Shown: positions 1-64,000 of the stretch, piece after piece
Numbering within the stretch: the first letter of the stretch is position 1
How the letters are laid out: every line of letters starts with the position of its first letter
Assembly (NCBI RefSeq): GCF_020172665.1
Contig: NZ_CP083985.1
Coordinates: forward strand, 2,044,326 to 2,108,325
DNA from: [Mycobacterium] zoologicum
GTDB taxonomy: Bacteria; Actinomycetota; Actinomycetes; Mycobacteriales; Mycobacteriaceae
Reading direction: 5' to 3'
DNA: 64,000 nucleotides
Program-made: the position numbers and the translations under genes
The notes under the pieces: model-generated
Told to the model about the DNA's origin: nothing
Database searches by the model: none
The model's input: only the letters and a program-made list of their open reading frames with translations

Positions 1-1
1 C

Positions 2-385
2 GACGAGGCCGACGGGCAGCACGCCGGGCGCATCGTGTCGTTCGACGCCGCCGGCGGCTGGAACATCGAGGAGGAGGGCTACCAGTCGGTCGGCTCGGGC
101 TCCTTGTTCGCCAAGTCGTCGATGAAGAAGCTCTACGCGCAGGTGGCCGACGCCGATTCGGCGCTGCGGGTGGCCGTCGAGGCGCTCTATGATGCCGCCG
201 ACGACGACTCCGCCACCGGCGGACCGGATTTGGTGCGTGGCATCTTCCCGACTGCGGTGACGATCGGTGCCGAAGGCGCCGTCGACATCCCCGAGGACCG
301 CATCGCCGAACTGGCACGCGAGGTCATCGAGAACCGTACTCGCGGGACCGCTTCGGGACCGCGCACCAAGCGGGGTAAGAAATGA
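2..385 (+). CDS. prcB: 20S proteasome beta subunit (3' part)
   Basis: This is the C-terminal part of the catalytic beta subunit of the mycobacterial 20S proteasome, which degrades Pup-tagged proteins in the cytoplasm. The 127 visible codons run in from the left edge, so the propeptide and the catalytic N-terminal Thr lie outside the window. The segment containing [30 protein letters not shown] and [16 protein letters not shown] closely matches known mycobacterial PrcB. The TGA stop overlaps the ATG of prcA (ATGA), the usual translationally coupled prcB-prcA arrangement that supports equal production of the two subunits. The tail is basic and not conserved. Identity is secure; only the start is missing. 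Confidence 0.95.
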
Positions 386-1110
386 GTTTTCCGTATTTCA
401 TCTCGCCCGAGCAGGCGATGCGTGAGCGTGGCGAGCTCGCCCGCAAGGGGATTGCCCGCGGGCGCAGCGTGGTGGCGCTGGCCTACGCCGATGGTGTGCT
501 GTTCGTCGCCGAAAACCCTTCGCGCTCACTGCAGAAGATCAGTGAGCTCTATGACCGGGTCGGCTTCGCCGGCGCGGGCCGCATCAACGAGTTCGAGAAC
601 CTGCGCCGCGGCGGCATCCAGTTCGCCGACACCCGCGGGTATGCCTATGACCGCAAGGACGTCACCGCGCGGCAGCTGGCCAATGTCTACGCGCAGACTC
701 TCGGCACCATCTTCACCGAGCAGGCCAAGCCTTACGAGGTGGAGCTGTGTGTGGCCGGGGTGGCCTACCAGGGTCAGACGAAAGCCCCTGAGCTGTACCG
801 GATCACCTATGACGGCTCGATCTACGATGAACCGCATTTCGTGGTGATGGGCGGTACCACCGAGCCGGTGATCGCCGCACTCAAGGAGTCCTACGCCGAG
901 AACGCTCCGCTGGCCGACGCCCTGCGGCTGGCGGTGGACGCCTTGCAGCAGCCTGATGCCGCCAATGGCGCCGAGCCCCGCAAGCTGGGGCCGGGCACTC
1001 TGGAGGTGGCCATCCTGGACGCCAACCGGCCGCGGCGGGCGTTTCGGCGGATCGCCCGGTCGACGCTGGAAGAGCTTCTGCCGCAGCAGGATTCCGATAC
1101 CAAGGACTGA
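382..1110 (+). CDS. prcA: 20S proteasome alpha subunit
   Basis: This gene encodes the non-catalytic alpha-ring subunit that gates the 20S proteasome and docks activators such as Mpa. The 242-residue product starts [20 protein letters not shown], the typical actinobacterial alpha N-terminus. It contains the alpha-subunit fold signatures [21 protein letters not shown] and [19 protein letters not shown]. Length is close to the usual 240-250 residues. The ATG overlaps the prcB stop by 4 bases. In M. tuberculosis prcA (Rv2109c) is far from polA, so the neighbours seen here on the right reflect a different gene order. Confidence 0.95.
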
Positions 1111-1241
1111 CAACGCCATCGGCGCGGCTTTGGAGTACGTCTCGCTGGGCTACGCCGTGGTGGCCTATCAGCTCATGCGGTCCCCCGGTTTGGCGTGGTT
1201 CGTTCAGGTGCTGGCAGACGTGGTCGGCGGCGGGCCCAGGG
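1111..1241. other. gap between prcA and the DUF167 gene
   Basis: This 131-base gap separates converging genes. No clear intrinsic terminator is visible. A short forward reading frame without a good start (best candidate TTG at 1130, stop at 1265-1267) would encode a partly hydrophobic peptide containing LGYAVVAYQLMRSPG. It has no ribosome binding site and runs into the 3' end of the opposing gene. I regard it as either chance or a small remnant. Confidence 0.3.
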
Positions 1242-1478
1242 TTATCGGTCGATCCGGAAACGCTTGACCCGCGCCCCTGCGCCCGAGGCCAACTCGACGC
1301 GACTGCGCGGCACCCCGAAATGCTCGGCCAGCACCCGGATCACGGCGGCGTTCGCCTTGCCGTCCACGGCCTGCTCCCGCACGTAGATCGTTAATTGACC
1401 GTCGTCGTCGGCTTCTATCAGCGGGCCCTTGCGGCTGCCGGGTTTTACCTTCACGACGACGGTTTCGGTGCTGCTCAC
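1242..1478 (-). CDS. DUF167 (YggU/UPF0235) family protein
   Basis: A 78-residue protein of the DUF167 family, a small alpha/beta fold of unknown biochemical role. Family features visible are VVVKVKPGSRKG near the N-terminus, the central IYVREQAVDGKANAAVIRVLAEHFGVPRSRVEL block with the conserved GKAN motif, and the terminal ARVKRFRID. The frame is open further upstream, but family similarity begins only at the GTG at 1478, which gives the usual length. It lies about 100 bases from the lipid-transfer gene, on the same strand. The function is not known and none is inferred here. Confidence 0.85.
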   Translation of the reverse strand: MSSTETVVVKVKPGSRKGPLIEADDDGQLTIYVREQAVDGKANAAVIRVLAEHFGVPRSRVELASGAGARVKRFRIDR

Positions 1479-1582
1479 GGCAACAGCATCCCCGGCCCGC
1501 GAGCGTGCACAGTTGTACAGCCCATCCCGGCGTGTCGCGTACAAACATGCACGCCGGCGGGAGAGGGCCGGCCGCGCGAACC

Positions 1583-2779
1583 CTACCGCGCGACGATCAC
1601 CGACGAGCCGTGCCCGAACAGGCCCTGGTTGGCGGTGACGCCGACGGTGGCGCCCTCGACCTGCCGGCCGGTGGCCTGACCGCGCAGCTGCCAGGTCAGC
1701 TCGCACACCTGGGCAATGGCCTGCGCCGGGATCGCCTCACCGAAGCAGGCCAGCCCGCCGGACGGGTTCACCGGCACCCGGCCACCGATGGTGGTGGCGC
1801 CGCTGCGCAGCAGCTGCTCGCCCTCACCCTTGGCGCACAGACCCAGGTGCTCGTACCAGTCGATCTCGAGTGCGGTGGACAGGTCGTAGACCTCGGCCAG
1901 GCTGACGTCATCCGGGCCGATCCCGGCTTCGGCGTAAGCCGCGTCCAGGATCTGGTCCTTGAACACCCGGTCTGATCCCGGCACGACCGCGGTGGAATCG
2001 GTTGCGATGTCCGGCAATTCGGGCAGGTGCTGGGGGTACTGCGGGGTCACAGTGGACACCGCGCGCACCGACGGTACGCCGTCGAGCGAGCCGAGGTGCT
2101 TCTTCGCGAACTCCGCGCTGGCCACGATCAGCGCCGCAGCCCCGTCGGAGGTCGCGCAGATGTCGAGCTGGCGCAGCGGGTCGGAGACCACCGGGCTGGC
2201 CAGCACGTCGGCGACCGCGGATTCCTTGCGGTAACGGGCATTCGGGTTGTTCAGACCGTGCCGGGAGTTCTTCACCTTCACCTGGGCGAAGTCCTCGGAG
2301 GTCGCGCCGTAAAGGTCCATCCGGCGGCGCGCCAGCAGCGCGAAGTACACCGGGTTCATCGCCCCGATCAGGTGGAACCGCTGCCAGTCCGGGTCGTTCT
2401 TGCGCTCACCGCCGACCGGGGCGAACGCGCCCTTGGGGGTGGTGTCGGCGCCGATCACCAGCGCCACGTCGCAGAACCCGGCCAGGATCTGGGCCCGGGC
2501 GCTCTGCAGCGCCTGCGAACCGGAGGCGCAGGCGGCATAGCTCGAGGACACCGGAACCCCGTTCCAGCCCAGCTTCTGGGCGAACGTCGAACCGGCGATG
2601 AAGCCCGGGTAGCCGTTGCGGATGGTGTCCGCGCCGGCGATGAACTGGATCTGGGTCGCGTTCAGGCCGGCGTCGGCCAGCGCGGCGCGAGCGGCCACCA
2701 CCCCGTACTCGGTGAAGTCGCGGCCCCACTTACCCCACGGGTGCATGCCCGCGCCCAGGATGTACAGCGGCTCAGCCAT
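1583..2779 (-). CDS. thiolase-like lipid-transfer protein (Rv1627c type)
   Basis: A 398-residue member of the thiolase superfamily, of the SCP-x/lipid-transfer type (Rv1627c homologue). Relatives act on steroid or fatty acyl-CoA side chains, often as heteromers with DUF35 proteins. The thiolase nucleophile Cys84 lies in YAACASGSQA, and the C-terminal NPSGGLACFGEAIPA and GLFGHGSSV loops are present. The usual GHP His loop of degradative thiolases is replaced, as is typical of this lipid-transfer subfamily, so the catalysis may be a retro-aldol or acyl-transfer step; this is not provable here. The start overlaps the stop of the upstream DUF35 gene by 8 bases, indicating a two-gene operon. Confidence 0.88.
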   Translation of the reverse strand: MAEPLYILGAGMHPWGKWGRDFTEYGVVAARAALADAGLNATQIQFIAGADTIRNGYPGFIAGSTFAQKLGWNGVPVSSSYAACASGSQALQSARAQILAGFCDVALVIGADTTPKGAFAPVGGERKNDPDWQRFHLIGAMNPVYFALLARRRMDLYGATSEDFAQVKVKNSRHGLNNPNARYRKESAVADVLASPVVSDPLRQLDICATSDGAAALIVASAEFAKKHLGSLDGVPSVRAVSTVTPQYPQHLPELPDIATDSTAVVPGSDRVFKDQILDAAYAEAGIGPDDVSLAEVYDLSTALEIDWYEHLGLCAKGEGEQLLRSGATTIGGRVPVNPSGGLACFGEAIPAQAIAQVCELTWQLRGQATGRQVEGATVGVTANQGLFGHGSSVIVAR

Positions 2780-3221
2780 TGGAGTCCACCTTCTTCCATG
2801 CGTAAACGGTGCGTTGCACGCCGTCGTCGTCGGTGTAGAGCGGCATGGTGGCCAGCTCCATCTCCATACCGACCTTCAAGTCCGCGGCCAGCGTGCCCTC
2901 GACCACCTTTCCCAGCACGATCAGGCCCTCGTCGGCCAGTTCCACCGCGGCGATCGCGAACGGCTCGAACGGGTCGGACGGCGGATACGGCGCCGGAGGC
3001 AGGTACCGGTTCTCGGTGTAGCTCCAGATCGTGCCGCGCCGCGACAACGCGACGGGCTCGAGCACATCGCCGTCGCAGGCGGGGTTGGGACAGTTGTTCT
3101 CACGCGACGGGAACACATAGGTGCCGCACTGCGGACACTTGGCGCCGATCAGGTGGGGGAGGCCGGCGTCGTCGGTGGCGAACCACCCGTCGATGGCCGG
3201 CTGCGAGGCTACGTCTGGCAC
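2772..3221 (-). CDS. DUF35 zinc-ribbon/OB-fold protein (Rv1628c type)
   Basis: A 149-residue protein with an N-terminal rubredoxin-like zinc ribbon (Cys29, Cys32, Cys44, Cys49: CPQCG and NNCPNPAC) followed by an OB-fold with the family motif GTIWSYTENRY. DUF35 proteins are obligate partners of thiolase-like and hydratase-like enzymes of steroid catabolism. The overlap with the downstream lipid-transfer gene supports a complex of the two products. The GTG at 3221 was chosen because similarity to Rv1628c-type proteins begins about there; an upstream ATG at 3293 would add 24 residues that do not look conserved. The reading frame runs divergently from polA. Confidence 0.85.
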   Translation of the reverse strand: MPDVASQPAIDGWFATDDAGLPHLIGAKCPQCGTYVFPSRENNCPNPACDGDVLEPVALSRRGTIWSYTENRYLPPAPYPPSDPFEPFAIAAVELADEGLIVLGKVVEGTLAADLKVGMEMELATMPLYTDDDGVQRTVYAWKKVDSNG

Positions 3222-3303
3222 CCGGTCAGCGTACCCAACCGCGAAGCCAAACTGAAACGTGTTGCAATTCCACCGGCCGCACCGGGCGCCCACCCGCGGT
3301 GCC

Positions 3304-3319
3304 TAGAGTTGGGGCCGTG
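3304..3319 (+). promoter_or_regulatory. leaderless promoter of polA
   Basis: A TAGAGT hexamer (3304-3309) fits the mycobacterial -10 consensus TANNNT and is followed by 7 bases and then the polA GTG at 3317. Transcription would start at or next to the start codon. No ribosome binding site is visible before the GTG, which supports a leaderless mRNA. Confidence 0.45.
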
Positions 3320-6004
3320 AGCCAGACCCAACCCACCCTGCTGCTCCTGGACGGAAACTCGCTGGCATATCGGGCGTTCTACGCCCTGCCCGCGGAGAAC
3401 TTCAAGACCCGCAGTGGCCTGACCACCAACGCCGTCTACGGGTTCACCGCGATGCTGATCAATCTGCTGCGCGACGAAGCCCCCACCCACGTCGCCGCCG
3501 CGTTCGACGTCTCCCGGCAGACGTTCCGCTCCGAGCGGTTCCCGGAATACAAGGCGACCCGCTCGGCGACCCCCGATGAGTTCCGCGGCCAGATCGACAT
3601 CACCAAGGAAGTGCTCAATGCGCTGGGCATCACCACGCTGTCCGAGGCCGGCTACGAGGCCGACGACCTGATCGCCACCCTGACCACCCAGGCTGACGCC
3701 GAGGGCTACCGGGTGCTGGTGGTCACCGGCGACCGGGACGCACTGCAGCTGGTCAACGACAACGTGACCGTGCTCTACCCGCGCAAAGGCGTCAGCGACC
3801 TGACCCGGTTCACCCCGGATGCCGTCGTCGAGAAGTACGGCCTGACCCCGGCGCAGTACCCGGACTTCGCGGCGCTGCGCGGCGACCCCAGCGACAACCT
3901 GCCCGGCATTCCCGGTGTGGGGGAGAAGACCGCCGCGAAGTGGATCACCGAATACGGCTCGCTGCAGGGCCTGGTCGACCAGGTCGACACCGTCAAGGGC
4001 AAGGCCGGAGATTCGTTGCGCGCCAACCTGTCCACGGTGATCCTCAACCGGGAACTGACCGACCTGGTGCGCAACGTGCCGCTGGCGCAGACGCCCGACA
4101 CGCTGCGGCTGGTGCCGTGGGACCGCGAGCAGATCCACCAGCTCTTCGACGACCTGGAGTTCCGGGTGCTGCGCGACCGGCTGTTCGAAACCCTCGCGAC
4201 GGCCGAGCCCGAGGTCGAGGAGGGCTTCGAGGTTCGCGGCGGTGCGCTGGAGCCGGGAGCGGTCGCGGCCTGGCTGGCCGAACACGCCGCCGACGGCAGG
4301 CGGGCCGGGCTGACCGTGATCGGCAGCCACCGCAGCTTCGACAGCGATGCCACCGCACTGGCGATCGCCGCCGCCGACGGCGAGGGCGGCTACCTCGACA
4401 CAGCCACGCTGACCGCAGACGACGAGACGGCGCTGGCCGCGTGGCTGGCCGACCCGGCCCGACCCAAGGCGGCCCACGAGGCCAAGCTGGCCAACCACGA
4501 CCTCGCCGGGCGCGGCTGGACACTGGACGGCGTCACCAGCGACACCGCCCTGGCCGCCTACCTGGTGCGGCCCGGCCAGCGCAGCTTCAGCCTCGACGAC
4601 CTGTCGGTGCGTTACCTGCGGCGCGAGCTGCGGGCCGAATCCGATGAGCAACAACAGCTCTCGCTGCTCGACGACACCGACGGCGTGGACGATCAGGCGA
4701 TTCAGACCGCGATCCTGCGGGCGCGCGCGGTCACCGATCTGGCCGATGCGCTGGACGCCGAGCTGGCCCGCATCGATTCCACGGCACTGCTCGCCGACAT
4801 CGAACTGCCCGTCCAGCGGGTGCTCGCCGAACTGGAGACCGCCGGGATCGCCGTCGACCTCGATCACCTGAACGGGCTGCAGAGCCGGTTCGGCGATGCG
4901 ATCCGCGACGCCGCCGAAGCCGCCTACGCGGTGATCGGCAAGCAGATCAACCTCGGCTCACCCAAGCAGCTGCAGGTGGTGCTCTTCGATGAGCTGGGCA
5001 TGCCCAAGACCAAGAAGACCAAGACCGGCTACACCACCGACGCCGATGCGCTCCAGACCCTGTTCGACAAGACCGGGCATCCGTTCCTGGAACACCTGCT
5101 GGCCCACCGCGACGTCACCCGGCTGAAGGTGACCGTCGACGGATTGCTGAAATCCGTTGCCTCCGATGGCCGAATCCACACCACGCTGAATCAGACCATC
5201 GCCGCCACCGGCCGGCTGTCGTCCACCGAACCCAACCTGCAGAACATCCCGGTCCGCACCGACGCCGGCCGCCAGATCCGCGACGCGTTTGTTGTCGGTA
5301 GCGGTTACACCGAGCTGATGACGGTCGACTACAGCCAGATCGAGATGCGCATCATGGCGCACCTGTCGCGGGATGCGGGCCTGATCGAGGCGTTCAACAC
5401 CGGTGAGGATCTGCATTCGTTCGTCGGGTCGCGGGCGTTCGGCGTGCCCATCGACGAGGTGTCTGCGGACATGCGGCGCCGCGTCAAGGCGATGTCCTAC
5501 GGCCTGGCCTACGGGCTGAGCGCCTACGGACTGTCCTCCCAGCTCAAGATCTCCACCGAAGAGGCCAAGGAGCAGATGGACGCCTACTTCGACCGCTTCG
5601 GCGGCGTGCGCGACTATCTGCACGAGGTCGTCGAGCAGGCCCGCAAGGACGGCTACACCTCCACGGTGCTGGGCCGGCGGCGCTACCTGCCGGAGCTGGA
5701 CAGCAGCAACCGCCAGGTCCGTGAATCCGCCGAGCGCGCCGCGCTCAACGCCCCGATCCAGGGCAGCGCCGCCGACATCATCAAGGTGGCGATGATCGAC
5801 GTCGACACTGCCCTCAAGGCCTCCGGGCTGCGGTCACGGATGCTGCTGCAGGTGCACGACGAGCTGCTGTTCGAGGTGGCCGACGGTGAGCGCGAGCCGC
5901 TGGAGGCGCTGGTACGCGACAAGATGGGCAACGCCTACGAGCTCAGCGTTCCGCTGGAGGTCGCGGTGGGATACGGGCGCAGCTGGGACGCCGCCGCGCA
6001 CTGA
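3317..6004 (+). CDS. polA: DNA polymerase I
   Basis: The enzyme is an 895-residue PolA, used for excision-repair gap filling and Okazaki fragment processing. The N-terminal 5'-3' exonuclease (about 1-300) shows LLLLDGNSLAYRAF, YEADDLIATL and GDPSDNLPGIPGVGEKTA. The central 3'-5' exonuclease-like domain (about 310-500) lacks clear acidic catalytic motifs, as is normal for mycobacterial PolA. The polymerase domain has motif A (Asp671 in DYSQIEMR), the O helix (Lys724 and Tyr728) and motif C (His847-Asp848-Glu849 in VHDELLF). The frame stays open far upstream, but homology starts at the GTG at 3317. Confidence 0.97.
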   Translation: MSQTQPTLLLLDGNSLAYRAFYALPAENFKTRSGLTTNAVYGFTAMLINLLRDEAPTHVAAAFDVSRQTFRSERFPEYKATRSATPDEFRGQIDITKEVLNALGITTLSEAGYEADDLIATLTTQADAEGYRVLVVTGDRDALQLVNDNVTVLYPRKGVSDLTRFTPDAVVEKYGLTPAQYPDFAALRGDPSDNLPGIPGVGEKTAAKWITEYGSLQGLVDQVDTVKGKAGDSLRANLSTVILNRELTDLVRNVPLAQTPDTLRLVPWDREQIHQLFDDLEFRVLRDRLFETLATAEPEVEEGFEVRGGALEPGAVAAWLAEHAADGRRAGLTVIGSHRSFDSDATALAIAAADGEGGYLDTATLTADDETALAAWLADPARPKAAHEAKLANHDLAGRGWTLDGVTSDTALAAYLVRPGQRSFSLDDLSVRYLRRELRAESDEQQQLSLLDDTDGVDDQAIQTAILRARAVTDLADALDAELARIDSTALLADIELPVQRVLAELETAGIAVDLDHLNGLQSRFGDAIRDAAEAAYAVIGKQINLGSPKQLQVVLFDELGMPKTKKTKTGYTTDADALQTLFDKTGHPFLEHLLAHRDVTRLKVTVDGLLKSVASDGRIHTTLNQTIAATGRLSSTEPNLQNIPVRTDAGRQIRDAFVVGSGYTELMTVDYSQIEMRIMAHLSRDAGLIEAFNTGEDLHSFVGSRAFGVPIDEVSADMRRRVKAMSYGLAYGLSAYGLSSQLKISTEEAKEQMDAYFDRFGGVRDYLHEVVEQARKDGYTSTVLGRRRYLPELDSSNRQVRESAERAALNAPIQGSAADIIKVAMIDVDTALKASGLRSRMLLQVHDELLFEVADGEREPLEALVRDKMGNAYELSVPLEVAVGYGRSWDAAAH

Positions 6005-6008
6005 GCCG

Positions 6009-6197
6009 GTGCGGCCCACACGGGCATCGAAAGACAAGGGAAATCCCTGTATCGCGGCGCCCTGCTTCTCGTTCGGTGATGAATCGACACACCTGTTCCA
6101 CTGGGCGGGCGACAAATGGCTTTCGGACCGCGGCATGTGGACTGTGGACGGCATCACGTTCACGAACCGCTACGGCCACACTGCCACCGTGTCCTAG
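6009..6197 (+). CDS. possible small ORF or gene remnant after polA
   Basis: A 62-codon frame starts with GTG four bases after the polA stop and ends in TAG at 6197, overlapping the 3' end of mazF by four bases. The peptide contains SFGDESTHLFHWAGDKWLSD and ends with GITFTNRYGHTATVS. The residue composition (Trp, His, Gly, Asp) and GC-rich third positions look coding. There is no separate ribosome binding site, so expression would depend on coupling with polA. I do not recognise the family; it could equally be a degraded remnant beside an inserted toxin-antitoxin module. Confidence 0.25.
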   Translation: MRPTRASKDKGNPCIAAPCFSFGDESTHLFHWAGDKWLSDRGMWTVDGITFTNRYGHTATVS

Positions 6198-6502
6198 ACG
6201 CGAGCTTCTAGGTCGAATGCATTGCCGATGGCTTCGGCCAGGGCGGGCTCCTGCGATGCGAGCAGGAAGCCGATCTGACGGCCAAGGGCGGTCACCGGAA
6301 TGGTTTGGACGTTGTCGCAACTGACGACCGACGGCTGGTCCAGCCCGTTGACGGCGCCGACCGGGACCTCGGTGGACAGCCCTCGGACCGTTGACGTGAT
6401 CGGCGCGACGGTGACGTTGGTGAGATGCGGACGCACGAGCTCGCGGGTGAGGATCAGGACGGGCCGGGTCTTGTCGAGCTGAGCGATGTGGATGGGTCGC
6501 AT
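6194..6502 (-). CDS. mazF: MazF-family endoribonuclease toxin
   Basis: A 102-residue MazF/PemK toxin, a ribonuclease that cleaves mRNA or other RNA at short sequences. The family core is recognisable: DKTRPVLILTRELV at the N-terminus, then VTVAPITSTVRGLSTEVPV and SVVSCDNVQTIPVTAL (the CDN..Q..P block). Its ATG overlaps the antitoxin TGA (ATGA), so the toxin is translationally coupled to its antitoxin. The cleavage sequence cannot be predicted. The module sits between polA and rpsA, where M. tuberculosis has none, and so is accessory. Confidence 0.85.
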   Translation of the reverse strand: MRPIHIAQLDKTRPVLILTRELVRPHLTNVTVAPITSTVRGLSTEVPVGAVNGLDQPSVVSCDNVQTIPVTALGRQIGFLLASQEPALAEAIGNAFDLEARV

Positions 6503-6738
6503 CAGTCGATGTCGAGGGCGGCGCCTGCAGCGTGGCCGGCCAGCGAGTCCAGATCGCTCGCCGCGGGTGCGCCGGCCGCGAGAATCTGCGCGTCGCGTTC
6601 GGCGAGACGGCGGCGACGCTCCCGTTCCAGCGCCCGCACCACGACGGCCGCCCGGCTGCGGGCGCCCTCATGCCGGACCTCGCCATCGATGAAGGCGACG
6701 ATCTCGTCGGGCAATCTCACCGCGATCTGGGTGCTCAC
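6502..6738 (-). CDS. mazE: ribbon-helix-helix antitoxin paired with MazF
   Basis: A 78-residue antitoxin. The N-terminal STQIAVRLPDEIVAFIDGEV and the following helices are a typical ribbon-helix-helix DNA-binding domain. The C-terminal 35 residues (DAQILAAGAPAASDLDSLAG and the tail) are the probable toxin-wrapping segment. The GTG at 6738 is preferred: RHH similarity begins there, and a -10-like TACCAT lies 7 bases upstream, suggesting a leaderless message. The antitoxin is expected to repress its own operon. The upstream extension of this frame is low-complexity and was rejected. Confidence 0.82.
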   Translation of the reverse strand: MSTQIAVRLPDEIVAFIDGEVRHEGARSRAAVVVRALERERRRRLAERDAQILAAGAPAASDLDSLAGHAAGAALDID

Positions 6739-6756
6739 CCGACCGATGGTACCAGT
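6739..6756 (-). promoter_or_regulatory. mazEF promoter with ACTGGTACCAT element
   Basis: On the minus strand ACTGGTACCAT lies at 6756-6746. Its last six bases, TACCAT, fit the -10 consensus TANNNT, and 7 bases separate them from the antitoxin GTG. The same 11-mer occurs just before the vapB start at 21704-21714, with nearly the same spacing. It probably serves as a -10 element and may also be part of an operator. Confidence 0.45.
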
Positions 6757-6778
6757 TTGGGATGCAGTCGCCTGATCC

Positions 6779-7912
6779 CTACCGCCGCGCCGGCAGCGGC
6801 GACCGGTAGCCGGCCATGGTGTGCAGTACCGGCGCCGCGGCCCGCGCGGCCACCACCCCGTAGGCATCCTCGTGCTGCAGCGCGTACACCTCCGGGTCGC
6901 CGAAGCCGCGATCGATGCGGTCGCGCACGAAGGCAAGCTTGACCACCTGGGCGGCGAAACTCTTCACCGACCTGCCGGCGGGCCGGCCACCGATGCGCCG
7001 CGCCTCGCGGATCGCCAGCTTGCGGCTGCGGATCGAGCCCAGCCAGGTCTGCTCGTTCGGGCTGATCAGCCGGTCCGCCACCATCGTCGGCAACGTGACG
7101 GCCACCAGGTGCTGCTCGTGGCGGCGGCTCACCATGGCCAGCGTCACCATCAGCACGAAGATCGGGACCATCCAGAACACGTAGGTCACCAGGAACGCCT
7201 GACCGCCGCCCATCGCCAGCGAGGCGTTCCACAGCGCATGCATGCCCACCGCCGCCAGGTAGCCGAGCAGAATCATCAATGCCTTGGCCCAGAACCCGTG
7301 GCGGCGCAGCGCGAAGAACACCCCGATGCCCGTCATCGTGGTGAACAGCGGGTGCGCGAACGGCCCGAAGATCAACCGCATGATCGCGACAGTGGCCATC
7401 TTGGCCGGTGATTCGGCCGGCGCGATGTAGACGATGTCCTCCATCCAGGCGAAGCCCACCGCGGTCACGCCGGCGTAGACCATGCAGTCGGTCAGGGAGT
7501 TCAGGTGGTGGCGTCGCCGGCCGGTCAGCATGATCAGCAGGAACAAGCCCTTGGCGGCCTCTTCGATGAACGGCGCCTGGATCGCCGCCTGGTCGAACGA
7601 CTTCGACACCAGCGGTTTGATCTCGGCCACCGTGGACCCGAACGTCTCCAGGCCCACCGCCAGCAGCACCGCCACCGAGGCACCCCAAAGGAACGCCAGC
7701 TGCAGCAGACGGCGGGGTTCGGGCTCCCAGCGGTCCAGCCAGCGATAGCACAACAGCACCACCAGCATCGCCATGCTCGACAGCACCAAAGCGGTCAGGG
7801 TGCCGCCCGGATTTGACGCCGTGAACAGCAACACCAGCAGCGTCGTCAGGATGGCCAGCAGGATGATGACGAGGCGCGACGCTCCGACCTTGCGGTTCCG
7901 CATCTGGGGCAT
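6779..7912 (-). CDS. PrsW-family intramembrane protease-like protein
   Basis: A membrane protein of about 377 residues related to PrsW, an intramembrane metalloprotease-like family that in Bacillus cleaves anti-sigma factors. Several hydrophobic helices are visible (for example 14-30, 40-55, 72-88, 190-225). The family motifs are EEAAK (117-121), Glu158 in FAWMED, His187 in AHPLF and His225 in MHALWN. The C-terminal ~110 residues are basic and cytoplasmic in appearance. The ATG at 7912 was chosen; an in-frame start at 7969 would add 19 residues that look non-coding. The substrate in this organism is unknown. It runs divergently from rpsA. Confidence 0.8.
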   Translation of the reverse strand: MPQMRNRKVGASRLVIILLAILTTLLVLLFTASNPGGTLTALVLSSMAMLVVLLCYRWLDRWEPEPRRLLQLAFLWGASVAVLLAVGLETFGSTVAEIKPLVSKSFDQAAIQAPFIEEAAKGLFLLIMLTGRRRHHLNSLTDCMVYAGVTAVGFAWMEDIVYIAPAESPAKMATVAIMRLIFGPFAHPLFTTMTGIGVFFALRRHGFWAKALMILLGYLAAVGMHALWNASLAMGGGQAFLVTYVFWMVPIFVLMVTLAMVSRRHEQHLVAVTLPTMVADRLISPNEQTWLGSIRSRKLAIREARRIGGRPAGRSVKSFAAQVVKLAFVRDRIDRGFGDPEVYALQHEDAYGVVAARAAAPVLHTMAGYRSPLPARR

Positions 7913-8012
7913 AGCGAGGCAGCGTAGACCACCGGTTTGTCCAGCGTGCAACGTGTCGAGTAGCCTCAACAGGTAGTCCGCGACCGGTCCCCAGACCTAC
8001 ATCGTGGGCCAC

Positions 8013-8030
8013 CGCATGCTCAGGCATGCG
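8013..8030 (+). promoter_or_regulatory. hairpin in the rpsA 5' region
   Basis: CGCATGC at 8013-8019 and GCATGCG at 8024-8030 form a perfect 7-base inverted repeat with a TCAG loop, 60 bases upstream of the rpsA ATG. It may be an operator in the divergent promoter region or an RNA structure in the rpsA leader. S1 autoregulation through mRNA leaders is known in enteric bacteria; here it is only a possibility. Confidence 0.4.
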
Positions 8031-8089
8031 TGACTAGACCATCACGACCCAGTCCCTACTACCTCAACTTGTCCGGAGCAACCCAACAC

Positions 8090-9532
8090 ATGCCAAGTCC
8101 CACCGTCACCTCGCCGCAAGTAGCCATCAACGACATTGGCTCGGCCGAGGACTTTCTCGCCGCCATCGACAAAACGATCAAGTACTTCAACGATGGCGAC
8201 ATCGTGGAAGGGACGATCGTCAAGGTTGACCGGGACGAGGTCCTGCTCGACATCGGTTACAAGACCGAAGGCGTCATCCCCTCTCGCGAGCTGTCCATCA
8301 AGCACGACGTCGACCCCCACGAGGTGGTGTCCGTCGGTGACGAGGTCGAGGCTCTGGTCCTGACCAAAGAGGACAAAGAGGGTCGTCTGATCCTGTCCAA
8401 GAAGCGCGCCCAGTACGAGCGCGCCTGGGGCACCATCGAAGAGCTCAAGGAGAAGGACGAGGCCGTCAAGGGCACCGTCATCGAGGTCGTCAAGGGCGGC
8501 CTGATCCTCGACATCGGTCTGCGCGGCTTCCTGCCCGCCTCCCTGGTGGAGATGCGCCGGGTTCGCGACCTGCAGCCCTACATCGGCAAAGAGATCGAAG
8601 CCAAGATCATCGAGCTGGACAAGAACCGCAACAACGTGGTGCTGTCCCGTCGCGCCTGGCTGGAGCAGACCCAGTCCGAGGTGCGCAGCGAGTTCCTCAA
8701 CCAGCTGCAGAAGGGCGCCGTCCGCAAGGGCGTCGTGTCCTCGATCGTCAACTTCGGCGCGTTCGTCGACCTGGGCGGCGTGGACGGCCTGGTGCACGTC
8801 TCCGAACTGTCCTGGAAGCACATCGACCACCCGTCCGAGGTGGTTCAGGTGGGCGACGAGGTCACCGTCGAGGTGCTCGACGTCGACATGGACCGCGAGC
8901 GCGTCTCGCTGTCGCTCAAGGCCACGCAGGAAGACCCGTGGCGGCACTTCGCCCGCACCCACGCGATCGGCCAGATCGTGCCGGGCAAGGTCACCAAGCT
9001 GGTGCCGTTCGGTGCGTTCGTCCGCGTCGAGGAGGGCATCGAGGGTCTGGTGCACATCTCCGAGCTGGCTGAGCAGCACGTCGAGGTGCCGGACCAGGTG
9101 GTCGCGGTCGGCGACGACGCCATGGTCAAGGTCATCGACATCGACCTGGACCGTCGTCGGATCTCGCTGAGCCTCAAGCAGGCCAACGAGGACTACACCG
9201 AGGAGTTCGACCCGTCGAAGTACGGCATGGCCGACAGCTACGACGAGCAGGGCAACTACATCTTCCCCGAGGGCTTCGACGCCGAGACCAACGAGTGGAT
9301 CGAGGGTTTCGACAAGCAGCGCACCGAGTGGGAGGCCCGCTACGCCGAGGCCGAGCGCCGGCACAAGATGCACACCACGCAGATGGAGAAGTTCGCCGAG
9401 GTCGCTCAGGCCGAGTCGTCGCACTCCAGCTCGAACGGTTCGCATCGTGACGACGCGCCGGCCGGTGGTTCGCTGGCCAGCGACGAGCAGCTCGCCGCAC
9501 TGCGCGAGAAGCTCGCCGGCAACAGCGCGTAG
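8090..9532 (+). CDS. rpsA: 30S ribosomal protein S1
   Basis: A 480-residue S1 protein with four S1 (OB-fold) repeats: about 35-105, 120-185, 205-275 and 290-360. The repeats are marked by GDIVEGTIVKVDRDEVLLDI, VVSSIVNFGAFVDLGGVDGL and VTKLVPFGAFVRVEEGIEGL. It helps mRNA bind the 30S subunit. The N-terminus MPSPTVTSPQVAINDIGS matches mycobacterial S1, so the ATG at 8090 was chosen over an in-frame GTG at 8030. The C-terminal tail ends SLASDEQLAALREKLAGNSA, the region discussed in pyrazinamide studies of M. tuberculosis. coaE follows after 29 bases. Confidence 0.97.
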   Translation: MPSPTVTSPQVAINDIGSAEDFLAAIDKTIKYFNDGDIVEGTIVKVDRDEVLLDIGYKTEGVIPSRELSIKHDVDPHEVVSVGDEVEALVLTKEDKEGRLILSKKRAQYERAWGTIEELKEKDEAVKGTVIEVVKGGLILDIGLRGFLPASLVEMRRVRDLQPYIGKEIEAKIIELDKNRNNVVLSRRAWLEQTQSEVRSEFLNQLQKGAVRKGVVSSIVNFGAFVDLGGVDGLVHVSELSWKHIDHPSEVVQVGDEVTVEVLDVDMDRERVSLSLKATQEDPWRHFARTHAIGQIVPGKVTKLVPFGAFVRVEEGIEGLVHISELAEQHVEVPDQVVAVGDDAMVKVIDIDLDRRRISLSLKQANEDYTEEFDPSKYGMADSYDEQGNYIFPEGFDAETNEWIEGFDKQRTEWEARYAEAERRHKMHTTQMEKFAEVAQAESSHSSSNGSHRDDAPAGGSLASDEQLAALREKLAGNSA

Positions 9533-9561
9533 TAGCGCCTGGGCGATTTGAAGGGGCGCAG

Positions 9562-10491
9562 GTGCTGCGTATCGGTCTGACCGGCGGTATCGGCGCCGGT
9601 AAGTCGACGGTGTCGGCCACCTTCAGTCGCCACGGCGGCGTCATCGTCGATGGCGACGTCATCGCTCGTGAAGTAGTGGAGCCCGGTACCGAAGGCCTGA
9701 CCGCACTGGTCGAGGCCTTCGGGCCGGGCATCCTGCTTTCCGACGGAAGTTTGGACCGCCCGGCCCTGGCGGCGATCGCGTTCAGCGACGAGGACAAGCG
9801 GGCCACCCTGAACGGGATCGTGCACCCGCTGGTGGCACGCCGCCGGGCGGAGCTGATCGCCGCCGCCGGTGACGATGCCGTGATCATCGAGGACATCCCG
9901 CTGCTGGTCGAGTCGCAGATGGCGCCGATGTTCCCCCTGGTGATCGTCGTGCACGCGGACGTCGAAGTGCGGGTGGCCCGACTGCTCACCCACCGCGGCA
10001 TGTCCGAGGACGACGCCCGGGCCCGCATCGCCGCGCAGGCCACCGAGCCGCAGCGGCGCGACGTCGCCGACGTGTGGCTGGACAACTCCGGGTCCCCCGA
10101 CGACCTGGCGGCGCAGGCACTGCAACTCTGGGAGCAGCGCATCCTGCCGTTCGCCGACAACATCAAGGCCGGCCGAGCGGTGCCGTTGCCGACGACGCCG
10201 GTGCCGGCCGATCCGACCTGGGCGGATCAGGCGCAGCGCATCCTGGCCCGGTTGCGGACCCACTGCGGGCACCGGGCGCAGCGCATCGAGCATGTCGGCC
10301 CGACCGCGGTGGCCGGGCAGGGCGCTCCGGACGTCATCGACATACAGGTCACGGTGGAATCCGTCGCGGTGGCCGACGAGCTCGTCGAGCCGCTACTGGC
10401 CGCCGGCTACCCCCGCGTCAGCTCCGATGCCTACGCCTCCGCGGACCCGGGGCGACCCACCGCGGTTCGGGTGGTGTCTGCAGGGGCCTGA
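9562..10491 (+). CDS. coaE: dephospho-CoA kinase with shortened UPF0157 domain
   Basis: The N-terminal ~200 residues are dephospho-CoA kinase, catalysing the last step of CoA synthesis. The P-loop is GGIGAGKST (Lys14), and the DGDVIAREVVEPGTEGL and HPLVARRRAE motifs are present. In M. tuberculosis CoaE is fused to a C-terminal UPF0157 (GrpB-like) domain and is about 400 residues long. Here that domain starts (RIEHVGPTAVAGQGAPDVID) but the protein stops at 309 residues. After LLAAGYPRVSSDAYASADPG the sequence jumps to what is normally a later segment and then ends. This looks like an internal deletion followed by a frame change; the kinase part is intact. A GGGG-rich ribosome binding site precedes the GTG. 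Confidence 0.9.
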   Translation: MLRIGLTGGIGAGKSTVSATFSRHGGVIVDGDVIAREVVEPGTEGLTALVEAFGPGILLSDGSLDRPALAAIAFSDEDKRATLNGIVHPLVARRRAELIAAAGDDAVIIEDIPLLVESQMAPMFPLVIVVHADVEVRVARLLTHRGMSEDDARARIAAQATEPQRRDVADVWLDNSGSPDDLAAQALQLWEQRILPFADNIKAGRAVPLPTTPVPADPTWADQAQRILARLRTHCGHRAQRIEHVGPTAVAGQGAPDVIDIQVTVESVAVADELVEPLLAAGYPRVSSDAYASADPGRPTAVRVVSAGA

Positions 10492-10917
10492 TCAGGCCAT
10501 GCTGCTGATCAGCGCGCCGCACAGCATTGCGCCGACATGCGGGTCGTTGGTGTTGCCCCAGGTGTTGACGAACCGGTCGCTCTTGACGGTGGTGACGTCG
10601 TCGACCTTGATCTCACAGTGCACGTTCGCCGTCGTCGGGAACTTCAGCCGGATCACCATGCCGGCCTTGCTCGGGTCTGCCATCACGGTGTTGGCCTCGA
10701 ACGGTGCGCCGAACCCGTCGAGGTCCGCGCTGGCGGTCTCGGTGTCGTTGCGCATGAACGTGACCACGCTGCCGGTGGTCCAGGCGTCGACCCTGGCGAT
10801 GTAGGTGACGTTGTGCAGCTCCTCGGCGGCGGACGCCGGCGCCGGGATCAACTGACCGCAGCCCAGCACGGCCACAGCGGTCGCGATCGCGGCACTCAGT
10901 CTCAGGTTGACGTTCAT
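10492..10917 (-). CDS. hypothetical secreted protein
   Basis: A 141-residue protein with a signal peptide: a hydrophobic stretch [14 protein letters not shown], then a Cys in VLGCGQ that could be a weak lipobox, and a signal peptidase I site in PAPASAAEE. The mature part ([20 protein letters not shown] through [20 protein letters not shown]) has two cysteines and looks like a small beta-sandwich. I do not recognise the family. It is tail-to-tail with coaE with no gap, and 10 bases downstream of the DUF402 gene on the same strand, so it is probably cotranscribed with it. A GTG two codons earlier is an alternative start. Confidence 0.7.
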
Positions 10918-10927
10918 GGTCACGAGG

Positions 10928-11434
10928 TTACCCGGCCCAGGACAGTTGCATCCCGTAGTCGCCGCTCAACCACTCGTGGAGGTCGTAGCCGTGCCGTGCC
11001 AGGCCGTCGACGGCGGTCACCGCCCGCAGCACCGCCCGCTCGGCGGCTTCCTCGCTGAGCAGCCCGGCCCGTACGGCGGTCAGCAGCTCGTCGGTGTCGG
11101 CGAGCTCGACGCCGGCCCCGGTACGCACCACCAGGTCCAGATAGTGGTCCTGGGAGTGCCAGCGCTCCGGGCCCGCGGTGTAGTCGCCGACGTCAAGGTA
11201 GAAGTCCTGGTCGCGCTCGTGGCCCGGATTGAAGTGGAAGACTGTCGCGCGCAGTCCCAGCGTGGGCAGCAGCCACGACTCCAGATACCGGAACTGGGCC
11301 CGGCCCGGGGTGGGCCGGGCGACGTAGAGACCCCACGGCTGCACCGTGAAGACGTCGACGTCGCGCACCACACCCTTCGGGTCGGTGTTGGTGTAGGCGA
11401 CCAGGTCGAAGGTCTCCTGCTTGGGGGCGTGCAC
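10928..11434 (-). CDS. DUF402 family protein (Rv1632c position)
   Basis: A 168-residue DUF402 protein. This fold (related to the phosphatase/FomD-like family) binds metal and phosphate esters in characterised members. Features are [20 protein letters not shown], the central [20 protein letters not shown] acidic cluster and the C-terminal helical [20 protein letters not shown]. The GTG at 11434 is preceded by a good GAGGAGG ribosome binding site. It occupies the position of Rv1632c, divergent from uvrB with only 45 bases between. No specific function is claimed. Confidence 0.75.
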
Positions 11435-11450
11435 CGCTGGCCTCCTCTCA

Positions 11451-11482
11451 CTGTCAGATACCCGGCTTACCCTGGGTGCGTG
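11451..11482 (+). promoter_or_regulatory. PafBC/RecA-NDp type damage promoter of uvrB, leaderless
   Basis: CTGTCAGAT at 11451-11459, exactly 8 bases, then TACCCT at 11468-11473 matches the mycobacterial RecA-independent DNA damage promoter (tTGTCRgtg-N8-TAnnnT), which is recognised with the PafBC activator. Six bases later the uvrB GTG begins, so the message is predicted to be leaderless. A LexA box is not seen. Confidence 0.7.
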
Positions 11483-13657
11483 GCTTTCGCAACGGAACAC
11501 CCCGTGATCGCACATTCCGAATACCGCCCGGCCGGTGACGCGGTCGACGGCCTGGTGCGTACCGGCGGCCGTTTCGATGTGGTCAGCGAATATCAGCCGG
11601 CCGGCGACCAGCCCACCGCCATCGCCGACCTGGAGCGCCGGATCGCCGCGGGGGAGAAGGACGTGGTGCTGCTCGGGGCCACCGGCACCGGCAAGTCAGC
11701 CACCGCGGCCTGGCTCATCGAACGGTTGCAGCGCCCCACCCTGGTGATGGCGCCGAACAAGACGCTGGCCGCGCAACTCGCCAATGAGTTACGAGAGATG
11801 TTGCCGCACAACGCTGTTGAATACTTCGTCTCGTACTACGACTACTACCAGCCGGAAGCCTACATAGCCCAGACCGACACCTACATCGAGAAGGACAGCT
11901 CGATCAACGATGACGTGGAGCGGCTGCGTCACTCGGCGACCTCGAGCCTGCTGTCCCGGCGCGACGTGGTGGTGGTGGCCTCGGTGTCGTGCATCTACGG
12001 CCTGGGCACCCCGCAGTCCTACCTGGACCGCTCCGTCGAGCTGACGGTGGGTGCCGAGGTGCCGCGGGACGCACTGCTGAGGTTGCTGGTCGACGTCCAG
12101 TACACCCGCAACGACATGTCGTTCACCCGCGGCTCGTTTCGGGTGCGGGGCGACACCGTCGAGATCATCCCGTCCTATGAGGAGCTGGCGGTCCGCATCG
12201 AGTACTTCGGTGACGAGATCGAGGCGCTGTACTACCTGCATCCGCTCACCGGCGACGTGGTCCGCAAGGTCGACTCGCTGCGGATCTTCCCGGCCACGCA
12301 CTATGTCGCCGGCCCGGAGCGCATGGGCCAGGCCATCTCCACCATCGAGGAGGAGCTCACCGAACGGCTCGCGGAGCTGGAGGGCCAGGGCAGGCTGCTG
12401 GAGGCCCAACGGCTGCGGATGCGCACCAACTACGACATCGAGATGATGCGCCAGGTCGGCTTCTGCTCGGGCATCGAGAACTACTCCCGACATATCGACG
12501 GTCGCGGTGCGGGCACGGCGCCGGCCACCCTGATCGACTACTTCCCGGAGGACTTCCTGCTCATCGTCGACGAGTCGCACGTCACCGTGCCGCAGATCGG
12601 CGCCATGTACGAGGGCGACATGTCGCGTAAGCGCAACCTGGTGGAGTTCGGCTTCCGGCTGCCCTCGGCGTGCGACAACCGGCCGCTGACCTGGGAGGAG
12701 TTCGCCGACCGTATCGGGCAGACGGTCTACATGTCGGCCACCCCGGGGCCCTACGAGCTAAGCCAGGCCGGTGGTGAGTTCGTCGAACAGGTGATCCGCC
12801 CCACCGGCCTGGTGGATCCGAAGGTCGTGGTCAAACCCACCAAGGGCCAGATCGACGACCTGATCGCCGAGATCCGCCAGCGCGCCGCGGCCGACGAGCG
12901 GGTGCTGGTGACCACCCTGACCAAGAAGATGGCCGAAGACCTCACCGACTATTTGCTCGAGATGGGGATCCGGGTGCGCTACCTGCACTCGGAGGTCGAC
13001 ACGCTGCGCCGGGTGGAACTGCTGCGTCAGTTGCGGCTCGGCGACTACGACGTCCTGATCGGCATCAACCTGTTGCGGGAGGGCCTGGACCTGCCGGAGG
13101 TGTCGCTGGTGTCGATCCTCGACGCCGACAAGGAGGGCTTCCTGCGTTCCACCCGCAGCCTGATCCAGACCATCGGCCGGGCGGCGCGCAACGTCTCCGG
13201 CGAGGTGCACATGTACGCCGACAAGATCACCGACTCGATGCGGGAGGCCATCGACGAGACCGACCGGCGCCGGGCAAAGCAGATCGCCTACAACGCGGAG
13301 AAGGGCATCGACCCGCAGCCGCTGCGCAAGAAGATCGCCGACATCCTCGACCAGGTGTACAGCGAAGCCGCCGACACCGAGGCCGGTGAGGTGGCGATCG
13401 CCGGGTCGGGCCGCAACTCCTCGCGGGGACGGCGGGCGCAGGGCGAGCCCGGCCGGGCCATTAGCGCCGGGGTTTTCGAGGGCCGGGACACCGCGGGCAT
13501 GCCCCGCGCCGAACTGGCCGATCTGATCAAGGATCTCACCGAGCAGATGATGAACGCGGCCCGCGACCTGCAGTTCGAGCTGGCGGCCCGGATCCGCGAC
13601 GAGATCAGCGATCTGAAGAAGGAGCTCCGGGGCATGGATGCGGCCGGGCTCAAGTGA
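11480..13657 (+). CDS. uvrB: UvrABC excinuclease subunit B
   Basis: A 725-residue UvrB, the damage-verifying helicase-like subunit of nucleotide excision repair that is loaded by UvrA and hands over to UvrC. Visible are Walker A GATGTGKS (Lys72), the beta-hairpin region [20 protein letters not shown] (here [20 protein letters not shown]), DESHVTVPQ (Walker B), helicase motifs [16 protein letters not shown] and QTIGRAARN, and the C-terminal UVR motif [20 protein letters not shown]. The GTG at 11480 ([15 protein letters not shown]) matches the known mycobacterial N-terminus. The frame extends far upstream but overlaps the DUF402 gene there. Confidence 0.97.
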
Positions 13658-13702
13658 GTCCCGTCGTCGTCGTGTCCGGTGCGCCGTGATTGACTTCAAG
13701 CG

Positions 13703-15145
13703 GTGGTGGATCTGACTGAATCGGTGGCGGCTGACGCCGCCGTGAGCACAGGCAGCTGGCGTGAGCTGCTCGGCCGGCGATATCTGGGCACCTCGGCCGT
13801 GCTGGCCGGGGGCGTGGCACTCTACGCCACCAACGAATTCCTCACGATCAGCCTGCTGCCCAGCACCATCAAAGACATCGGCGGCGAACGGTATTACGCC
13901 TGGGCCACCACGCTGTATCTGGTCGGCTCGGTGGTCGCCGCCGCGGCGGCCAACGCGGTGCTGGTGCGCATCGGCTCCCGCCTGGCCTACCTGGCCGGTG
14001 TGCTGTCCTTCGGTGTGGGCGCCGCGGTCTGCGCGATCGCCCCCCACATGGAGATTCTGTTGATCGGCCGAACCCTGCAGGGCATGGGCGGCGGCTTGTT
14101 GGCGGGGCTGGGGTATGCGCTGATCAACGCGGTGCTGCCCAGTTGGCTGTGGACCCGGGCGTCGGGACTGGTGTCGGCCATGTGGGGCGTCGGCACCCTG
14201 GTCGGGCCGGCCGCCGGCGGCCTGTTTGCCCAGTTCGGCGTCTGGCGATGGGCGTTCGGTCTGATGGTCGTGCTGTCCGGGGTGATGTGCGTGGCCGTCA
14301 GTGTGGTGCTGCGGGCCAGCCGCCCGAGTCAACACCACGAATCGATGGCCATCCCGGTGCGGTCGCTGCTGCTGCTCGGCGGCGCGGCGCTGGTGGTGAG
14401 CACCGCCCAGCTGCCGCGCAACATGCTCGGTGCGGCCGGCCTGCTGGTCGCCGGCGCCGGTCTGCTGGCGGTGTTCCTGGTCGTGGACCAGCGCTCGTCA
14501 TCGGCGGTGCTGCCGCCCAGTGCCTTCCGGCCGGGCCGGGAGAAGTGGATCTACCTGACGTTGGGCCTGCTGATGGCCACCACGAAGGCCAACCTCTACA
14601 TCCCGCTGCTCGGTCAGCGGCTGGCTCACCTGGCGCCGGTGATGGCCGGATTCCTGGGTGCCGCGCTGTCCACCGGCTGGACCATCAGCGAGATCGCCAG
14701 CGCCTCGGTCAGCAAGGCGCGGGTGGTCGTCGGACTGGTGATCTGCGGGCCGCTGGTGATGGCGGCGGGTTTGGCGGTGGTCGCGTTCGCCCGGATGAGC
14801 CATTACAACCCGACGGCGGTCGGCGCCATCTGGGCGATGGCACTGCTGGTCGTCGGGATGGGCGTCGGCGCCGGCTGGCCGCACCTGTCGGCGTGGGCCA
14901 TGAGCTGCGTCGACGACCCCGCCGAAGGCGGTACGGCCGCCGCGGCCATCAACACCGTCACGCTGATCGGCGGAGCGTTCGGTGCAGGTATCGCCGGCCT
15001 GGTGGTCAACACCGCGATGAGCACCGGTGAACCGGCCGCCCGCTGGCTGTTCGCGATCTTCGCCGTGCTCGCCACCGCTGGGTGCGTGCTGTCCTATCGG
15101 GCCAGTCGCGACGACGACGCCGGGGTGCTCACCGGATCGCCTTGA
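13703..15145 (+). CDS. MFS transporter (Rv1634 type)
   Basis: A 480-residue major facilitator transporter, with about 12-14 hydrophobic helices spread along its length. It occupies the position of Rv1634, which is annotated as a drug efflux protein. The first helix is preceded by a short acidic tail. The DHA2-like GRTLQGMGGGLLAGLGYALI motif and the WTRASGLVSAMWGVGTLVGPA segment (motif C-like) support a proton-coupled exporter. The substrate cannot be read from the sequence. The start is one of two adjacent GTG codons at 13703/13706. The 3' end overlaps the convergent glycosyltransferase gene by 17 bases. Confidence 0.85.
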   Translation: MVDLTESVAADAAVSTGSWRELLGRRYLGTSAVLAGGVALYATNEFLTISLLPSTIKDIGGERYYAWATTLYLVGSVVAAAAANAVLVRIGSRLAYLAGVLSFGVGAAVCAIAPHMEILLIGRTLQGMGGGLLAGLGYALINAVLPSWLWTRASGLVSAMWGVGTLVGPAAGGLFAQFGVWRWAFGLMVVLSGVMCVAVSVVLRASRPSQHHESMAIPVRSLLLLGGAALVVSTAQLPRNMLGAAGLLVAGAGLLAVFLVVDQRSSSAVLPPSAFRPGREKWIYLTLGLLMATTKANLYIPLLGQRLAHLAPVMAGFLGAALSTGWTISEIASASVSKARVVVGLVICGPLVMAAGLAVVAFARMSHYNPTAVGAIWAMALLVVGMGVGAGWPHLSAWAMSCVDDPAEGGTAAAAINTVTLIGGAFGAGIAGLVVNTAMSTGEPAARWLFAIFAVLATAGCVLSYRASRDDDAGVLTGSP

Positions 15146-16724
15146 TCACCTGACTGAAAGTGAACTGCCAGCGCTCGACGACGTGGAAGCCCAACTTACG
15201 CAGCATCCGTCCGTCGGGGGTGCGGGCGAAGCGGGTTCCGGGCGGCAGCATGACCGCAGCCTGATGAGCCGGCAGGGTGTGGTCGTGGTTGGTGACCGTC
15301 CAGATGACCGGGCAGTGGTCGAGCTGATCGGCCAGCGCCGACACCGAAAGGTGCCCGTCCCACAGCCGGCCGAGGCTCTGCCGGTGCGGTCCGCGGCCGG
15401 GATCGATCAGCTTCGCGTACGACGCGGGCCGTGCGGCCGTCAGCGCCCGGATCGGGCCGGGCATCCACCGGGTTGTGTTGTCGATCAGCAGGCAGTCCCC
15501 GGGGTGGGCGTGTGCGTCGATCACGTCGGCGACCGCGCTGTAGTCCCAGCCCTTCTCCTTCGTGTACCGATCGCGTTGATCCACAACATAATTGGGTGCT
15601 GCCGCCACCGCCAGCGCCACCACAACGGCGATCACAGCCCGACGGGATCCGGCGAGGGTGGTGACCGCGACCGCCAGTGCGATCGCCATCGCCGGGGCGG
15701 TGCCGATCAGATACCGCGGGTAGTAGACCGGTCTCCCCAGCACCGAATAGGCCAGCGTGACCAGTGTCGGAATCAGCATCCACGCAGCACAGAGCACCAC
15801 CAGCCGGCGGGTGTCCGGGTCCGGTGCCGGGCGGGCGCCGACCCGAACCGCGACCTCGGCCCCGACGAGCATCAGCCAGGCCAGGACAGCGAACGCAACG
15901 CTGTTGTCGAAGTACTGCTGCTGCACGACTTCGACGACGGTGGACAGGTTCAGCGGGTGAATCCAGGCGACCTGGCGGATCTGGCTCTGGCTGAGCACCA
16001 CGAACGGGACCAGCAGCGTCAGCGCGACACCGACTGCGCAAGCCCACCGCCGCCGGGCTGTGGAGTTGCGGCCGGACAGGATCACCGGGTGCGCCGCCAC
16101 CGTGAGCACTGTGAAGATGTTGAGCAGTCCCACCGCGACCACCGCCGCGCCGTAGCCCACCCACAGCGGCCCGGTGTTGCGGCGCGCCGCCGCGACGCAC
16201 AGCACGGTCAGCCAGACCGCGGCGGCGGCCGCGAACGCATACGGGCGGGCTTCGGTCCCGGCCCAGGTCACCCTGGGCAGCACGGCGTACAGCACGCCGG
16301 CGCACACCCACAGCTGCCGTCCGGCGTACTGGCGGCACAACACCACCAACCCGGCGGCGCCGATGCCGACCGCCAGACAGCTGGGCAGCCGCGTCCAGAA
16401 CTCGGTGGCCGGGAAGATCGCGAACCAGCCGTGCATGAGCAGGTAATACAGGCCGTGGACTGCGTCGATGTGGCCCAACATGTGCCACAGCTCGGGCAGT
16501 GAGCGCTGGGTCGAGGCCGAGATGGTGGCCGCCTCGTCGAACCACAGTGACGGCCGACTCACCCCCACGGCGCTGATGGCGGTGGCCACGACCGCGACCA
16601 GGGTCGCGTCGGGCCGGCGACGCGGGCGCGGCGGTGGGCCCGCCATCGTGCGCACCGGCTGCCGGGTCGCGACCAGGCTCAACGGTGTGCGCTGTCGGTT
16701 CGGATGAGGGTGATGAGAATTCAC
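15129..16724 (-). CDS. GT-C mannosyltransferase-like membrane protein (Rv1635c type)
   Basis: A 531-residue polytopic membrane protein of the GT-C glycosyltransferase fold, in the position of Rv1635c, the mannosyltransferase that adds mannose caps to lipoarabinomannan. The first extracytoplasmic loop has the catalytic-type acidic motif PSLWFDEAATI at about residues 58-68, which is expected to act on a polyprenyl-phosphate sugar donor. About ten hydrophobic helices follow, then a soluble C-terminal domain (KGWDYSAVADVIDAH onward). The GTG start gives a His/Pro-rich N-terminus. A role in mannose capping here is inferred from synteny and fold. Confidence 0.82.
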   Translation of the reverse strand: MNSHHPHPNRQRTPLSLVATRQPVRTMAGPPPRPRRRPDATLVAVVATAISAVGVSRPSLWFDEAATISASTQRSLPELWHMLGHIDAVHGLYYLLMHGWFAIFPATEFWTRLPSCLAVGIGAAGLVVLCRQYAGRQLWVCAGVLYAVLPRVTWAGTEARPYAFAAAAAVWLTVLCVAAARRNTGPLWVGYGAAVVAVGLLNIFTVLTVAAHPVILSGRNSTARRRWACAVGVALTLLVPFVVLSQSQIRQVAWIHPLNLSTVVEVVQQQYFDNSVAFAVLAWLMLVGAEVAVRVGARPAPDPDTRRLVVLCAAWMLIPTLVTLAYSVLGRPVYYPRYLIGTAPAMAIALAVAVTTLAGSRRAVIAVVVALAVAAAPNYVVDQRDRYTKEKGWDYSAVADVIDAHAHPGDCLLIDNTTRWMPGPIRALTAARPASYAKLIDPGRGPHRQSLGRLWDGHLSVSALADQLDHCPVIWTVTNHDHTLPAHQAAVMLPPGTRFARTPDGRMLRKLGFHVVERWQFTFSQVIKAIR

Positions 16725-16911
16725 GCTACTACCGCCGGGCGCACCGTGTCGGCTACGTCACCAGGGGTCCAATGCGGGGTTCACGTCGCTTGATGTGCCC
16801 TGGTGTGGTGGACACGTGATGCCCAATTACCCCCATCGGGGCCGCTGACGCGTTAATGTCGCCATGGTTTGTTAGGCGAATTTGGCAACACATCACCGAG
16901 AGGGTTTACGG
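16725..16911. other. divergent promoter region between GT-C gene and USP gene
   Basis: This 187-base region separates the minus-strand glycosyltransferase gene from the universal stress protein gene. An AGAGG ribosome binding site lies about 9 bases before the USP ATG. I looked for a DosR box and a CRP site of mycobacterial type and found neither convincingly. No repeats or small genes stand out. Confidence 0.4.
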
Positions 16912-17358
16912 ATGAGCGGCTACAAGACCGTCGTGGTAGGTACGGACGGCTCGGATTCTTCGCTGCGTGCCGTGGACCGGGCGGCTTACCTGGCCTCCGG
17001 TGAAGGCTCCAAGCTCGTCATCACCACGGCGTACCTGCCGCATGCCGATGACCCGCGGGCCGCCGACGCGCTTAAGGACGAGAGCTACATCGCCTCCGGC
17101 AACGCCCCGATCTACGCGATCCTCAAGGAAGCCAAGGAGCGGGCCATCAAGGCCGGTGCCTACGAGGTCGAGGAGAAGGCCATCGTCGGCGCTCCGGTCG
17201 ACGCGCTGGTGGAGTTGGCCGAGTCGGTTAAGGCCGACCTGCTGGTGGTCGGCAATGTCGGCCTGAGCACCATCGCCGGTCGGCTGCTCGGTTCGGTGCC
17301 GGCCAACGTGTCGCGCCGCTCCAAGATCGACGTGCTGATCGTCCACACCACGGGGTAG
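16912..17358 (+). CDS. universal stress protein (Rv1636 type)
   Basis: A 148-residue single-domain universal stress protein, homologous to Rv1636 (TB15.3), which binds cAMP abundantly in mycobacteria. The N-terminus SGYKTVVVGTDGSDSSLRAV is the USP start. The nucleotide-binding loop is VVGNVGLSTIAGRLLGSVPANVSRRSKIDVLIVHT; it keeps the G-x2-G-x9-G(S) pattern in modified form. The ATG at 16912 gives the family length; an earlier in-frame start at 16882 would add ten non-conserved residues. An adenylate cyclase gene lies at 30666 in the same window, but there is no direct link. Confidence 0.92.
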   Translation: MSGYKTVVVGTDGSDSSLRAVDRAAYLASGEGSKLVITTAYLPHADDPRAADALKDESYIASGNAPIYAILKEAKERAIKAGAYEVEEKAIVGAPVDALVELAESVKADLLVVGNVGLSTIAGRLLGSVPANVSRRSKIDVLIVHTTG

Positions 17359-17363
17359 CAGGC

Positions 17364-18050
17364 TCACCAGCCCCGCTGACGCCACTCCTTCAGATGCGGG
17401 CGCTCGGCGCCCAGCGTCGTGTCATCACCGTGACCGGGGTAGACGACGGTGTCGTCGCCGAAGCGGCCGAACACCTTGGTCTCGACATCATCGAGCAGTC
17501 GCTCGAAATCGCCGGGCTGCCAAGTCTTTCCGACACCTCCCGGAAACAGGCAGTCGCCGGTGAACAGCTGCGTCACGCCGCCGGCGGCCGCGGCGCCCAA
17601 CGCCAGCGCCACCGACCCCTCGGTGTGGCCCTGCAGATGGATCACATCGAAGCTCAGATCCCCGACGGTCACGGTGTCGCCGTCGGCCAGGATCCGGTCC
17701 GGTTTCACCGGCAGCGGCTCGGCATCCAGGGCGTGCGCGGCCGTCGGCGCCCCGGTCGCCTCGGCGACCTCGGCCAGGGCCTGCCAATGGTCGAAGTGCT
17801 GGTGGGTGGTCAGGATCAGCGACACCTGCGGTGCCTGCTCGCGCACCAGGGCCACCAGATTCTCGGCGTCGTTGGCGGCGTCGATCAGCAGCGTCTGGCC
17901 GGTGTTGGCGCACGTCACCAGGTAGGCGTTGTTGTCCATCGGGCCCACCGAGGTCTTGATGATGGAGGCTCCGGGCAGCACCCGCCGGGCCGCGGTTCCG
18001 GGTTCGACGTGCCCGGTGTAGTGGTCGTCGACCGAGATCTTGCGCGTCAT
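17364..18050 (-). CDS. metallo-beta-lactamase-fold hydrolase (Rv1637c type)
   Basis: A 228-residue glyoxalase II-like hydrolase. The metal-binding motif is TTHQHFDHW (His83, His85, Asp87, His88), with further ligands in [18 protein letters not shown] and VYPGHGDDT. It is likely to hydrolyse thioesters such as S-acyl glutathione or mycothiol analogues, judging from the family, but the substrate is not shown by the sequence. The ATG at 18050 fits the family; longer frames run into the uvrA promoter. It is tail-to-tail with the USP gene (5-base gap) and divergent from uvrA. Confidence 0.88.
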
Positions 18051-18078
18051 GTCCGCCACGGTACTGGCCCTGCGGCGC

Positions 18079-18108
18079 CTGTCGGTACCGGCACATAGCA
18101 TGGGAGCC

Positions 18109-18111
<3 letters not shown>
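18079..18111 (+). promoter_or_regulatory. PafBC/RecA-NDp type damage promoter of uvrA, leaderless
   Basis: CTGTCGGTA at 18079-18087, 8 bases, then TAGCAT at 18096-18101 reproduces the RecA-independent damage promoter motif with exact spacing. Seven bases later comes the uvrA GTG at 18109. The arrangement is the same as at uvrB (11451-11482), so the two genes are likely co-induced by DNA damage. Confidence 0.72.
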
Positions 18112-21023
<2,912 letters not shown>

Positions 21024-21027
<4 letters not shown>

Positions 21028-21458
21028 CGGTCGTCGGGTAGCAGGCGGAATGCGGCGGCATCGTTGAGGGGGACGACGGCGCGAAAATCGCGGCGGTCAA
21101 GCGTGAGCACCGTGTCGGTGTCAAACTTATCGGCCAGCACGACGCTGACTGCGTCGGTGAGGTCTAGCTTCAATGCGGCGTAGCGGTTTTGGACCATTCG
21201 GGCGGCACGCAGTTCGGCGGCCAGAACAGCGGGGATCGCGATCCGCCCAGTCTGTTCCTGACGCAGTATCCAATCGTTGATCGCCAGTGCATCGCGCCGG
21301 CCCACGAGCTTGGTCGCGACGTGTTCGATTTCGAGAAGGACCAGCGGGGAGATGACGGTCAGTGCCGCCTCGGCCAGAGAATCACGTGCCGCGATGTGCT
21401 CCGGGTCAGCAGAGTTGAATGCGGCTACCAGTCCGGAGGTGTCACCGATGACGATCAT
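21024..21458 (-). CDS. vapC: VapC-family PIN-domain ribonuclease toxin
   Basis: A 144-residue PIN-domain toxin that would cleave specific RNAs (often tRNA or rRNA in mycobacteria). The acidic active site is complete: Asp6 in [10 protein letters not shown], Glu43 in LLEIEHVA, Asp102 in [11 protein letters not shown] and Asp121/Asp124 in TLDRRDF. The ATG overlaps the vapB stop by 4 bases. The module is wedged between uvrA and the lysX operon, where M. tuberculosis has none, so it is an accessory insertion. Its stop codon overlaps that of uvrA on the other strand. Confidence 0.9.
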
Positions 21459-21697
21459 GGGGCGTGGTACGCGGCGACTCCACTGACGATGTCATGGATC
21501 TCATCCGCGGTCACGGCGTGGCCGAAATCCAGCGCCGGAATATCCCAGTTCTTCGGCCAACGACGTGCCCGCAGGGCGGCGAGGTGGAATGCCTCGCGAA
21601 AGTACTCGGATTCGGGCCGCCCGTCCCGTGCGGCCGCCTCTTTGATCACCGCGAGATCATCCTCGTCGACCATCACTGTGGTCTTCTTGAGAGCCAT
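21455..21697 (-). CDS. vapB: VapB-family antitoxin
   Basis: An 80-residue ribbon-helix-helix antitoxin. The N-terminal KKTTVMVDEDDLAVIKEAAARDGRPESEYFREA is the DNA-binding domain. The C-terminal half, with DIPALDFGHAVTADEIHD, would wrap the toxin and occupy its active site. Only six bases separate the ATG from a TACCAT -10-like element, so the message is probably leaderless. A perfect 18-base palindrome next to the start (21703-21720) is the likely autoregulatory operator. Confidence 0.88.
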   Translation of the reverse strand: MALKKTTVMVDEDDLAVIKEAAARDGRPESEYFREAFHLAALRARRWPKNWDIPALDFGHAVTADEIHDIVSGVAAYHAP

Positions 21698-21702
21698 ATG
21701 GT

Positions 21703-21720
21703 TATGGTACCAGTACCATA
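21703..21720. promoter_or_regulatory. vapBC operator palindrome
   Basis: TATGGTAC-CA-GTACCATA is a perfect 8-2-8 inverted repeat five bases upstream of the vapB start codon. On the minus strand its right part supplies TACCAT, a -10-like hexamer. VapBC complexes bind such palindromes to repress their own promoter, so binding here would directly block RNA polymerase. Confidence 0.65.
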
Positions 21721-21722
21721 AG

Positions 21723-22898
21723 TTAGTGCGGCGCCGCCTTGACCAGCGGCGACGGGAACCGCGGCGGCACCCGCACCCCGTCCAGCCAGTCGGTGAGCTC
21801 CCGTGCCCGCCGCGTCAGCGCGTCGCGAGCGACCCGGCCCGGGTCCTCCAGGAACTGCACCCGCACCTTCGCGGCGGCGTCCTGACACCAGCCGCCCACG
21901 ATCCGGCCGTTCCACCACGCCGTCGGGCCGGCGTTGCCGTTGTTGTCGAACAGCTGGCCGCGATGCGCGCCCAGATACCAGTCGCGGTGATACCAGCCCA
22001 TGGTGGTGACGTCGAGGCCCGGCAGCAGCGCGCCCCACTCCTCGACGTCGGGTTCGGGCTCCAGATCATCGGGCAGCGCATACCCCGGGGTGCCGTGCAG
22101 GTCGACGTCGACGACGCCGATGTCGCGCAACGCTTTTCGGATTGCGGTCTTGGTTGTGCCGAACCACCAGGTGATGTCCTCGGCGGTGGTCGGCCCGAAC
22201 GCGCGCAGCCAGGTGCCGACCAACTGAGCCTGGGCGGCCTCGGTGCTCATCGGCTCACCCGGCTCGCCCAGCCAGTCGGTGGCGGTCGCCCACCGCGGGC
22301 GCGACGAGGTCCAGCCGCCGTCATTGGGCCCGCGCACGATGTCACCCTGCGCGCCGAGCACGGTCAGCGCCCGCGGCGCCAGGTGCGTCTGGCCGCCGTA
22401 GGACTTGCCGGGCGCGGGATCGTAGGTGCCGGCCAGCTCGGGCAGGGCACTGCGCAGCGCGGCGCTGCTGGTCGGACCGTGCTCGCCGAGGTGCCGCAGC
22501 ACGGCGTCGCCGGCTCTGGCCAGCCAGTGTTCGCCGTCCTCGGCGACCCCGGCCTTGCCGACGTCGGCGATCAGCTTGCGCCGTTCGGCGCCGGCCACCC
22601 GGTCGCTGGCGGCGGCCTGCACGGCCGGCAGGTCGGCGGGGTCGATCACCCACAGCGTGCGGCGCATCGCCAGATGCTTGACCAGTGACCGCTTCTCATA
22701 CAGGGCGTCGTTCAGGTCGGCGACGGCGAACGGTGACGAGCGCGCCCACAGCGACAGATACGGCGTGGCGGGATCGGTGCCGTGCAGGCCGATCAGGGTC
22801 GCCGCGATCTGGGCGATCGACTCACCGGCGGTATCAGGGGTCAGGAAATGTCTGCGCGCCAAACGGTTTCGCCGCTCGTCGACGGTGAAGCTGCGCAC
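21723..22898 (-). CDS. winged-helix DNA-binding protein (HTH_42/AlkZ family)
   Basis: A 391-residue protein of the HTH_42 (DUF1006) family, made of three tandem winged-helix domains. The family includes AlkZ/YcaQ-type DNA glycosylases that unhook interstrand crosslinks. Diagnostic pieces are the N-terminal ATLIGLHGTDPATPYLSLWA, the middle DITWWFGTTKTAIRKAL and the C-terminal NAGPTAWWNGRIVGGWCQD. The AlkZ catalytic QxQ/QxD loop near the N-terminus is not obvious (LHGTDPA is present instead), so glycosylase activity is uncertain. It follows the Rv1638A-like gene by 3 bases and is probably in the lysX operon, near uvrA. Confidence 0.78.
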   Translation of the reverse strand: MRSFTVDERRNRLARRHFLTPDTAGESIAQIAATLIGLHGTDPATPYLSLWARSSPFAVADLNDALYEKRSLVKHLAMRRTLWVIDPADLPAVQAAASDRVAGAERRKLIADVGKAGVAEDGEHWLARAGDAVLRHLGEHGPTSSAALRSALPELAGTYDPAPGKSYGGQTHLAPRALTVLGAQGDIVRGPNDGGWTSSRPRWATATDWLGEPGEPMSTEAAQAQLVGTWLRAFGPTTAEDITWWFGTTKTAIRKALRDIGVVDVDLHGTPGYALPDDLEPEPDVEEWGALLPGLDVTTMGWYHRDWYLGAHRGQLFDNNGNAGPTAWWNGRIVGGWCQDAAAKVRVQFLEDPGRVARDALTRRARELTDWLDGVRVPPRFPSPLVKAAPH

Positions 22899-22901
22899 CG
22901 G

Positions 22902-23150
22902 TCAGTGCTCACCCTCGCGCATCGACTTGCGGATCTGCTCCAGCCGGTCGGCGGCGGCGCGCTGGCGGTCCTCGAACTGCTGCTCGACGGCGCGGCCCTC
23001 CTGGCTCTCCGAATCGAGCTCCTGGGCGCCGATCGAGGTCTGAAAGCGGCTTTCGATCTTCTCGCGTACCGAGTCGAACGTCGGCACGCCGGCGTCGTCA
23101 TAACCGGTGTCGGGCTGCGGCTCGTTCGGATCGTCACCCATGCTCGACAC
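22902..23150 (-). CDS. small conserved mycobacterial protein (Rv1638A type)
   Basis: An 82-residue acidic, helical protein matching Rv1638A in position and appearance: a disordered start (MGDDPNEPQPDTGYDDAG), then charged helices rich in Glu, Arg and Gln (EKIESRF, EGRAVEQQFEDRQRAAADRL). It has no membrane segment and no known catalytic motif. A GTG at 23150 or an ATG three codons later could be the start. The function is unknown. It lies between the Rv1639c-like gene and the winged-helix gene in an apparent operon. Confidence 0.75.
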   Translation of the reverse strand: MSSMGDDPNEPQPDTGYDDAGVPTFDSVREKIESRFQTSIGAQELDSESQEGRAVEQQFEDRQRAAADRLEQIRKSMREGEH

Positions 23151-23151
23151 G

Positions 23152-23562
23152 TTACCGGCGGCGGTCGAAGTAGCGGACCATCAATTCCCAGTAGCCCATG
23201 GTCAGCGTCATCGCCACCGCGGTCGCGATCGCCGTCGGCAGCAGCCGCCGACGGCGGGCGCTGACCAGGGCGGCCGCGGTCGCGACGCCGCCGGCCAGGT
23301 TCACCAGCAGGGCGGCGTCGCGCGGGCGGGCGGTGATCCACCGTTCCTCGCCGAGCATGGCGCGGGTGGACCAGGCCGCCTGATCGGTCGGCTCACCGAA
23401 GATCACCGGGTTCAGCGCGAACCACACCGATATCCAGGCGGCATCCCGCCAGGACCGTCGCCACACCGGAACCAGGATCAGCGGTGTCGTCGCCCACCGG
23501 GTCCAGGCGCTCCACGGGTTGGCGTGCCGGGCGAACACCGCGCGGCGGATGCGGGCTATCAC
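23152..23562 (-). CDS. small membrane protein (Rv1639c / DUF6653 type)
   Basis: A membrane protein of about 136 residues beginning RRAVFARHANPWSAWTRWAT, the family N-terminus, with hydrophobic segments at about 25-50 (LILVPVWRRSWRDAAWISVW), 84-99 and 110-123. It corresponds to Rv1639c, next to lysX. The GTG at 23562 was chosen, although the GGAGAG before it is too close for a good ribosome binding site; an in-frame GTG at 23580 is an alternative. Translational coupling to lysX, which ends 9 to 27 bases upstream, is likely. No function is known. Confidence 0.7.
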   Translation of the reverse strand: MIARIRRAVFARHANPWSAWTRWATTPLILVPVWRRSWRDAAWISVWFALNPVIFGEPTDQAAWSTRAMLGEERWITARPRDAALLVNLAGGVATAAALVSARRRRLLPTAIATAVAMTLTMGYWELMVRYFDRRR

Positions 23563-23588
23563 CTCTCCATGATGATCCACAATTGCGG

Positions 23589-26500
23589 TCAACGCGGCTT
23601 GGCCAGCGGGAACGGCAGCGTGTCCCGGATGCTGTGGCCGGTGATGAGCATGACCACCCGGTCCACCCCCATGCCGAGGCCGCCGGTCGGGGCCATCGCG
23701 TACTCCAGGGCCTGCAGGAAATCCTCGTCGAGCTCCATGGCCTCGGTGTCGCCGCCGGCAGCCAGCACCGACTGCTGATGCAGCCTGCGGCGCTGCTCCA
23801 CCGGGTCGGTCAGTTCGCTGTAGGCGGTGCCCAATTCGACGCCCCACGCCACCAGATCCCACCGCTCGGCCACGCCGGGCCGGCTGCGGTGCGGCCGGGT
23901 CAGCGGCGAGACCGAGGTGGGGAAGTCGGTGTAGAAGGTGGGCCGTTCGGTGCGCGACTCGACGAGGTGCTCGTAGAGTTCGAGCACCACCTGGCCGGCG
24001 TCCCACTGCCGCAGGAAGTGCACGCCCACGTCGTTGCACAACCGGCGCAGGGTGCCCAGGTCGGTGTCGGCGTCGATCTGCTCGCCGAGGGCGTCGGACA
24101 CCGCGTCGTGCACGGTGCGCACCGGCCACTCGCCGGAGATGTCGACTGGTTCCAGCTCGCCGTCGGCGCCGGGCCGCATCACCACCGGGGCGCCGTTGGC
24201 GGCCACCGCCGCGTTCTGGATCAGCTCGCGGGCACCGTCGATCCAGGCGAGGTAGTCGCCGTGGGCCTGATAGGCCTCCAGCAGGGTGAACTCCGGGTTG
24301 TGGCTGTAATCGACGCCCTCGTTGCGAAACGCCCGGCCCAGCTCGAACACCCGCTCCACCCCACCCACGCACAGTCGCTTGAGGTAGAGCTCCGGCGCGA
24401 TCCGCAGGTACAGGTCGAGGTCGTAGGCGTTGATGTGGGTGACGAACGGCCGGGCGTTGGCCCCGCCGTGCAGTTGCTGCAGGATCGGGGTCTCTACCTC
24501 CAGGAATCCCTTGGCGAACAACGTGTCCCGGATGGAGCGCAGCACGCTGCTGCGGGCGGTGATCAGCTCGCGGGCCTCGGTGTTGATCGCCAGGTCGACG
24601 TAGCGCGATCGCACCCGTGCTTCGGGGTCGGTCAGACCCTTCCACTTGTCGGGCAGCGGGCGCAGGCACTTGCCGACCAGCCGCCACCGCTGCACCAGCA
24701 GCGACGGTGTGCCGTTGCGGCTGTAGCCGATGTGGCCGGTCGCCTCGATCAGGTCGCCGAGATCGACGCCCGCGCCGAAGTCCGCGGCGCGCCCGCCCTC
24801 CACTCCGGTGAGTACCGAATTGTCCAGCAGCAGTTGCACTTCACCCGACCAGTCGCGCAGCTGTGCGAACAGCACGCCGCCGAAGTCGCGGATCCGCAGC
24901 ACGCGGCCCGTCACCGACACGCCCTGGCTGGGGTCGGTGTCCAGGGCTTGTGCCACGGTGTGTGAAGGAGGTGTGCCCACCGGGTAGGCATCGACGCCGC
25001 TGTCCTGCAACGACTTCAGTTTGTCCAGCCGGACCCGGACCTGTTCGGGAAGCCGGGGCGCTGCCTCGGCGGGTTCGGCGAACTCGGCCGGCCCGGTGAG
25101 GCCGTCGGGCGCGGTGCCGTCGCTGTGCAGCATCCCGGTGGCGGCCACCGCGGCGGGCACCGCCGAGTGGTGGCCGGTGTGCTGTTCCTGGCGCCGCGAA
25201 AACGGCAGCACCAGAAAGCCTTCGGCGATCACCGAGGCGACACCCACCCGGGGGATCAGCCTGGCGTCCTCGTAGCAGGCGTAGCGCGGCACCCACTGCG
25301 GCTGATATTTCATGTTCGACCGGTACAGCGTCTCCAGCTGCCACCAGCGAGAGAAGAACATCAGCAGGCGTCGCCACAACCGCAGCACCGGCCCGGCACC
25401 GAGCTGGGCGCCCTGCTCGAAGGCGGCCCGAAACATCGCGAAGTTCAACGAGATCCGGTTGACTCCGATGGTGCCGGCCTGCAAGGCCAGTTCGCTGACC
25501 ATCAATTCGATGGTGCCGTTGGGCGATTGCGGCGAGCGGCGCATCAGATCCAGCGAGACGCCGCTGTTCCCCCACGGCACCAGCGACAGCATCGCCACCA
25601 CATCGCCGGCCTTGGGATCACCGCGCAGCGCCTCGACCAGCAGGCAGTCGGCGTCGGCCGGGTCGCCGAGCCGGCCCAGCGCCATCGAGAAGCCGCGCTC
25701 GGATTCGGTGTCGCGCCAGGCGTCGGCGCGTTGCAGCACCAGTGTCATCTCGTCGGCGCCGATCTCGCTGTGCCGGCGCATCCGCACGGTCAGCCCGGAC
25801 CGCCGGGCCCGCGTCACCGCCTGGCGCACCCCGCGCATGTCCGGGCCGGACAACTTGAACTCCGAGGGCCGCAGGATCGCCTCGTCGCCGAGTTCCAGCG
25901 CGCTCAGCCCGGCCTCCTGGAAGGCGTGGGCACCGGCGGAACTGGCGCCCATGACGCCCGGCGCCCAGCCGTAGTCTTCGCATTCGCGCAGCCAGGCCGC
26001 GATGGCCTGCGGCCACGCCCGCGGGTCGCCCACCGGGTCGCCGCTGGCCAGGCAGACGCCCACCTCGACCCGGTAGGTGATCGCGGCACGCCCGTTGGGG
26101 GCGAACACCACCGACTTGTCCCGGCGGGTGGCGAAGTAGCCCAGCGAGTCGTTGCGCCCGTACTGCTCCAGCAGCCCCCGGATGGCCGACTCGTCCTGGC
26201 CGGTGAGCGCGTTGTCGGAGCGCTGGGACAAGAACAGCACGATCGCCGCGACGATCAGGGCCAGCGCCCCGAGCAGCCCGCACAGCGCTTTGAGACCGAA
26301 GTCGGGCTTGCCGGGGAAGAAGTCCGGTTCCAGCAGCGCGAAGCCGACGACCCGGTTCACCACGTAGGGCAGCCGCATCGGCGGCTCCACGGATCCGGGG
26401 AACATCTCGATGAGCGCCCAGCACAGCCCGATCGCCACCGCCCAGCCGGCCAGCAGCGTCGCCGCCGATCTCAGCAGCGCCCCGCGGCGGACCTTGGCCC

Positions 26501-26918
26501 AGAACTGCCCGTAGGACGCCACCAGCAGCACCAGAGCGGCGCTGTGCAGGGCCAGGCCCACGTAACTGCTGATGCCCTGCGCGGTGTCGGTGGTGCCGCC
26601 GAGAAGGCGTTTGATGTTCCAGGCGGCGCCCACCAGCACGTTGGCCAGCAGCAGCCACCAGGCGATGCGCTTGCGGGCGCTGAGTGCGGCGGCCAGCAGC
26701 ACCAGTACGAACGCCCAGGCCAGGCTGGTGTCGGGGAAGTTGAACAGGTACTTGTCGATGAACTCTCGTGGCACCCGGATGATCCAGCGGATCACCGGGG
26801 ACATGCTGCCCAAAAGCGTCAGCGTCGCGGCGATACCGACAGCCCAGGCGGCTGCTGCGGGCACCCAGTGCAACCGGGAGGTCGAGCGGCTGCGCGAGCG
26901 CGGCTGAGTCAGCGTCAT
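23589..26918 (-). CDS. lysX: bifunctional lysyl-phosphatidylglycerol synthetase / lysyl-tRNA synthetase
   Basis: A 1109-residue LysX fusion that charges tRNA-Lys and transfers lysine to phosphatidylglycerol, giving resistance to cationic peptides. The N-terminal ~240 residues contain about six membrane helices. The MprF-like GNAT-type domain (about 240-560) includes [20 protein letters not shown] and [17 protein letters not shown]. The C-terminal LysRS has an OB-fold ([19 protein letters not shown]) and class II motifs [42 protein letters not shown] and [12 protein letters not shown]. The length is near the 1172 of M. tuberculosis. A TATTCT hexamer 8 bases before the ATG suggests a near-leaderless promoter. 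Confidence 0.95.
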
Positions 26919-27122
26919 AGTCCGCGAGAATAAGCAGTTGAACCTGGAAAATCGGTGTGAGATGCGCGCCGGGAATGCGCAGCCGTACTGGCGGGATTCC
27001 GGCTGAACGCATTGTTGCTGCTAGACTTCCTTCCGCGACCGTCCCGGCGTACGCCAGGACAGCAAGTGGAGTTCCCTCCCACCACTGGCCACGGAGCGAT
27101 CCGCAGGCCCTGTGGTCCGGTC

Positions 27123-27225
27123 GCAGGCGGTGCGAATCGCCTGCTCTGCGCGGTGCGCAGGTGGCCCGATGCTATTCGGGTTGCGATCGGTCGGTATTGG
27201 GCCCTGCTTCGTGCAGGGCTTTTTT
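27123..27225 (+). ncRNA. structured infC-rpmI-rplT leader RNA
   Basis: Four consecutive hairpins can be read. They are GCAGGCG/CGCCTGC (27123-27129 with 27138-27144), CTGCGC/GCGCAG (27146-27151 with 27155-27160), CCCGA/TCGGG (27165-27169 with 27176-27180), and a final 7-bp GC-rich stem at 27201-27219 followed by six T residues. The IF3-L35-L20 operon is controlled by leader RNAs binding L20 in other bacteria. An equivalent actinobacterial regulatory leader is inferred from position and structure; the ligand is not known. Confidence 0.55.
27201..27225 (+). terminator. attenuator-like intrinsic terminator upstream of infC
   Basis: GCCCTGC (27201-27207) pairs perfectly with GCAGGGC (27213-27219) across a TTCGT loop and is followed by TTTTTT (27220-27225). 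This is a textbook Rho-independent terminator lying 82 bases before the infC start, inside the leader. Such hairpins with a T-tract are uncommon in mycobacteria, which makes premature termination as a control step plausible. Confidence 0.68.
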
Positions 27226-27306
27226 GCTGGTGGGTGGGGTCAGCGCCGCTGCGTCCGGACGAGCACTGCGGCGGCCGCGACCGGAAAGACTACCCAGGGA
27301 GGTCCC

Positions 27307-27957
<651 letters not shown>

Positions 27958-27988
27958 AACGCAACACCGACACCAGAACTGAGGAAAC

Positions 27989-28183
27989 ATGCCCAAGGCG
28001 AAATCCCACAGCGGCGCTTCGAAGCGGTTCCGTCGCACCGGAACCGGCAAGATCGTCCGGCAGAAGGCCAACGCCCGCCACCTGCTCGAGCACAAGTCGA
28101 GTAAGCGCATGCGCCGGCTCGCCGGCCGCACCGAGGTGGCTGCCAGCGACACCAAGCGTGTCAACGCGATGCTGAACGGCTGA
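27989..28183 (+). CDS. rpmI: 50S ribosomal protein L35
   Basis: A 64-residue L35 protein of the large ribosomal subunit. It starts [20 protein letters not shown] and contains [21 protein letters not shown], typical of the family in length and basic charge. A GAGGA ribosome binding site precedes the ATG. It is the second gene of the infC-rpmI-rplT operon, 31 bases after infC. Confidence 0.96.
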
Positions 28184-28239
28184 CAGCCGCTTCACCCGAC
28201 GCAAACCCCTTTACGCCCCAACGAGAGTAGGAACACCCC

Positions 28240-28629
28240 ATGGCACGCGTGAAACGCGCAGTCAACGCCCAGAAGAAGCGCCGTACAGTCCTGAAGGCTT
28301 CGAAGGGTTACCGTGGCCAGCGTTCGCGGCTGTACCGCAAGGCCAAAGAGCAGCAGCTGCACTCAATGACCTACGCCTACCGGGACCGTCGTGCCCGCAA
28401 GGGCGAGTTCCGCAAGCTGTGGATCACCCGCATCAACGCGGCGGCCCGCGCCAACGACATCACGTACAACCGCCTGATCCAGGGCCTCAAGGCCGCTGGT
28501 GTCGAGGTGGACCGCAAGAACCTCGCCGAGATCGCCGTCAGCGACGCGGCCGCGTTCACCGCGCTGGTCGAGGTCGCCCGGGCTGCGCTGCCTGAGGACG
28601 TCAACGCGCCGTCCGGCGAGGCCGCCTGA
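28240..28629 (+). CDS. rplT: 50S ribosomal protein L20
   Basis: A 129-residue L20 protein, an early-assembling 23S rRNA-binding protein that in other bacteria represses its own operon by binding the leader mRNA. The family sequence is clear: [20 protein letters not shown], then [16 protein letters not shown] and [20 protein letters not shown]. It lies 56 bases after rpmI with a GAGTAGGA-type ribosome binding site. Its product is the best candidate ligand for the structured leader at 27123-27225. Confidence 0.96.
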
Positions 28630-28641
28630 CCATAGCGGCCG

Positions 28642-29418
28642 ATGCTGACCGAACGTTCGGCTCGCGTGGTCGCGGCGGTCAAGCTGCACCGGCACGTGGC
28701 CAGGAAGCGCGAGCAGCGCTTCCTGGCCGAGGGGCCCAATCTGGTCGAGGCCGCCATCCGTCGCGGCCTGGCCGTCGAGGTCTTCGCCACCGAGGCGGCC
28801 GCCGACCGTCACGGCGATCTGCTTGCGCAGACGCCGATCCAGCTCGTCACCGAGCGCGCGGCAAAAGCACTGTCGGACACCGTCACACCGGTGGGACTGA
28901 TCGCGGTGTGCGCACTGCCCGAACCAGAGCTGAACGAATTGCTCTCCGGCGCACCGAAATTGGTGGTAGTTGCGGTGGGAGTCGGTGAGCCGGGCAATGT
29001 CGGCACGCTGATCCGCATCGCCGATGCCACCGGCGCCGACGCGGTGGTGCTGACCGGCAACAGCGTCGATCCCTACAACGGAAAATGCCTGCGTTCCTCG
29101 GCGGGCAGCATCTTCACCGTCCCGGTCGTGGTGGACGCCGACACCGACGCGGTGCTCGCGGCGCTGGCGCAGGCCGGGCTGCAGGTGCTGGCGACGGCCT
29201 TGGACGGTGAATTGAGCTTGGACGACGCCGATCCGGTGTTGGCCGCGCCGACGGCATGGCTGTTCGGCCCGGAAGCCCAGGGGTTGCCGGCTGCCACCGC
29301 CGCGGCCGCCGATCACCGGGTGGTCATCCCGATGTCCGGCGGCGCCGAAAGCCTGAATGTTGCTGCGGCCGCTGCGATCTGCCTGTATCAGAGCGCGCGG
29401 GCGCAGCGCAGGGCCTAA
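28642..29418 (+). CDS. tsnR: SpoU-type 2'-O RNA methyltransferase (TsnR)
   Basis: A 258-residue SPOUT-class methyltransferase predicted to 2'-O-methylate ribosomal or transfer RNA using S-adenosylmethionine. It has the N-terminal substrate-binding domain (VKLHRHVARKREQRFLAEGP) and the SpoU knot motifs: VGVGEPGNVGTLIRIADATGAD, WLFGPEAQGLP and VVIPMSGGAESLNVAAAAAI. It corresponds to Rv1644 and lies 12 bases after rplT, so it is probably transcribed with the ribosomal protein operon. The name tsnR reflects similarity to the thiostrepton-resistance enzyme, but resistance is not implied. Confidence 0.9.
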   Translation: MLTERSARVVAAVKLHRHVARKREQRFLAEGPNLVEAAIRRGLAVEVFATEAAADRHGDLLAQTPIQLVTERAAKALSDTVTPVGLIAVCALPEPELNELLSGAPKLVVVAVGVGEPGNVGTLIRIADATGADAVVLTGNSVDPYNGKCLRSSAGSIFTVPVVVDADTDAVLAALAQAGLQVLATALDGELSLDDADPVLAAPTAWLFGPEAQGLPAATAAAADHRVVIPMSGGAESLNVAAAAAICLYQSARAQRRA

Positions 29419-29424
29419 ATCGTT

Positions 29425-30510
29425 CTAGGCGGCCTTCGGCCTCGGCCGAGGTGGTCGCACCCCGGCCAGCGAGAAGGTGCTGTGCACCAGCGATCCCGCT
29501 CGCTCGATCAGGCTCATCCGCCGTGACACCCGCGGAACGTAGTGCATTCCGTTGTCGCGCCGGCTCTTCGGAGGCGCCATGAACCACGGTGCCTCCTCCA
29601 GGGGTGCGTCGGCACCGAGCTTGCCCTGCTCGCGCTTGTAGCCGGCCAGTGCACGCGGATGCAGCCGGATCTCCTCGGGCACGAAGTTGAACGCGAGGTG
29701 ACTGAACTTGCCGATCAGCCGGAACAGGACCTCGTCTCCCTCGGACCAGCGCAGGCCGGCCTTCTCCCGCACTACCGGCTCGAACAGGCCGGCGGCGATC
29801 CAGCGCTGCACACCCAGCATCGGCTTGAACAGCTGGTCCCACATTCCGGTGGGCATCATGACGAACCACGGCTTGGGGATGCGCATGTAGAGGATGTCCT
29901 GCGCGGCTTTGGTGAGCTCCAGGTCGTCTTCGCAGACCCGGTCCCAGTACTCGCAGAAGTCTTCCCAGCTCTTGGGTACCGGCCGCATGCTCATGCCGTA
30001 CATCCGGTACCACTGCACGTGTTCGTCGAACAGCTGGTGCTTCTCGGCTTCGGTGAGCCCGCCGCAGAAGTACTCGCCCAGCTTGATGATCAGCATGAAG
30101 AACGTGGCGTGCGCCCAGTAGAAGGTCTCGGGGTCCAGGGCGTGATAGCGCCGGCCCTGGGAGTCGATGCCCTTGATGTCGCGGTGGTAGTCGCGGACGG
30201 CGGCGCCGGTGTGCTGGGAGCGGGCCCCGTCGTAGACCACGCCCATGATCGGGTACACCGACCGTGTCACGCGCTGCAGTGGCTCGTTGAACAGGCTGGA
30301 GTGCTGCTCCACGCCGGCTCCCAGGCCGGGATACATGTTCTCGATGGCACCGATCCACATGCCCATCACGCCGGTGCGGATGTCGCCGAAGTACTTCCAG
30401 GTCAGCGACTCTGACGTCAACGGTTCGACGGCCGGGACGGGCTTGGGGGCAACCGGGTCGGCGTGCTGGGGCAGCTGCTCGGTGGACGTGGTCGTTGTCA
30501 AGGTCATCAC
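29425..30510 (-). CDS. MpaB-like (DUF2236) oxygenase family protein (Rv1645c type)
   Basis: A 361-residue protein of the DUF2236/MpaB family, heme-dependent enzymes related to latex-clearing oxygenases. Family landmarks are GMWIGAIENMYPGLGAGVEQHS, RVTRSVYPIMGVVYDG, HRDIKGIDSQGRRYHALDPETFYWAHATFF and GDEVLFRLIGKFSHLAFNFVP. His residues in the YHALDP..WAHATF region are potential heme ligands. It matches Rv1645c by position. A near-perfect 32-base palindrome 31 bases upstream of the start suggests control by a dimeric repressor of TetR type, though no such regulator is adjacent. The substrate is unknown. Confidence 0.82.
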   Translation of the reverse strand: MMTLTTTTSTEQLPQHADPVAPKPVPAVEPLTSESLTWKYFGDIRTGVMGMWIGAIENMYPGLGAGVEQHSSLFNEPLQRVTRSVYPIMGVVYDGARSQHTGAAVRDYHRDIKGIDSQGRRYHALDPETFYWAHATFFMLIIKLGEYFCGGLTEAEKHQLFDEHVQWYRMYGMSMRPVPKSWEDFCEYWDRVCEDDLELTKAAQDILYMRIPKPWFVMMPTGMWDQLFKPMLGVQRWIAAGLFEPVVREKAGLRWSEGDEVLFRLIGKFSHLAFNFVPEEIRLHPRALAGYKREQGKLGADAPLEEAPWFMAPPKSRRDNGMHYVPRVSRRMSLIERAGSLVHSTFSLAGVRPPRPRPKAA

Positions 30511-30541
30511 GTCTCCTCAATCGATCGAAACTGAAACCACG

Positions 30542-30573
30542 ATAATTGTGACAACGCTTGTTGTCTACATTAT
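30542..30573. promoter_or_regulatory. palindromic operator upstream of the MpaB-like gene
   Basis: The core GACAAC-GCTT-GTTGTC at 30550-30565 is a perfect inverted repeat. Extended half-sites ATAAT-N3-GACAAC on both sides match except for three central bases of each arm, giving 14-base arms. The size and symmetry fit a TetR-family operator. It lies in the divergent region between the MpaB-like gene and the adenylate cyclase gene and could affect either. Confidence 0.6.
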
Positions 30574-30665
30574 CCGGGCGCGTCGCGGCTGGAAAATCGA
30601 GAGTGTCGCGCGCCACGTCGCTACGTCGTTGCCGCTAGCCGTTACAGCCACCTACTCTGAGGCGC

Positions 30666-31562
30666 ATGGACCTTGAGTCGGTCGGCGAACACGCCGGCGA
30701 GCTCGAGGAAGCGGGAGAGATGGCCGAGCACGTCCGCCGCCGTTCGTTCTTCCTCGATGACGCCGCTGCCTGGCTGAACCGCACCACCAACGACGACCGA
30801 GTGGTCGAGCTGGTGCGCCGGGTGCGCCGCTCGCTTCCCGGCGACCCGGACTTCGGCGACCCGCTGTCCACCGCGGGCGAAGGCGGCCCGCAGACCGCGG
30901 CGCGGGCGGCCGACCGCCTGATGGGGGATCGGTCCGCGGCGTCTCGTGAGGTCAGCCTGGGTGCGTTGCAGGTCTGGCAGGCACTGACCCAGCGGGTGTC
31001 GCGGGTTCCGGGCAACGCCGAGGCGACGCTGGTCTTCACCGACCTGGTCGGTTTCTCCACCTGGTCGCTGCAGTCCGGTGACGATGCCACCCTCACCCTG
31101 CTGCGACGGGTGTCGCAGGCCGTCGAGCCGCCGCTGCTCGACGCCGGCGGCCGGATCGTCAAGCGGATGGGCGACGGGTTGATGGCGGTGTTCCGCAACC
31201 CGCTGGTGGCGGTGGCCGCGGTGCTGCAGGCGCAGGAGGCCATCGCAACGGTCGAGGTCAATGGTCATACGCCGCGGATGCGGGTCGGTATCCACACCGG
31301 TCGGCCGCAACGGCTGGCCGACGACTGGCTGGGCGTGGACGTCAACATCGCCGCCCGGGTCATGGAACGGGCCACCAAGGGCGGCATCGTGGTGTCCGGA
31401 CCGACCCTGGAGCGCATCGCGCCCGAGGAACTCGCGGAGCTGGGTGTGGTGGCCAAACGGGCCCGCCGTCAGGTGCTGGCGCCCAAGACCACCGGTGTGC
31501 CGGCCGACCTGATGATGTATCGGCTCAAGGTGGTTGACCGCGAGACGCCCGCCGAGGGCTGA
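30666..31562 (+). CDS. class III adenylate cyclase (Rv1647 type)
   Basis: A 298-residue cytosolic class III nucleotide cyclase, homologous to Rv1647, which makes cAMP from ATP. All the catalytic positions appear present: first metal Asp126 in VFTDLVGFS, substrate-selecting Lys166 and second metal Asp170 in RIVKRMGDG, Asp225 in LGVDVN as the second specificity residue, and Asn227 and Arg231 for the transition state. The N-terminal ~110 residues are helical (a possible pH- or dimer-sensing segment). TACTCT lies 7 bases before the ATG, so the message may be leaderless, although GAGG in that spacer could also act as a ribosome binding site. Confidence 0.92.
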   Translation: MDLESVGEHAGELEEAGEMAEHVRRRSFFLDDAAAWLNRTTNDDRVVELVRRVRRSLPGDPDFGDPLSTAGEGGPQTAARAADRLMGDRSAASREVSLGALQVWQALTQRVSRVPGNAEATLVFTDLVGFSTWSLQSGDDATLTLLRRVSQAVEPPLLDAGGRIVKRMGDGLMAVFRNPLVAVAAVLQAQEAIATVEVNGHTPRMRVGIHTGRPQRLADDWLGVDVNIAARVMERATKGGIVVSGPTLERIAPEELAELGVVAKRARRQVLAPKTTGVPADLMMYRLKVVDRETPAEG

Positions 31563-31675
31563 CCGCGAATCCCGCGCACGAGTGGAGGAACCCGGTTCCT
31601 TGGAATAGGCTGCGTGAGCAACATAACTTTCTGGGTCGTCCACTCAGGTCATCTTCAGTGCAGAAGCGGGGAATC

Positions 31676-36866
<5,191 letters not shown>

Positions 36867-36867
<1 letters not shown>

Positions 36868-39347
36868 TGCGTATTCCCTACAGCTGGCTGCGCGAGGTAC
36901 TGACCGCGGGCGCACCGGGTTTCGACATCTCCGCGCAGGAGATGGAGGAGGCGCTGCTGCGGGTCGGCCACGAGGTCGAGGACGTACACACCCTGGGGCC
37001 GGTCACCGGCCCGTTCAAGATCGGCCGGGTCGTCGACATCGAGGAACTCACCGAGTTCAAGAAACCCATCCGGGCCTGCCGTGTCGACGTCGGCGAAGCG
37101 CAGCCGCGTGACATCGTGTGCGGCGCCACCAATTTCGCGGTCGGTGATCTGGTGGCCGTGGCGCTGCCGGGAGCGGTGCTGCCCGGTGATTTCGCCATCG
37201 CCACCCGCAAGACCTACGGCCGCACCTCCGACGGAATGATCTGCTCGGCGTCGGAAATACGTTTGAGCACCGACCATTCCGGCATCCTGGTGTTGCCGGC
37301 GGGTACCGCCGAACCGGGTGCCGACGCCCGTGAGGTGCTGGGCCTCGACGACGTGGTCTACGAGCTGGCGATCACCCCGGACCGCGGCTACTGCATGTCG
37401 GTGCGCGGTCTTGCCCGCGACCTGGCCTGCGCCCTGGACATCGACTTCGCCGATCCCGCTGCGGTTCCGGCGCTGCCGGCCGAGGGCGAGGCCTGGCCGC
37501 TGAGCGTGCAACCGGGCACCGGGGTGCGCCGCTTCGCGCTGCGCAGCGTCACCGGCATCGACCCGGCGGCGGTCTCGCCCTGGTGGCTGCAACGCCGGCT
37601 GGCGCTGTGCGGCATCCGGGCGATCTCCCCGGCCGTCGACACCACCAACTACGTCATGGTCGAACTCGGCCACCCGATGCACGCCCACGACCGGGCCCGC
37701 ATCACCGGCGGATTCGGCGTCCGTTTCGCCGCGGCCGGCGAGACCGTCACCACCCTCGATGACGTCGAGCGCAAGCTGGATGCGGCCGACGTGCTCATCG
37801 TCGACGACGTGGCCACCGCCGCGATCGGCGGCGTGATGGGCTCGGGCAGCACCGAAATGCGGGACGACTCCACCGATGTGCTGCTGGAGGCCGCGATCTG
37901 GGACCCCGCGGCGGTGTCACGCACCGCGCGGCGGCTGCACCTGCCCAGTGAAGCCGCGCGGCGCTACGAACGCTCCGTGGACCCGGCCATCTCGGTGGCC
38001 GTGCTGGACCGCTGCGCGACCCTGCTCGCCGAAATCGCCGGGGGAGTCATCGGGGCAGGCCTGACCGACTGGCGCGGTGAGCCGGCGGTTCAGGACTGGA
38101 GTCAGGCGCCCATCGAGATCGCCGCCGACCTGCCTGACCGCTTCGCCGGGGTGAGCTACCCGCAGGGCACCACAGTGCGTCGCCTGACCCAGATCGGTTG
38201 TGCGGTAACGGGTACCGAGGTGCTGACCGTCACCCCGCCGAGTTGGCGGCCGGACCTGCGCCAGCCCGCCGACCTGGTCGAGGACGTGCTGCGGCTGGAG
38301 GGGCTGGAGACCATCCCGTCGGTGCTGCCCGCCGCACCGGCCGGGCGCGGCCTGACCGCCGCCCAGCGGCGCCGCCGTGCGATCGGCAAGTCACTGGCGC
38401 TGGCCGGCTACGTCGAGGTACTGGGTTCGGTGTTCTTGCCGGCCGGGGTGTTCGACACCTGGGGCCTGCCCGACGACGACCCGCGCCGCGCCACGGTGTC
38501 GGTACTCAATCCGCTGGAATCCGACCGGCCGCAGCTGGCCAGCACCCTGCTGCCCGGGCTGCTGGAAGCCTTGGGGCGCAACGTGTCCCGCGGCATGAGC
38601 GACGTCGCGCTGTTCGCGATCGCCCAGGTGGTGCAGTCGGCGGGCCCGGCCGAGTTCCCGGCCGTCACGCCCGTCCGGCGTCCCACCGACGCCGAGATCG
38701 CGGCCATCGATGCCGCCTTGCCGCGTCAGCCGCAACACATCGCGGTGGCGCTGACCGGCCTGGCCGAACCGCGTGGCCCGTGGGGCCCGGGCCGGCCGGC
38801 CGACGCCGCCGACGCCATCGAGGCCGCCCGGGTGATCGCCCGCGCCGCCGGTGTCGAGGTGACGCTGCGCGCCGGGGCGTACCTGCCGTGGCATCCGGGC
38901 CGCTGCGCCGAGGTGCTGATCGCCGACACCGTGATCGGGCACGCCGGGCAGCTGCATCCGGCCGTCATCGAACGCGCCGGACTGCCCAAGGGCACCTGTG
39001 CGGTCGAGTTGAACCTGGATGCCATCCCGGTGAGCGCGGCGCTGCCTGCGCCGCGGGTGTCGCCGTTCCCGGCGGTGTTCCAGGACGTCGCGCTGGTGGT
39101 CGATGAGGCGGTGACCGCCGCATCGGTGGCTGACGCGGTTCGTGAGGGCGCCGGTGAGCTGCTGGAGGACGTCGCGCTGTTCGACGTCTACACCGGCCCG
39201 CAGGTCGGCGAGGGCCGCAAGTCGCTGGCGTTCGCGCTGCGCTTTCGAGCCGCCGATCGCACGCTGACCGAGGACGAGGCGAGTGCGGCCCGCGACGCCG
39301 CCGTCGCCTGCGCCGGCGACGCCGTCGGCGCCGCGCTGCGGGGGTAA
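36867..39347 (+). CDS. pheT: phenylalanyl-tRNA synthetase beta subunit
   Basis: An 826-residue beta subunit that carries the editing site and tRNA contacts. Domains in order are the N-terminal B1 and EMAP-like tRNA-binding domain ([19 protein letters not shown] marks its end), the B3/B4 editing region ([41 protein letters not shown]), B5 (about 405-475), the catalytic-like core ([15 protein letters not shown]), and the C-terminal anticodon-binding FDX-ACB domain ([16 protein letters not shown] to the end). It is coupled to pheS by an overlapping ATGA-type junction (TGATG). Confidence 0.96.
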
Positions 39348-39593
39348 CACTTCCCGCGCCGCAGAGGAGCCACGTAGTACCACCGACGGCCGACCGGGCC
39401 ATCGGGGATCGGCAAATGCACCCGGCCCCTCTGCGGATCAGTTGAGGAATTCGCAAGGCGGGTTCAGGCCCGCAATTAAGTAGCTCCCGTCGAATCCGGC
39501 AGATATTGCAGTGGAGCTCTACTGAGCTGGTCGCAGCGAATGCGAGTGACGATTCTCACTGGTTCAACTCGCAGCCGGTGAACGGAGCTGATC
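39348..39593. other. 246-base spacer with a long-range inverted repeat
   Basis: The spacer between pheT and the secreted orphan holds CCGCAGAGG (39359-39367) and its exact complement CCTCTGCGG (39428-39436), 60 bases apart. They could form the base of a long stem or mark the edge of an insertion. A GGAG ribosome binding site sits 7 bases before the next ATG. No gene is supported; a minus-strand frame with MHLPIPDGPVGRRWYY has no other support. Confidence 0.35.
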
Positions 39594-40256
39594 ATGCAAT
39601 TGGCAATTCGTCCCATGGTCACCTTTGGCGTCGCGGTGATCGGCGCCGTCCTGATTCAGGTCACGCCCCTGGCCGAACCCACTGTCGGCTATCGCGGGGT
39701 CGAACTCGCTGCTGCCGTGGACAGCATCGACTTAGTCGGCTCGGTCGATGCGTTGGTCGCCGGTGCGTGGACGGCAGGAGTCGGAGTGTCCACCGCCGAT
39801 CTCGGCTCCGAGCAGCCGAACCCCGCCGACATGGTCCTCCCTCTGTACCTGGACCCGGAATTTTGGCAGGCTTGGTGGGACGAGCTGACAACCGGTAACG
39901 GCGTCGGCGCCTGGTTCATGCTGATCAATGCCGCAGCGGAGCTTCCCATAATCGGCCCCATTTTCTCGGTCATAGGGCTTGCCTCAATATTCGTGCCAAT
40001 GTGGTTGGCTACCATTCCGCATATTGAGTTTTCTGGCTTCGACGGCAATCCTGCCGTTGCCGAGGGAGTGGGAGTTCTGGGAGACGGTGCAGCCCCTGAC
40101 TTGGATCTCGGTGCCGTGATGTCGATCCTGGACTCCAGTGCGACAGGCGACCTGGGCAGCGCATTCGACTCTGCCGGAGTTGCGGACATCGCGACAGTGC
40201 CCGACATCAGCCCGATCCCGGACCTCGACGGGGTTCTGACGAGTCTCATGCCCTGA
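39594..40256 (+). CDS. hypothetical secreted or surface protein
   Basis: A 220-residue protein with an N-terminal signal peptide (QLAIRPMVTFGVAVIGAVLIQVTP). This RP-x-VT-x-GVA-x-x-GA style of signal is common in exported mycobacterial orphan proteins. The mature part has a tryptophan-rich helix (YLDPEFWQAWWDELTTGNGV), two hydrophobic stretches (WFMLINAAAELPIIGPIFSV and IGLASIFVPMWLA) and an acidic, low-complexity C-terminus (DLDLGAVMSILDSSATGDLG). I do not recognise a named family. It lies where M. tuberculosis has PE_PGRS30, between pheT and argC. A membrane or outer-membrane location is possible. Confidence 0.7.
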   Translation: MQLAIRPMVTFGVAVIGAVLIQVTPLAEPTVGYRGVELAAAVDSIDLVGSVDALVAGAWTAGVGVSTADLGSEQPNPADMVLPLYLDPEFWQAWWDELTTGNGVGAWFMLINAAAELPIIGPIFSVIGLASIFVPMWLATIPHIEFSGFDGNPAVAEGVGVLGDGAAPDLDLGAVMSILDSSATGDLGSAFDSAGVADIATVPDISPIPDLDGVLTSLMP

Positions 40257-40269
40257 TGCCGAGCGACAA

Positions 40270-41469
40270 CTACAGCAGCACAGGGCGTTCGGTCTCCCAG
40301 AGCGCACGCCACTGGTGTTCCTCGTCACTCTTCTGGCGGTTGAGTTCCGCCGATGGGCTGCTGAGGTGAATCTCGGGGGGCTCGGCGAAGAAGTCGCCCG
40401 CGCCCCGCGACGACGCGCCGGCCCCGGTGTCCAGATAGCAGTAGCCCTGTCCGGAGAGTTCCTCGGTGCGGTCGAGGATCCCCAGATAGTGCAGGGCACT
40501 GCGGGTCGCCGACACCGCGCCGTTGCGGGCGAACGCCGCTGCCTTGGGCAACGATCGACCCCAGGGCGTGGTGACGGTCGTGGTGTCGCCAATCGCGTAG
40601 ATGCCCGGATGTCGGGTTGCCATGGTGGCGGTATCGACGCTGATCCAGTCCTCGTCACCGATGGTGATGGCCGGGCGGTGCGGCGGGATGAACATCAACA
40701 AGTCGAAACCGGCCTCGGTGCCGTTGTCGAAGGTGACTACCCGGCGCGCTGCGTCAACGGCGGCGACCTGATGTTCGGCGTGGAATGCGATGCCACGCTG
40801 CCGCAGGAGCTCGACGAGCTCGCCCCCCGCGTAGGGGCCGGCGGACGGCATGGGTTGCACTTCGGGCGTGTAGGCGGTGATCTCGGTGGCGGCTCGTGCA
40901 CCCGTGGTCTCCAGCAGGTCGGCGGCAAGCATCGCGCCCTCGTAAGGAGCCACCGGGCAGCGATAGACCGGTGAGGTCACCAGGAACATCAGTCGCCCGC
41001 CGGTGAAGCCGCTCAGGGCACGATGCGCCTCGGCTGCGGCGTCCCGGTCGTAGTAGTGAACCGCCACCCCTGTGGCCACCGCGTCGGCCAGCCCGGGCAC
41101 GCGATCCACGGCATTGCGTGCACCGGTGGCCAGGATCAGGGCATCGAACTCCAGCGTGGTGTCGTCATCGAGGGTGACCTGTTGCCGCTGCGGGTCGACC
41201 GCGCTTACTCGACCGGTGACCCGGTTGACCCGGTTCAGTGCGGCCTCGGTGGGCCGGATCGGCACGCTGTCTGGTGCCCGCCAGCCTCGCATGACCCACG
41301 GCAGGGTGAATCCGAGGAAATGGGAGAAGTCCTCGTCGACGATGGTGATGTCGATCTTGTCGAGTATTGCTGCTGCCGAGCCGAATTCGGCTATCTCCTT
41401 GATAACGCTCAAGCCGCCGACGCCGGCTCCGAGGATGAGCAGTTTCTTTGCGCCGGGGGCGTGCGGCAT
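40270..41469 (-). CDS. sulfide:quinone oxidoreductase-like flavoprotein
   Basis: A 399-residue FAD enzyme of the SQR/flavocytochrome c sulfide dehydrogenase family, likely to oxidise sulfide to persulfide or polysulfide and pass electrons to quinone. FAD-binding GAGVGGLS is at 14-21, LILATGAR is at 111-118 and the second FAD motif GIYAIGDTT is at 289-297. The two redox cysteines expected in SQR are present as Cys171 (PVYRCPVAPYEG) and Cys344 (GQGYCYLDTGAG). A short amphipathic C-terminus (ALWETERPVLL) could touch the membrane. It is divergent from a DUF2892 gene, with twin CsoR/CstR-like palindromes between them, which supports a role in sulfide or persulfide handling. Confidence 0.82.
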   Translation of the reverse strand: MPHAPGAKKLLILGAGVGGLSVIKEIAEFGSAAAILDKIDITIVDEDFSHFLGFTLPWVMRGWRAPDSVPIRPTEAALNRVNRVTGRVSAVDPQRQQVTLDDDTTLEFDALILATGARNAVDRVPGLADAVATGVAVHYYDRDAAAEAHRALSGFTGGRLMFLVTSPVYRCPVAPYEGAMLAADLLETTGARAATEITAYTPEVQPMPSAGPYAGGELVELLRQRGIAFHAEHQVAAVDAARRVVTFDNGTEAGFDLLMFIPPHRPAITIGDEDWISVDTATMATRHPGIYAIGDTTTVTTPWGRSLPKAAAFARNGAVSATRSALHYLGILDRTEELSGQGYCYLDTGAGASSRGAGDFFAEPPEIHLSSPSAELNRQKSDEEHQWRALWETERPVLL

Positions 41470-41537
41470 GGGTGCTTCCTTCCATCGGTGGTTCGGTGCG
41501 GGTCTGGCTCAACCGCGGTCCGGGGCAAGATCCGGTA

Positions 41538-41553
41538 ATACCCGCTGGGGTAT
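41538..41553. promoter_or_regulatory. CsoR/CstR-like operator, site 1
   Basis: ATACCC-GCTG-GGGTAT is a perfect 6-4-6 palindrome. The TACCC-N4-GGGTA core resembles operators of CsoR-family sensors, which include CstR-type persulfide sensors. It lies 69 bases from the SQR start on the SQR side of the divergent region. Confidence 0.68.
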
Positions 41554-41558
41554 ATTTG

Positions 41559-41574
41559 ATACCCTAGCGGGTAT
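41559..41574. promoter_or_regulatory. CsoR/CstR-like operator, site 2
   Basis: ATACCC-TAGC-GGGTAT is a second perfect 6-4-6 palindrome with the same arms. Its centre is exactly 21 bases (two helical turns) from that of site 1, so two regulator tetramers could bind the same face of the DNA. TATATT at 41551-41556, between the sites, could be the -10 element for the DUF2892 gene. Confidence 0.68.
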
Positions 41575-41619
41575 ACGCAGTGCGGTCCAGTGCGGCCGCG
41601 GACACGAGGGAATGCACCG

Positions 41620-41913
41620 ATGGAATGCGACCAAGCTGCTACTGGAACTGAACGGGTGACCTTCAAGCCGCCGCGCCCACCGGGGTGGCCCTTGGAGCGT
41701 GTTCTGCATCTGATGGCGGGGACCGTGGTGCTGACCAGCGCAACGCTGGCGTACCTCTTTGGCCCGCTGTGGCTCATCCTGACCGGCTTTGTGGGCGCCA
41801 GTCTGCTCCTCGACGCATCCGTGGGCTGGTGTCCGGCGAGCCTGGTGCTGTACCGCCTCGGTATACGCACTTCCGCGGAGTGCGGGCTGCACCGAGCCAG
41901 CCGCATTCCGTAG
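41620..41913 (+). CDS. DUF2892 (YgaP-type) membrane protein
   Basis: A 97-residue protein with the DUF2892 domain, the two-helix membrane segment found alone or fused to rhodaneses in sulfur-metabolism loci. The core is WPLERVLHLMAGTVVLTSATLA, LFGPLWLILTGFVGASLLLD and GWCPASLVLYRLGI, with Cys71 in the conserved GWCP motif and an extra Cys88. GAGGGA lies 8 bases before the ATG at 41620. It is divergent from the SQR gene and shares the operator pair, so it is probably induced together with it. DUF2892 proteins are suspected to move or handle persulfide sulfur, but this is unproven. Confidence 0.8.
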   Translation: MECDQAATGTERVTFKPPRPPGWPLERVLHLMAGTVVLTSATLAYLFGPLWLILTGFVGASLLLDASVGWCPASLVLYRLGIRTSAECGLHRASRIP

Positions 41914-42005
41914 CGGCCTGTTGCGAAACCCTGTGCGGGTGCATGCTGGGTGGCACGGCTCCGCATGACTGCGGGGTGCGGGGGAGTCTCCCGAAGGGAT
42001 CGCAC

Positions 42006-42887
42006 ATGGCGGCCGTTCATCACCGCTACCTCACCGTCGACGGGCACCGGATGTTCTTCCGCCAGGCGGGGGAGCCTGATTCGCCCGCCGTGGTGCTGTT
42101 GCACGGTTTTCCGACCAGCTCATACATGTTCCGGAACCTGGTGCCGTTGCTCGCCGACCGCTACCACGTCGTCGCGCCGGACCACCTGGGCTTCGGGCTG
42201 TCCGACGCCCCGACCGTCGAGGACTTCGACTACACCTTCGACGGCCTCACCGAGCTGACCGCGAGCTTGCTGCGAGCCCTGGGAATCCGCCGCTACGCGA
42301 TGTACGTCCAGGATTACGGCGCACCGATCGGATGGCGGTTGGCGCTGGATGACCCGGAATCGATCACCGCGATCCTCACGCAGAACGGCAACGCCTACGA
42401 CGCCGGATTTGTCGAGAGCTTCTGGAAGACGGTGCGGGACTACCAGTTTGCCCAGACCCCCGAGAGCGAGGCCGCGGTCCGGCAGTTCCTCACTCTCGAG
42501 GCCACCCGATGGCAGTACGTCACCGGAGTGGCCGATGAGACTCTGGTGGACCCCGAATCCTGGTGGCACGACTACACGTTGCTGTCGCGTCCCGGAAACG
42601 ATCGGGTGCAACTGAAACTGTTCCGGGACTACGCCAGCAACGCACCGATGTATCCCCAGCTGCACGACTACTTCCGGGCCAGCCAGGTGCCGTTGCTCGC
42701 GGTCTGGGGTCGCGGTGATGAGATCTTCGGTCCGGCGGGTGCGGAAGCCTTTGCAGAAGACCTGCCGGCCGCCCAGATCCACCTGCTCGACGGCGGCCAC
42801 TTCCTGCTCGAGTCCGCACTGACCGAGGTCACTGCACTGATCCGCGCCTTCCTCGCCACGGCATTTCGAGAGGAGTCGACTCCATGA
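42006..42887 (+). CDS. alpha/beta hydrolase with Asp nucleophile (haloalkane dehalogenase/epoxide hydrolase type)
   Basis: A 293-residue alpha/beta hydrolase. The nucleophile elbow is YVQDYGAPIG with Asp103 instead of Ser, the mark of haloalkane dehalogenases and epoxide hydrolases. The oxyanion HGFPTSSYMF is at 33-42, the acid is probably Asp238 (WGRGDEIF) and the base His265 (DGGHFLLE). The cap domain (about 130-215) is Trp/Tyr rich. The exact substrate is unknown; the GFPTSSYMFRNL start is also seen in uncharacterised stress-linked hydrolases. It follows the DUF2892 gene after 92 bases and overlaps the next gene by 4 bases (ATGA). Confidence 0.85.
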   Translation: MAAVHHRYLTVDGHRMFFRQAGEPDSPAVVLLHGFPTSSYMFRNLVPLLADRYHVVAPDHLGFGLSDAPTVEDFDYTFDGLTELTASLLRALGIRRYAMYVQDYGAPIGWRLALDDPESITAILTQNGNAYDAGFVESFWKTVRDYQFAQTPESEAAVRQFLTLEATRWQYVTGVADETLVDPESWWHDYTLLSRPGNDRVQLKLFRDYASNAPMYPQLHDYFRASQVPLLAVWGRGDEIFGPAGAEAFAEDLPAAQIHLLDGGHFLLESALTEVTALIRAFLATAFREESTP

Positions 42888-44329
42888 CGCAACGGGCCGA
42901 AACCTATGACGTCGTCGTCCTCGGCGCCGGACCGGTCGGCGAGAACGTCGCCGACCGCGCCCGGGCCGCCGGATTGAGCGTGGCGATCGTGGAACGCGAA
43001 CTCATCGGCGGCGAGTGTTCCTATTGGGCATGCGTGCCCAGCAAGGCCCTGCTGCGGCCGGCGCTCGCGATCGCCGACGCCCGCCGCGTTGCCGGTGCCC
43101 GTGAAGCCGCCAGTTCCCGGATCGACGCCGCCGCGGTCTTCGTGCGCCGCAATCACTCTGTCGGGGACTGGAACGACGCCGGGCAGGCGGACTGGATCGA
43201 GGGGATCGGCGCGACGCTGGTGCGCGGCCACGGACGGCTGGACGGGCCGCGACGGGTGGTCGTCACCACCGATGGTGGCAAGGTGATCCTGACCGCCCGG
43301 CATGCCGTCGTGGTCTGCACCGGAACCAGGGCGGTCCTGCCTGATCTGCCCGGCATGGTCGAAGCCCGCCCGTGGACGAATCGTGAAGCCACCGAGGCGA
43401 GTTCGGTCCCCGGGCGGCTCGCGGTGGTCGGCGCCGGTGGAGTGGGCGTCGAAATGGCCACCGCCTGGGCGGGTTTGGGTGCAGCGGTGACGCTGCTGGT
43501 GCGCGGGGCCGGGCTGTTGCCGCGGATGGAGCCGTTCGTCGGCGAATACGTCGCTCGCGGGCTGACCGACGCGGGTGTCGATGTGCGCACCGGGGTTTCG
43601 GTCGCCAGGCTTGAGCGTGCAGGTGACGGCCCGGTGCGCCTGGAGCTGACCGACGGCAGCGCGCTTGACGTCGACGAGATCCTGTTCGCGACCGGCCGCG
43701 CACCGCTGACCGATGACATCGGGCTTGAATCGGTGGGACTGACCCCGGGCGATTGGCTCGACGTCGATGACACCTGCCGGGTCAAGGCGATTGATGACGG
43801 CTGGCTGTACGCGTGCGGCGACGCCAATCATCGCGCATTGCTGACCCACCAGGGTAAATATCAGGCGCGTATCACCGGCGACGCCATCGGTGCCCGGGCC
43901 GCTGGGATGCCGTTGGACATCGCGCAGTGGGGCATTCATGACGCCACCGCCGACCATCACGCCGTGCCGCAGGTCTTCTTCACCGACCCCGAGGCCGCCG
44001 CGGTCGGACTCACCGCCGAGCAGGCACACAAGGCAGGCCACCGGGTGCAGGTGGTGGACGTGGAGATCGGCGACGCGGTGATGGGGGCCAAGCTGCACGC
44101 CGACGGATACACCGGGCGGGCACGCATGGTCGTCGACGCCGAACACGAGCGGCTGCTGGGCGTGACGTTCGTCGGCCCCGGGGTCGCGGATCTGCTGCAT
44201 TCGGCCACCATCGCGGTCGCCGGTCAGGTGCCGATCAGCCGGCTCTGGCATGCGGTGCCGTGTTTCCCGACGATCAGCGAGGTGTGGCTGCGGCTCCTGG
44301 AGGCCTACCGGGATGCGGAGCGGGGCTAA
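42884..44329 (+). CDS. FAD-dependent pyridine nucleotide-disulfide oxidoreductase (mercuric reductase-like)
   Basis: A 481-residue flavoprotein disulfide reductase. It has FAD-binding VVLGAGPVGE (11-20), the redox pair Cys45/Cys50 in GGECSYWACVPSK, NAD(P)-binding VVGAGGVGVEMA (about 184-195), GWLYACGDAN for the second FAD site, and the C-terminal His-Glu dyad motif HAVPCFPTISEVW. It resembles mercuric and dihydrolipoamide reductases but lacks the mercury-binding N-terminal domain and the C-terminal Cys pair. Together with SQR, DUF2892 and the hydrolase, it may reduce persulfide, disulfide or quinone products; this is inference from the neighbours. Confidence 0.83.
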   Translation: MTQRAETYDVVVLGAGPVGENVADRARAAGLSVAIVERELIGGECSYWACVPSKALLRPALAIADARRVAGAREAASSRIDAAAVFVRRNHSVGDWNDAGQADWIEGIGATLVRGHGRLDGPRRVVVTTDGGKVILTARHAVVVCTGTRAVLPDLPGMVEARPWTNREATEASSVPGRLAVVGAGGVGVEMATAWAGLGAAVTLLVRGAGLLPRMEPFVGEYVARGLTDAGVDVRTGVSVARLERAGDGPVRLELTDGSALDVDEILFATGRAPLTDDIGLESVGLTPGDWLDVDDTCRVKAIDDGWLYACGDANHRALLTHQGKYQARITGDAIGARAAGMPLDIAQWGIHDATADHHAVPQVFFTDPEAAAVGLTAEQAHKAGHRVQVVDVEIGDAVMGAKLHADGYTGRARMVVDAEHERLLGVTFVGPGVADLLHSATIAVAGQVPISRLWHAVPCFPTISEVWLRLLEAYRDAERG

Positions 44330-44414
44330 TTTGCGCCGAGCGTGCAGAAATGTACGGTAAAACGCAGGTCGGGGCGGACCTTCCTGCGCGCTCGCGGGGG
44401 AGTGACCTAATTAA

Positions 44415-46689
<2,275 letters not shown>

Positions 46690-46693
<4 letters not shown>

Positions 46694-47555
46694 TCACCAC
46701 CGACATCAAAGCCCAGGTGCTGGCCGAAGCCCTGCCGTGGCTCAAGCAGCTGCACGGGAAGGTCGTCGTCGTCAAATACGGCGGCAACGCGATGACCGAC
46801 GACACCCTCAAGCACGCGTTCGCCGCCGACATGGCGTTCCTGCGCAACTGCGGAATCCACCCGGTGGTGGTGCACGGCGGCGGGCCGCAGATCAGCGCCA
46901 TGCTCTCCAAACTCGGCATCGAAGGCGACTTCAAGGGCGGATTCCGGGTCACCACACCGGAAGTACTCGACGTGGCGCGCATGGTGCTGTTCGGCCAGGT
47001 GGGCCGCGAGCTGGTGAACCTGATCAACGCCCACGGGCCCTACGCCGTGGGCATCACCGGTGAGGACGCGGCACTGTTCACCGCGGTGCGGCGCAGCGTC
47101 ACCGTCGACGGGGTGGCCACCGATATCGGCCTGGTGGGCGACGTCGACCAGGTCAACACCGCCGCGGTCTTGGATCTGATTGCCGCAGGCCGGATTCCGG
47201 TGGTCTCCACGCTGGCTCCCGACCCCGACGGGGTGGTGCACAACATCAACGCCGACACCGCCGCGGCCGCGCTCGCCGAGGCGCTACAGGCCGAGAAGCT
47301 GTTGATGCTCACCGACGTCGACGGCCTCTACACCGACTGGCCCGACCGCGAGTCGCTGGTCAGTGAGATCGATACCGCGACACTGGCCGGGCTGCTGCCG
47401 AAGCTGGAATCCGGCATGATCCCCAAGGTCGAAGCCTGCCTGCGCGCCGTGCGCGGTGGCGTTCCCAGCGCTCACATCATCGACGGCCGGGTCGAACACT
47501 GCGTGCTGGTCGAGTTGTTCACCAACGCCGGCACCGGAACCAAGGTGGTGAACGC

Positions 47556-47559
<4 letters not shown>
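46690..47559 (+). CDS. argB: acetylglutamate kinase
   Basis: A 289-residue amino acid kinase that phosphorylates N-acetylglutamate. Features are [13 protein letters not shown], the Gly loop [52 protein letters not shown] and [13 protein letters not shown]. The N-terminal extra helix ([18 protein letters not shown]) is of the type seen in arginine-inhibited hexameric enzymes, so feedback inhibition by arginine is likely. Four-base overlaps join it to argJ and argD. Confidence 0.96.
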
Positions 47560-50139
<2,580 letters not shown>

Positions 50140-50165
50140 CACCCGCACGAACAAGGAGAATCTCG

Positions 50166-52771
<2,606 letters not shown>

Positions 52772-52780
52772 CGCCGCAGC

Positions 52781-53557
52781 CTATTCCATACCGGTGCGCC
52801 CGGGGGTCCAGAAGGGCTTGGTGCGGATCTGGCGCCGATCCCAGCCGCGTTCGGTGATCAGGATCTTCCGCAGGGTCTGGATCGTGCGGGCTTCACCGGC
52901 GAGGTAGGCGACACCGGGCTGATCGGGGAGTTCGAGGGCGCGCAGGGCGTCGGCGAGCACCGCTGAGTTCGCCGCCGATGCCTCCCCGCGCTCGACGTGG
53001 GTCAACGGCCGGGCGAGGGGGAGGTGGCCGGCGGCGTCGGCGGCCTCGATCACCCCGTGCACCGCCGCGCCGGCCGGCAGGGCGCGCAGCATCGCGGCGA
53101 ACGCGACCGACGCGGTCTCCTCGCCGGCGAACAGGTGATAGGGCGCGTCGTTGCGGACGGCGAAATTCCCCTGGGGCCGGGTGATGCTGACGTTGTCGCC
53201 GACGCAAACCGTTGTCGCCCAACGCCTGGCCGGTGTCACGACGTCGCGGTCGTAACCGTGGTCGAGCATCACGATGTCCAGGGTTCCGCCGTCGGGATCG
53301 GCGTCGTAGATGGAGTACGTGCGCAGCGCGTCGTGTGGGTGCAGTCGCAGGACCGAATCGAGCAGCCCGGCGACCTGCAGCCGCACATGCTGGCCCGGAA
53401 TCCAGGCCAGCCCGCGCAGTCGGGGACCGGCGAAACGGACACGGCGCAGGCTCGGGGTCAGCTGTTCGAGCTCACCGACGGTCGCGGACAGGAACAGCGC
53501 GTCGCGCAGGGTGTTGACGAGCGGGAAGTCGAGGATTGTCGCCACGGAGATCTCCAT
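52781..53557 (-). CDS. siderophore-interacting protein (FAD-dependent ferric reductase)
   Basis: A 258-residue SIP-family flavoprotein that would reduce ferric siderophores in the cytoplasm. The FAD domain contains GQHVRLQV, LRTYSIYD (the RxYS/T motif), IVMLDHGYD and GDNVSITRPQGNF. The C-terminal NADPH-domain part contains HLFAGEETASVAFAAMLRAL and GVAYLAGEARTIQTLRKIL, ending with the typical TKPFWTPGR. An IdeR box overlaps the promoter, so iron represses it. The family fit is strong; the siderophore partner is not visible in the window. Confidence 0.88.
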   Translation of the reverse strand: MEISVATILDFPLVNTLRDALFLSATVGELEQLTPSLRRVRFAGPRLRGLAWIPGQHVRLQVAGLLDSVLRLHPHDALRTYSIYDADPDGGTLDIVMLDHGYDRDVVTPARRWATTVCVGDNVSITRPQGNFAVRNDAPYHLFAGEETASVAFAAMLRALPAGAAVHGVIEAADAAGHLPLARPLTHVERGEASAANSAVLADALRALELPDQPGVAYLAGEARTIQTLRKILITERGWDRRQIRTKPFWTPGRTGME

Positions 53558-53567
53558 CCGTTCAAAG

Positions 53568-53586
53568 TTAGGTATGCCTTACCTAA
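53568..53586 (-). promoter_or_regulatory. IdeR iron box over the SIP promoter
   Basis: TTAGGTATGCCTTACCTAA on the plus strand (19 bases) closely matches the IdeR/DtxR consensus TTAGGTTAGSCTAACCTAA. On the minus strand TAACTT partly inside it is a -10 hexamer 7 bases before the SIP ATG, so IdeR with iron would directly block this leaderless promoter. Confidence 0.85.
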
Positions 53587-53633
53587 AATATGAGGGTAAC
53601 AGGTCGCGGTGCTGCGCTAGCGTGGACAGATCA

Positions 53634-53669
53634 ATGAGAGCCGAAGGACCTCGACCGCGTGGCGCCTGA
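53634..53669 (+). other. 12-codon upstream frame overlapping the M15 peptidase start
   Basis: ATG at 53634 opens a frame reading MRAEGPRPRGA and a TGA at 53667-53669 whose last base is the first base of the M15 ATG (TGATG). It could be a leader peptide translationally coupled to the peptidase. Alternatively, a one-base frameshift separates it from the peptidase, because joined it would make a good basic n-region for the signal peptide. Confidence 0.4.
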
Positions 53670-54334
53670 TGGCGGCGATCGCAGCCTGCGGGCTGCTTTC
53701 CCAGTGCTCCGGCGCGCCGCCATCGCCGGCGCCACCCACAAAGACACCGGCACCGCCGTCGGTCCGTGACATCGGACCTGAACCCGCGACCGTCAGAGGC
53801 GTCACGGCCGCCGAACTCGGACCGACCTGGAACAGCGAGTGTCCGGTCACCCCGGCGCAGCTGCGTCGGGTCACCGTCACCCACCTCGGGTTCGACGCGC
53901 TACCGCACCGCGGCGAGCTGATCGTGCACCAGGAGCTGGTCTCGCAGGTCATCGCCATTTTCGACCGGCTCTACCGGCTGGAGTTCCCGATCGAGAAGAT
54001 GCGCTCGGTCAACCACTACCCGCGCGGCGACGACGAGCTTTCGATGGAGGACAACAACACCTCGGCCTACAACTGCCGCCGCATTCCCGGGTCGGGCAGC
54101 TGGGCGCTGCACGCCTACGGCCGGGCGATCGACATCAATCCGCTGCTGAATCCGATGGTCGACGGCGACCATTACGAGCCGACGAACGCGACGGTCTATC
54201 TGGACCGCCACCGCATCGAGCCGGGCCTGCTGCACGACGGCGACCCCGCGGTGCGCGCCTTCACCGACGCCGGCTGGAAATGGGGCGGCAACTGGAAATC
54301 GCCGGTGGACTACCAGCACTTCGAGCGGCGCTGA
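53669..54334 (+). CDS. M15-family D-alanyl-D-alanine carboxypeptidase-like lipoprotein
   Basis: A 221-residue zinc peptidase of the M15 (VanY/ L,D- or D,D-carboxypeptidase) type, expected outside the membrane acting on peptidoglycan stem peptides. Zinc ligands are His148 and Asp155 in SWALHAYGRAIDINPL (H-x6-D) and His217 in VDYQHFE. The N-terminus (MAAIAACGLLSQCSGAPPSP) is a short hydrophobic export signal ending in lipobox-like Cys residues, followed by a Pro/Thr linker. The signal lacks a basic n-region unless the upstream frame at 53634 is joined. Start choice is therefore uncertain, but the catalytic domain is complete. Confidence 0.83.
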   Translation: MAAIAACGLLSQCSGAPPSPAPPTKTPAPPSVRDIGPEPATVRGVTAAELGPTWNSECPVTPAQLRRVTVTHLGFDALPHRGELIVHQELVSQVIAIFDRLYRLEFPIEKMRSVNHYPRGDDELSMEDNNTSAYNCRRIPGSGSWALHAYGRAIDINPLLNPMVDGDHYEPTNATVYLDRHRIEPGLLHDGDPAVRAFTDAGWKWGGNWKSPVDYQHFERR

Positions 54335-54476
54335 CAGGGAGATGTCACAACTGCCTCATGGGCACCGTGACCTTTGGGTAGTGCGATGTTGGAAATCGAT
54401 AGCGCATGCGATAGCCAAATCGAAAACATCCACATGCTTCCCCCAAGGTACTGCTGGGACCGATGTGGCGGCAGTG
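54335..54476. other. gap between M15 and ABC-F genes
   Basis: A 142-base gap between convergent genes. It contains TGTCAC (54344-54349) and GTGACC (54366-54371), which could form a loose hairpin, and a direct repeat of GATAGC around GCATGC. No T-tract terminator and no gene are evident. Confidence 0.35.
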
Positions 54477-56261
54477 CTATTCCACCAGCTCCGAGAGCTC
54501 CAACCAGCGGGCCTCTTGCTCGGCCACCTCGTCCTCGAGTGCCCGCAGTTCCCGGGTGAGCCCCGCCAGGCCCACGTGATCGGTCTGGTCGAAGGCGGCC
54601 AGTTCGTGATGCTTGGCCTCGATCTGTTCGGCCAGCCGGGCCAGCCGGCGATCCACTGCGGCCAGATCCTTTTGCGCGGCCCGTAATTCGGCACCGGAGA
54701 GCGCCCCGGACGGCGTCGGCGGGGTGACCGGTGCGGCTCGCGACGCCGTAGCCCGGCGCATAGCGGAGGCCAGCTCCAGATATTCGTCGACGCCGCCGGG
54801 CAGATGCCGCAGCCGGCCGTCGAGGATCGCGTACTGCTGATCGGTCACCCGCTCCAGCAGATACCGGTCGTGGGAGACGACGATCAGCGTTCCCGGCCAG
54901 GAATCCAACAGGTCCTCGGTGGCGGTCAGCATGTCGGTGTCGACGTCGTTGGTGGGCTCGTCGAGCACCAGCACGTTCGGCTCGGCCAGCAGGATCAACA
55001 TCAGCTGCAGGCGTCGACGCTGCCCGCCCGAGAGCTCACCGACCCGAGCCGACAGCTGCGCGCTGCCGAACCCGAGCCGCTCCAGCAGTTGCGCCGGCGT
55101 CAGCTCCCGGTCGTCGACCTTGTAGTCGTTGCGCAGCCGGCCCAGCACATCGGCCACCCGGTCGGATTCGAGGGAGGCCAGCTCGCCGGACTGCTGGTCG
55201 AGCATGCCCAACCGCACGGTCTTGCCGCGCTTGACCCGGCCGGCGTCGGGTGTCACCGCGCCGGTGATCAGCCCGAGCAGCGTGGACTTGCCGGCCCCGT
55301 TGGCGCCGACGATCCCGGTGCGCTCACCCGGCCCGATCCGCCACTCCACGTCGCGCAGCACCTCGCGCCCGTCGAAGGAGACCGAGACGTCCAGCAGATC
55401 GATCACGTCCTTGCCGAGGCGGGCCGTTGCCAGTTTCACCAGCTCGATCTCGTTGCGCAGCGGGGGAACGTCGGCGATCAGCGCGTTGGCCGCCTCGATG
55501 CGGAACGTCGGCTTGGATGTGCGGGCCGGAGCGCCGCGCCGCAACCAGGCCAGCTCCTTACGTAATATGTTCTGCCGCTTGGCTTCACTGGCCGCTGCCA
55601 TTCGGTCGCGCTCCACCCGTTGCAGCACGTAGGCCGCGTAGCCGCCCTGAAACGGCTCCACGATCCGGTCGTGCACCTCCCAGGTGGTGGTGGCCACCTC
55701 ATCGAGGAACCAGCGGTCATGGGTGACCACCAGCAGCCCGCCGGTATTGCGGGCCCAGCGCTGCTGCAGATGTGCGGCCAGCCAGGTGATGCCCTCCACA
55801 TCGAGGTGGTTGGTTGGCTCATCGAGCCCGATCACGTCCCATTCGCCGATCAGCAGGGCCGCCAGCTGTACCCGGCGGCGCTGCCCGCCGGACAGCTGAG
55901 AGATGGTCGCGTCCCAGGTGATGTCGGACACCAATCCGTCGACCACATCGCGAATCCGCGGGTGCGACGCCCACTCGTGATCGGCCTGGTCGCCGACCAG
56001 ACTGGCGCCCACGGTCGCGTCGGGGTCGAGGGTGTCGGACTGATCCAGCAAACCCACCCGCAGGCCGGTGCGCCGGGTGACCCGGCCGGAATCCGGCGTC
56101 GCAACGCCGGTCAGCAGCCGAAGCAGGCTGGATTTGCCGTCGCCGTTGCGGCCCACGATGCCGATGCGGGCGCCGTCGTTGACACCGAGGGTGACCGAGT
56201 CGAGCACCACGCCGGTGGCGTACCGCAGGTGAAGTGCCTCAGCTCCGAGCAGGTGTGCCAC
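54477..56261 (-). CDS. ABC-F family ATPase
   Basis: A 594-residue protein with two ABC ATPase domains and no membrane part, thus an ABC-F factor that acts on ribosomes (translation or antibiotic protection) and not a transporter. Walker A GRNGDGKSS and GANGAGKST, signature LSGGQRRRVQL and LSGGQRRRLQL, and Walker B DVIGLDEPTNHLD and VLVLDEPTNDVD are seen. The charged linker (RVERDRMAAASEAKRQNILR) and a C-terminal coiled coil (LRAAQKDLAAVDRRLARLAE onward) are typical of the family. The GTG at 56261 (VAHLLGAEAL) is the plausible start. In M. tuberculosis the equivalent appears split (Rv1668c/Rv1667c); here it is intact. Confidence 0.85.
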   Translation of the reverse strand: MAHLLGAEALHLRYATGVVLDSVTLGVNDGARIGIVGRNGDGKSSLLRLLTGVATPDSGRVTRRTGLRVGLLDQSDTLDPDATVGASLVGDQADHEWASHPRIRDVVDGLVSDITWDATISQLSGGQRRRVQLAALLIGEWDVIGLDEPTNHLDVEGITWLAAHLQQRWARNTGGLLVVTHDRWFLDEVATTTWEVHDRIVEPFQGGYAAYVLQRVERDRMAAASEAKRQNILRKELAWLRRGAPARTSKPTFRIEAANALIADVPPLRNEIELVKLATARLGKDVIDLLDVSVSFDGREVLRDVEWRIGPGERTGIVGANGAGKSTLLGLITGAVTPDAGRVKRGKTVRLGMLDQQSGELASLESDRVADVLGRLRNDYKVDDRELTPAQLLERLGFGSAQLSARVGELSGGQRRRLQLMLILLAEPNVLVLDEPTNDVDTDMLTATEDLLDSWPGTLIVVSHDRYLLERVTDQQYAILDGRLRHLPGGVDEYLELASAMRRATASRAAPVTPPTPSGALSGAELRAAQKDLAAVDRRLARLAEQIEAKHHELAAFDQTDHVGLAGLTRELRALEDEVAEQEARWLELSELVE

Positions 56262-56342
56262 CGCTGGAACGCTACTGCCTGTCCGGCGGTGGTCGCTGAA
56301 CCAGGCGGACGCAGCGCGCTGATATGCCAGAATGTGCACGTC

Positions 56343-59300
56343 ATGGACGATCATGCGCGAGTAGGGGAGCAGCGGGTGGATCTGAACTTGTCGGCCATCA
56401 CCCGGCCGGTCGAGTGGCTGATGGCCACGGCGCAGAACGGTCTGGAGGTCCTGCGGTGGGGCGGGTTGGAGACCGGGGCCGTGCCGTCGCCGTTCCAGAT
56501 CGTTGAGAGCGACCCGATGTACAAGCTGCGTCGCTACTTTCCGCCGGACAACCGTCCCGGCCAGCCGCAGCCCGGGCCGCCGGTGCTGCTGGTGCACCCG
56601 ATGATGATGTCGGCGAACATGTGGGACGTCACCCGTGAGGAAGGCGCGGTCGGCATTCTGCACGCCGCCGGTGTCGACCCGTGGGTGATCGACTTCGGCT
56701 CACCCGACGAGGTCGAGGGCGGCATGCGCCGCAACCTGGCCGACCACATCGTCGGACTCAGCCAGGCGATCGACACCGTGGCCGAGGCCACCGGGCGCGA
56801 CGTACACCTGGCGGGCTACTCCCAGGGCGGCATGTTCGCCTATCAGACTGGGGCATACCGGCATTCGAAGAGTATCGCCAGCATCATCGCGTTCGGCTCC
56901 CCGGTGGACACCCTGGCGGCCCTGCCGATGGGCCTGCCGCCGAACCTGGCCTCCGGTGTCGCCTCGTTCATGGCCGATCACGTCTTCAACCGGCTGGACA
57001 TCTCCGGGTGGCAGGCCCGTCTCGGCTTCCAGATGATGGACCCGCTCAAAACCGCCAAGGCGCGCGTCGATTTCATGCGCCAGCTGCACGACCGAGAAGC
57101 CCTGCTGCCGCGCGAGGCGCAGCGCCGGTTCCTGGAGTCCGAGGGCTGGATCGCCTGGTCGGGCCCGGCGATCTCAGAGCTGCTCAAGCAGTTCATCGCC
57201 CACAACCGGATGATGACCGGCGGTTTCGCCATCAACGGACAGCTGGTCACGCTGACCGACATCACCTGCCCGGTGCTGGCTTTCGTCGGCGAGGTGGACG
57301 ACATCGGCCAGCCGGTGGCGGTTCGCGGTATCCGCCGCGCCGCGCCCAACGCCCGGGTCTTCGAATACCTTTTGCGTGCAGGTCATTTCGGTCTGGTAGT
57401 CGGTTCCAAGGCTGCCGAGCTGACCTGGCCGACCGTCGCCGACTGGGTGCTGTGGCAGTCCGGTCAGGGCCCGCAGCCGGCCGGCGTGGCGCTGATGGAG
57501 GAGCAGACCCCGGAGACGGCCAAGGGCGGCGTGGCGATGACGTCGCGTATCGCGCACGGTCTCGGCGAGGCCTCCGGTGTCGCGCTGACGCTGGCGCGTG
57601 GTGCCGCCGAGGCCGTGGTCGCAGCGCAGAAGTCGGTGCGCACCATCGCCGTCGAGACCGCACGCACCCTGCCGCGGCTGGCCCGACTCGGCCAGATCAA
57701 CGACCACACCCGGATCTCGTTGGGCCGCATCATCGATGAGCAGGCCGCCGACTCGCCGCACGGCGAGTTCCTGCTGTTCGACGGCCGGGTGCACACCTAC
57801 GAGGCGGTCAACAAGCGCATCGACAACGTCGTTCGCGGCCTGATCGACGTCGGCGTCCGCCAGGGCGTACACGTCGGCGTGCTGATGGCCACCCGGCCCA
57901 GTGCCTTGGTCGCCATCGCGGCGCTGTCGCGCCTCGGCGCGGTCGCCGTACTGATGCCGCCGGACGCCGACCTGATCCCGGCGGCGCGCCTGGGCGGGAT
58001 CTCCGACATCATCGCCGACCCGGGCAACCTCGACCACGCGCTGGCCGCGGCCCGCGAACTGGGCTGCCAGGTGCTGGTACTCGGTGGTGGTGAAGCCCGC
58101 GACCTGGACCTGCCCACCGACATCGACGTCGACGTCGTCGACATGGAGCAGATCGACCCGGACGCGGTCGAGCTGCCCGGCTGGTACCGGCCCAACCCCG
58201 GTTTCGCCCGCGACCTGGCGTTCGTGGCGTTCAGCAACGTGGCCGGCGAGCTGGTGGCCAAACAGATCACCAACTTCCGCTGGGCGCTCTCGGCGTTCGG
58301 CACCGCGTCGGCGGCGGCCCTGGGACCCAACGACACGCTGTACTGCCTGACCCCGCTGCACCACGAGTCCGGGCTGCTGGTCAGCCTCGGCGGCGCCGTG
58401 GTCGGCGGGGCCCGCATCGCGTTGTCGCGCGGGCTGAACCCGGACCGGTTCGTCGCCGAGGTGCGCCAGTACGGCGTCAGCGTGGTGTCCTACACCTGGG
58501 CGATGCTGCGCGAGGTCATCGACGACCCGAACTTCGTCCTGCAGGGCAACCACCCGGTCCGGCTGTTCATCGGCTCCGGCATGCCCACCGGGCTGTGGAA
58601 CCGGGTCACCGAGGTGTTCGCGCCGGCCCACGTCGTCGAGTTCTTCGCCACCAAGGACGGTCAGGCCGTGCTGGCCAACGTCTCCAGCGCCAAGGTCGGC
58701 AGCAAGGGACGCCCGCTGCCCGGCGCGGTGGATGTCGAACTGGCCGCCTACGACTCCGACCTCGACCTGATCCTCGAAGACGACCGGGGCTTCGTGCGGG
58801 TCGCCGAGACCGACGAAGTCGGGGTGCTGCTGGCCAAGCCCCGCGGTCCCATCGACCCGTCCGCCTCGGTCAAGCGGGGCGTGTTCGCCCCGGCCGACAC
58901 CTGGATCTCCACCGAGTTCCTGTTCCGCCGCGACGCTGACGGTGACTACTGGCTGGTCGGCGGCCGCGCATCCAGCATCCACACCGACCGGGGTACCGCG
59001 TTCCCGGTGGTCATCACCGACTGGCTCGGCGCCGTCACCGGCGTCGACATGGCCGTGACCTACCGGGTGCCGACCGAGGGCGATGACCTGGTGGTCTCGG
59101 CGGTGACCCTGCAGCCCGGTGCCACCGTCACCCCCGCCGACCTGAGCGAGGCGGTCAACACACTTCCCGCCGGTATCGGCCCCGACGTCATCCACGTCGT
59201 GCCGGAACTGTCGCTGAGCACCGTGTACCGCCCGGTGGTGGGCGCGCTGCGTGAGGCCGGGCTGCCCAAGGCCGGACGCAACGCCTGGTACTTCGACGCC

Positions 59301-59366
59301 TCCGGCCGGCAGTTCAAGCGGCTGACCGCGGCGGTGCGTGCAGAGCTGGCCGGCGGCCACCGATGA
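56343..59366 (+). CDS. lipase-like / acyl-CoA synthetase-like fusion protein (Rv1683 type)
   Basis: A 1007-residue fusion. Residues ~60-400 are an alpha/beta hydrolase of PhaC-like type with the nucleophile Ser160 in LAGYSQGGM and a catalytic His in AGHFGLVVGSK. After a linker, residues ~480-1000 resemble the ANL acyl-CoA synthetase fold (DEQAADSPHGEFLLFDGRVH, CLTPLHHESGLLVSLGGAV, FFATKDGQAVLANV). The usual Ser/Thr/Gly-rich AMP-binding P-loop is replaced by FSNVAGELVAKQITN, so adenylation activity may be altered or lost. Rv1683 was proposed to act in triacylglycerol metabolism. It is followed at once by the Rv1684-like gene (4-base overlap). Confidence 0.87.
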   Translation: MDDHARVGEQRVDLNLSAITRPVEWLMATAQNGLEVLRWGGLETGAVPSPFQIVESDPMYKLRRYFPPDNRPGQPQPGPPVLLVHPMMMSANMWDVTREEGAVGILHAAGVDPWVIDFGSPDEVEGGMRRNLADHIVGLSQAIDTVAEATGRDVHLAGYSQGGMFAYQTGAYRHSKSIASIIAFGSPVDTLAALPMGLPPNLASGVASFMADHVFNRLDISGWQARLGFQMMDPLKTAKARVDFMRQLHDREALLPREAQRRFLESEGWIAWSGPAISELLKQFIAHNRMMTGGFAINGQLVTLTDITCPVLAFVGEVDDIGQPVAVRGIRRAAPNARVFEYLLRAGHFGLVVGSKAAELTWPTVADWVLWQSGQGPQPAGVALMEEQTPETAKGGVAMTSRIAHGLGEASGVALTLARGAAEAVVAAQKSVRTIAVETARTLPRLARLGQINDHTRISLGRIIDEQAADSPHGEFLLFDGRVHTYEAVNKRIDNVVRGLIDVGVRQGVHVGVLMATRPSALVAIAALSRLGAVAVLMPPDADLIPAARLGGISDIIADPGNLDHALAAARELGCQVLVLGGGEARDLDLPTDIDVDVVDMEQIDPDAVELPGWYRPNPGFARDLAFVAFSNVAGELVAKQITNFRWALSAFGTASAAALGPNDTLYCLTPLHHESGLLVSLGGAVVGGARIALSRGLNPDRFVAEVRQYGVSVVSYTWAMLREVIDDPNFVLQGNHPVRLFIGSGMPTGLWNRVTEVFAPAHVVEFFATKDGQAVLANVSSAKVGSKGRPLPGAVDVELAAYDSDLDLILEDDRGFVRVAETDEVGVLLAKPRGPIDPSASVKRGVFAPADTWISTEFLFRRDADGDYWLVGGRASSIHTDRGTAFPVVITDWLGAVTGVDMAVTYRVPTEGDDLVVSAVTLQPGATVTPADLSEAVNTLPAGIGPDVIHVVPELSLSTVYRPVVGALREAGLPKAGRNAWYFDASGRQFKRLTAAVRAELAGGHR

Positions 59367-59587
59367 TCGACTCGACGCTGCTGGCGATCCTGGTCTGCCC
59401 GGCCGACCGGGGACCGCTGCTGGCCGTGGAGCGTTCCGGCGTCCCGGTGCTCTACAACCCGCGCCTGCACCGTGCCTACCGCATCGACGACGGCATTCCG
59501 GTGCTGTTGATCGATGAGGCCGACCCGGTCGGTGATGACGAGCACGCCGCCCTCATCGCGCAGGCTGGTCCGGCAGATCCCCAGTGA
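59363..59587 (+). CDS. Trm112/UPF0434-like small protein (Rv1684 type)
   Basis: A 74-residue protein resembling the Trm112/YcaR family of small zinc-ribbon partners of methyltransferases: MIDSTLLAILVCPADRGPLL, then a basic-hydrophobic strand (VPVLYNPRLHRAYRIDDGIP) and VLLIDEAD. Only one Cys of the family's Cys-x-x-Cys pair remains (CPAD), so metal binding is doubtful. The ATG overlaps the previous stop (ATGA). Its 3' end overlaps the convergent TetR gene by 35 bases. Confidence 0.8.
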   Translation: MIDSTLLAILVCPADRGPLLAVERSGVPVLYNPRLHRAYRIDDGIPVLLIDEADPVGDDEHAALIAQAGPADPQ

Positions 59588-60188
59588 GGTAACGCTGCAG
59601 GGTCGGGGCGATCATGGTCACGATCTGCTCGGGCGGCAGTGACGCCATGGGCTCCAGGCCGATGATGTAGCGCGCCACCACGATGCCCATCAGTTGGCTC
59701 GCGGCGAACTCGGCCCGCAGCACGCCGGTTCCGGCCGGTTCGTCGACCCGCTGGGACAGTTCGGCGACCACGATGTCGCGGAAGAACGAACGGGCCAGGG
59801 GCACTTTGGTTCCGGTGAGCATGGAGCGCAGGGCGGCGATCATGGCGGTGCCGGCATGGGAATCCCACAGCGGTAACAGCATTTCCGGCAGCACCCGGCC
59901 GAGCTGTTCGACGGGAGCTTCGCGCATCGGGCCCAGCACCACCATCGGATCCATCGGCAGCTGGGTCGCAGCTGCGAAAAGCTGCTGCTTGCTGCCGTAA
60001 TAGTGGTGTACCAGCGCCGAGTCCACACCGGCTTCGGCGGCCACCGCCCGCACCGAGGTATTGGCGAACCCGTTGCGGGCGAACAACTGTCGGGCGGATT
60101 CCAGAATCCTCTCGCGGGTGTCGGAGGCGCCGGACGGGCGGCCCGGCCGCCGGCCGGCCGCGGCGCCGTCCTCGGGGGCGGGCGTCAC
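59553..60188 (-). CDS. TetR-family regulator (Rv1685c type)
   Basis: A 211-residue TetR regulator. The N-terminal HTH (TRERILESARQLFARNGFANTSVRAVAAEAGVDSALVHHYYGSKQQLF) is at about residues 22-67, after a short Pro/Gly/Arg arm. The rest is an all-helical ligand domain with TetR_C-type HGTAMIAAL-like residues (SHAGTAMIAALRSML). It is encoded in the same operon as the ABC exporter genes; its GTG overlaps the permease stop. Two palindromes at the operon start (61690-61721) are the likely targets. The 3' end overlaps the Trm112-like gene on the other strand. Confidence 0.9.
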   Translation of the reverse strand: MTPAPEDGAAAGRRPGRPSGASDTRERILESARQLFARNGFANTSVRAVAAEAGVDSALVHHYYGSKQQLFAAATQLPMDPMVVLGPMREAPVEQLGRVLPEMLLPLWDSHAGTAMIAALRSMLTGTKVPLARSFFRDIVVAELSQRVDEPAGTGVLRAEFAASQLMGIVVARYIIGLEPMASLPPEQIVTMIAPTLQRYLTGDLPDQPAR

Positions 60189-60952
60189 GGAGTCCGCCGT
60201 CGCAGCGTCACCGCCGCCAGGCCCAGCGCGACGACAGCGAACGCCAGCACGATCACGATGTCGCGCACCGTGACACCGGTCAGCTCCGGGTGCATACCGA
60301 CCTGCTGAAGCGCCTCCAGGGCATAGCTGGCCGGCATCGCGTTGCTGATCCACTGCAGCCACTCGGGCATCGCCGCGCGCGGCACGATGATCCCGGCCAG
60401 CAACAACTGCGGCACCATCACCAGCGGAATGAACTGCACCGCTTGGAATTCGGTGCGGGCGAACGCACTGCACAACAATCCCAGCCCCACGCCGAGTACC
60501 GCGTTGACGATCGCGATCACGAACACCCACGCGGGGCTGCCGGCGGTGTCGAAGCCCAACAGCCAGAACGCGATCACACAGGCCAGGGTGGCCTGGGCGG
60601 CCGCGGCGATCGAGAACGCCACCCCGTTGGCGGCGAGCAGTTGACCCCGGCCCAGCGGGGTGGTCAGGATGCGCTCCAGGGTTCCCGACGAGCGTTCCCG
60701 CTGCATGGTGATCGAGGTGATCACGAACATCAGAAACAGCGGGAAGATGCCCAGCAGGATCAGGCAGGCGACATTGAACGGCGACGGCGTGCCCGGCGGA
60801 TGGGCGGCGTTTTGAAACATGAAATACATGAGCGTGATGACCAGGCTCGGCAGCAGCAACACCATCGCCATGCTGCGGTGGTCACCGGCCAACTGCCGCA
60901 GAATCCGTTGGGTGGTCGCCAGAAACGGCCGCAGCTGCAGCGGCCCGGTCAC
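60185..60952 (-). CDS. ABC-2 type transporter permease (Rv1686c type)
   Basis: A 255-residue integral membrane subunit with six hydrophobic segments (for example MAMVLLLPSLVITLMYF, ILLGIFPLFLMFVITSI, VFVIAIVNAVLGVGLGLL, LVMVPQLLLAGIIV and IVLAFAVVALGLAAV). The ABC-2 landmark is LERILTTPLGRGQLL with the preceding RERSSGT, and the SNAMPASYALEAL segment near the end. The GTG start overlaps the ATPase stop, so the two subunits are coupled. The exported compound is unknown; homologues are annotated as drug or lipid exporters. Confidence 0.88.
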   Translation of the reverse strand: MTGPLQLRPFLATTQRILRQLAGDHRSMAMVLLLPSLVITLMYFMFQNAAHPPGTPSPFNVACLILLGIFPLFLMFVITSITMQRERSSGTLERILTTPLGRGQLLAANGVAFSIAAAAQATLACVIAFWLLGFDTAGSPAWVFVIAIVNAVLGVGLGLLCSAFARTEFQAVQFIPLVMVPQLLLAGIIVPRAAMPEWLQWISNAMPASYALEALQQVGMHPELTGVTVRDIVIVLAFAVVALGLAAVTLRRRTP

Positions 60953-61713
60953 CCGGCTCGGGGCGCGGTGGTGCGCCGGATGACGGACAGGAACGCTTCC
61001 TCCATCGACATGCATCCCGTTTCCTCTCGCAGTCGTCTCGGCGTGGTGTGCGTGAGCAGCCGACCCTCACGCACCAGCAGCAGGTCGCCGCAGTGGTCGG
61101 CCTCGTCCATCACGTGGCTCGACACCAGCAGGGTGGTGCCGCGCCGGGCCAGATCGGCGAACTGTTGCCAGAGTTCCACGCGCAGCACCGGGTCCAGGCC
61201 GACGGTCGGCTCGTCGAGTACCAGCAGGTCCGGCCGGCCCACCAGCGCGCAGGCCAACGACACTCGGGCGCGCTGGCCGCCGGACAGGTTGCCGCAGTAG
61301 TCGCCGCGGTGCCCTTGCAGGTCCACCGCGTCGATCGCGATGTCGGCGTCCGCGGCGTCGACTCCGGCGAGAGCGCCGAAGTACCGGACGTTGTCGATCA
61401 CCCGCAGGTCGTCGTAGATGGTGGGCTGCTGCGGCATGTAGCCGACCCGGTGGCGCAGTGAGGCCGAGCCGGCCGGAGCACCCAGCACGTCAACGGTCCC
61501 GCCGGTGACGACCTGGGTGCCGACGATGCAGCGCATCAGGGTGGTCTTGCCGCAGCCCGACGGGCCGAGCAGGCCGGTGATCGTTCCGCGGGCGATCCGG
61601 ACGGAGAAATCGTGCAGCACCGGACGCTTGCCACGGATCACCTGCAGGTGATCGATGGCGACGGCCGGCGAGCTGGCCGGCCGCGAGAATTCATCACGCG
61701 ATGAAATCATCAT
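60949..61713 (-). CDS. ABC transporter ATP-binding protein (Rv1687c type)
   Basis: A 254-residue ATPase, partner of the ABC-2 permease. It has Walker [12 protein letters not shown]-loop [14 protein letters not shown], signature [13 protein letters not shown], Walker [15 protein letters not shown] and the switch His in [12 protein letters not shown]. The ATG at 61713 follows a TTGACA-N17-GAATAT promoter by 7 bases, so the transcript should be leaderless. The operon order is ATPase, permease, TetR regulator, all joined by 4-base overlaps. Confidence 0.92.
61690..61705. promoter_or_regulatory. TetR operator, downstream site
   Basis: TTCATC-ACGC-GATGAA is a perfect 6-4-6 palindrome just inside the ATPase coding region. 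On the minus strand it reads TTCATCGCGTGATGAA and shares TTCAYCGCRTGATGA with the neighbouring site 61707-61721. Both sites are likely bound by the TetR regulator encoded in the same operon. Confidence 0.6.
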
Positions 61714-61749
61714 GCGGTGAATATTCTGCCGGTCGCAACGCGTTGTCAA
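61707..61749 (-). promoter_or_regulatory. ABC operon promoter with overlapping TetR operator
   Basis: On the minus strand TTGACA (61749-61744), a 17-base spacer and GAATAT (61726-61721) form a strong promoter, followed by 7 bases and the ATG at 61713. TTCACCGCATGATGA (61721-61707) covers the transcription start and start codon and repeats the downstream site, so bound repressor would block initiation. Confidence 0.65.
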
Positions 61750-61770
61750 GGGTCGGGCAGAATCTTGGCC

Positions 61771-62382
61771 GTGAGTGTTGCCCGGCTGGCGGTGGATCCG
61801 CTGGCGGCCGCTCATGTGCTGCTCGGGGCGGGCCTGAGCGTGCGCGGTGTCCACGCGACGATCGTCGAGGTGGAGGCCTACGGCGGGGTTCCCGACGGGC
61901 CGTGGCCGGATCGCGCGGCGCATTCCTATCGCGGGCCCACCGGGCGCAATCGGGTGATGTTCGGCCCGCCCGGGCACCTCTACACCTACCGCAGCTACGG
62001 CATGCACATCTGCGCCAATGTGGCCTGCGGCCCGGACGGGACGGCCGCGGCGGTGCTGCTGCGGGCGGCGGTCATCGATGACGGTTTGCCGGTGGCGCGC
62101 ACCCGCCGCGGCGACACCATGCCAAATGTGGCTCTGGCGCGCGGCCCCGGCAACCTGTGCTCCGCACTGGGAATCACCATGGAAGACAACGGGATCGACC
62201 TGTTCGACGCGTCCGGCGAGGTGCGGCTGCAGCTGCGTGAGCCGGTCCCGGCGCAGGCCGGACCCCGGGTGGGCGTCAGCCAAGCCGCCGACCGGCCCTG
62301 GCGGTTGTGGGTGCCCGGCCGGCCGGAGGTTTCGGCCTACCGACGCAGTCCACGGGCACCGGCGCCCGGCGCTTCGGACTGA
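61771..62382 (+). CDS. mpg: 3-methyladenine DNA glycosylase
   Basis: A 203-residue AAG-family glycosylase, homologous to Rv1688 with the same length, which excises alkylated purines. Motifs are [39 protein letters not shown] and [12 protein letters not shown]; the catalytic Glu is in IVEVEAYGG, and the Tyr-rich YTYRSYGMH loop is the nucleotide-flipping site. The GTG at 61771 gives the family length; a GTG at 61717 is also in frame. A partial match to the RecA-independent damage motif (TTGTCAAGG-N8-GAATCT, 61743-61765) lies upstream. tyrS follows after 17 bases. Confidence 0.92.
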
Positions 62383-62399
62383 TCCGGGAAACTCGACCC

Positions 62400-63671
62400 A
62401 TGCCGACGACGATTCTCGACGAGCTGAGCTGGCGCGGACTGATCGCCCAATCCACCGACCTGGAGTCCCTGACCGCCGAGGTGACGGGCGGGCCGATCAC
62501 CGTCTATGCCGGGTTCGACCCGACCGCGCCGAGCCTGCACGCCGGCAACCTGGTGCCGCTGCTGGCGCTGCGCCGATTCCAGCGTGCCGGGCACCGGCCC
62601 ATCGTGCTGGCCGGTGGCGCCACCGGTCTGATCGGTGATCCCCGCGATTCCGGCGAACGCACGCTGAACACCGCCGACACGGTTGCCGAGTGGTCCGAGC
62701 GGATCCGCGGGCAGCTGGAACGCTTCGTCGACTTCGACGACAGCCCGACCGGCGCGGTGGTGGTGAACAACCTGGACTGGACCGCGCCGCTGTCGGCGGT
62801 GGAATTCCTGCGTGACGTGGGCAAACACTTCTCGGTCAACGTGATGCTCGACCGCGACACCATCCGGCGCCGTCTCGACGAAGGCATCTCCTACACCGAG
62901 TTCAGCTACATGCTCCTGCAGGCCAATGACTACGTGCAGCTGCATCAGCGGTATGGCTGTTCGCTGCAGATCGGTGGCTCCGACCAGTGGGGCAACATCA
63001 TCGCCGGGGTCCGGCTGGTGCGCCAGAAGTTGGGCGCGACCGTGCACGCGTTGACCGTGCCCCTGGTCACGGCCGCGGATGGCACCAAGTTCGGCAAGTC
63101 CACCGGCGGCGGCAGCCTGTGGCTGGACCCGGAGATGACCAGCCCCTACGCCTGGTACCAGTACTTCTTCAACACCGCCGACGCCGACGTGGTGCGCTAC
63201 CTGCGCTGGTTCACCTTCCTGTCCGCCGACGAGCTGGGGGAGCTGGAGGAGGCGACGGCGGACCGGCCGCACGAGCGGGCCGCCCAGCGCCGGCTGGCCC
63301 GCGAGTTCACCACCTTGGTGCACGGTGAGGCGGCCACCGAGTCGGTTGAGCTGGCCAGCCAGGCGTTATTCGGGCGTGGCGAGCTGTCCCGACTCGACGA
63401 GCCGACCCTGGCCGCGGCGCTGCGGGAGGCATCGGTGGCCGAACTGGAGCCCGGTGCACCGGACACGATCGTCGACCTGTTGGTCTCCAGCGGGCTGTCG
63501 GCCAGCCGGGGGGCCGCCCGGCGCACCGTCGGCGAAGGCGGGGTGTCGGTGAACAACGTCCGCGTCGACAGCGAGGAGTGGACGCCGCAGCCGTCGGACT
63601 TCCTGCACGGACGCTGGCTGGTGCTGCGGCGGGGCAAGCGGAACGTGGCCGGCGTGCAGCGGCTGAGTTGA
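62400..63671 (+). CDS. tyrS: tyrosyl-tRNA synthetase
   Basis: A 423-residue class I synthetase. The HIGH-like motif is [12 protein letters not shown] (His47-Asn50), the tyrosine site contains [17 protein letters not shown] and [10 protein letters not shown], and the KMSKS-like loop is [10 protein letters not shown] (Lys230-Ser234). A C-terminal S4-like RNA-binding domain (about 355-423) has [22 protein letters not shown]. The ATG at 62400 fits the usual N-terminus [17 protein letters not shown]. It is followed by the rRNA promoter, the position of rrnB in rapid growers. Confidence 0.96.
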
Positions 63672-63708
63672 TCTTGAAGCGTGCCAAAAACCGGTGCTAG
63701 CAGGCGAT

Positions 63709-63745
63709 TTGACTCGGTGATTGCACTCGCGTAACTTATGTCGAG
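63709..63745 (+). promoter_or_regulatory. rRNA operon promoter (rrnB-type P1)
   Basis: TTGACT (63709-63714), a 17-base spacer and TAACTT (63732-63737) form a strong -35/-10 pair like mycobacterial rrn P1 promoters. Transcription should start around 63744. Only one such promoter was found between tyrS and the leader, in keeping with reports that rrnB operons have a single promoter. Confidence 0.75.
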
Positions 63746-64000
63746 TCGTCGCGACGAGGGAAACCTCCGAGCGCGACGGCTTCCCAGAGGAGACACCACT
63801 TCGGTGGGGTTCCTCACTGTCCGCACTGCCGACCGACGGCTTTTAAGCCGCGGGTCGACTGCGCGTCCAGATGGGGCGTGTTGTTTGAGAACTCAATAGT
63901 GTGTTTGGTGGTTTTTGTTTGTTGTTGTTTGGCCACATTCTTGACGCCCCGTGTTGGGGGTGTGGTTTTTGTTTTTGTCGGTTTTTCGGAACTGATGTTT
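63745..64000 (+). ncRNA. pre-rRNA leader with BoxA antiterminator (5' part)
   Basis: The segment around 63878-63900, reading GTTGTTTGAGAACTCAATAG, is the conserved mycobacterial rRNA leader BoxA region, followed by GTGTTTGGTGGTTTTTGTTTG as in known leaders. A GGCCACATTCTTGACGCCCC element (63931-63950) opens the stem processed by RNase III upstream of 16S rRNA. The leader continues past the right edge. Confidence 0.85.

Follow-up and report, generated by a model that had tools for sequence, protein, structure and literature searches.

A predicted CstR-type, persulfide-responsive divergon in [Mycobacterium] zoologicum and its probable place in a wider mycobacterial regulon

CsoR-family sulfur sensors that control sulfur oxidation are already known in Staphylococcus, Streptomyces, Bacillus and Thermus, and three of them are close counterparts of the locus analysed here. 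In Staphylococcus aureus, CstR is a Cys–Cys persulfide sensor over sulfur genes, and its own gene lies inside the operon which it controls (PMC9774590). ScCsoR of Streptomyces coelicolor (SCO0620) is a two-cysteine repressor with two ATACCn6GGTAT sites in its target promoter; it binds promoter fragments with this motif, less well after polysulfide, and its gene adjoins its sulfur-oxidation targets, which encode a persulfide dioxygenase, a rhodanese and a sulfite transporter (PMC7533328). TTHA1953 of Thermus thermophilus has an N4-spaced TAC/GTA palindrome as its operator, acts on targets distant from the regulator gene, shows little cross-binding with the copper CsoR and binds DNA more weakly when the protein is disulfide-linked (PMC10318464). 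The consensus of the streptomycete copper CsoR has a 5-nt spacer (PMC3902906). The mycobacterial locus shares with S. aureus the Cys–Cys sensor over sulfur genes, with ScCsoR the two cysteines, the two sites and the sulfur-oxidation targets, and with TTHA1953 the N4 spacing, the targets far from the regulator gene and a predicted separation from the copper regulator. Unlike ScCsoR, however, the putative regulator is encoded in trans, and SQR, DUF2892 and MmpL were not seen among the ScCsoR targets in the available part of that report. It also differs from S. aureus in having three separated loci, to which mmpS-mmpL and a mycothiol-type oxidoreductase are added, and from TTHA1953, which controls a Sox pathway.

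The window, by which we mean the whole stretch of 64,000 nucleotides that was analysed, carries the divergent pair of genes listed below; the gene of the candidate regulator is given last.

40270–41469, minus strand: sqr-like gene, encoding a 399-aa flavoprotein of the sulfide:quinone oxidoreductase (SQR) family; Pfam Pyr_redox_2 over the cut-off
41538–41553, no strand: palindrome 1, ATACCCGCTGGGGTAT, a predicted CstR operator; exact match to ATACCC-N4-GGGTAT
41559–41574, no strand: palindrome 2, ATACCCTAGCGGGTAT, a predicted CstR operator; exact match to ATACCC-N4-GGGTAT
41620–41913, plus strand: gene of a YgaP-like/DUF2892 membrane protein, 97 aa, with a GWCP motif; PF11127
C1:303963–304229: gene of a CstR-like protein, 1.78 Mb from the twin palindromes

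The initial annotation had described two perfect ATACCC-N4-GGGTAT palindromes 21 bases apart, and both are exact matches; the span it gave, 41538–41913, takes in the palindromes and the DUF2892 gene and leaves the SQR gene outside. The starts of the two sites are 21 bp apart, about two helical turns, and the pair lies 69–105 bp before the SQR start and 46–82 bp before the DUF2892 start, so that the nearer palindrome is 69 bp from the former and 46 bp from the ATG of the latter. In the 64-kb window these are the sole matches at ≤2 mismatches; shuffled windows gave a mean of 0.48 matches, and two were reached in 6 of 100 shuffles. The search for further sites which the initial annotation had proposed found three exact ones in the whole genome (one contig of 4.43 Mb) and none in the reversed-letter control. 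The nearest named SQR loci are those of Mycolicibacter sp. MYC017 (95%) and MYC098 (95%) and of M. heraklionensis (90%). The three nearest orthologous loci all have twin sites at the same 21-bp spacing, with 0+0, 1+1 and 0+0 mismatches, and in a four-genome alignment of the intergenic region the twin sites are, as judged by eye, the best conserved block. A promoter and terminator scan found no sigma-70 consensus promoter at the twin sites and one terminator-like match overlapping palindrome 1, which is probably a by-product of the palindrome. The twin palindromes very probably serve as binding sites of a repressor that senses sulfur and whose gene lies elsewhere on the chromosome.

What do the two flanking genes encode? 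The SQR-like protein has the two-cysteine, FAD-type pyridine nucleotide-disulfide oxidoreductase fold, and the PDB entries closest to it are SQRs (E 3.3e-18). It contains just two cysteines, Cys171 and Cys344. Both align with cysteines of the SQR chain 8dhk, and of 62 distinct matches each is found in 61, the one left over in each case being a match that does not extend to the position; the two redox cysteines had been correctly recognized in the initial annotation. The best curated model, NCBIfam SQR_III_seleno (type III SQR, a selenoprotein subtype), gave 151 bits against a cut-off of 525, and the SQR identity therefore rests on distant homology, below that cut-off, with quinone reduction as a predicted activity. 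A selenocysteine was considered on account of this model and of one in-frame TGA in several homologues, and was dropped because in three loci in which the SQR end was read the match overran the normal C-terminal stop. The gene adjoining sqr (39594–40256) encodes a 220-aa protein for which no Pfam or NCBIfam match was obtained at E ≤ 0.001.

The divergent gene likely starts at the ATG at 41620 rather than at the GTG at 41590, and by eye an RBS-like GAGGGA would serve this ATG. Its assignment to PF11127 (E 9.5e-10, 38.9 bits against a cut-off of 25.3) was scored on the GTG-start ORF, 41590–41913. Cys71, the GWCP cysteine, is present in all nine matches that reach it among 11 distinct ones, the window's own included, which bears out the earlier description of a DUF2892 membrane protein with a conserved cysteine. 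In the one rhodanese that we scanned for domains, this YgaP-like domain forms part of the same polypeptide, and the membrane protein of the window thus seems to correspond to the membrane portion of a known fusion protein of sulfur transfer. Downstream, an alpha/beta hydrolase gene (42006–42887) sits between the DUF2892 gene and an FAD oxidoreductase gene; MYC017 and MYC098 have too short a gap at this place to hold it, and it may reflect a recent insertion or loss.

The regulatory model had been made to depend on a CsoR-family protein being present in the genome, though not encoded near the locus. At E ≤ 0.001 there are two such proteins, RicR and the CstR-like protein, and both genes are outside the window. 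RicR scores 188 bits against the NCBIfam RicR cut-off of 175. The CstR-like protein has the CsoR/RcnR fold (PF02583, 82.6 bits against a cut-off of 22.8) and gives 41 bits with the RicR model; its best PDB chains are 7mq1–7mq3, and 7MQ2 has been named CstR (PMC9774590). Cys35 and Cys64 are present in all 58 distinct sequences at ≥60% identity, itself included, and position 60, the copper-ligand His in RicR, is Gly in 57 of these and Ser in one. The protein thus has the two sensing cysteines of a CstR and lacks the copper-ligand His; control of sulfide or persulfide oxidation and rhodanese genes, the other mark of a CstR, is seen at the level of sites and synteny.

Could RicR itself read the twin sites, which would make the divergon copper-responsive? 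RicR is encoded in the genome, and a similar G-tract palindrome lies in the promoter region of the gene just before ricR. That palindrome, ATACCCCGAGGGGGTAT, has however N5 spacing, as does the copper-CsoR consensus in the literature, where the spacer is 5 nt (PMC3902906), whereas the window sites are N4 and so do not have the form of a RicR operator. We compared the two spacings in 148 genomes of the genus, which is seemingly Mycobacterium in the broad sense, and called CstR homologues by protein search at E ≤ 1e-12. Exact N4 sites were found in 120 of the 126 genomes with a CstR homologue (six had none) and in none of the 22 without it (Fisher p 3.9e-21, uncorrected for kinship). N5 sites were found in all 148, which shows that the N4 pattern does not come from base composition or from the loss of all such palindromes; in reversed-letter controls, matches appeared in one genome for N4 and in three for N5. 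Nor is the pattern the result of one single loss: a tree built on PheT from 30 members of the set (19 of the 22 CstR-negative genomes and 11 CstR-positive ones, hand-picked among those with sites) requires at least five changes of CstR presence, four of them forced by well-supported branches. The absence of CstR is nonetheless clustered on this tree (five changes against a mean of 9.2 with shuffled labels, and as low in 1 of 500 shuffles), so that these genomes cannot count as independent observations, and the p value makes the association look stronger than it is. At ≤1 mismatch, none of 30 SQR loci contains an N5 site. The published spacings (5 nt for copper CsoR, n6 for ScCsoR and N4 for TTHA1953) agree with this N4/N5 division. 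Copper, which had been named as a possible signal, is therefore disfavoured by the N5 spacing before ricR and in the copper-CsoR consensus, and we regard the reading of the twin sites by RicR as very unlikely. A divergon of the CsoR/CstR type with persulfide as its putative signal, as originally proposed, is supported: the N4 sites track CstR and not RicR across the 148 genomes, and cstR adjoins sqr in many relatives.

This synteny can be followed in the SQR loci themselves. SQR-like proteins (E ≤ 1e-30, identity as low as about 30%) were matched in just 57 of 396 genomes of the genus, which makes sqr an optional target. Among the best 30 of these 57 loci (28 loci, the window and locus G157), N4 sites at ≤1 mismatch occur in 27, exact ones in 16, and three loci (L137, L138 and L140) contain none. 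The same search with N2, N3, N5 or N6 spacers, with the reversed motif or with swapped halves gave 0/30 each, and each of ten Markov resamples gave no site. In 14 of the 28 loci cstR is within about 1.5 kb of sqr, and 13 of the 28 contain mmpS or mmpL; DUF2892 was matched in eight of the 30 (six of the 28, the window and G157). In a second set of 16 loci from named species, which shares some genomes with the 28, four lack cstR within the stretch covered, namely M. arupensis and the three orthologues; the other 12 have cstR within 6 kb in 11 cases, mmpS-mmpL in nine and N4 sites in 11. In Mycobacteroides franklinii, M. chelonae and M. sp. LB1, a single cluster with N4 sites holds cstR, mmpL-mmpS, a DsbA/Rv2466c-like gene and sqr. 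In Mycolicibacter arupensis, DUF2892 and sqr are again paired; the two matches are separated by about 0.7 kb, and the locus has three N4-type sites, of which two lie at a distance of 23 bp. We also compared 11 SQR stretches from other genera; a cstR match is present in five of them and an N4 site at ≤1 mismatch in two. These two belong to one other genus of the same family, with a CstR 69–70% identical and a one-mismatch site, and in both of them cstR precedes sqr in the same orientation.

The genome of [M.] zoologicum appears to hold more than one such locus. With the looser pattern ATACC-N6-GGTAT at ≤1 mismatch we found 33 sites against 12 in the reversed control, and many single sites are thus background. 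These sites make three close pairs, with spacings of 21, 32 and 32 bp, or roughly two and three turns of the helix; when sites were placed at random 20,000 times, pairs within 100 bp averaged 0.024 and three were never reached. The pairs are at sqr/DUF2892 (21 bp), between cstR and the DUF302-oxidoreductase genes (32 bp) and before mmpS-mmpL (32 bp). The gene of CstR stands back to back with genes for a DUF302 protein and for a member of the Rv2466c-like mycothiol-dependent family, and the intergenic sites have one mismatch each to the looser pattern and two and one to strict N4. At C1:2275132–2276318 the third exact N4 site and a one-mismatch partner 32 bp away precede mmpS-mmpL. Single sites at ≤1 mismatch were treated as chance near 142680 and 2452024, both inside ORFs, and near 300595, where the flanking DNA looks coding.

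A TetR-like gene, named by eye, adjoins the mmpS-mmpL pair, and two regulators may therefore share this promoter. Might an unrelated regulator, such as a TetR protein, be the one that binds the palindromes, their likeness to CstR sites being accidental? The closeness of the third exact site to this gene would fit, as would the unnamed genes found at the sites in five of 30 sampled genomes, but the co-occurrence of N4 sites with cstR across the genus speaks against it, and in at least 13 genomes, picked for a site near cstR, the distance from the site to the CstR match is 28–151 bp. We consider an unrelated regulator with an accidental likeness of its sites extremely improbable.

The sample just mentioned consists of one N4 site, chosen automatically, from each of 30 other genomes of the genus. 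In 23 of them the site adjoins one or more of cstR (10), an MBL-fold protein (9), mmpS or mmpL (7) and DUF302 (6); the other seven comprise one peroxiredoxin gene (AhpC/TSA), one gene of a CLC-type channel and the five unnamed genes. The MBL-fold protein, persulfide-dioxygenase-like and preceded by the N4 site in its nine genomes, starts with MKFxQYYLxCLSHASYL and was mostly assigned by eye from this N-terminus. One such protein that we scanned is a metallo-beta-lactamase joined to a rhodanese, the arrangement of CstB-type persulfide dioxygenases. In the present genome we found no clear persulfide dioxygenase, only weak partial matches; the best match of the whole genome to the protein of the relatives, which falls inside the window on the minus strand at 17406–17939, is weak (30%, partial).

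The signal itself could be of another kind, with a CstR-like protein that binds the sites and senses general thiol oxidation or electrophiles instead of persulfide, as discussed for TTHA1953. The latter, with its N4-spaced palindrome, its distant targets and its weaker DNA binding when disulfide-linked (PMC10318464), offers a precedent, and in other genomes of the genus a thioredoxin gene and the AhpC gene have N4 sites in their vicinity. Genes of the persulfide type nevertheless recur at N4 sites (the MBL-fold gene in nine of the 30 sampled genomes, and SQR), and ScCsoR responds to polysulfide (PMC7533328). We judge a general thiol sensor to be unlikely.

Our preferred reading, in which we place considerable confidence, is that the twin palindromes form a tandem operator repressed in trans by CstR and relieved by persulfide; binding, repression, the inducer and the enzyme activities are predicted from the genes, the sites and their conservation. 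At low reactive sulfur, CstR would hold the operator pair and keep the divergent sqr and DUF2892 genes silent, and would likewise silence its own promoter at the DUF302-oxidoreductase locus and mmpS-mmpL. Rising persulfides or polysulfides would then modify Cys35, with or without Cys64, and the modified CstR would release the operators and allow the target genes to be expressed. SQR would oxidize sulfide with a quinone as acceptor, and the DUF2892 protein, as a membrane partner in sulfur transfer like that of the rhodanese–YgaP fusions, would handle the sulfur made by SQR together with other members of the regulon. The initial annotation had seen here a new local system. The sqr/DUF2892 divergon is better described as one of three separated targets of a predicted regulon that is widespread in the genus. 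Several results weigh against the preferred reading: the lack of a consensus promoter at the twin sites, the six CstR-positive genomes with no exact N4 site and the three SQR loci with none, the small number of N4 sites at SQR loci outside the genus, the optional presence of sqr and the few DUF2892 matches beside it, the distant homology behind the SQR identity, and the want of a clear persulfide dioxygenase in this genome.

A sulfur-stress gene set, the MmpL transporter included, appears to recur in many mycobacteria, judging from the neighbours of the sites. That it is a widespread mycobacterial reactive-sulfur regulon, with N4 operators for CstR and N5 operators for RicR and with an MmpS-MmpL exporter and an Rv2466c-like mycothiol-dependent oxidoreductase among its members, we hold to be fairly probable. 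Three features appear to be new: a trans-acting regulator on split loci, sulfur and copper operators that differ by one base in their spacers, and the membership of mmpS-mmpL and of an Rv2466c-like gene. Among the matches listed in our literature search, which covered few subscription journals, no title or opening of an abstract describes a mycobacterial CstR regulon, and none ties an RND/MmpL exporter to sulfur stress. In M. tuberculosis, Rv1766 is an uncharacterised CsoR-like protein (PMC4531530); its relation to the CstR of this genome is only a lead. A study of the same species reports effects of hydrogen sulfide on its respiration and on its copper regulons, and did not settle whether Rv0331 is an SQR (PMC6987094).

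A CstR-type sensor with a readable operator would give mycobacteria a dedicated persulfide switch that can be tested. If the N4/N5 rule is true at the bench, sulfur and copper targets could be assigned from sequence. The sites before mmpS-mmpL point to a role of an RND exporter in sulfur stress; if the wider regulon is real, persulfide stress would be coupled to export by MmpL and to the chemistry of mycothiol, beyond the oxidation of sulfide.
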